From contig JACPRC010000048.1 in the NCBI GenBank assembly GCA_016190175.1, forward strand, positions 1 to 32,834: 32,834 nucleotides of DNA, in the 5' to 3' direction. The position numbers and the translations under genes are program-made. The DNA is from Planctomycetota bacterium. GTDB taxonomy: Bacteria; Planctomycetota; MHYJ01; JACPRB01. Shown one piece after another: positions 1-32,834 of the stretch. How positions within the stretch are numbered: position 1 is the stretch's first letter; the number at the start of each line of letters is the position of its first letter. The notes beneath the pieces are model-generated. The model did no database searches. It saw nothing but the letters and a program-made list of their open reading frames with translations, and was not told the DNA's origin.

Positions 1-143
1 AGCTGCGCGTCTCGATCATGCTGCTCAGTTCGGCGCACAAGACGCGCGTACTCGCCCGGCTTTGCGAGGAACTCAACGGGATGAACGCCGTGTTCCCGGG
101 AACCAGGCTCCGCCTCCGCTATGCCGTCGCCCCGGTCCGATAG
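1..143 (+). CDS. C-terminal tail of an unidentified protein, possibly a transposase (5' partial)
   Basis: An open frame enters from the left edge (codons in frame from base 3) and stops at TAG 141-143. The visible 46 residues end in LCEELNGMNAVFPGTRLRLRYAVAP, in part LNGMNAVFPGTRLRLRY. This resembles, from memory, the tails of some transposases with an LN...FPGT.LRL.Y pattern, but the family cannot be named from so little. The frame has no start in the window. It lies next to a decayed reading frame and a recent duplication, a context that fits mobile DNA. The identification is weak; it could be the end of any cellular gene. Confidence 0.4.
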   Translation, partial: LRVSIMLLSSAHKTRVLARLCEELNGMNAVFPGTRLRLRYAVAPVR

Positions 144-576
144 GGGGAAAAGCGGACATTCCTGGACGCCGGTATGTCAGGAGCTCTGGAATCAGGCACA
201 AGGACCGCCAGCAATACCGCCAGACGAGGAAGGCCACGACCACCGGCGGTCCCAGAACGAGACTCATCCAAGGCCACCCGTCCGCCCCCTCGCCGGACCT
301 CCAGCGTTCGAGCGCAAGCCAGAACGCCTGGCCCGACGCGCCGAGAGCCAGGGGAACGACCTGCGACACGAACGCGCTGGGGGAGCGCATTCGTAACAGG
401 ACGGCCGATCCGAACGTGAGCATGAGCGCGGCGACGACGAAGAGCGCGTCGCCCGCGCGGTGGAGCGCCATCGCCAGCAGGCCGCGCGAGTAGTTGTTCA
501 ACTCGCCGCGCTTGTCGTAGAGAGACGGCAGCGTCTCCTTCGGAGCCTTCCCCGCCTCCGCGAGCGCGAAGGCCAT
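73..576 (-). pseudogene. Chimeric frame: alpha-2-macroglobulin fragment fused to a membrane-protein remnant
   Basis: This 167-codon frame is a mosaic. Its first 44 residues (MAFALAEAGKAP...HRAGDA) match residues 1253-1296 of the alpha-2-macroglobulin encoded at 3008-7852, with one change (Pro for Leu). The rest is unrelated and has three hydrophobic stretches (FVVAALMLTFGSAVLL, FVSQVVPLALGASGQAFWLAL, WMSLVLGPPVVVAFLVW), as in a small integral membrane protein that has lost its own start. Its distal end runs antisense into the gene tail at 1-143. It most likely arose when a copy of alpha-2-macroglobulin DNA landed in, or recombined with, a membrane-protein gene. No ribosome-binding site was recognised for the ATG at 576, so it is called non-functional. 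An assembly chimera is a real alternative. Confidence 0.6.
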
Positions 577-578
577 GT
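446..578. repeat. 133-bp dispersed direct repeat, copy 1
   Basis: Identical to 3966-4098 in the same orientation except for one base (G527 against A4047). Identity stops abruptly on both sides. Copy 2 lies inside the alpha-2-macroglobulin gene, so copy 1 is the displaced one. The two copies bracket the AAA/TOPRIM pair and the 3' part of the alpha-2-macroglobulin gene. Confidence 0.95.
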
Positions 579-637
579 TGCGGATGTCACGATTCGATGC
601 GCTCCCAAGAGCGCCACGCGCCGCGCATGTTCGCTTC

Positions 638-665
638 TTGCAATTCTCCCCGGACTATCTACACT
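638..665 (+). promoter_or_regulatory. Candidate sigma70-type promoter of the AAA/TOPRIM pair
   Basis: TTGCAA (638-643), a 16-nt spacer and TACACT (660-665) lie about 80 nt upstream of the GTG at 747. A 6-bp inverted repeat, CACTGT (662-667) and ACAGTG (687-692), overlaps the -10 box and the expected transcription start and could be an operator. It is short enough to be chance. Confidence 0.45.
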
Positions 666-746
666 GTGAACGCAAGGGAGACAGCTACAGTGAGCTTGGG
701 TTCCCGCACCGGCACCGCATAGGACCGAAAGAGATCAGGAGCTTCC

Positions 747-1937
747 GTGCGAATCCTCCGCGCCAGGGTACGGAATTACCGGGCGATTCAGGACCTCGAG
801 TTGCAATTCACGGATCGTCTGGGTGCCCCGCAGCCCGTCACCGTCCTGGCAGGTCCGAACGGCTGCGGCAAGACGAGTTTGCTCTTCGCCATCACGAATG
901 CTCTGCGAGGCGTACTCGGATACCGAACCGACGATGTTCCCGTTCCCTGCAGAGACGATATCCGCTTTCCAGTGGGTTCTGCCACCGGTTGGACCACCAC
1001 CCCACCTGAGATCCGCGTCGAGGTTGACCTCCACTTCGACGAGATTGAGCGCCAGCGCATTCCCGACCTATACAGGGTGCTTGGCCAGCCCAAACCTCCG
1101 CCCCTTCCAGGCGACAACCTCCGCGTCACTTGGTCCTATCCCCCTTCTCCTGACCCCGATGGAAGCCGGCCGCCATGGTGGTACTCATCCGTTTCCCCGT
1201 CCTTGCCTAATGTGAGGTTCTGGCTGACCGCCAGGCAGCGCGCAATCCGCGCTTGGCTTCAGAGGAGGCCGGGCATTCGAGCAACGTTTCTGGACGACAT
1301 CGGGGGGCTGTGGTTCTTTCCCCAAGATAGGAACCTCCAAACCCGAGTCCTTGGAGACCAGCAAGGAGGTCGCAGAGCCGCGGAACAGGATTTTGAGGAA
1401 AGCAGCGAACCCAACAGGGGAAAGAACGAGCAAGACGACGAGTACAGCAAGGAACGAGCGCGCTTCCGAACCGTCAGTGAGATACTCCACTACTTGAGCG
1501 ACTATGCCAGGGGGCGGGTTGAGAATCTCCCCGATGAGCGGAATTTCGAGAAGCGTATTCAAGATCTATTCGATGCTGTGTGCACACCAAAGCGGTACCG
1601 AGGCTATCTGTACCGCCAAGATGACCCTTTGGGCGCACCGATTCTGCAGGATGGGAGTCACGAGTACCCCCTGTCTCACGCCGCGTCCGGTGAGCAGGTT
1701 ATCCTTGAGTACATAACCCGGCTGTCGTTTCCCCGGCCAATGAACAGGAGCGTTGTCATCATCGATGAACCCGAGGTGCATCTTCACCCGACATGGGTTC
1801 GGCAGCTCTATCTGGCCCTACCAAAGCTAGGCGAGACAAACCAGTACATCCTATCGAGTCATTCTCCCGAGCTACGCAAGCGCTCGGCCGCCGACAATGC
1901 CCTAATCGACCTAGGAGAGCTCGGAAACGGCGCATGA
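747..1937 (+). CDS. AAA/ABC-type ATPase of a PARIS-like (AriA-like) defence pair
   Basis: A 396-residue ATPase of the SMC/RecF/OLD-like class. Visible motifs: Walker A GPNGCGKT (36-43) after an N-terminal RNYRAIQDLELQF strand pair, ABC-like signature ASGEQ (313-317), Walker B VVIIDEPEVHLHP (336-348) and the H-motif ILSSHSPEL (368-376). Between the Walker motifs lies a charged, probably helical insertion. In PARIS, AriA is an ATPase that holds the AriB nuclease and releases it when a phage trigger is sensed; a similar role is inferred here. The start is GTG 747, 5 nt after AGGAG (737-741). Its TGA overlaps the partner's ATG (ATGA, 1934-1937), so translation is probably coupled. Local G+C is lower than in neighbours, suggesting transfer. 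Other ATPase-nuclease pairs of the OLD/Gabija/retron class remain alternatives. Confidence 0.85.
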   Translation: MRILRARVRNYRAIQDLELQFTDRLGAPQPVTVLAGPNGCGKTSLLFAITNALRGVLGYRTDDVPVPCRDDIRFPVGSATGWTTTPPEIRVEVDLHFDEIERQRIPDLYRVLGQPKPPPLPGDNLRVTWSYPPSPDPDGSRPPWWYSSVSPSLPNVRFWLTARQRAIRAWLQRRPGIRATFLDDIGGLWFFPQDRNLQTRVLGDQQGGRRAAEQDFEESSEPNRGKNEQDDEYSKERARFRTVSEILHYLSDYARGRVENLPDERNFEKRIQDLFDAVCTPKRYRGYLYRQDDPLGAPILQDGSHEYPLSHAASGEQVILEYITRLSFPRPMNRSVVIIDEPEVHLHPTWVRQLYLALPKLGETNQYILSSHSPELRKRSAADNALIDLGELGNGA

Positions 1938-2989
1938 CGAACGGACCACAGTTGAAGCGCTATGAATCCCGGTATCCCCGCGAAGGGGATGTCGCGATCC
2001 TCTGCGAGGGAGATATCGTCGGCTACGAAGTCGAACTACTCGAGCGTTGGCTGGCTATCGGACGCTCGCGTTGTGCAATCGACGTTTGGCCTTGCGGCAC
2101 CAAGTCCGCGATCATGGGAATGAGCGACGCCATCGGTCGAGGGGTCCCGATAGTGGTCATCGAGGATCGGGATTTTCGCACGCGGGAAGAGGCCACAAAG
2201 GACACCGAGGAAAGTCGCAAGGACCGGCGGGATCGCCTCGTGCGTATCGCTTCGTGGAAGACGTGGGAGAGGAATGAAATCGAGAACTACTTGGTCGAGC
2301 CCGCCGTGGTCCTCCCCGCTCTATCTGTCGCGTTCGGCGTGTCCGAGGAGGACGTTCGTCTGCGATTGGGCCATGTGGTCGAATCGTTGCGAATTGATCA
2401 AGCCGCGCAATACGCCTTGAATGTCTGCTGGGCACGTCTCCCGCATTCCCACGCGAGACGCTTCATCGTGGGGTTGCCCAAGAGGACTGCCCGACCGCAG
2501 TGGGACTCGACACGGAAGACGATCATCCCGGCGCTCTTGACCGTGGTCACCGATGCCCTCCGACGTGCAATTACCGATACCGCGACTCGACTATCCGTCG
2601 ATGTCCGGGCATTGGACATCGAAGAGGTGTTGAAGTCGTTCCAAGGGAAATGCAACGAATGGGCCGGCACGACCACTGATGATACTGCATGGAGAGTCGA
2701 CTGGGCCGGCAAGGACGTACTTGGGGCGCTCTGTCGCTCTCTGACTGGCGAATTCGGGTGGCCGCCAATCTCGAGCAGGGGCGCCCCGATTGCCATCGAT
2801 TGGTCTCTCCTTGCGGATCAGAAGAAGGACGCTGAGCTGGACCGAGATATTGCGACCGTACTCCAACCAAGGCTGATCGATTCGTTCCTGAACTACCTTG
2901 GGACATCAGACGGAAGTCCGATCCGCCAAGAGTGGGATTCCCTCGCTATCGATATCGTCGAAGCCTCAAAGTCCGAGGCGCTCAACTAG
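1934..2989 (+). CDS. TOPRIM / DUF4435-like nuclease subunit (AriB-like)
   Basis: The protein has 351 residues from ATG 1934, which overlaps the ATPase stop. An upstream in-frame ATG at 1793 would run deep into the ATPase gene and was not chosen. The N-terminal half shows a TOPRIM-type core: AILCEGD with Glu25, then VVIEDRDF with acidic residues 77-80, followed by the DUF4435-like phrase RNEIENYLVEP (113-123). AriB proteins of PARIS have this core and cleave tRNA after release from AriA (known for the family). Here the length exceeds the roughly 300 residues I recall for AriB, and the C-terminal 200 residues are not recognised. The gene ends 18 nt from the convergent alpha-2-macroglobulin stop. 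The pair is visibly an operon; the PARIS assignment rests on motifs only. Confidence 0.75.
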   Translation: MTNGPQLKRYESRYPREGDVAILCEGDIVGYEVELLERWLAIGRSRCAIDVWPCGTKSAIMGMSDAIGRGVPIVVIEDRDFRTREEATKDTEESRKDRRDRLVRIASWKTWERNEIENYLVEPAVVLPALSVAFGVSEEDVRLRLGHVVESLRIDQAAQYALNVCWARLPHSHARRFIVGLPKRTARPQWDSTRKTIIPALLTVVTDALRRAITDTATRLSVDVRALDIEEVLKSFQGKCNEWAGTTTDDTAWRVDWAGKDVLGALCRSLTGEFGWPPISSRGAPIAIDWSLLADQKKDAELDRDIATVLQPRLIDSFLNYLGTSDGSPIRQEWDSLAIDIVEASKSEALN

Positions 2990-3007
2990 GACTCCTGCCT
3001 TTCCGCG

Positions 3008-6000
3008 CTACCTGTCCGTCACCTTGATCCGGTTCTCCCCGCTCGACCCCGCGATCTCCGCCGCGTACATGTTGTAGGCGAACGCCGGCAGCACGTGGAA
3101 GTCGCCCGGCGTCTCCGCGCGCATCGTGTACTGGATCGTCTGCCCGCCGCGCAGGTACGTCGCCGCGACGCAGACCTTCTCGTCGCGCGCCTCGATGCGG
3201 GAGTACCACCAGCGCCACCGGCCGCGGCAGCCCCACAGGCCGTAGAACGCGTCTTCCTTCACGACCTCGAAGCCCGACGGCAGCGGGTCCTCGATCATCA
3301 CGTACTCGTAGTTGCCGTCGCACTCCACCTTCAGCGTCACCTCGATCTCCTCGCCCGACTTCACCGTCTCGCCGTCCTTGAGCGGCTCGGAGTACCGGCG
3401 CTTGCCGTCCCACATCACGCGGGCGTACGTGCGCTCGACCCGGATCGACCCCTTCGTCGGCTCGAAGCTCTCGCGGCTCTCGTAGTACTTGAGGAGGACC
3501 GAGTAGTAGAGGTTGCCCTTCCCCTCCTTCTCGATCGTGATCTCGTTCGCGCCCGCGTTGAACTGGCCCGCCTTGAGGATGCGCACGCCGTCGAACTTCA
3601 GCAGGTTCTCCTTCGTGATGCGCTCGCGCACGATCGGGTCGCCGTTCAGCTTCACCGTGAGCGCGTAGTCCGCCTCCAGCTCCTTCGTCATCGCGATGTA
3701 GTCGGAGAGGGCGTAGACCGCGGCGGCCGTGTCCTTCGTCGAGTACCAGCGGTTCCCCTGCCGCTTCGCGGAGAGCCAGCGCACGACCTTGTGGACCTTC
3801 TCGTTCTTCGGGTCGATCGCGACCATCGCCTTGAGGATGTAGGCGGTGCACTCGATGCCGTTGTCCATCCAACTGTGGCGCGGGGCGTTCCCCTCCCAGT
3901 AGCAGTAGCCTTCGCCGACCTTCGCGGTCTCGTCGAGGTTGGCGAGGATCGTCGCGGCGCGCTCGGCGTCGCCCGCGCGGTGGAGCGCCATCGCCAGCAG
4001 GCCGCGCGAGTAGTTGTTCAACTCGCCGCGCTTGTCGTAGAGAGACAGCAGCGTCTCCTTCGGAGCCTTCCCCGCCTCCGCGAGCGCGAAGGCCATGTAC
4101 GCCTTCGTGTCGAGCGGGTCGCCGCCGCCGAGGAGCTTCGCCAGGCACGCGGCGCCGCGTTCGAGGACGTTCGCGTCCACGGGGAAGTCGGCCGCGCGCG
4201 CCTGCGCGAGGCCGTAGACGACGTACGCGGTCATGAACGGATGGCTCGCGTCCGCCTCCCACCAGCCCCAGCCGCCGTCCTGGTGCTGGAAGTTGTAGAG
4301 CCGCTGGAGCCCCTGCGAGACCATCTCGGGTAGCTCTCTGTCCAGCTTCTCGTTCTTGAGACCGAGGCCTCGCAGCGTCGAGGCCGTCACCACGCTCGGC
4401 AGGAATCGGCTCATCGTCTGCTCGACGCAGCCGTACGGGTAGCCCGCGAGGTACTCCAGCGCATCCAGGATCTGCGACGCCACGCTCGGCGAGACGACGA
4501 TCCGCAGCTCGCTCGCCTCCGGGATCGCGTCCTTCGGAACCGCGATCGAGATCGACTGCGACGTCTCGACCATCCCGGCCTTCGTCTCGAAGCGGAGCGC
4601 CCCGTGCGCCAGGATCGGGACGCTCAGTTTCATCGCGTCCGACTCCTTCGGCGTCAGCGCCTTCGCCGTGAAGGTCGCCGTACCCGCCTTCTTGACGCGG
4701 ACCTTCCAGTCCACGCGCTTGTCCTCGTTCTTCGCAAGCCGCAGTACCGTCTCCTTTTCGCCGACGAGTTCCACGCCCTCGGCCTCGATCGAGACCTGCA
4801 CCTCGTCCACGTCGTCGCGGTAGTTGTGGACGACCGCGGAGACGACGGTCTCGTCGTTCTGCGTGAAGAAGCGCGGAGTCTCGAGACGGACGATGACCTC
4901 CTTGCGGCAGATGACGCTGTGGAGCTGCTGCCCGACCTTCGCATCGGCCGTGAGGCCGCGCACGGTCGTGCGCCACGTCGTAAGCGAGTCCGGCATGCGC
5001 ATCTCGAACGTCGCGCGCCCGTTTGCGTCGGTCACCACCTGCGCCTTCCAGAACATCGTGTCGGGGAACTCGGAGCGCGTTTCGGTGTCGGCCATGCCGC
5101 GGTCCTTCTTCTTCGCCATTTCCGGTTCCTCGGACCGCCGCGCATCGTCCCTAAGGCGGCCGCCGTAACCGTCGCCGGATTTCCCTTCCTTCTGTCCCGC
5201 GCGCCCGTAGTCGCGGTAGTGCAGCGACGTCGTCGTCTGCACCCGGTTCGGCCGGCGCGAGTAGAGGAACTTGCGGAAGTCGCGGGCGATCTCCTCCTGG
5301 ATCGCGTAGATCGACTCGTCCACGATGGAGACCGCGAACTCGCCGCGCACGGGCTTGCCGTCCTGATCCGTCGCCTCGACGGTCACGGTTACGGCCTCGC
5401 GCGGCCGGTACTGCGACTGGTTCATCGTGACCTTCACGTTCAGGAGCCGGTCGCGGGGCGGCACGGAAAGGACCTTCGACCGCTGGATGAACTCGTTCTT
5501 CACGAGCGCCGCGACGGAGAAGTAGACGTTCGGCGCGAATTCCGCGCGGTCGATCGGGATCTCGACGAGGGCCGTGTGTCCCTTGATGAGCACGACCTGA
5601 TGGCGGTACACCCCGTCGCACTCGAGTGTCACGAGCGCATGGACGTTCTTGTGCTGGCTGGCGAGGAGGATCTTCGCCGTCTCGCCGACCTGGTAGCTCG
5701 TCTTGTCCGGGACGATCTCGATCCCGTTGAAGTTCTGGAAGTCCGCGGACCACGCGCGTCCCGAGACCCAGATGTACAGATCCGTCTTGACCTCGTTGCC
5801 CTTCCGGTCCTTCGCGGAGGCGAGGAGACGGACGTAGCCCTCCTTCTCGACGGTAAAGCCGAGGTCGGCGAGGCCGTTCGCGTCGGTCGCCGTGCTCCCC
5901 GCGTAGAATTCGTCGTGCTCGTACGCGCCGCCCTTCTCGTGGCGCACCCAGCGGCTCGTGGAGGCCGCGACCCGGACCTGGAGGTCCGGCACCGCCTTGC

Positions 6001-7852
6001 CTTCCGTGTCCGTGGCGCGGACCTTGAGCGTGATCGAATCGCCCGGCTGGTACACGTACCGGTTCGCGCTGAGACTCAGCTCGACGAGCGCGCGGCCCGC
6101 CTTGCAGCTCCCGGCGCCCTCGACCTCGCGGCGGCTCTTGTCCGCGACCTTCGCTTTCACGGTGTAGACCACGTCGTGGCCGAGCGGCTCGGACTTGAAC
6201 GAGACGGCGAGCTTGCCGTCCTTGTCGGTACGGCCGCTGCCGCGGGTAAGTTCCTCCTCGCGATAGTAGCGTCCCCGGTATGAGTACGACTCGTCGTCAA
6301 GGTCCCAGTCGTACGGGTCCCAGCGCCAGTACCAGCGGGGCCGGTAGTGCTGGCGGCGCGTGATCGTGTAGCTCACTTCGGCGTCCACGACGGGGCTGCC
6401 GAAGTAGTACTTCGCCTCGATCTCCGCGGCCACGACCTCGCCCTGGAGGTGCGGCGCCTTCGGATAGCGCACGTCGACCTTGTACTCGGGCTTGCGGTAC
6501 TCCTCGACGCGGAACTGGCCGTACGCGACGCGGCCGTCCTCCGTCGTGACCGTCATGCGGTAGTAGCCGAGCGCGGGCTCGTCCCCGAGCACGACTTCTC
6601 CCGCGAAGCTCCCGAACTCGTTCGTCGACGGCTGCCCCTGGAGGAGGACGTTCCCCTTCGGGTCGCGGATCTCGAAGCGGACCTTGCGAAGGGTGAGGAC
6701 GTCGAGCCGGCCCGAGTCGTACTCCGACAGGATCGCCTTGTAGGAAACCGTCTGGTTCGGGCGGTAGACGGGGCGGTCCGTGAAGAGATAGGCCTTGAGC
6801 TCCTTCGCCGGGACCCATGTCGAGACGTTCGAGAGCGCGACCTCGCCGTCGCGGATGCCGACGACCGCGCCGTTCGTCTCGCGGTTCAGGGCGTAGAGGC
6901 CCTGCTCGTCGGTCACGCCCTCGAAGACCTGCCCGCGATCGAAGACGCGGATCTTCATCCCGGGGACGGGCTTCGAACTGCGGCGGTCCACGGCGAAGGC
7001 GATCGTCATGCCCTTCGCCGTCTTGAGGACGATCCCGTACCGCGCGACGATGACGTTCACGTGGACGGCGATCTCGTCGTGCTCGGCCTCGAGGATGAAG
7101 CAGCCGGCCTCCTCCGCGGGAACGGTCATCGTGCCGTACTTGTAGCGGCGGTTTTCGTACTTCGGCTCCTCGTCCCATTCCTTGATCTTCTTCCACGCGT
7201 CGCGCGGCATCTGTCCGATGAGGTGCTGGATGCTGTCGATCTTGTCCGCCTTCTCGACCTTCGCCGCGACGTCCGCCATCTCGACGCGGTAGAGGCGGTA
7301 ACGGACCTTGTCGACGTCGTGGAGGTAGTAGTGGACCTGGGCCTCCTCCCCCTCCGTGAACGACTGGTGCACGCTGAACTGGAACCCCTTGCCGACGAGG
7401 TTCCAGTAGCGCCAGAGCGCGCTCTCGGTCGCGGGCGTGTCGGGCCAGTTCTTGAAGAGCTTCTTGAACTCCCGGACCGCGTCGTCCTTCTTCCGCTGGT
7501 CCGCCAGGGAGACGGCGACGTAATACTGCGCCCACGGCGCCTGTTCGCTCTTCGGGTAGTCCGCCTGGAACGCGGCGAAGTGCTCGCGCGCCTCGTCGTA
7601 CTTGCGCTGCTGGTACTCGCAGAAGGCGCGCTGGTAGGAGACGGACTCGCGCCGCTTCCCCGACGGGAAGCGATCGAGGTACTCCTCGTAAAGACGCTCC
7701 GCGTCGCGGAACCGCCCTTCCCCGTGACTCTTCTCGGCCGCGGCGAAGAGCGATTCCTCGTCGAGCGGCTTCTTCTCGTCCTGGCGCAGGAGCGGGACGG
7801 CGCCGAACGCGGTGACGGCAGCGAGGGCGACGAAGGCGGCGAGCGTACGCAT
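3008..7852 (-). CDS. Bacterial alpha-2-macroglobulin with N-terminal TPR region and intact thioester
   Basis: A 1614-residue secreted protein that likely traps foreign proteases at the cell surface. Start: ATG at 7852 behind a GGGGGA site and opening a signal peptide (MRTLAAFVALAAVTAFGA); a longer frame to 8053 crosses the promoter and a divergent gene and was rejected. Residues about 30-150 form TPR-like hairpins (RFRDAERLYEEYLDRFPSG and similar). Macroglobulin-type beta domains follow, including MPDSLTTWRTTVRGLTADAK. The thioester is PYGCVEQT with Cys1142 and Gln1145, then an alpha-helical thioester domain and a C-terminal beta domain ending near 1614. No lipobox is seen, unlike many Gram-negative homologues, so it may be free in the periplasm or outside. 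The usual partner pbpC is not adjacent. An internal 133-bp piece is duplicated at 446-578. Confidence 0.92.
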   Translation of the reverse strand: MRTLAAFVALAAVTAFGAVPLLRQDEKKPLDEESLFAAAEKSHGEGRFRDAERLYEEYLDRFPSGKRRESVSYQRAFCEYQQRKYDEAREHFAAFQADYPKSEQAPWAQYYVAVSLADQRKKDDAVREFKKLFKNWPDTPATESALWRYWNLVGKGFQFSVHQSFTEGEEAQVHYYLHDVDKVRYRLYRVEMADVAAKVEKADKIDSIQHLIGQMPRDAWKKIKEWDEEPKYENRRYKYGTMTVPAEEAGCFILEAEHDEIAVHVNVIVARYGIVLKTAKGMTIAFAVDRRSSKPVPGMKIRVFDRGQVFEGVTDEQGLYALNRETNGAVVGIRDGEVALSNVSTWVPAKELKAYLFTDRPVYRPNQTVSYKAILSEYDSGRLDVLTLRKVRFEIRDPKGNVLLQGQPSTNEFGSFAGEVVLGDEPALGYYRMTVTTEDGRVAYGQFRVEEYRKPEYKVDVRYPKAPHLQGEVVAAEIEAKYYFGSPVVDAEVSYTITRRQHYRPRWYWRWDPYDWDLDDESYSYRGRYYREEELTRGSGRTDKDGKLAVSFKSEPLGHDVVYTVKAKVADKSRREVEGAGSCKAGRALVELSLSANRYVYQPGDSITLKVRATDTEGKAVPDLQVRVAASTSRWVRHEKGGAYEHDEFYAGSTATDANGLADLGFTVEKEGYVRLLASAKDRKGNEVKTDLYIWVSGRAWSADFQNFNGIEIVPDKTSYQVGETAKILLASQHKNVHALVTLECDGVYRHQVVLIKGHTALVEIPIDRAEFAPNVYFSVAALVKNEFIQRSKVLSVPPRDRLLNVKVTMNQSQYRPREAVTVTVEATDQDGKPVRGEFAVSIVDESIYAIQEEIARDFRKFLYSRRPNRVQTTTSLHYRDYGRAGQKEGKSGDGYGGRLRDDARRSEEPEMAKKKDRGMADTETRSEFPDTMFWKAQVVTDANGRATFEMRMPDSLTTWRTTVRGLTADAKVGQQLHSVICRKEVIVRLETPRFFTQNDETVVSAVVHNYRDDVDEVQVSIEAEGVELVGEKETVLRLAKNEDKRVDWKVRVKKAGTATFTAKALTPKESDAMKLSVPILAHGALRFETKAGMVETSQSISIAVPKDAIPEASELRIVVSPSVASQILDALEYLAGYPYGCVEQTMSRFLPSVVTASTLRGLGLKNEKLDRELPEMVSQGLQRLYNFQHQDGGWGWWEADASHPFMTAYVVYGLAQARAADFPVDANVLERGAACLAKLLGGGDPLDTKAYMAFALAEAGKAPKETLLSLYDKRGELNNYSRGLLAMALHRAGDAERAATILANLDETAKVGEGYCYWEGNAPRHSWMDNGIECTAYILKAMVAIDPKNEKVHKVVRWLSAKRQGNRWYSTKDTAAAVYALSDYIAMTKELEADYALTVKLNGDPIVRERITKENLLKFDGVRILKAGQFNAGANEITIEKEGKGNLYYSVLLKYYESRESFEPTKGSIRVERTYARVMWDGKRRYSEPLKDGETVKSGEEIEVTLKVECDGNYEYVMIEDPLPSGFEVVKEDAFYGLWGCRGRWRWWYSRIEARDEKVCVAATYLRGGQTIQYTMRAETPGDFHVLPAFAYNMYAAEIAGSSGENRIKVTDR
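3966..4098. repeat. 133-bp dispersed direct repeat, copy 2 (source copy inside alpha-2-macroglobulin)
   Basis: This segment encodes about residues 1253-1296 of the thioester domain of the alpha-2-macroglobulin in its natural frame. It matches 446-578 at 132 of 133 positions. Confidence 0.95.
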
Positions 7853-7932
7853 GCGGATCCCCCAATGAAGAGCGTCTTCCGTTCGACGCGCCGTTCCCCG
7901 CGCGGGTTCCGACATTCGGCGACGAAATGGGT

Positions 7933-7960
7933 TTGAACCCGCGGCGATCCCGAGTATAAT
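7933..7960 (+). promoter_or_regulatory. Promoter of the MshEN-like gene
   Basis: TTGAAC (7933-7938), a 16-nt spacer and a perfect TATAAT (7955-7960). Transcription would start near 7967, leaving a leader of about 34 nt that holds the GGAG site for the ATG at 8001. This rules out the in-frame ATG at 7959 as the start. Confidence 0.7.
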
Positions 7961-7982
7961 GCGGCGGTCCCGGAGGTGTGAA
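7953..7982 (-). promoter_or_regulatory. Divergent promoter of the alpha-2-macroglobulin gene
   Basis: On the minus strand, TTCACA (7982-7977), an 18-nt spacer and TATACT (7958-7953). The -10 box overlaps the plus-strand TATAAT by four bases, so the two promoters should exclude each other. The expected leader to the ATG at 7852 is about 95 nt. Confidence 0.55.
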
Positions 7983-8000
7983 GAGACTAAGGAGAGGGAG

Positions 8001-8258
8001 ATGAGCCACAACGGTAGCGCGCGCGAACCGTTCGGCCAGGTCGCCATCCGCAAGGGCTACGTCTCCGAGCAGCAGGTCCACGAGGCGCTCGTCCAGCAGC
8101 GTTGCCTCAAGGAGAAGGGCGAGAAGCACAAACTCATCGGCATGGTGCTCCTCGAGATGGGCGCGCTGGGGACGACGGAGCTGATCGACGTCCTGAAGCA
8201 CTTCGACGGTCACCACGCGAACGGCGCCCCCCACCCGCACCCGCAGGCGAAGGTCTGA
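8001..8258 (+). CDS. Small MshEN-like (GspE N-terminal-like) domain protein
   Basis: An 85-residue protein consisting almost wholly of one small helical module: FGQVAIRKGYVSEQQVHEAL, then LIGMVLLEMGALGTTELIDVL. The paired pattern 'G..A...G.VSE.Q...AL' / 'G..L.EMG.L...EL..VL' is typical of the N-terminal domain of type II secretion and pilus ATPases (MshEN/GspE-N), which in some members binds c-di-GMP. A related phrase opens the kinase at 28551 (LAEALVRGKFVSSDQIAALL). The tail is His/Pro-rich (HHANGAPHPHP). The start is ATG 8001, 6 nt after GGAG 7991-7994. It is monocistronic by appearance and divergent from the alpha-2-macroglobulin. Ligand binding cannot be judged. Confidence 0.75.
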   Translation: MSHNGSAREPFGQVAIRKGYVSEQQVHEALVQQRCLKEKGEKHKLIGMVLLEMGALGTTELIDVLKHFDGHHANGAPHPHPQAKV

Positions 8259-8284
8259 CCCGCCGCGGGGCCGCGGAGGAGAGC

Positions 8285-8340
8285 AGCCACAGAGACACGG
8301 AGCAGTCCTGCATCTTGCCACAGAGGCACGAAGACGCGGG
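8285..8340. repeat. Word-repeat island: CACAGAGACACGGAG / CACAGAGGCACGAAGAC
   Basis: Between the MshEN-like gene and the SurA-like gene the sequence repeats variants of one phrase: CCACAGAGACACGGAG near 8289 and CCACAGAGGCACGAAGACG near 8319. Similar phrases occur as inverted arms at 31244-31340. The remainder of the 272-nt gap, to 8530, holds a 7-bp hairpin GGAACCG (8491-8497) / CGGTTCC (8504-8510) just ahead of the downstream ribosome-binding site. Confidence 0.6.
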
Positions 8341-8530
8341 GACGGTCATGAAGAGAGCGGACGAACGGGCGCTTCCGCCGCGTCTGGCGAGGCCCAAGAA
8401 GGCTTCCCGGGGTTGGGGCTTCTTCGCGGGGGACTTCGAATGGGACGAGGACGGGGCCGAAAGCGCCGCGGCGTGGTTCGGCGGAAAGACGGAACCGGCG
8501 TCCCGGTTCCTCGGGGGAGGAACGGAGCGT

Positions 8531-9430
8531 GTGGGAGAAAGCTCCGTAGCCATGTGCCTCCTTTCCGCGCTGTTCCTCGCCGCCGCCGCGTGTTCCCCCC
8601 CGTCCCGCCGCGACGACGCGCCCGCCACGGAACGGCCCCGCGCCGGCGACGACCGCATCGTCGCGTTCGTCGACGGCGCCCCCGTCACGTGGCGCGCCGT
8701 CGCCGATCGGGCGATGAACCTCGAACTGCGCCGGAACATCGACCTCTACGTGCGCTGGAAGGTGATCGAGGACCGCCGGCGGAATCTCGGGATCGAGAAC
8801 ACCCCGGAGGAACTCGGCCGCCGCGCGGACGCGATGATCGCGCAGTACAAGAAGAGCCAGGGGGAGGAGGTCTTCCGCCGCCAGCTCGAGGCCGAGGGGT
8901 ACACGGAGGCGTCCTATCGCGACTTCGTGGTCAAGAACCGCCTGTTCGCCGAGAAGTTGACGCTCGAGAAGATGGTCCGCTACTCCTACTTCGCCGAGGG
9001 CTGGGTCGAGACCGACCGCATGCTGTTCGCCGATCCCGAGGACGGCAAGTCCTTCCTCGCCCGGGCGAAGGAGAAGGGCTACGACAAGGCGGCGGAGGAG
9101 ACGAAGGAGGCCCGCGGCCGCGTCACGCGGCGTCCCCGCGAGATCTTCCTCCGCGACCTGGCCCCCGCGGACCTTCCACCCGCGACGGTGGAACGGATCT
9201 TCTCCCTGCCCGTCGGCGGCCTGTCCGATCTCGAGCAGGGACGCACCGGCGCGTCCTGCATCATCCTCGTCCGGAAGCGCCAGACTCCCCGGCCGGATCC
9301 GTACGACTCCCTGCGGGAGCCCGTCCTCCAGTGGATCCTGGAGGAGCCGCTTTCGGATGCCGAGCTGGCGGCGTGGATCGACCTCCAGGTGAAGCGGAGC
9401 AGGGTCGAATACTCGGACCGACGCGATTGA
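8531..9430 (+). CDS. SurA/PrsA-like periplasmic folding lipoprotein
   Basis: A 299-residue protein from GTG 8531 (purine-rich GGGAGG at 8515-8520); ATG 8552 is an equally likely start and would give 292 residues. It opens with a hydrophobic segment MCLLSALFLAAAAC, a plausible though weak lipobox, so the mature protein may be a membrane-anchored lipoprotein. Next comes IVAFVDGAPVTWRAVADRAMN, the usual start of the SurA N-terminal chaperone domain, a long helical region, and a C-terminal part (LPPATVERIFSLPVGGLSDLEQG...CIILVRKRQ) that matches the last strands of a parvulin-type isomerase domain. The middle of the parvulin domain is poorly conserved, so isomerase activity is uncertain. It likely assists folding of exported proteins. 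It converges on the aminotransferase operon 58 nt away. Confidence 0.7.
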   Translation: MGESSVAMCLLSALFLAAAACSPPSRRDDAPATERPRAGDDRIVAFVDGAPVTWRAVADRAMNLELRRNIDLYVRWKVIEDRRRNLGIENTPEELGRRADAMIAQYKKSQGEEVFRRQLEAEGYTEASYRDFVVKNRLFAEKLTLEKMVRYSYFAEGWVETDRMLFADPEDGKSFLARAKEKGYDKAAEETKEARGRVTRRPREIFLRDLAPADLPPATVERIFSLPVGGLSDLEQGRTGASCIILVRKRQTPRPDPYDSLREPVLQWILEEPLSDAELAAWIDLQVKRSRVEYSDRRD

Positions 9431-9488
9431 GGTCCGTCCCGGAACCAACAGCAAGAAGTAGACAGGCTGGTTTTACTGCGCCGCCCGG

Positions 9489-10676
9489 CTACGAGGCGTG
9501 ACGCGCGATGTAGTCGCGGACCAGCCCCAGCGCCTCCTTCAGCACTTCCTCCGGCGGCAGGAACACGACCCGGAAGTGGCGCGTCCCGGCCGCCTGGCCG
9601 AAGCCCGCGCCGTGCACGACGATCACGCCCGTCGCGCGAATGAGCCCGCGCACGAACTCCTCGTCCTCCTCGCGGATCGCGAGCCGCGGGAAGGCATAGA
9701 AGGCGGCCGCGGGCGGGACGCAGGAGACTCCGGGCATCGCGGTCAGCGCGGCCTGCGTGACGTCCCGGCGGCGCCGCAACGTCTCGACGGTGCGCCCGAG
9801 GTGCGACTGGTCCCCCTCGAGCGCCGGCTTGACCGCGTACATCATCGGATGGTTCGACGAGAGCCGCGCGCGGAGGAACTTCTCGACGGCGTCGCCGTAC
9901 GCCTGGACCTCCTTCTCCGGACCGCTCAGGATTCCCCAGCCCATGCGCCAGCCCGGGGCGAGGTACGCCTTCGACAGCCCGTTGAAGGTCAGCACCGGGA
10001 CATCCGGCGACAGCGACGCGAGCGGCGGCTGCGCCGGACCGTCGAGCACGAGCTTGTCGTAGATCTCGTCCGCGATCACGAGGAACCCCTTCTTCGCCGC
10101 GATCCCGACGACGGATGCGAGCGTCTCGCGCGGCGCGACGGAGCCGGTGGGGTTGTTCGGGTTGATGACGACGGCCGCGCGCGTGCGCGCGTCGGCCAGT
10201 TCCGCCATGCGCTCGACGTCCGGGGACCAGCCGCGCTCCTCGACCAGCGGATAGTGCCGGCACTCGATCTCGAGCTTGTGGAGCACGGCCTCGTAGAGCG
10301 GGTAGCCGGGCGACGGAACGAGCACGTTGTCGCCCCGGTTCGCGAGGGAGGCCAGCGCGATCTCGATCCCTTCGCTCGTGCCCGAGCAGAGGAAGGCGCG
10401 CCGGATCGCCCGGATCCCGCGGCGCCCGGCGTCGGCCCGCACGGCGTCGAGGGCTTCGGCCAGGCCGATCGAGTCGCCGTATCCGTTGCGCCCGTCGCGC
10501 ATGGCGCGCTCGACGGCCTCGATCATGGCCGGCGGCGTCTTGAAGTCGAACGCCAGCGGGTCGCCGATGTTGAGCGGGTAGAGCTTCCGGCCGGCGCGCT
10601 TCGCCTCGGCGGCGACGGCGAGGACGTCGCGGACCGCGTACCGGATCTCGCGCGAGCGGGCGGACGGTTCGATCAT
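9489..10676 (-). CDS. Class I PLP-dependent aminotransferase, AlaA/AspC-like
   Basis: A 395-residue aminotransferase of fold type I. Visible: the NPNNPTGS loop (172-179), ADEIYDKL with the PLP-contacting Asp203 and Tyr206, the Schiff-base lysine in GLSKAYLAPGWRMGW (Lys236), and the substrate-carboxylate arginine in RHFRVVF near the C-terminus. It transfers amino groups between an amino acid and a 2-oxoacid; the GLSKAYLAPGWRMGW phrase is close to AlaA/AlaT-type alanine-glutamate enzymes, but the substrate is not settled. It is the last gene of the minus-strand operon, 30 nt after the aldo/keto-reductase-like gene, with only a weak AGGGTGA ribosome site. It may be a housekeeping gene that shares the transcript by chance. 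Confidence 0.9.
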   Translation of the reverse strand: MIEPSARSREIRYAVRDVLAVAAEAKRAGRKLYPLNIGDPLAFDFKTPPAMIEAVERAMRDGRNGYGDSIGLAEALDAVRADAGRRGIRAIRRAFLCSGTSEGIEIALASLANRGDNVLVPSPGYPLYEAVLHKLEIECRHYPLVEERGWSPDVERMAELADARTRAAVVINPNNPTGSVAPRETLASVVGIAAKKGFLVIADEIYDKLVLDGPAQPPLASLSPDVPVLTFNGLSKAYLAPGWRMGWGILSGPEKEVQAYGDAVEKFLRARLSSNHPMMYAVKPALEGDQSHLGRTVETLRRRRDVTQAALTAMPGVSCVPPAAAFYAFPRLAIREEDEEFVRGLIRATGVIVVHGAGFGQAAGTRHFRVVFLPPEEVLKEALGLVRDYIARHAS

Positions 10677-10706
10677 GGGGTCACCCTGGAAAGATACGCT
10701 TCACAA

Positions 10707-11561
10707 TCATCCCGAAGTTCTTCCGAACATCCATCGAAATCCTCCGACCGCCGCTTCGTGAACCGCGTCGCCGAAGCGGCAGACTTCCTCGCGGCGCGCG
10801 GGGTCGAGCGGCCCGGCGCGAACCGCCTCCACGTCCTCGCGCAGTTCCGCGGTCGTTTGCGGCGCGCACCAGACCGTGTCGACCATCGGATGGCCCAGCA
10901 CGAAGCGGTAGCACTCTCCGCCGGTCATCGCGCGCGGGAAGCCCCCCTTCGGCAGCGGCTTCAGGAGCATCCTCCAGCGCGTGGCGGTGTAGGCGATGAT
11001 CCCCGGTCGCCGCTCGCCGAGGTCGGCCAGCGGGGCGAAGATCTCGCGCTCCGCGCCCCGGTGGGCCGCGTTGTAGCGGATCATGAGGACGTCCGCGGGG
11101 AGCTCGCGCGCGAGCGCCGCGGCGAGCGGACGGTCGTGGCACGAGAAGCCGATCGCCCGCGTCTTGCCCTCGTCGCGCAGGCGGACCATGGCGGAGCGGA
11201 CGCTGTCGCGGAAGTACCAGCGCCGCTGGACCCATCCCATGAGCCACGCGTCGAGATGATCCGTGCCCAGGGTCCTCAGGTGTTTTTCGAGCTCGAGGCG
11301 CACGAGATGGGCGACGGGAAACGACGCCTCCGAAATGAGCACGAGATCGTCGCGCCGGCCCGCGCGGATGAGCCGGCGCACGCCCTCGGAGATGGCCTTC
11401 ATCCCCGTGTGCGCGAGGAACGTGTTGACGCCGTGTTCGTGAAAGGCGCGCTCGACGTCGGCAGGGCGCAATCCGGGTTTCCGCAGGCCGCTCATCCCCA
11501 GTTGCGCCAGCCCGAGCGGACTGACGCGCAACCCCGTCTTCCCGAGCGTGCGGTACGTCAC
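10707..11561 (-). CDS. Aldo/keto-reductase-fold protein lacking the catalytic tetrad
   Basis: A 284-residue protein starting VTYRTLGKTGLRVSPLGLAQLGMSG, the classic N-terminus of the aldo/keto reductase family. The start is GTG 11561, whose GTGA overlaps the stop of the Cas10-like gene, so translation is probably coupled; the frame stays open far upstream but only as a shadow of that gene. All four family catalytic positions look replaced. The FDTA aspartate is Leu49 (FLAH), the nearby tyrosine is missing, the STK lysine is Glu78 (LISEASF), and the active-site histidine after LDAW is Gly109 (LMGW). Barrel features (RAIGFSCHD, MIRYNAAHRG) remain. It is therefore likely a non-redox member of the fold, perhaps binding or regulatory. 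Upstream genes encode the Cas10-like protein and the kinase. Confidence 0.75.
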   Translation of the reverse strand: MTYRTLGKTGLRVSPLGLAQLGMSGLRKPGLRPADVERAFHEHGVNTFLAHTGMKAISEGVRRLIRAGRRDDLVLISEASFPVAHLVRLELEKHLRTLGTDHLDAWLMGWVQRRWYFRDSVRSAMVRLRDEGKTRAIGFSCHDRPLAAALARELPADVLMIRYNAAHRGAEREIFAPLADLGERRPGIIAYTATRWRMLLKPLPKGGFPRAMTGGECYRFVLGHPMVDTVWCAPQTTAELREDVEAVRAGPLDPARREEVCRFGDAVHEAAVGGFRWMFGRTSG

Positions 11562-13102
11562 GGGCCGCCTCCCGACACGAGGCGTGCCGTCCCCGCTTCG
11601 TCCGCCTCGATCAGCCGCCGGACGATCTCCGATTCCCACCGTCCCCAGACGACGGCCCCGGAAGCGCGATGCGCCACGGCCAGCGCGTCGCGGCCCGCCT
11701 TCTCCTTCGCGACGTCGTCCAGCAGGAGGCGCGCCTCTTCCATCAACCCCATCACGGGCTCCTTCGCGTTCACCAGCGTCACCGCGGCCGAAATGGTCGC
11801 GGCGTCTCCGGGATTCGTGATCAGGACCTCGCCCGGCGCGGGCGACCACGGCGACGGGCACGCGGCGACGGCGCCGTCGGCCTTGCGGATCGCGAACGGC
11901 GTGCGGTAGAGATCGCGGATCTCCCGCGCGGCCCGGATCGCGTTTGCGACCGGAAGAATCGCGACGACGTCGTCCCCTCCTCCATAGATCGAGACGCCGC
12001 CGTGCTTCTTGAGCACGTACGGCACCGAGTGGAGCGAGAACTCCGCGAGGGCCTCGCTGAGGGCGAGATGGTAGGAGGGCGTCACGTCGCGCGGGCCGTG
12101 CAGCGTCTTCCCCCGCACGAGATCGCCCGAGTGATCGCCATCCATAACCAGCAGCGCGTAGGCAACCTCTCGGGGCGACGGGAACTCCAGTCCGGCGAAC
12201 CGCTTCGTGAGGCAGAGGCAGCACAACCCGTCGCGGACGACCTCGAACTCCCCGCACTGCGGACAATCTCCAACGGGCCGGCTGCGGGACGGCTTTGCCG
12301 CGACGAGTTTCTCCTGGCTCGCGGCGTGGACGGGCGCGTAGACCCCGCCGTCATTCTCTCCCCACGGAACAGACACCCACGTACACCGCCAGAAGTCCCT
12401 CGTCTGCCGATTCCAGCGGTCCTCGTCCGGATCTCCCAGGCGCAGCCGCGCCGCCTCCGCGATCCGCTCCCATTCCGCCGCGATGCCATCGCGGATCTTC
12501 GGGCCTATGCCATCGTGCGGCGTCACGGCCAGGAGCCGGTTCGAGAACGGCGGGATGCGGACGCGATCGTCCGCGGGTTCGCCGAGCCACGCGCGGAAGA
12601 GCGGCTGTCCCCACACGTGGGGATAGATCACATGGTCCGGTCCGAGCTCCTCGCAGATGATCTGGAGGCCGGCCCAGAGCAGGCGCGAGGCGATCATGGA
12701 GCCGGCCCAGAGGTCGCCGAGGGTTCCCGCGGGCCGCGTGAAGGCGCGAACCGGATCGAGGGAGAAGGCAAAGAGTCGAGGGCGGCATTCGCACCCGATC
12801 AGTGACGCCAAGCTCAACGACCCGTCATGCCAGATGGAACCGCCGCGCGTCGACGGCATCTTGGCCCATGCGCCTCGGAACGCGGGCTCGTCCCGGCAGA
12901 GCGCGACGCGCCGGTTCGCCCATGTGCGGAGGAAGTCGGGCTCGTCGGGCCTCCGGCCTTCGATCCGCACGGGGTCCGGGCCGCCGTTCACGTCCAGCTT
13001 CGCGCGCGAGATCGGGTGGTCGATCCGGACGGCGGACGGGTGGATGCGGTCCGCGACTCCCCGAAGGAAGGAATGGAACAGGTCGGCCTTATCCACGGGC
13101 AT
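11558..13102 (-). CDS. Orphan Cas10/Cmr2-like protein with intact GGDD palm, no HD nuclease domain
   Basis: A 514-residue protein recognisable as a type III-B Cas10 (Cmr2). In order: a short N-terminal region with DHPIS and SIWHDGSLSLASL, matching the linker after the HD domain in normal Cmr2; a first palm-like region with LFAFSLDPV and LGDLWAGSMIAS; a zinc finger of Cys280, Cys283, Cys294 and Cys297; and a second palm with MDGDHSGD (320-327) and YGGGDD (373-378), the metal-binding cyclase motif. The HD nuclease domain is absent; normal Cmr2 has 800 or more residues. No cmr1, 3, 4, 5 or 6, no CARF protein and no CRISPR array are in the window. ATG 13102 overlaps the kinase stop by 14 nt; an in-frame ATG at 13150 is deeper in that gene. 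It could make a cyclic oligonucleotide without an RNA-guided complex, or be a relic. Confidence 0.85.
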   Translation of the reverse strand: MPVDKADLFHSFLRGVADRIHPSAVRIDHPISRAKLDVNGGPDPVRIEGRRPDEPDFLRTWANRRVALCRDEPAFRGAWAKMPSTRGGSIWHDGSLSLASLIGCECRPRLFAFSLDPVRAFTRPAGTLGDLWAGSMIASRLLWAGLQIICEELGPDHVIYPHVWGQPLFRAWLGEPADDRVRIPPFSNRLLAVTPHDGIGPKIRDGIAAEWERIAEAARLRLGDPDEDRWNRQTRDFWRCTWVSVPWGENDGGVYAPVHAASQEKLVAAKPSRSRPVGDCPQCGEFEVVRDGLCCLCLTKRFAGLEFPSPREVAYALLVMDGDHSGDLVRGKTLHGPRDVTPSYHLALSEALAEFSLHSVPYVLKKHGGVSIYGGGDDVVAILPVANAIRAAREIRDLYRTPFAIRKADGAVAACPSPWSPAPGEVLITNPGDAATISAAVTLVNAKEPVMGLMEEARLLLDDVAKEKAGRDALAVAHRASGAVVWGRWESEIVRRLIEADEAGTARLVSGGGP

Positions 13103-13703
13103 GCTTCGCCAGCCTGTCTCGCAATCCGTCCACTTTCTTCGCGAGAACATCCAGGACGAATTTCTCGCGCGTCTCGGGCGTGTCCCCCGTCACGTCGTGG
13201 TGCGGGACCCTCGCGTTGAGCAGGTAGTCCTCGATGCGCCGCGCGATGTCCGCGCGCTCGTCCTTCGTCGACACCTTCCACGCTTTCGCCTTGGGCTTGT
13301 AATCGAGTCGCGGAGGAATGTGGAAAATGAAATCGTACGTCGCGATCTCCTCGAGCGACCACTTGAAGAGCTTGTGGACGACCATGACATCGCGCGGGTC
13401 CTTGAGGTCGAACCCCCAGAAGCAGGCAAAGACGTACGGCAGGAAGGTGGCCGAATCGCAGACGACGAAGTCGCAGTGCCGGAGGTCCTCCTCGCGGCGC
13501 CGCTGTCCCAGGTAGATCATCACCTGATCGAGGAGGTCCTGGGATTGGCGCGCCGCGGGCTTGACGTAGCGGAAGAGGTAGGTCCGGGCGTATTCGATGG
13601 CCGAGTCCGCGCCGTAGCCGAGGAGACTGAGGGTATTGGTGAGCCGGCGGGCGAGGACGGTCTTGCCCGAGGACGGGGCGCCGACGACGGCGATCTTGGT
13701 CAT
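13089..13703 (-). CDS. NadR/AAA_28-like P-loop kinase
   Basis: A 204-residue P-loop protein starting MTKIAVVGAPSSGKTVLARRL, with Walker A GAPSSGKT at 8-15. It continues with a short, acidic core (IEYARTYLFRY; HCDFVVCDSATFLPYVFACFWG; YDFIFHIPP). Its order and size match the nicotinamide-riboside-kinase-like domain of NadR and the AAA_28 family, small kinases that phosphorylate nucleosides or nucleotide-like substrates. The CDSATF strand is the likely Walker B region. The actual substrate is unknown. It is the first gene of the minus-strand operon, and its 3' end overlaps the Cas10-like start by 14 nt, so the two are likely made together. A kinase that makes or consumes a nucleotide would fit a neighbour with a nucleotide-cyclase palm, but that link is inference. 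Confidence 0.75.
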   Translation of the reverse strand: MTKIAVVGAPSSGKTVLARRLTNTLSLLGYGADSAIEYARTYLFRYVKPAARQSQDLLDQVMIYLGQRRREEDLRHCDFVVCDSATFLPYVFACFWGFDLKDPRDVMVVHKLFKWSLEEIATYDFIFHIPPRLDYKPKAKAWKVSTKDERADIARRIEDYLLNARVPHHDVTGDTPETREKFVLDVLAKKVDGLRDRLAKHARG

Positions 13704-13717
13704 TCCGGTCCGGACGA

Positions 13718-13746
13718 ATCGTATCGGCTGCGTCCGCGTCGGCGAA
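13718..13746 (-). promoter_or_regulatory. Candidate promoter of the kinase-Cas10 operon
   Basis: On the minus strand, TTCGCC (13746-13741), a 17-nt spacer and TACGAT (13723-13718), 14 nt before the ATG at 13703. Both boxes deviate from consensus. No ribosome-binding site is obvious, which fits the very short leader this predicts. Confidence 0.35.
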
Positions 13747-13792
13747 GAAAAATCGCCGCGCGGATTTTCCGTCCCGGACCATGATTCATGCG

Positions 13793-13798
13793 TATAAT
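13793..13798 (+). promoter_or_regulatory. Perfect -10 box ahead of the RsbW-like gene
   Basis: TATAAT at 13793-13798 with no convincing -35 at 16-18 nt. Transcription would start near 13805, giving a leader of about 45 nt with GGAG (13841-13844) serving the ATG at 13850. Confidence 0.5.
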
Positions 13799-13849
13799 AC
13801 CCTATGAGAGAGGCGATTTGCGGTGTCTGATCGGAGAGGGGGAGAAGCC

Positions 13850-14251
13850 ATGAAGCGCGTCCGCAGCACCATCACCGTCCCGTGCCGCGCCCCTGCGCTG
13901 CACGAGGTGGGCGATCTCGTCCGGAAATCGCTCCACGCCGTGGGCCTGCCGGCGGAGCGGAAGGAACTCATCCGCGAGTGCGTCGAGGAGACTCTCGGGT
14001 CCATGATCCGGTTCTCGGACCACAAGGGCTACGCCCACGACATCTCCGTCACCACGGACGTGGACGGAGAACGGTTCCGCGTCGTCTTCGCCGAGGGGAA
14101 GAACGATTTCGAGGTCGGCGCCGGGTCCGACCTCGCGGGAGACGCGACCTACCGGATGGGGACGGCCCTCGCGCGCCGCGTGATGACGGAGATCTCCTAC
14201 ACGTACAAGAAGGGCGCGCGGAACGAGCTCGAGCTCGTGCACCGGCTCTGA
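13850..14251 (+). CDS. RsbW/SpoIIAB-like anti-sigma-factor-type ATPase
   Basis: A 133-residue protein of the HATPase_c_2 type: HEVGDLVRKSLHAVGLPAER, then the helix KELIRECVEETLGSMIRF at the N-box position, then beta strands HDISVTTDVDGERFRVVF and a final helix (TYRMGTALARRVMTEISYTY). Anti-sigma kinases such as RsbW have this size and order. The N-box asparagine is not clearly present, so kinase activity is doubtful and a binding role is possible. The start is ATG 13850 with GGAG 5 nt upstream; a GTG at 13823 is in frame but lacks a site. No anti-anti-sigma partner (STAS) gene is adjacent. A histidine kinase gene begins 47 nt downstream with its own promoter. Confidence 0.6.
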   Translation: MKRVRSTITVPCRAPALHEVGDLVRKSLHAVGLPAERKELIRECVEETLGSMIRFSDHKGYAHDISVTTDVDGERFRVVFAEGKNDFEVGAGSDLAGDATYRMGTALARRVMTEISYTYKKGARNELELVHRL

Positions 14252-14262
14252 TCGCCCGGAAA

Positions 14263-14291
14263 TTGCCAAAGCCGCGTCCGCCCCATAGAAT
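14263..14291 (+). promoter_or_regulatory. Promoter placing transcription start at the histidine kinase GTG (leaderless)
   Basis: TTGCCA (14263-14268), a 17-nt spacer and TAGAAT (14286-14291). Seven bases separate the -10 from the GTG at 14299, so the mRNA would begin at or next to the start codon. No ribosome-binding site is present. Confidence 0.6.
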
Positions 14292-14298
14292 CGCGGCT

Positions 14299-15113
14299 GT
14301 GGTCTATGCCGCCCTCGCCGCCGGAGGTCTTCTCCTCGCGCTCGCGACGGCCCTGTGGATGCGGGGCCGGGCGCGCGGCGCCCGCAAGCTCTATCTGGAC
14401 GAGGCCCGGCGGACCCGCGAGGAGGAACAGTCGGCCCTCATGAGCACCCTCGCCGGCGGCCTCGCCCACGAGATCCGCAACCCGCTCTCGACGCTGAGCA
14501 TGAACCTCCAGCTCCTCGGCGAGGAGTGGTCGAACCCGGTCACCGAACGGGAGCAGCGGAGCCGGAAGAAGATCGACGTCCTCCTGCGCGAGGCGAAGCG
14601 GCTCGAGGACGTGCTCAACGAGTTCCTCGCCTTCTCGGCGGGCCACAAGCTCAACGTCGCGCCCGCGAACCTGAACGACATCGCCGGCGAACTGCTCGAC
14701 TTCCTGGCGCCGCAGGCCGAGCGGTCGCGCATCCGCCTCCGCCGCAGCCTCGCGGCCGACCTGCCGCGCGTCGAGGCCGACGCGAGCCTGCTGCGCGGCG
14801 CGATCCTCAACCTCCTCGTCAACGCCCAGCAGGCGATGCCGAAGGGCGGAGAGATCCACGTCGCGACGGAACGGATCGACGGGGACGTTCTGCTGCGCGT
14901 CGGCGACACGGGCGAGGGCATCGCGCCGGAGAACCTGGACAAGATCTTCAACCTGTATTTCTCGACCAAGCCCGGGGGCACGGGCCTCGGACTGCCGATG
15001 GCGAAGCGGATCGTGGAGGAGCACGGAGGTTCGATCGAGGTCCGCAGCGAACCCGGGCGCGGCACCGTCTTCACGATCCGGATTCCCGCCCGGCCCCCGA
15101 ACGTTCCAGGAGC

Positions 15114-15117
<4 letters not shown>
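14299..15117 (+). CDS. Membrane-anchored sensor histidine kinase (NtrB-like)
   Basis: A 272-residue kinase from GTG 14299. One N-terminal membrane segment (AALAAGGLLLALATALW) is followed by a short linker with no recognisable sensor domain. The DHp region carries GGLAHEIRNPLSTLSMNL with phosphoacceptor His57. The ATPase domain shows the N-box (ILNLLVNAQQAMP), G1 (VGDTGEGIAPENL), F-box (IFNLYFSTK) and G2 (GGTGLGLPMAK). It autophosphorylates and passes the phosphate to the adjacent NtrC-type regulator, whose ATG overlaps its TGA (ATGA at 15114-15117). The signal it senses is unknown; the absence of a periplasmic or PAS domain suggests input from a partner protein, for example the RsbW-like protein upstream. 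An open frame continues upstream only as a shadow. Confidence 0.9.
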
Positions 15118-16488
<1,371 letters not shown>

Positions 16489-16502
<14 letters not shown>

Positions 16503-16607
16503 CCCATTGTGTCGTTGAGTCATTGATCCCCCCCAGTCGTCCCCCCGGGGGGGCAGGAGGGGGGACCTGCAATGACTCCATGATCCGATGATCCGATGAC
16601 TCAATAG
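16489..16607. repeat. Word-repeat island: TTGAGTCATTGA arms around a C/G hairpin
   Basis: The left arm repeats variants of TTGAGTCATTGA (16491-16527). The right arm carries inverted variants (AATGACTCCATGATCC, GATGACTCAAT, 16571-16605). Between them C-runs (from 16528) face G-runs (to 16564), around CCCCCCGGGGGGG. It would fold into a long stem and may end transcription of the NtrC operon. The NtrC stop codon lies within the left arm and the next ATG follows the right arm by 3-4 nt. Confidence 0.7.
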
Positions 16608-16610
16608 AAC

Positions 16611-17294
16611 ATGAGCCGCTTCACCGTGTCGCGCCATGAGGGCGGCCCCGAGGGCGACCACTTCGACCTGATGCTCGAGGCCGGCGACGTCCTGCGGACG
16701 TGGCGGATCCAGCACCTGAACTTCGAGAACCCGCAGGCCGCGAAGCGGATCCAGGACCACCGGAAGAAGTACCTGGACTACGAAGGCGAGGTCTCCGGGA
16801 GGCGCGGCCGGGTCCGGATCCACGACACGGGCGCCTACGCCGCCGACGTGTGGACCGACGACCTCGTCCAGGTGTCGCTCGCCGGCGCGCAGCTCAAGGC
16901 GCGCGTCCGGCTCGCGAGGAAGGAGGGCGAGACCTGGACGATCGTGGACGCCGCAGCCGACCTCCGCAAGCTCGCCTCCAGCCACCTGCGCAACGTGGAG
17001 CTCGACGCGGCGCCGACCCCGGAGCTGGGCGCGCTGCGCGACGAGCTGGCCCGCGAGGAGCGCAAGCTCCTCGCCTTCGTCGGCCGATACTCGAAGGGGG
17101 AGGCGGTGGACTGGGCGGCCGCCGAGATCGATCCCGCGGTGGCCGACCGCCTGCGCGGAGAGTGGATCCGCTGGCGCCATCCGTGGCTCGACCAGGCGCG
17201 CGCCTTCGCGGACCGCCTTACGGGCCTCGCCACCGCCGTGCGGGAGGCGAAACCCGCCGGGACGGACCCAACCTCCGCGCCCCAGGGTCGTTAG
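16611..17294 (+). CDS. Stand-alone LigD 3'-phosphoesterase (PE) domain-like protein
   Basis: A 227-residue protein whose first 110 residues match the 3'-phosphoesterase domain of bacterial NHEJ ligase LigD. FTVSRHEGG supplies His9, HFDLMLE supplies His17 and Asp19, and DHRKKYLDYEG supplies His50 and Tyr54; GRRGRVRIHDTGAY follows. In LigD the H.D.R motif has an arginine; here that residue is Met21, which may weaken or change the activity. The PE domain trims 3'-phosphate and ribonucleotide ends of DNA. The C-terminal half is a charged helical region of unknown role. No ku or ligase gene is in the window. ATG 16611 follows a repeat island with no ribosome-binding site. Function in DNA end repair is inferred from the domain only. 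Confidence 0.7.
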   Translation: MSRFTVSRHEGGPEGDHFDLMLEAGDVLRTWRIQHLNFENPQAAKRIQDHRKKYLDYEGEVSGRRGRVRIHDTGAYAADVWTDDLVQVSLAGAQLKARVRLARKEGETWTIVDAAADLRKLASSHLRNVELDAAPTPELGALRDELAREERKLLAFVGRYSKGEAVDWAAAEIDPAVADRLRGEWIRWRHPWLDQARAFADRLTGLATAVREAKPAGTDPTSAPQGR

Positions 17295-17311
17295 AGACGG
17301 GGAGGATCCCG

Positions 17312-17599
17312 ATGACGCGAGTCTGGTTCGTTCCGCTCCTCGTCGCCGCAAGCTGCAGCCGAGCCCACATCCGGACCTATGACGTCACGCCCAACGCCCT
17401 CGTCGTCATCCAGGACGAGAACTCCGTCACCCATCCGATCGAGCCGGGGGAGGAGTTCGTCGCCACGAACCCGAAGCAGGCGGTCCTCGTGATCGAGGAT
17501 GTGCGCCAGACGCGGTACCCGCTCGACAAGGGCTGGAAGGTCACCCGCGACCGCGAGTGCCTCACGATCGAGACGATCCCCACCTTCAAGCCGTATTGA
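17312..17599 (+). CDS. Small hypothetical lipoprotein
   Basis: A 95-residue protein from ATG 17312 with a good GGAGG site (17301-17305) 6 nt upstream. It opens with a short lipoprotein signal, MTRVWFVPLLVAASCSR, with cleavage before Cys15 likely. The mature part is a compact, beta-rich domain (NALVVIQDENSVTHPIEPG, QAVLVIEDVRQ) of no family I recognise. It follows the PE-like gene by 17 nt on the same strand and is probably co-transcribed. Confidence 0.7.
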   Translation: MTRVWFVPLLVAASCSRAHIRTYDVTPNALVVIQDENSVTHPIEPGEEFVATNPKQAVLVIEDVRQTRYPLDKGWKVTRDRECLTIETIPTFKPY

Positions 17600-17608
17600 C
17601 GCCGTCAC

Positions 17609-17638
17609 GCGTTCCCCGTTCCAAGTTCCGCGTTCCGG
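17609..17638. repeat. Word-repeat island: GTTCC units
   Basis: Four GTTCC units occur in 30 nt (GTTCCCC, GTTCCAA, GTTCCGC, GTTCCGG) between the lipoprotein stop and the next promoter. It may supply the weak -35 element (GTTCCA, 17618-17623) for the gene at 17653. Confidence 0.5.
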
Positions 17639-17640
17639 TG

Positions 17641-17646
17641 TATGCT
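17641..17646 (+). promoter_or_regulatory. -10 box predicting a leaderless transcript
   Basis: TATGCT at 17641-17646 lies 6 nt before the GTG at 17653, so the mRNA would begin at the start codon. The -35 region is poor. Confidence 0.45.
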
Positions 17647-17652
17647 CTTCCC

Positions 17653-18132
17653 GTGGGCCAGGTGGACCTCTTCATGGGCCCCGCCGATGAGGCGCGGTTC
17701 CTCGACTACGCGCTCGGAGAGCAGGGCCTCGTCCCGTTTCCCGGCCTCCGTCCGGACGCGACGCCCGTCCCGTGCGGGCGGGGCGACCTTCCCGCCGCAT
17801 CCACGGCCGAGGGACAGAACCTCTATCTGGCGCCGCTCGGCCGCCTCTCGGAAGTCCGCTACCGGAAGGTCCCCGCGCAATCCGCGTTCACCGTGGACCT
17901 GCACGGCCCCGTGATCCGGTGGATGCGCCCGCCTCCCGAGGCCGACGGCGCGCCGCAACGCGGGTGGATCTTCCTCGGAACGGACCACCCGCGTCCGCAC
18001 GATCTCGAGCTGGCGTTCCAGAAGCTGGTCGCGTGGGTCCGGCGCGGGTTCCGGAAGCTGCCGTCCGACCGCGCCTACGCCGGGCCGGAGGCTTGGGAGC
18101 TGCTGGTGAAGAAGTCGCGGCTCACTCGATGA
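17653..18132 (+). CDS. Hypothetical protein, family not recognised
   Basis: A 159-residue soluble protein from GTG 17653, starting MGQVDLFMGPADEARFLDYALG. There is no signal peptide or membrane segment. It is Pro-, Arg- and aromatic-rich (IRWMRPPPEADG, GWIFLGTDHPRPHDLELAFQKL) and ends in a helical segment. The start was chosen because a -10 box sits just upstream; an in-frame ATG at 17557 lies within the preceding gene. The last 10 codons (LVKKSRLTR and stop) are duplicated in diverged form 88 bp downstream. I recognise no domain and propose no function. Confidence 0.65.
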   Translation: MGQVDLFMGPADEARFLDYALGEQGLVPFPGLRPDATPVPCGRGDLPAASTAEGQNLYLAPLGRLSEVRYRKVPAQSAFTVDLHGPVIRWMRPPPEADGAPQRGWIFLGTDHPRPHDLELAFQKLVAWVRRGFRKLPSDRAYAGPEAWELLVKKSRLTR

Positions 18133-18226
18133 TGTCGACACACCAAATGTCGACACACCAAAAGTTGACAGGGAGCTTTTGGTGCGGGGGCTCGTGAAGA
18201 CGTCGCGCCTCATTCGATGATGTCGA
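18102..18226. repeat. 88-bp tandem duplication of a gene end, with 15-bp repeats and a bidirectional terminator-like hairpin
   Basis: Bases 18102-18138 match 18190-18226 with four mismatches in 37, an offset of 88 bp. Within the unit, ATGTCGACACACCAA is repeated exactly (18132-18146, 18147-18161). CACCAAAAG (18156-18164) pairs with CTTTTGGTG (18176-18184) across an 11-nt loop, so this convergent gap can act as a terminator in both directions. The second copy supplies the last codons and stop of the phosphodiesterase gene. Confidence 0.75.
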
Positions 18227-19544
18227 GCTTCGCGCCCTCGACCTCCTTCATCTCGAGCCCCAGCATCGCCGCCACCGTCGGCGCCACGTCGATGACGCGC
18301 ATCCGCTCGATCAGAACCCTGCGGATCCCCGGCCCCGACGCGATGAAGCCCGTCGCGAGCTTCGGCTTCGTCGGGAGGTGGCCGTGCTGTCCCTTCGACC
18401 AGGGTTTGTGGCCGGTGAGGCTCCCCTTCGAGGTGCTCGCGAACATGAAGCCGTCCTCCGCCTCGAGCGCGAGCGCGGCGGCCGAGTTGTACCCCAGGTC
18501 GTCGAGCTGCCGGCGGTCCAGGATGGAGTACAGGCGTTTGCCGTCCGCGGTCGCGCCCTTCTCCAGCACCTCGCGCGCCATCTTCGCGGAGTCCGCGTCT
18601 TTCGCATAGACCGCCATCGAGCCTCCGTGCGCGTGGCCCAGCGCCTTCCAGGATTTCACCTTCGTCCCGTCCGCGTCGAGGAGCCCGGCCGACGCGAGGA
18701 GCGTGTTCGGCGCGAGCGCCTCCCCCGCGTCCGCGAAGCCGTGGTCTCCCACGATCACGAAGTCCGTCCGGTCCAGGATCCCGGCGAGCTCCGCGCCCTT
18801 CCGGATCTTCGCGACATTCGCGTCCGTCGCCTTCACGGCCGCGTGCACCTCGGGCGCGTCGCGTCCGAAGTTGTGCTGCGCCTCGTCCACCTGGATGAGG
18901 TGCACGAGGAGGAGGTGCGGCTTGTACTTCCGGAGGACGTACGCCGCGCCGGAGCTAATGAACTCGTCCATGACCTCCTTGCTCTTCAGGTTCTCCCCCT
19001 TGGGCACGCCGATCGCCAGCGCCATTTCCGCAAGCAGGCCGGGCGTCGAGTGTTTCCCGAGGAGCCCCTCGGTCGTCTCCCCCTTGAAGACGGCCCATCG
19101 CTCGGGGACGAGCCAGTCCACCTGCGCGCCGACGCTCGAGGGCCACGCGGTGATCGCGGTCTTCCGGCCCGCGTCGTGCGCGAGCTGCCAGACCGTCTTC
19201 GCCTTGAGGTCCTTCGTCTCCCAGAACCACTCCTGGGTGCCGCCGTTCTCCCCGAACTTCGTGTTCGCGACGACCCCGTGCCTCCACGGGCGAACGCCGG
19301 TCACGATCGACGCATGGCCCGCGTACGTGACCGACGGGTAGACGGATTCCACCGCCTTCGCGGACGCGCCTTCCTTCGCCATCGCTTTGAGCGTCGGCGC
19401 GTCGAACCCGTCGCCCAGGTAGAACTCGGGGCGCAGGCCGTCGATCGAGATGAGGACGACGTGCCGCTCTTTCTTCTCCTCCTGCGCGGGGAGCGCGCCT
19501 CCGAGGACGGCCGACAACATCAGGGCGAGGCTCACGATGCGCAT
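18210..19544 (-). CDS. Secreted type I phosphodiesterase / alkaline phosphatase-superfamily enzyme
   Basis: A 444-residue enzyme of the nucleotide pyrophosphatase/phosphodiesterase type. The start at 19544 opens a signal peptide (MRIVSLALMLSAVLGGALPA), so it acts outside the inner membrane. Metal ligands and nucleophile are visible: VVLISIDGLRPEF with Asp35, YPSVTYAGHASIVTG with likely nucleophile Thr73, VDEAQHNFG, and VIVGDHGFAD with the Asp-His pair. It hydrolyses phosphodiesters or phosphomonoesters; the substrate is unknown. The gene overlaps the 3' end of miaA by 13 nt and is likely co-transcribed. A longer frame to 20447 is a shadow of miaA. The stop lies in a duplicated segment shared with the convergent gene. 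Confidence 0.9.
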   Translation of the reverse strand: MRIVSLALMLSAVLGGALPAQEEKKERHVVLISIDGLRPEFYLGDGFDAPTLKAMAKEGASAKAVESVYPSVTYAGHASIVTGVRPWRHGVVANTKFGENGGTQEWFWETKDLKAKTVWQLAHDAGRKTAITAWPSSVGAQVDWLVPERWAVFKGETTEGLLGKHSTPGLLAEMALAIGVPKGENLKSKEVMDEFISSGAAYVLRKYKPHLLLVHLIQVDEAQHNFGRDAPEVHAAVKATDANVAKIRKGAELAGILDRTDFVIVGDHGFADAGEALAPNTLLASAGLLDADGTKVKSWKALGHAHGGSMAVYAKDADSAKMAREVLEKGATADGKRLYSILDRRQLDDLGYNSAAALALEAEDGFMFASTSKGSLTGHKPWSKGQHGHLPTKPKLATGFIASGPGIRRVLIERMRVIDVAPTVAAMLGLEMKEVEGAKLDIIE

Positions 19545-20410
19545 TCTGCCTCCATCCGGTCCACGTCCAGACCGTCGATCCACCGGACTTCGCGGAAACT
19601 CCGGAACCACTGCATCTGGCGGCGCGCGAGGGTCCACGTGTTCCGGGCGATCTCGCGCTGCGCCTCCTCGATCGGCAGCCGCCCCTCGAGGTGGGCGACG
19701 ACCTCGCGGTAGCCGACGGCCTGCCGGCCCTCGCGGCCCCACGGCCGCGCGAGCAGGGCCCGCACCTCCTCGACGAGGCCGGCGGCGAGCATCCGCCGCG
19801 TCCGCTCCTCGATACGACGGCGCAGGGCGTCGCGTTCCACGCGCACGCACAACACGACGGCATCCAGCTTCGGCCGGTCGAACTGCGTCTGCGCGGCGCT
19901 GATCGGCCGGCCCGTCTTGCGGTAGACCTCTACGGCGCGGACGAGCCGTTTGAGGTCGTTCGGATGGAGCCGCTCCGCGGCCGCGGGGTCGACGCGGGAG
20001 AGTTCCTCGTGGAGGCGCGGCGCCCCCATCGCGACCAGTTCGCGCCGGAGTTCCTCGTCGGCCGGTGGCCCCTCGAAGAGGCCGTACATGTACGCTTTGT
20101 AGTAGAGCGCCGTGCCGCCGACGAAAACGGCCCGCCTCCCGCGCGACTCGACGTCCGCCTGCGCCCGCCGCGCGTCGGCGACGAATCGGCCGGCATTGTA
20201 CGCCTCGGACGGGTCGCAGATGTCGATGAGATGATGCGGCGCAGCGCGGCGCATCTCCCCCGTGGGCTTCGCGGTGCCCACGTCCATGCCCCGGTAGACC
20301 TTCATCGAATCGACCGAGATCAACTCGCCGCCGAGGCGCCGGGCGAGTTCGACGGCGGCCTCGTGCTTTCCGGAGGCGGTGGGACCGAGGAGGAAGACGG
20401 GGCGGGGCAT
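19532..20410 (-). CDS. miaA: tRNA dimethylallyltransferase
   Basis: A 292-residue MiaA, which adds dimethylallyl to A37 of tRNAs reading UNN codons. Visible: the P-loop GPTASGK (9-15), the substrate phrase DSMKVYRGMDVGTAKP (the usual Gln of DSMQVY is Lys here), HHLIDICDP, the channel phrase VGGTALYYKA, NDLKRLVRAVEVY, and the C-terminal RRQMQWFR. Length is about average for the family. The start is ATG 20410. No ribosome-binding site precedes it, but a promoter ends 8 nt upstream, predicting a leaderless or nearly leaderless message. It is followed by the overlapping phosphodiesterase gene and is divergent from the thioesterase gene. Confidence 0.95.
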   Translation of the reverse strand: MPRPVFLLGPTASGKHEAAVELARRLGGELISVDSMKVYRGMDVGTAKPTGEMRRAAPHHLIDICDPSEAYNAGRFVADARRAQADVESRGRRAVFVGGTALYYKAYMYGLFEGPPADEELRRELVAMGAPRLHEELSRVDPAAAERLHPNDLKRLVRAVEVYRKTGRPISAAQTQFDRPKLDAVVLCVRVERDALRRRIEERTRRMLAAGLVEEVRALLARPWGREGRQAVGYREVVAHLEGRLPIEEAQREIARNTWTLARRQMQWFRSFREVRWIDGLDVDRMEAECAS

Positions 20411-20418
20411 GGGCGACG

Positions 20419-20447
20419 ATTAGACCACAGTGCGGCCGGCACCGCAA
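20419..20447 (-). promoter_or_regulatory. miaA promoter, -10 box 8 nt before the ATG
   Basis: On the minus strand, TTGCGG (20447-20442), a 17-nt spacer and TCTAAT (20424-20419). Eight bases separate the -10 box from the ATG at 20410. Confidence 0.6.
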
Positions 20448-20482
20448 CGACCCGGAAGCCGAGGGGCGGGGGCACGGATCGC

Positions 20483-20511
20483 TTTACGCCTCCGGCGCGC
20501 GGAGATAGACT
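20483..20511 (+). promoter_or_regulatory. Thioesterase promoter, -10 box 10 nt before the ATG
   Basis: TTTACG (20483-20488), a 17-nt spacer and TAGACT (20506-20511). Transcription would start about 3-4 nt before the ATG at 20522. Confidence 0.6.
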
Positions 20512-20521
20512 CGATACCCTC

Positions 20522-20950
20522 ATGGAAAAAGAGATCATCGCCCGGTTCATGGAGGAACACGTCGCCTTCTGCCGCTTCCTGGGGATGCGCCTCACGGACG
20601 GCGGCCCCGGGTGGGTGGAGATGCGGCTCCCCTTCCGGCCCGAGTTCATGGGCGACCCGTTGCGGCCCGCCCTCCACGGCGGCCTGGTCACGACGCTGAT
20701 CGACACCGCGGGCGGCGCGGCGGCGATGACGGAGATGGAGACCAGCGACCGGATCTCGACCATCGACATCCGCGTGGACTATCTCCGGCCCGGGGAGCCC
20801 AAGGACCTGGTCGTGCGCGCGACGGTGCTCCGCCAGGGGAACCGCGTGGCGGTCGTGGGAGCGACGGCGCACCAGGGCGACGCGACGAAGCCGATCGCGG
20901 ACGGGCGCGCCGTGTACAGCCTGCGGCGGCAGGACGAGATGCGGGGATAG
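20522..20950 (+). CDS. PaaI-like hotdog-fold thioesterase
   Basis: A 142-residue 4HBT-type hotdog protein. The family phrase HGGLVTTLIDTAGGAAAM carries the usual His-Gly-Gly and Asp positions, followed by the strands ISTIDIRVDYLRPGEPKDLVV and NRVAVVGATAHQG. Such enzymes hydrolyse acyl-CoA thioesters; the acyl group is not predictable. A long open frame upstream is antisense to miaA. It stands alone and converges on the Ig-repeat lipoprotein gene, with a repeat island between. Confidence 0.9.
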   Translation: MEKEIIARFMEEHVAFCRFLGMRLTDGGPGWVEMRLPFRPEFMGDPLRPALHGGLVTTLIDTAGGAAAMTEMETSDRISTIDIRVDYLRPGEPKDLVVRATVLRQGNRVAVVGATAHQGDATKPIADGRAVYSLRRQDEMRG

Positions 20951-21005
20951 CCGGGTTAGCTACTAGCCGTTGGCCGGACGCGAATGGCCTCTGGCTAACG
21001 GCCAA
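20951..21005. repeat. Word-repeat island: TAGCCGTTGGCC / GGCTAACGGCCAAT
   Basis: The 55-nt convergent gap consists mainly of TAGCCGTTGGCCG (20964-20976) and inverted variants (ATGGCCTCTGGCTAACGGCC, from 20984). The arms reach both flanking stop codons. It may serve as a bidirectional terminator. Confidence 0.55.
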
Positions 21006-24000
21006 TCACTTCTCGATCTCCACGTCGGTGATCTTCGGCGGCTTCGTGTCGATCGCGAATTCGTTGCTCGACCGCCCCCACTTCGGCGCGCCGCCCGACT
21101 CCAGGGCGACGTGGATCTTCGCCTTCGCGCGGTCCTCCTTCGGGACCGTCCACGCGTACTCGCCGCTCAACGCGAGCCCGCGCGCGATCACGGTCTCGCC
21201 GCCGTCGGCGAAGAGATAGAGGGTGACCGTCGCCCGCGCATCGCCTTCCCCCTTCCAGGTGATCCGCACGGTCGAGCCGCCCTTCACGACGGCATCGACC
21301 TTCGTCCCGACGGCGACGCTTCCGGTCGCCTCGGTCCCCTTCCCGGCGCGAAGGACGAGCTGGGGCTGCGTCCCGGGCTGCGGGTCGGGCGAGGAGAGCC
21401 CGAGCCGGCTCGTCGCCTTGAGGTAGAGGCCGTACTCCGCCTCGTCGGACCATGCGAAGGAGACGTCGCCGGGCAGATGATACACCTGCTGGAGCCGCCA
21501 GCTCCTGCCGCCGTCCAGGGTGACGAAGAGCGTGAGGCTGATCACCTCCGCGATCGACTTCTCCAGGCGGTACTCGATCCGGACCGGGGACTTCTCGGCG
21601 CGCCCCGTCGGTCCCACGGCGGTCGCCTGCGGAGGCGTCGAGTCGATCGCGAAGTCCGACGCCGACTCCGTCTGCGCGGAGTCCGAGAGGATCCGGAGCC
21701 GGAAGTTCCGGCCCGTGACGGACGGGAGGGACTTCCACAGCAGCCCGCCGGCGGCCGGGGCCAGGTTCCCCTTGGGGATGTCGTCCCACGTCCGCCCGCC
21801 GTCGCCGGACAGCATCCCCCGCAGGTCGGACGCGGGGAGGTCCGTCTTGAGCGCGATCAGCAGCGTCGCGCCGCCGCGGTAGGCCTCGCCCCCGCGGAAG
21901 TTCTGAAGCGCAAGGCCGTTCCCGCCGTTCTTCCCGCGCGCCACGACGCGCAGCGTCGCCTCGTTCGACAGGATCTCGTACCCCTTGAGGTCCCTGGCGA
22001 GGATGCGCAGCGCGTACACGCCCTCCTTCCGCGGCGCCGTGATCGTCACGACGACGTCCTTCACTTCCGCGACGCTGCGCCACTGGCCGTCGAGGAGCTG
22101 AACCCACGCCGACTCCACGTTGCGGCGGAGGTCGGTCGGATGGACCGAGACGCGCACGGTCTCGCCGGGCTCGGCGCGCTCGACCGCCGCGATCCGCAGG
22201 TTCGCCACGCCGGGAGCGGACGTGAAGGGCAGGACGTTCGAAACGGTCGTCTCCTGCTTCGCGTTCGTCGCCGACACGCGGAGCGCATACTGGCCGAACT
22301 CCAGCGGCACCTTGAACGTCATCGACGTCGTGCGGAACCGGCCGATCCCCCACCACTTCTCCGCGTCGCCCTTTTTCAGCTCGAGCTGGAACGACCGGAT
22401 CGAATCGTCGCTCGTCTTCCATGTGAGGGTCACTTCGGATCCGCCGGCGAGTTCCTGGTCGGGCACGATCCCGCTGAGCTGGATGCCGGCGCCGGGCTGG
22501 TCCCCTTCGATCGCGAAGGTCTCCGATTCGACCTCCCCCTTGTTCCCGAACGTGTCGAGCGCGACGAGCTTGATCCGGCACCGGCTCGAGGCGGTCCGCG
22601 GCACGAGCCAGGAGTACTTCGCCGCGGACGGGTCGCGGTGCGACGCGACCACGGACCACCCCACCCCGTCGAAATACAGGACGGAGAGCCCCTTCGGTTC
22701 GGGATGGACCTCCTGCATCGTCCAGGCGACGTCCTGGGGCCGGCCGCCCTTCAGCACCGCGTCCTTCTGGATGCCGAGGATCGTGAGGACCGGCGCGGTG
22801 CTGTCGATCTCGAGCCAGAACTGGGGCGTCGTCCCGTCCACCGGCGGTTTCTGGACCACGCCCGCGCGCTCGCCCGCGTCGGTGGAGCACACGACGCTGA
22901 GCCCGTAGCGGCCGTCCCCCTTCGAGAAGACGACGGGGCTGGTCACGTCCGGGTCGTCGTCGTAGCGATACCAGTGCGCGCCCTCGTCCGGGGTGTAGTA
23001 GAGCGTCACGCGCGTGACCCGCGCCACGCCGCGGCCCGTGAAGTCGTAGACGACCTGCGTCGCGTTCCGGTTCGACTTCGCCGGGCCGGTCACGCGGGCC
23101 TCGGGGATCGAGTCGTCGATCGCGAACGGGTCGCCCGCGACCTCCGCCATGTTTCCCGCCGTGTCCCGGGCGGTCACGCGCACCCGGTATTTCTGCCCGG
23201 CCGCCCTGGGCGCCTTCCAGCGGTACGGAGCGTCCGGCGCGAGGTCGGCATCGATGGGCTCCCACGTCTTCCCGCCGTCCGCGGAATAGTGCAGCGTCAC
23301 GGCGTTCTGCGGGAGGTCGATGTTGTCCCGCACGCTCCAGAGGATGTCGACCGCCCCGCCCGCGAGATACGCCCCGCCGTTCGGCGCGAGGATCCGGATT
23401 TTCGGAGGCGTGGTGTCGAGCACCAGCCGGTGCTGCGGCGGCGTCCCGGACCGCGGAGCGGCCGTCTCGTTTCCCACGCGGTCGACGGCCGAGATGGTCA
23501 GTCCGTAAACGCCGTCCAGTTCGTCGAACTCGATCGGCGACGTCACGTCGTCGTCGTCGCGGGCGGGCTGCCACGACTGCCCGCCGTCGCGCGTGAACCA
23601 CAGAGAGACCCTGCGGATGCCGGCGCCTCCGAGATCCGTCGCGACGTACTCGACCTTGACCGGCCGGTGAAGCGACACGGCGGGTCCCGTGATGCGGACC
23701 TCGGGAGCGAGGCCGTCGACCACGAACGGCTGGTCCGACGCGTCGGCGCCGACGTTTCCCGCAAGGTCGGTCGCGCTTGCCCGAAGGCGGTACTGGTTGC
23801 TCGACGTGCGCGGGATATCCCAATGGTACGTACCGGAGTTCGACAACTCCCTGGCGATCGGGACCCAGTTCTGGCCGTCGGAAGTCACCTCGATGCGCAC
23901 GCCCGCCGGGGCGATCCCCACATCCTCGGCGACCCAGCGGACGACGGTCGTCGAGCCCGCCCGGAAGACCTCTCCTCCGTTCGGGGCGACGACCTCGACG

Positions 24001-24488
24001 GCCGGCGGGGTGGTGTCCACGGTGACCACGAAGTCGGGTTTCGTGCCCGGCCGGGGGACGTACTCGCGGCGGTCGGCCTTGTCCACGGGAACGAGGACGA
24101 TCTCGTAGCGCGCGTCCCGGGGCGCCGCAAAGCGGACGGTCTTGAGGCCCGTCTCGGTGAAGCCGTGGTTGATCCAAGTGCTGCCGTCGGTCGTGTACCA
24201 GAGCTCGGCGCCCTTCCGTCCCGCGACCCGCGCGGGATCGAGGGGGAACTCGAGGACGCGCTTGGACGTGTATGTCTCGCGGGCCCCCTCCTGGGGGGCG
24301 CTCTTCGGCTCGGTCTTCGGGAGGGGCCGGGGGTCGCGCTCGGGCTCGGGCACGGCTCCCGTCTTCACCCGGCATCCTGCGATCACGACGGCAAGCGCCA
24401 GGACGGACAGGGAGAAGGGGGGAAAGGGAGAAGGGGCGAGGAAGAGCGTCTCGCAGCCCGCACCGCTTCGCGGCCTTGTGTGCGTCAT
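21006..24488 (-). CDS. Giant lipoprotein of tandem Ig-like modules
   Basis: A 1160-residue exported protein. The start is ATG 24488, forming an ATGA overlap with the purQ stop. A lipoprotein signal (SLSVLALAVVIAGC) puts the lipidated Cys at 39; the segment just before it (APSPFPPF) is encoded by a GGGAGAAGGGG-type low-complexity run and is unusual. After a Pro/Glu/Lys-rich linker come roughly ten beta-sandwich modules with recurring phrases such as YRLRASATDLAGNVG, DTTPPKIRILAPNGG, LHYSADGGKTWEP and YALRVSAT. These resemble bacterial Ig-like or fibronectin-type domains. No catalytic domain is seen. It is probably a surface or cell-envelope structural or binding protein. Its place behind purL-purQ looks positional rather than functional. 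Confidence 0.85.
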   Translation of the reverse strand: MTHTRPRSGAGCETLFLAPSPFPPFSLSVLALAVVIAGCRVKTGAVPEPERDPRPLPKTEPKSAPQEGARETYTSKRVLEFPLDPARVAGRKGAELWYTTDGSTWINHGFTETGLKTVRFAAPRDARYEIVLVPVDKADRREYVPRPGTKPDFVVTVDTTPPAVEVVAPNGGEVFRAGSTTVVRWVAEDVGIAPAGVRIEVTSDGQNWVPIARELSNSGTYHWDIPRTSSNQYRLRASATDLAGNVGADASDQPFVVDGLAPEVRITGPAVSLHRPVKVEYVATDLGGAGIRRVSLWFTRDGGQSWQPARDDDDVTSPIEFDELDGVYGLTISAVDRVGNETAAPRSGTPPQHRLVLDTTPPKIRILAPNGGAYLAGGAVDILWSVRDNIDLPQNAVTLHYSADGGKTWEPIDADLAPDAPYRWKAPRAAGQKYRVRVTARDTAGNMAEVAGDPFAIDDSIPEARVTGPAKSNRNATQVVYDFTGRGVARVTRVTLYYTPDEGAHWYRYDDDPDVTSPVVFSKGDGRYGLSVVCSTDAGERAGVVQKPPVDGTTPQFWLEIDSTAPVLTILGIQKDAVLKGGRPQDVAWTMQEVHPEPKGLSVLYFDGVGWSVVASHRDPSAAKYSWLVPRTASSRCRIKLVALDTFGNKGEVESETFAIEGDQPGAGIQLSGIVPDQELAGGSEVTLTWKTSDDSIRSFQLELKKGDAEKWWGIGRFRTTSMTFKVPLEFGQYALRVSATNAKQETTVSNVLPFTSAPGVANLRIAAVERAEPGETVRVSVHPTDLRRNVESAWVQLLDGQWRSVAEVKDVVVTITAPRKEGVYALRILARDLKGYEILSNEATLRVVARGKNGGNGLALQNFRGGEAYRGGATLLIALKTDLPASDLRGMLSGDGGRTWDDIPKGNLAPAAGGLLWKSLPSVTGRNFRLRILSDSAQTESASDFAIDSTPPQATAVGPTGRAEKSPVRIEYRLEKSIAEVISLTLFVTLDGGRSWRLQQVYHLPGDVSFAWSDEAEYGLYLKATSRLGLSSPDPQPGTQPQLVLRAGKGTEATGSVAVGTKVDAVVKGGSTVRITWKGEGDARATVTLYLFADGGETVIARGLALSGEYAWTVPKEDRAKAKIHVALESGGAPKWGRSSNEFAIDTKPPKITDVEIEK

Positions 24489-25270
24489 ATGAGTCTCCCC
24501 TTCACGTACTCGCACGCGTTCCGGAAGACGAGGAGCCCGTCGGGCCGGAGGTCCTTCCCCTTCCGCACCCACTGCGGGTGGTTCACGGCGTCCTGGAACC
24601 GTTCGGGGTGCGGCATGAGCCCGAACACCCGGCCGGTCGGGTCGCAGATCCCCGCGACGCCGCCCGCGGATCCGTTCGGGTTCCACGGATATCCCGCCTC
24701 TCCTCCGTCCCGGTCCACGTAGCGCAGGACGACCTGTCCGCCGGCCTCGAGCTTCGTCAGTACCTCGGGGCTCCGGCAGACGAACTTGCCTTCGCCGTGG
24801 GCCACGGGAAGCTGGATCACCTCTTCTTCCTTAAGGAATTCGGACTTCGGGGAGCAGATCTTGAGATAAACCCAGCGGTCCTCGTAGCGGCCCGAGTCGT
24901 TCGCCGCGAGCGCCACGCGGTTCGGCCCCGGGGAGAACGGGTCGGGGAGGAGCCCGGCGCGCACGAGGACCTGGAACCCGTTGCAGATCCCGAGCACGAG
25001 CTTGCCGTCGCGGACGAAGCCGCGCAGTTCCTCGCCCAACCGCGCCGCGATCTCGTTGCCGAGGATCTTCCCGGCGCCCAGGTCGTCCCCGTACGAGAAC
25101 CCGCCCGGGACGACGAGCAAGTGGTAATTGTGGAGCAGCTCCGTGCGCTCGACGAGACGGTTGACGTGGTGCACGTCCGCCCAGAAGCCGGCCCTCTCGC
25201 AGGCCGTCTTCGTCTCCTGCTCGCAGTTGATGCCGGCGGCCCGGAGAACGAGGGCGCGGGGGAAGCTCAT
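24485..25270 (-). CDS. purQ: Phosphoribosylformylglycinamidine synthase, glutaminase subunit
   Basis: A 261-residue class I glutamine amidotransferase that feeds ammonia to PurL in step 4 of purine synthesis. Visible: RALVLRAAGINCEQET at the N-terminus, VVPGGFSYGDDLGAGKIL, the nucleophile elbow GICNGFQ and the His/Glu of MPHPERFQ. The start is ATG 25270. It lies 154 nt after purL on the same strand, separated by a large hairpin-forming repeat, and its stop overlaps the start of the Ig-repeat lipoprotein gene. Confidence 0.96.
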   Translation of the reverse strand: MSFPRALVLRAAGINCEQETKTACERAGFWADVHHVNRLVERTELLHNYHLLVVPGGFSYGDDLGAGKILGNEIAARLGEELRGFVRDGKLVLGICNGFQVLVRAGLLPDPFSPGPNRVALAANDSGRYEDRWVYLKICSPKSEFLKEEEVIQLPVAHGEGKFVCRSPEVLTKLEAGGQVVLRYVDRDGGEAGYPWNPNGSAGGVAGICDPTGRVFGLMPHPERFQDAVNHPQWVRKGKDLRPDGLLVFRNACEYVKGRLI

Positions 25271-25287
25271 GAGGGATCACCGTTCGG

Positions 25288-25419
25288 AAAGAAGAAAGAA
25301 CGAAGAACCAAGAAGAGAGAGGCGGGGGAAGCCTCCCCCGAACCCCCTCCTCGTGAGGGGGCGCGGGGGACCCTTCCCCCGCCCTCTTTCTTCTTTCTTC
25401 TCCGTTCTTGGTTCTCTCC
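25288..25419. repeat. Nested inverted repeat between purL and purQ
   Basis: The outer arms are purine-rich (25288-25320, built from AAGAAAGAACGAAGAACC-like words) and pyrimidine-rich (25384-25419). Inside, GCGGGGGAAG (25322-25331) pairs with CTTCCCCCGC (25373-25382), and innermost CCCCCTC (25343-25349) pairs with GAGGGGG (25355-25361). It fills most of the 154-nt gap and could reduce or process the transcript between the two subunits. Confidence 0.75.
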
Positions 25420-25424
25420 GAAGG

Positions 25425-28292
25425 TCACCATCGCATCGGTTTCTTCCACGACTCGTGGAGGTCCGCGATCTTCTCGTCGACGACGACCTTGCCGGACCGC
25501 CCCTTGACCACGAGGCGCTTGTCGTGCAGCACCTCGCCGACCGCGGCGCAGGCGACCCCTGCGAGCATCCGCTCGAAACGGTCCGCGTCCTTCTCGCGGA
25601 CCTCGACGAGGAAGCGCGTGGCGGACTCCGAGAAGAGGACCTGGTCGTCGCGATCGACCTCGATGGAGCACGGGACCCTGGCCAGTTCGAGCCCGATGCC
25701 GAGGTCGCCCGCGAAGGCCATCTCGGCCGCGGCGGTCGCAAGCCCGCCCTCGGAGAGGTCGTGGCAGGCGCGGACCACGCCCGCGCGGACGGCGGAGGCC
25801 ATCGCCTCGAAGAGCCTCCTCCCGCGGACCGCGTCCACCTTCGGGACGTTCGCCCCCAGCTCGCCGTGGAGAAGGTAGTAGTGCGAGCCGCCGAGCTCGT
25901 TCTTCGTCGTCCCGACGACGTAGATCAGGTCGCCGACGCCCTTCGCGTCCATCGTCGTGCAGCGCCGCACGTCCTCCACGATCGAGAGCGCCGAGATGAG
26001 CAGCGTGTGCGGGATCACGATGCGCCGGTCGCCGACGCGGAACTCGTTGTTCAGGCTGTCCTTCCCGGAGATGAAGGGCGTGCCGTACGCCAGCGCCATG
26101 TCGTGGCAGGCGCGCGCGGCGTGGAGGAGCGCCCCCAGGTTCTCGGGGTCCTCCGGGCTCCCCCAGCAGAAGTTGTCGAGGAGCGCGGTCCGCGCGGGGT
26201 CGCCGCCCACCGCGACGACGTTGCGGACGGCTTCGTCGATCGCGCACGCGGCCATGTCGTACGCGGAGAGGTCGGAGTAGCGCGGGTTGATCCCGCACCC
26301 GATCGCCAACCCCTTGTAGTGCCGCAGCACCGGCCGCACGACGGCCGCGTCGCCCGGCCCGTCGTTCCCCGCGCCGACGAGCGGCTTGATGACGCTGCCG
26401 CCCTGCACCTCGTGGTCGTACTGGCGGACGATCCACTCCTTCGAGCAGACGTTCCAGCTCGAGAGGATCGCGTGCAGGTCCGCGCCGTAGCCCTTCTTCT
26501 CCGGAAGGAGGGGCTCCCGCCCCGGTTTCGGGGAGTAGCTCGCCGTCCGCGACCACCGCGGCAGTCCCTCGTGGAGGAACTCCATGTCCAGGTTGCCGAC
26601 CGACTTCCCCTCGTACCGCAGGTGCAGGTCTCCGTCGTCCGTGAAGCGGCCGATCGCGGTCGCCTCGACGTTCTCGGACGCGAAAAGCTTGAGGAGCTCG
26701 GCCACGCGCGCGGGCGGGACGGCGAGGACCATCCGCTCCTGCGCCTCGCTGATCCAGATCTCCGAGTAGGTCAGCCCCTCGTACTTGAGCGGCACCTTCT
26801 CGAGGTCCACCTCCGCCCCCGTGTTCGCGCCCATCTCGCCCACCGCGCTGGAGAGCCCGCCCGCGCCGCAGTCCGTGATGCTCGTGAAGAGGTCGCGATC
26901 CCGCGCCTGGAGGATCGTGTCGAGCACGCGCTTCTCCATGATCGCGTTGCCGATCTGGACCGCGCCGCCGGAGACCTCCTCGGACTTGTCGTGCAGCTCC
27001 GCCGAGGAGAAGGTCGCGCCGTGGATGCCGTCGCGGCCCGTACGCCCCCCGACGAGGACGATGGCGTCGCCGGCCATGACCTCCTTGACCGACTTCCCCT
27101 TCGGCAGGATCCCGACGGTCCCGCAGAAGACGAGCGGGTTCGCGACGTAGCGCGGGTCGCAGAGGACGGCGCCGTTCACCGTCGGGATCCCCATCCGGTT
27201 CCCGTAGTCGCGCACGCCCGCGACCACGCCGGAGAGGATGCGGCGCGGGTGGATCACGCCCGGCGGGACCGCGTCCTCGGCGGCGTCCGGGCTGCCGACG
27301 CAGAAGACGTCCGTGGAGCACACGGGGCGCGCGCCGAGGCCGCACCCGAGGACGTCGCGGATCACGCCGCCCAGCCCGGTGTTCGCCCCGCCGTACGGGT
27401 CGATCGCGCTCGGGTGGTTGTGTGTCTCGACCTTGAAACAGACGTTGTGCTTGTCGTCGAACTCGATGATCCCGGCGTTGTCCTTGAAGACGCTCACGCA
27501 CCAAGGGCGCGCCAAGTCGCGCGTCGCCTTCATGATCGTCGACTTCAGGAGGTTCTGGACGAGCTCGCCGCCGTAGACGATGTCGCCCGTGAAGGTCTTG
27601 TGCTTGCAGTGCTCGCTCCATGTCTGCGCGAGGGTCTCGAGCTCGACGTCCGTGGGATTGCGCCCGGCCCCGCGGAAGTGCTCCTGGATCCGGCGCAGCT
27701 CCTTCGCCGTGAGCGACAGGCCGAGCTTCCGGCCGATCTCCGCCAGGTCGTCGTCGCCCGCGTTGAGGAAGTCGTACCCGAGCAGCCGGAACCGGTAGGG
27801 ATGTCCCAGCGCGATGCTCTCGAACGACCGCTCGCCCAGCGAGACCTCGTCGACCGCCTCGTTCGCCAGCGCCTTCCCCGCGAGGGCCCGGAGCGCGCCC
27901 GGCTCGAACCTGCCCCGGACCTCGAAGCGCGTTCCCGTGCGGACCCTGCGAGTGGGGAAGCCGAGGTCGGCCGCCGCCTTGAGGGCGCTCTCCTCCACGG
28001 GATCCATCACCCCGGGCTTCTTGAAGACGAGGAGGACCCCGGCGTCGGGCGGGACCCGCGGCGGTTCCTCGGCCCGGCCGAGGGTGAAATCCTCGAGGAC
28101 CGGGTCGATGAAGAGACCGGCTCCGGCCCGCCGGGCCGTGGCGTCGTCCCAATCCGCCTCCACGAGGTAGATGCGGACGGCGGCGACCTCCCGTGCCCCG
28201 GCCAAGCCCGCGTCACGCAGCGCCGCGGCCGCGCGGCGGCCGGCGCTGTCGTCCACGCCCGGCCGCGCGCGGACGTCGAAGCGCCAGATCAT
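25425..28292 (-). CDS. purL: Phosphoribosylformylglycinamidine synthase, PurL with two PurS-like N-terminal modules
   Basis: A 955-residue enzyme catalysing the ATP-dependent amidation of FGAR. The catalytic part follows the small-PurL pattern: TWSEHCKHKTF, VETHNHPSAIDPYGGA, GGRTGRDGIHGATFSS and SEGGLATAAAEMAF. Before it lie two consecutive modules with PurS-like texture: residues 3-72 (FDVRARPGVDD...IYLVEAD) and 84-153 (LLVFKKPGVMDPVEESAL...RFEVRG). No separate purS is nearby, so these probably replace it. The start is ATG 28292, with a promoter immediately upstream. purQ follows after a hairpin-rich gap. Confidence 0.93.
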   Translation of the reverse strand: MIWRFDVRARPGVDDSAGRRAAAALRDAGLAGAREVAAVRIYLVEADWDDATARRAGAGLFIDPVLEDFTLGRAEEPPRVPPDAGVLLVFKKPGVMDPVEESALKAAADLGFPTRRVRTGTRFEVRGRFEPGALRALAGKALANEAVDEVSLGERSFESIALGHPYRFRLLGYDFLNAGDDDLAEIGRKLGLSLTAKELRRIQEHFRGAGRNPTDVELETLAQTWSEHCKHKTFTGDIVYGGELVQNLLKSTIMKATRDLARPWCVSVFKDNAGIIEFDDKHNVCFKVETHNHPSAIDPYGGANTGLGGVIRDVLGCGLGARPVCSTDVFCVGSPDAAEDAVPPGVIHPRRILSGVVAGVRDYGNRMGIPTVNGAVLCDPRYVANPLVFCGTVGILPKGKSVKEVMAGDAIVLVGGRTGRDGIHGATFSSAELHDKSEEVSGGAVQIGNAIMEKRVLDTILQARDRDLFTSITDCGAGGLSSAVGEMGANTGAEVDLEKVPLKYEGLTYSEIWISEAQERMVLAVPPARVAELLKLFASENVEATAIGRFTDDGDLHLRYEGKSVGNLDMEFLHEGLPRWSRTASYSPKPGREPLLPEKKGYGADLHAILSSWNVCSKEWIVRQYDHEVQGGSVIKPLVGAGNDGPGDAAVVRPVLRHYKGLAIGCGINPRYSDLSAYDMAACAIDEAVRNVVAVGGDPARTALLDNFCWGSPEDPENLGALLHAARACHDMALAYGTPFISGKDSLNNEFRVGDRRIVIPHTLLISALSIVEDVRRCTTMDAKGVGDLIYVVGTTKNELGGSHYYLLHGELGANVPKVDAVRGRRLFEAMASAVRAGVVRACHDLSEGGLATAAAEMAFAGDLGIGLELARVPCSIEVDRDDQVLFSESATRFLVEVREKDADRFERMLAGVACAAVGEVLHDKRLVVKGRSGKVVVDEKIADLHESWKKPMRW

Positions 28293-28299
28293 GCGGGAC

Positions 28300-28327
28300 A
28301 GATTACACGGAATCCGACGCCGTTCAA
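28300..28327 (-). promoter_or_regulatory. purL promoter, predicted leaderless
   Basis: On the minus strand, TTGAAC (28327-28322), a 16-nt spacer and TAATCT (28305-28300), with 7 nt to the ATG at 28292. No ribosome-binding site is visible. An overlapping TGTAAT is an alternative -10. Confidence 0.5.
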
Positions 28328-28399
28328 CGGGATTTCGCGGCGGGGCCGGGAACCCGCCATACTCCACGCGATCACAATTCGCGGTTCCTCCTCCGTGGG

Positions 28400-28491
28400 C
28401 TTCAGCCCTCAGCCGTCGGCTCTCAGCCAACCTCTCAAGCCGTGCCGCGGCCGGCGTCACCGCACTGAAGGCTGACGGCTGATAGCTGAAC
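28400..28491. repeat. Word-repeat island: TCAGCCGTC / GACGGCTGA arms
   Basis: The left arm is TTCAGCCCTCAGCCGTCGG and variants (28400-28427); the right arm is the inverted set CTGAAGGCTGACGGCTGA and variants (28463-28489). They flank a GC-rich spacer. The island sits in the 258-nt divergent gap between purL and the Ser/Thr kinase, whose remaining bases hold the two promoters. Confidence 0.65.
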
Positions 28492-28537
28492 GTCCGCCTC
28501 TTTCGAAGAGAAGCTCAAGTCATGACCGCGCGGGGTA

Positions 28538-28543
28538 TATACT
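28538..28543 (+). promoter_or_regulatory. -10 box predicting a leaderless kinase transcript
   Basis: TATACT at 28538-28543, 7 nt before the GTG at 28551. The -35 region (TCAAGT, 28515-28520) is poor. Confidence 0.5.
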
Positions 28544-28550
28544 CCTTTGC

Positions 28551-31157
28551 GTGACCCCCGAAGCCATCGCCCGGATCCGCCGGGGACAGGCGGAGGAGCG
28601 CGACCGGCAGATCGCGGAGCGGGTCGTCGCCCGCAATCTCGTGCCTCCGGAGGTCGTGAACCTGCTCCGGGACCCGGCCTCGCCGGGGTCCCTGGCCGAG
28701 GCGCTCGTCCGCGGGAAGTTCGTGTCGTCCGACCAGATCGCGGCCCTTCTGCACGAACCCGCGCCTGAGGTCCCGCCGGAGGTGCGGGAGGCGATGAAGG
28801 ATCCCGCTGCGTGCGCGGGCAAGTTCGTGCGCGTGCTCCTCCTCGGCAAGGGCGGGATGGGCGAGGTGTGGAAGGCGTGGGACACGGCCCTGGGCCGCTG
28901 GGTCGCGCTCAAGTGGCTCCACAACCAGAACCCCACCGTCGTCCGGCGGTTCCGGCGCGAGGCGGAACTGGCCGGGCGGCTGACGCACCCGGGCATCGCG
29001 CGCATCTACGAGGTCGGCGAGTCGTGGATCGCGATGCAGCTCATCGACGGCCCGACTCTCGCGAACTTCCCGCGCGGCGATCGCCGGCGCCTCGTCCGGC
29101 TCCTGCGCGACGCGGCACTGGCCGTCCACGCGGCGCACGAGACCGGCGTCGTCCACCGCGACCTCAAGCCCCAGAATCTCATGGTCGAGGGCGCGCACGT
29201 CTTCGTCCTCGATTTCGGGCTCGCGCGCGAGATGCAAGGCGATTCCTCCCTTACGAAGTCCGGCGGGGTCTTCGGCACGCCGAACTACATGCCCCCGGAG
29301 CAGGCCCGCGGGCGCGCGCGCGAGGTCGGCGTCCGCAGCGACGTCTACTCCCTCGGCGCGACGCTGTTCGATCTCCTCGCCGGCCGGCCCCCCTTCCTCG
29401 CCGACACCGAGTACGACGTGCTCGACCGGGTGATCCGCACGGACGCGCCGGACGTCCGCACCCTCGCCCGCGGCGTGGACGAGGACCTCGCGACGATCGT
29501 GATGAAGTGTCTCGAGAAGGACCCGTCCCGGCGGTACCCCACGGCCCGCGGGCTCGCGGAGGACCTGACGCGGTACCTGAACGGGGAGGCGATCCTCGCG
29601 CACCCGCCCTCGGCTTCGTACCGCCTCCGCAAGTTCCTGGGAAAGCGGCGCGCGATCCTCGCGGCCGCCGGGATCGGGCTCGCCGTCGCGGCGGCGGTTT
29701 CGGCCGTTTTCATCCCCCGCTGGATCGCCGAGGCGCGCACGCGGCGGAAGCGGGAGGCGGAGATCGAGGCGCGGCAGCGCGCCCAGCCCCATGTCGACGC
29801 GGGTCGGGCGATCCTGGCCCAGCTCGACCGGCTGCTGATGACGCCGGACTGGAGAGCCGACGATGTCCGGGCTCTGGCGGCGCGCGCCAGGGAGCGGCTC
29901 GCCCTCGCCGGGAACCAGCCCGAAGCGCTTCTCGAGATCGCCCGATCCTACCGCTTCGAGAGCCATACGGCGGAGGCGATCGCCTATGCCACGAAAGCGA
30001 TCGAGGCGGACCGGTCCTTCGGCCCGGCCTACCTCGAGCGCGCGCTCCTGCGAATCCAGGAGTGCGTCACGAGGGGACAGGACCCGGGCGCCGCGGACGT
30101 CGAACGCGATCTCTTCGACGTCAAGCGCTGGTCCACGGAACCGTCCATGATCGCGCTGGCGGAAGGACTGCTTCACCTCGCTGCGCGCCGATACGATCCC
30201 GCGGCGCGCCTGCTCCTGGAGTACTGCGCGCAGGAGATCGCCGACCCGCGGGGTTCCCTGTTCGCGGGCGTCGCGCTGATCCACGCGTGCCGTTACGACG
30301 AGGCGATCGCGATGCTGAACGCGGCGGCGGCGTATCGCGCCACGGACGCCAACGTGCTGAACTACCGCGGACTGGCGTATCTCAATCGCGGCAAGACGCG
30401 GGGAGCGCGCGAGGACTTCGAGGCCGCGGTCCGCGACTACGGCGAAGCCCTCCGCTGGACGCGGCACTGGTTCCTGTACTGGAGACTCGGCGACGCGCGG
30501 ATCCGGCTCGGCCAGGACGCGCAGGCCGAGCGGGACCTGAACGAGGCGGTGCGTCTGGCACCCGAGTCGGCCGAGGCGATCTACCTGCGCGGGCAGGCGA
30601 GGCACGGGCAGAACAAGCTCGACGCCGCCATCTCGGACTACGACGAGGCGATCCGTCTCGACCCGAACCACGACGCGGCCTGCGGCGACCGCGGCCTGGC
30701 GCGGCTGGCGAAAGGCGATCCGGACGGCGCCCTGCGGGACTACGATCGCGCCGTCGCCCTGCGGCCGGAAAAGGCGGAGCACCACTTCGGGCGCGGCAAC
30801 GCGCATCTCGCGCGGAAGGAATATGACGCCGCCGTCGCCGACTATACGCGCGCGCTGGAGCGGAAAACGGACTATGTGGACGCCTACGTCAACCGGGCGG
30901 AGGCGCGGTGCCGCACCGACCTGGACGCCGCGATTGCGGACGTCGCCGAAGCGATCCGGCTTCGCCCGCGCTACGCCGGCGCGCTCTTCAACCGAGCACG
31001 GTATCTCGCGACGCGCGGCGACCGCAGGAGCTCGCGCGGCGACTGGGAAGCCTCCCTGGCGGACTGCCGGGCGGCGTTGGACGCGGGCCCCGACGACGGA
31101 CTTCGGCGCAGCATCGAGTCGCTGCGGGGGCAGGTCGAGGAGCGACTGCGGAGGTAG
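28551..31157 (+). CDS. Transmembrane Ser/Thr protein kinase with MshEN-like N-terminus and C-terminal TPRs
   Basis: An 868-residue eukaryote-like kinase of the PknB type. Residues 1-75 form a small helical module (LAEALVRGKFVSSDQIAALL) like that of the 85-residue protein at 8001. The kinase domain follows: glycine loop GKGGMGEV (99-106), VALK with Lys121, HRDLKPQN with Asp204, DFGLAR from 221, and GTPNYMPPEQ (the usual APE is PPE). It has all catalytic residues. One membrane helix (AILAAAGIGLAVAAAVSAVF) separates it from an extracytoplasmic region with about eight TPR units (AERDLNEAVRLAPESAEAIY, LDAAISDYDEAIRLDPNHDA). It probably senses a protein outside the membrane and phosphorylates cytosolic targets. 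The start is GTG 28551, chosen from the -10 position. A strong terminator follows. Confidence 0.93.
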   Translation: MTPEAIARIRRGQAEERDRQIAERVVARNLVPPEVVNLLRDPASPGSLAEALVRGKFVSSDQIAALLHEPAPEVPPEVREAMKDPAACAGKFVRVLLLGKGGMGEVWKAWDTALGRWVALKWLHNQNPTVVRRFRREAELAGRLTHPGIARIYEVGESWIAMQLIDGPTLANFPRGDRRRLVRLLRDAALAVHAAHETGVVHRDLKPQNLMVEGAHVFVLDFGLAREMQGDSSLTKSGGVFGTPNYMPPEQARGRAREVGVRSDVYSLGATLFDLLAGRPPFLADTEYDVLDRVIRTDAPDVRTLARGVDEDLATIVMKCLEKDPSRRYPTARGLAEDLTRYLNGEAILAHPPSASYRLRKFLGKRRAILAAAGIGLAVAAAVSAVFIPRWIAEARTRRKREAEIEARQRAQPHVDAGRAILAQLDRLLMTPDWRADDVRALAARARERLALAGNQPEALLEIARSYRFESHTAEAIAYATKAIEADRSFGPAYLERALLRIQECVTRGQDPGAADVERDLFDVKRWSTEPSMIALAEGLLHLAARRYDPAARLLLEYCAQEIADPRGSLFAGVALIHACRYDEAIAMLNAAAAYRATDANVLNYRGLAYLNRGKTRGAREDFEAAVRDYGEALRWTRHWFLYWRLGDARIRLGQDAQAERDLNEAVRLAPESAEAIYLRGQARHGQNKLDAAISDYDEAIRLDPNHDAACGDRGLARLAKGDPDGALRDYDRAVALRPEKAEHHFGRGNAHLARKEYDAAVADYTRALERKTDYVDAYVNRAEARCRTDLDAAIADVAEAIRLRPRYAGALFNRARYLATRGDRRSSRGDWEASLADCRAALDAGPDDGLRRSIESLRGQVEERLRR

Positions 31158-31211
31158 CCAAGGATTCTCTTGAATCAGGCCGGACCCGGTGGGATAATCC
31201 TCCCGACTCGG

Positions 31212-31240
31212 GGGCGCGTGAAGGCGCGCCCGTTTTTTTT
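31212..31240 (+). terminator. Rho-independent terminator after the TPR kinase
   Basis: GGGCGCG (31212-31218), loop TGAAGG, CGCGCCC (31225-31231), G, then eight T's (31233-31240). It lies 55 nt after the kinase stop. Confidence 0.9.
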
Positions 31241-31243
31241 GGG

Positions 31244-31353
31244 AACACGAAGACTCCAGGACACCGAGGATCACCAAGGGACCCCTGATGGAGCGGTAGC
31301 CGGCTCTTGCGTCTTCGGGGGCCTTTGCGTCTTCGTGTCGTGGTGGTTTTTTT
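31244..31353. repeat. Word-repeat island: AACACGAAGAC / GTCTTCGTGT arms
   Basis: AACACGAAGAC (31244-31254) and related words on the left; GCGTCTTCGG and GTCTTCGTGT (31329-31338) as inverted words on the right, ending in a T-run one base before the ATG at 31355. The vocabulary overlaps that at 8285-8340. No ribosome-binding site or clear promoter was seen for the following gene. Confidence 0.65.
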
Positions 31354-31354
31354 C

Positions 31355-32233
31355 ATGATCAACCGGATCCTCAAGGGCTACCAGATCGTCGACAAGATCA
31401 AGGACGGCAGCGTCGGCACGGTCTGGCGGGCCATCAATTCCAAGAACCAGGTCTTCGCGCTGAAGCAGATCTCGGAAAAGAACGCGGCCCGGTCGGATAA
31501 GGTCAAGCAGTTCAAGAAGGAGGCGTCGCTCCAGCTCAAACTCCAGCAGCGACATATCATCCGCGTCTTCGAATACGTCGACGTGAAGCCGCAGCCCTTC
31601 TTCTCCATGGAGTACTTCGATTCCGAGAACCTGAAGTACGCCATGTGGTACCTCCCGGAGCGGGTCTACAAGGCGGAGTTCTACATCCTCCGCCAGCTCG
31701 CCGAGGCGCTGGGCTACATCCACAGCCTCGACATCATCCACAAGGACCTCAAGCCCGAAAACGTCCTCGTGGCCGCGAACTCGGAGATCCGCCTCATCGA
31801 CTTCTCCCTGGCCCAGACGAAGTGGGACCGGTTCCTCCAGTTCGGGAAGCGCGTCGAGGGGACGCCCCTCTACATGGCCCCCGAACAGATCCGCGGCGAG
31901 CGCTGCGACCCGCGCACCGACATCTACTCGTTCGGCGCCACGATGTACGAGCTGCTGACGAAGCGGCCTCCTTTCCTCGGCACCACGGAGAAGAGCCTGC
32001 TCGACAAGCACCTGAAGGAGCCGCCCCGTCCCATGCGGACCTGGGTCAAGACCCTCGCGCCGGAGCTGGACAACCTCGTTCTCAAGATGCTTTCGAAGAA
32101 GCCCGAGGACCGCTTCCCGGACATGACGGCGGTCAACTACGAGCTGTCCAAGTGGGAGAAGAAGGACACCCAGATCCGCCTCCGGCAGGTCGAGCCGGGC
32201 AACGCCGCCAACCGCCCGAACGTCAAGAGGTAA
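31355..32233 (+). CDS. Cytosolic Ser/Thr protein kinase with variant HKD and DFS motifs
   Basis: A 292-residue, single-domain kinase with no membrane segment. Glycine loop DGSVGTVW (17-24), FALKQIS with Lys37, catalytic loop HKDLKPEN (129-136, Lys in place of the usual Arg), metal motif DFS (149-151, Ser in place of Gly), and GTPLYMAPEQ. Substitution of the HRD arginine often marks kinases not controlled by activation-loop phosphorylation, so this one may be constitutively active. The C-terminal tail (NAANRPNVKR) is short and basic. ATG 31355 directly follows a repeat island; an in-frame ATG at 31307 lies within the island and was rejected. It may act downstream of the neighbouring membrane kinase, though the terminator between them suggests separate transcription. 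Confidence 0.9.
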   Translation: MINRILKGYQIVDKIKDGSVGTVWRAINSKNQVFALKQISEKNAARSDKVKQFKKEASLQLKLQQRHIIRVFEYVDVKPQPFFSMEYFDSENLKYAMWYLPERVYKAEFYILRQLAEALGYIHSLDIIHKDLKPENVLVAANSEIRLIDFSLAQTKWDRFLQFGKRVEGTPLYMAPEQIRGERCDPRTDIYSFGATMYELLTKRPPFLGTTEKSLLDKHLKEPPRPMRTWVKTLAPELDNLVLKMLSKKPEDRFPDMTAVNYELSKWEKKDTQIRLRQVEPGNAANRPNVKR

Positions 32234-32272
32234 GGGCGCGGCCGAAGATGAAGGCCCCGGCGAAAAAAAGGC

Positions 32273-32302
32273 TTGCACCTCGTCTCCGAATTGCCCTATC
32301 GT
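32273..32302 (+). promoter_or_regulatory. Candidate promoter in the pre-accA gap
   Basis: TTGCAC (32273-32278), an 18-nt spacer and TATCGT (32297-32302). It would start transcription at the base of the hairpin series beginning at 32309. Confidence 0.45.
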
Positions 32303-32308
32303 GAACCC

Positions 32309-32382
32309 GCTTGGGCTGCGATCGGTCCAAGCCCCTGGCTTCCGGGGATGCGACCGGGAGGCAGGGGACGGACGGCACCGTC
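32309..32382 (+). ncRNA. Candidate structured RNA or long accA leader
   Basis: Three successive hairpins start just after the candidate promoter: GCTTGG/CCAAGC (32309-32314, 32327-32332); a 12-bp stem with one mismatch (32332-32343 with 32356-32367); and GACGG/CCGTC (32367-32371, 32378-32382). The 3' end is undefined and may include the hairpin at 32404-32453. It does not show the conserved cores of SRP RNA, RNase P RNA or tmRNA. It could be a small RNA or the leader of accA. Confidence 0.4.
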
Positions 32383-32403
32383 TCAAGAGCAGGAGTCTAG
32401 CCC

Positions 32404-32453
32404 GGCCTATTCACGAGGTTTCGGACGGAACGGGCCGAAACCGTGAATAGGCC
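32404..32453. repeat. 19-bp stem hairpin with GA bulge
   Basis: The left arm GGCCTATTCAC-GA-GGTTTCGG (32404-32424) pairs fully with 32435-32453 apart from the two-base bulge; the loop is 10 nt. No T-run follows, so it is not a standard terminator. It may be a mobile or extragenic palindromic element. Confidence 0.85.
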
Positions 32454-32484
32454 GCCCGCGGCGCGTTCCGCTTGGGCAATAGCG

Positions 32485-32730
32485 CGCCGTGGGCCGACGG
32501 CGGCTTGCCCGCCGGAGCGAAGCGGAGACAGAGCGAAGGAGGCCCTCCATAGCTCCCGGAGGGAGCGACGGAGGGCCGCGACGGGCGAGCTACGGAGGGC
32601 GAGCCCGCGGAACCGGCCCGCCTGCGCGGCCGCCCGCCTTCGCTCGCCTCCGGCGAGCTACGGCGTGGTCACGCCGAAGCCCGAAGGGCGGAGGCGGAAA
32701 GCCCGCCGCTTCGGCGTGGCGAAGGCACGA
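32485..32730. repeat. GC-rich word-repeat island (GAGCGAAGCGGAG / CGAGCTACGG)
   Basis: About 245 nt of shuffled words: GGAGCGAAGCGGAGAC, GAGCGAAGGAGGCC, CGAGCTACGGAGGGCGAG, CGGCGAGCTACGGCG. Local hairpins include GGCCCTCC (32541-32548) with GGAGGGCC (32570-32577), enclosing GCTCCC/GGGAGC. Open frames across it have no protein-like character. It occupies most of the 559-nt gap before accA. Confidence 0.65.
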
Positions 32731-32740
32731 AGGGGGCCGT

Positions 32741-32768
32741 TTCATGCGGGCGGCGTAGCCCGCATGAA
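32741..32768. repeat. Perfect 11-bp inverted repeat before accA
   Basis: TTCATGCGGGC (32741-32751), a 6-nt loop and GCCCGCATGAA (32758-32768), 24 nt before the accA ATG. It could be an operator, an extragenic palindrome, or a leader hairpin affecting accA translation. Confidence 0.75.
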
Positions 32769-32792
32769 TAAGGCTAGCGGGGTGAACCGGAT

Positions 32793-32834
32793 ATGGCCGA
32801 AAGCTATCTCGACTTCGAGAAGCCGATCCACGAG
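32793..32834 (+). CDS. accA: Acetyl-CoA carboxylase carboxyltransferase alpha subunit (3' partial)
   Basis: The last 42 bases encode MAESYLDFEKPIHE, the typical AccA N-terminus (M..YLDFEKP). AccA and AccD transfer the carboxyl group from carboxybiotin to acetyl-CoA in the first step of fatty acid synthesis. GGGGTGA (from about 32779) is a moderate ribosome-binding site for ATG 32793. The rest of the gene lies beyond the window. Confidence 0.8.
   Translation, partial: MAESYLDFEKPIHE

Follow-up and report, generated by a model that had tools for sequence, protein, structure and literature searches.

Type III-B Cas10/Cmr2 proteins (TIGR02577), such as P. furiosus Cmr2 (PDB 4w8y) and a Nitrospirae homologue, have a palm1 domain, a zinc finger and a palm2 domain, in that order. 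The available portion of the report on Vibrio metoecus VmeCmr (PMC8682760) describes a III-B Cas10 which has no HD nuclease. The chemistry of the palm pair is not limited to ATP as an acceptor: according to the sections available, Cas10 can conjugate AMP to SAM (PMC10600005) or to Tris (PMC13398931), and the SAM-AMP synthase, whose palm pair adenylylates this second substrate, has an acidic residue, D70, at the acceptor site (PMC10600005). The isolated Cas10 of T. onnurineus catalyzes GGDD-dependent adenylylation outside its complex (PMC13398931). For isolated Cas10 in general, the part of the paper at hand describes little or no cOA synthesis. The Panoptes system (PMC12657230, PMC12657218), a small non-CRISPR operon, uses a Cas10-like palm chemistry in mCpol/OptS; as far as the accessible text goes, mCpol is a minimal palm protein which dimerises, is adjoined by a 2TM-beta effector, and is constitutively active (PMC12657230).

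The locus described here lies in a window of 32,834 nt, the whole stretch of DNA that was analysed. The kinase, Cas10 and AKR reading frames (10707–13703) are all open and are located on the minus strand:

13089..13703, minus strand: NadR-like/AAA_28 P-loop kinase of 204 aa (P0002), at the head of a probable operon (Pfam, PHROG, phage homologues)
11558..13102, minus strand: reduced Cas10/Cmr2 (P0001, 514 aa, ATG start; Pfam/NCBIfam, alignment)
12455..12775, minus strand: palm1 of P0001 (Cmr2_N, residues 110–216; Pfam, alignment)
12212..12265, minus strand: four-Cys zinc-finger motif (C280, C283, C294, C297; alignment)
11678..12160, minus strand: palm2 catalytic domain (residues 315–475; Pfam)
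12134..12145, minus strand: MDGD motif (residues 320–323; alignment)
11969..11980, minus strand: GGDD active-site motif (residues 375–378, including D377/D378; alignment)
10707..11561, minus strand: AKR-fold protein (P0003, GTG start; Pfam, alignment)
9489..10676, minus strand: class I/II aminotransferase, 30 nt downstream of the AKR gene (Pfam)

The kinase and cas10 genes overlap by 14 nt (13089–13102), and the cas10 and AKR genes by 4 nt (11558–11561). These overlaps, and a Cmr2-like protein with MDGD, GGDD and four cysteines, had been proposed in the original prediction, and all are present at the positions listed. The aminotransferase gene, which that prediction did not mention, possibly shares a transcript with the AKR, cas10 and kinase genes. 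The Pfam families found around cas10 are the kinase, the AKR, the aminotransferase and a weak histidine-kinase-like ATPase. The codon usage of the locus is host-like, which disfavors a recent foreign insertion.

The profile matches place P0001 in the type III-B Cas10/Cmr2 family. It matches Cmr2_N (6.1e-24) and Cas10-Cmr2_palm2 (4.6e-26), both above the Pfam cut-offs and the only two matches at E≤1, and the NCBIfam Cmr2 model TIGR02577 (6.4e-39, 134 bits for a curated cut-off of 79). Its nearest relative, 44% identical in alignment A2, is a Cas10 whose gene is followed by cmr3, cmr4, cmr5 and cmr6, all above curated cut-offs; the two proteins are separated from 17 other Cas10s with 100% support. 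P0001 has a terminal branch (0.86 substitutions/site) 2.3 times as long as the one leading to its sister. AlphaFold gave a model of low quality (mean pLDDT 54, palm2 block means of 49–90), so that the Foldseek matches of this model to Cmr2 add little to the sequence. Membership of mCpol is rejected on architecture, since P0001 has two palm regions and a zinc finger and is 44% identical to a Cmr2 from a cmr locus; next to it, Pfam identifies a kinase where mCpol has its 2TM-beta effector. The parallel with mCpol drawn in the original prediction therefore holds for function, but not for architecture.

P0001 retains palm1, the four zinc cysteines and, in common with the III-B proteins, MDGD, the adenine Ser, GGDD, the catalytic Lys and the Asn of the acceptor ATP. 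The residue set of a nucleotidyl cyclase, with metal, adenine, donor and acceptor roles assigned from the alignment, is complete (D321/D323, S349, D377/D378, K466 and N188), and K270 is conserved in alignment A2. N188 aligns with the acceptor N300 of P. furiosus, whereas SAM-AMP synthases have Asp there; this disfavors a SAM-AMP-type activity. P0001 keeps 10/10 of the invariant palm2 columns and 13 of the 14 that are at least 90% conserved; at 80% conservation, the proportions are 17/24 in palm2 and 13/20 in palm1. The palm1 segment GPVQxFIxxARKxxDLW of the relatives reads DPVRAFTRPAGTLGDLW in P0001, where it appears eroded.

Other parts of the protein are reduced. The region of the HD dyad (LHDPPxK in relatives) is missing and the HD catalytic half is gone, in line with what had been predicted. 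The tail past the catalytic Lys is 48 aa long, compared to 128–214 in the 17 III-B Cas10s with an uncut end, and the linker from the zinc finger to palm2 (18 aa) is the shortest of all, the 18 other III-B Cas10s having 50–205 aa. Judged by length, P0001 thus lacks domain 4; its D2 region is minimal, most of D2 being gone. The original prediction did not mention the losses of domain 4 and D2. P0001 therefore has neither domain 4, by this measure, nor the HD dyad of the HD-bearing III-B lineage. The HD-less III-B Cas10s of genomes G045 and G053 also have an intact GGDD, but, unlike P0001, they keep a long C-terminal part and have cmr1, 3, 4 and 6 beside them. P0001 has undergone three separate domain reductions, and its reading frame is unbroken across 514 codons.

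No cmr gene or array is found near P0001, in contrast with the III-B systems. The absence from the window of cmr/csm backbone genes and of a repeat array, as originally reported, was confirmed: there is no CRISPR-like array among its direct repeats, no RAMP-like ORF among its six-frame ORFs of at least 60 aa, and no Rfam match at gathering thresholds. Neither RAMP genes nor Cas1 were found in the genome itself, which is 64% complete; cas10 is not accompanied by a cmr1/3/4/5/6 set, and the remaining part of the genome could hold copies in trans. A III-B locus with cmr1, 3, 4 and 6 is present in the same family (genome G002). The searches for an effector returned none, but their controls were silent too, so that this result proves nothing.

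A RAMP-like neighbor was found in 49 of 50 comparison records, which count one locus twice (L022 and L024, both from G058): 38 directly, with our own seed profiles whose seeds were chosen by eye from loci within the same 50 records, and 11 by a weaker search, iterated phmmer only. The single record without such a neighbor has a broken cas10. Forty of the 50 regions were hand-picked, short frames being favored, and all 40 rest on a PF22335 match; our own Cas10 profile recovers a Cas10 in 32 records, of which 26 have a direct RAMP-like hit and 31 have a hit of any kind. Records L105, L113, L120 and L123 have one RAMP-like hit each, and for two of these, L113 and L123, it is doubtful whether the locus holds a true Cas10. 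Among the observations that would count against it, the original prediction had named homologues always embedded in standard type III-B loci, and cmr3-6 with an array in trans. The homologues examined do sit in type III loci; the genome, at 64% completeness, yielded no RAMP gene, and its missing third may hold cmr genes.

No orthologue of P0001 was found in 392 genomes of the phylum (E≤1e-20), in pattern-based scans of genome contigs or viral contigs, in phages or plasmids, or in the class of G058 (2 genomes only). The kinase–Cas10 pair has no second occurrence in any set searched and is known from one locus only; going by titles and opening abstract lines, we found no description of a solo Cas10 paired with a kinase in the literature. 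In five genomes of the family, the aminotransferase, used as a synteny anchor, matched only the window's own copy.

P0002 belongs to the broad group of phage/NadR-type P-loop kinases (AAA_28, phrog_2107; e.g., Bacillus phage G gp293). AAA_28 (2.1e-14) is the only Pfam family above cut-off, the match to phrog_2107 is at 3.5e-12, and the identity with phage kinases is 25–31%; the segments GAPSSGKT, EYAR and DFVVCDSATF are present. The curated whole-NadR model gives 30 bits for a cut-off of 341, and P0002 does not qualify as a NadR-type ribosylnicotinamide kinase. Five relatives were found on viral contigs. The genes next to the two phage copies that were scanned are unrelated (one encodes a leucine-rich-repeat-variant protein, the other a DNA methylase) and share no family, whereas P0002 overlaps cas10.

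P0003 has relatives in 14 other genomes out of 199 (E≤1e-15), and in the nine whose surroundings were inspected, no match to Cas10 or to the kinase lies close to the gene. The usual AKR catalytic tetrad seems to be missing from P0003 in the alignment. It is probably an overlapping neighbor rather than a functional partner of Cas10, a role which is rejected on the basis of these relatives; the idea that it handles the substrate or product is not supported.

Our preferred reading, held tentatively and at somewhat less than an even chance, is that P0001 is a III-B Cas10 which has kept only an ATP-using core of two palms and no longer depends on RNA guidance. The Cas10 would have left the Cmr complex and been trimmed to its signal-making part, two palms bridged by a zinc finger. 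P0001 would most likely bind two ATPs, at a donor site in palm2 and an acceptor site in palm1, and make a linear or cyclic oligoadenylate (pppApA/cOA-type) with no need for a guide RNA or an RNA target; its activity would be constitutive or would respond to a cue other than RNA. The kinase would most likely handle a nucleotide tied to this reaction, by tuning, consuming or protecting the substrate or product. The free-standing nucleotide-signal synthase originally proposed agrees with the intact catalytic residues, the lack of a CRISPR partner within reach and the start that overlaps the kinase gene; its AKR component is not supported. Our reading is favored by the III-B ancestry, the reductions around a conserved palm2, the isolation from RAMP genes, the host-like codon usage, the adenylylation by isolated T. 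onnurineus Cas10 and the constitutive activity of mCpol. Against it stand the restriction to one locus, the little or no cOA synthesis described for isolated Cas10, the columns lost at 80% conservation and the poor structure model. The faster branch of P0001 also weighs against it, since relaxed selection would give the same. That P0001 is instead a relic, a trimmed cas10 surviving without function between resident genes after a III-B locus lost its other cas genes, seems unlikely, although the type III context of the homologues examined, the fast terminal branch and the eroded palm1 segment are in its favor. Decaying copies do exist: in G044, cas10 is split between reading frames and has a Csm6-like gene, Cas1 and Cas2 as neighbors, and in G357 it is spread over three frames beside cmr genes. 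However, the architecture of P0001 argues against simple decay: the frame is intact, three domains were reduced separately, starts and stops overlap, and the invariant palm2 columns are all kept. At 0.86 substitutions/site, an unconstrained site would stay unchanged in about 42% of cases, and ten out of ten with a probability of about 2e-4 by our arithmetic, which argues against long neutrality but not against a recent loss.

That P0001 still functions as part of a Cmr complex, with its partners encoded in the third of the genome that is missing, is improbable. The incompleteness of the genome, the III-B locus in the same family, and the HD-less Cas10s that sit in such loci would fit. However, domain 4 of Cas10 is the contact for the small subunit, and P0001 appears to be without it, when all 17 uncut Cas10s have at least 128 residues there; the genome, as far as it is complete, has no RAMP or Cas1, and the genes on either side encode a kinase and an AKR-fold protein rather than Cmr proteins. 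A guide-independent two-enzyme pathway, parallel to the two-step scheme of NadR, is marginally less probable still: the phage-type kinase would phosphorylate a nucleoside-like acceptor, to which the palm pair would add AMP, giving a new adenylate conjugate or dinucleotide instead of an oligoadenylate. The resemblance of P0002 to the kinase domain of NadR proteins and to AAA_28 kinases of phages, the gene overlap, and the conjugation of AMP to SAM and Tris by other Cas10s point that way, but an Asn of the ATP type and K270 are still present at the acceptor site, and the pair was not found elsewhere.

According to the sections available, one type III survey applied a minimum of 500 aa (PMC11229360), which P0001, with 514 aa, would barely pass, and another set its locus-completeness threshold to exclude solo Cas10 proteins (PMC10600005). 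Intact solo Cas10s may be under-studied as a consequence of such filters. If a two-palm Cas10 works without RNA guidance, it would fall between the Cas10 of CRISPR systems and minimal cyclases like mCpol, and it would show which parts of the protein are needed for synthesis and which are needed for control by RNA.

The Cas10 gene of the window belongs to a run of four minus-strand genes, in the order kinase, Cas10, aldo/keto-reductase (AKR)-fold, aminotransferase:

13089-13703, minus strand, P-loop kinase P0002 (NadR-like, AAA_28)
11558-13102, minus strand, Cas10 protein P0001 (Cmr2 family matches)
10707-11561, minus strand, AKR-fold protein P0003
9489-10676, minus strand, class I/II aminotransferase (Pfam)

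The gene calls and family matches bear out the Cas10 motifs and coordinates of the original prediction. The kinase and Cas10 genes share 14 nt and the Cas10 and AKR genes 4 nt; between the AKR stop and the aminotransferase start lie 30 nt. The four genes probably form a single transcript. The codon usage of the first three is inside the range of the resident genes.

P0001 matches Cmr2_N and Cas10-Cmr2_palm2 (Pfam), the Cmr2 family TIGR02577 (6.4e-39) and the structures of P. furiosus Cmr2 (1.5e-29 to 5e-29). Its closest relative in the searches, a Cas10 encoded at a Nitrospirae contig end (L023), has cmr3, cmr4, cmr5 and cmr6 after it, each over its curated cut-off. The pair shares 44% identity in the alignment of P0001 with other Cas10s (46% across 351 trimmed columns; 41% and 30% in the best blastp segments), and the tree places them apart from 17 other III-B Cas10s with 100% support. 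In a III-B locus of the family relative G002 (L019, 12796-14550, minus strand), a CRISPR-associated NE0113 domain is fused to a sigma-54 activator, possibly a signal-responsive transcription activator.

P0001 is reduced in three places relative to 18 other III-B Cas10s. Its N-terminal part has 109 residues and no HD motif, the linker from the zinc finger to palm2 has 18 residues (50-205 in the 18 others), and 48 residues follow the catalytic lysine, compared to 128-214 in 17 others (the eighteenth, L120, is cut by a contig end and was left out of this range). The stretch ahead of palm1 is still alignable to the last part of the HD region, which suggests that the ancestor carried HD and then probably lost its catalytic half.

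The catalytic core is retained: P0001 keeps C280, C283, C294, C297, D321, D323, S349, D377, D378 and K466. Judged from the 17 other III-B Cas10s, it keeps 10/10 invariant columns in palm2 and 3/5 in palm1, and 13/14 and 7/9 of the columns of 90% conservation; the counts are lower at 80% (17/24 and 13/20), so that the retained core is clear at strict thresholds only. N188 aligns with N300 of P. furiosus Cmr2: the aligned residue of the structure has chain position 317, and the offset of 17 follows from numbering the GGDD aspartates of the P. furiosus protein D673/D674. In one study, N300 adjoins the acceptor ATP and its counterpart in SAM-AMP synthases is D70 (PMC10600005). Since the window Cas10 has N188 where these synthases have D70, it looks ATP-type at the acceptor site. 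The palm1 changes at G116, Q119, I122 and R126 fall within the segment GPVQxFIxxARKxxDLW, in which the L023 Cas10 retains three of the four positions. This eroded segment is a putative Cmr2 counterpart of the palm1 loop (L1) of Csm1, described in PMC12657230 as an RNA-responsive cyclase regulator.

The window is the entire contig C1 of a 3.72-Mb, 231-contig, 64%-complete draft genome. P0001 has one match in this genome and the palm2 profile two, the second of which is probably a GGDEF-type protein because the profile also matches in E. coli. No RAMP match (11/59 searched genomes and 4/14 controls positive) and no Cas1 (9/14 controls positive) were found in this genome; as a third of its sequence is lacking, neither absence amounts to more than moderate evidence. 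Searches for the Csm6-HEPN family and SAVED gave no match there, and their controls were equally silent.

Among 392 planctomycete genomes, 111 have palm2 matches at E<=0.001, many of them weak and GGDEF-like, and 77 exceed the family cut-off. The census comprised 50 records (40 regions hand-picked from the palm2 list, favouring short frames, and 10 earlier ones), in 32 of which our Cas10 profile finds a Cas10. RAMPs are matched directly in 38/50 records (26 of the 32), and at least one is matched after iteration in 49/50 (31 of the 32); the same search finds none in the window. The sole record without a RAMP match comes from genome G044, where the cas10 is split across frames and has a Csm6-like gene, Cas1 and Cas2 as neighbours. 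That cas10 lies between the Csm6-like gene and Cas1/Cas2 (L018, contig C143, 1857-6307), an example of type III decay. The window is the only census match of the kinase profile, and the own genome the only one of 199 matched by P0002 at 1e-10. From the RAMP census and the kinase searches, a cas10 with an open frame and no RAMP nearby is therefore rare in this sample, and its pairing with the kinase was seen once.

P0002 is similar to the kinase domains of NadR and to AAA_28 kinases of phages, and scores far under the NadR cut-off. The AKR-fold protein, proposed earlier as a possible handler of the Cas10 substrate or product, did not hold up as a partner: it has relatives in 14 other genomes among 199 (the best 62% identical), and none of the 9 loci fetched has a Cas10 or kinase match nearby. 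We regard it as a gene of the lineage whose overlap with cas10 would be fortuitous. Judging by alignment and sequences, P0003 has seemingly lost the usual AKR catalytic tetrad. Such proteins recur in Planctomycetota (15/199 genomes including this one), in differing contexts (10707-11561; L044-L052).

Elsewhere in the window, 747-2989 (plus strand) is a candidate PARIS-like pair. The ATPase matches AriA at 3e-21, PtuA and other defence ATPases score nearly as well, and an overlapping second ORF weakly matches the B part of AriAB (7.6e-5). The codon usage of the ATPase is clearly foreign compared to the remaining window. A 133-nt direct repeat (99% identity) occurs at 446-578, close to the left end of the contig, and at 3966-4098, inside an alpha-2-macroglobulin gene; it is either a duplication or an assembly artefact.

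The ancestry, the losses, the intact catalytic residues, the gene overlap and the lack of Cmr partners within reach are established here. We infer from sequence that the two-palm core would turn ATP into adenylate signals without RNA guidance, and that the kinase would handle a nucleotide linked to this reaction. Published work reports that isolated Cas10 retains GGDD-dependent adenylylation (PMC13398931) and that constitutive activity is possible in a Cas10-like cyclase (PMC12657230), both of which favour RNA-free synthesis. The little or no cOA synthesis by isolated Cas10, also reported in PMC13398931, counts against it, as does the fact that no effector was found in the Csm6-HEPN and SAVED searches, whose controls were silent.

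The main rival is that the window cas10 is a non-functional relic. Prolonged neutral decay is made less likely by the three in-frame reductions and by a palm2 core that stayed intact along a long branch, whereas a recent loss of function is not. It is also possible that P0001 is a subunit of a Cmr complex encoded in trans, although domain 4 would then have to be dispensable.

Solo Cas10 proteins appear in PMC10600005 as a class that was filtered out, and no description of one with a kinase was found among the titles and opening abstract lines of the papers that the searches listed. The case described here is a single locus in an incomplete genome. The protein is a Cas10 by sequence, and by context it stands outside a CRISPR system.
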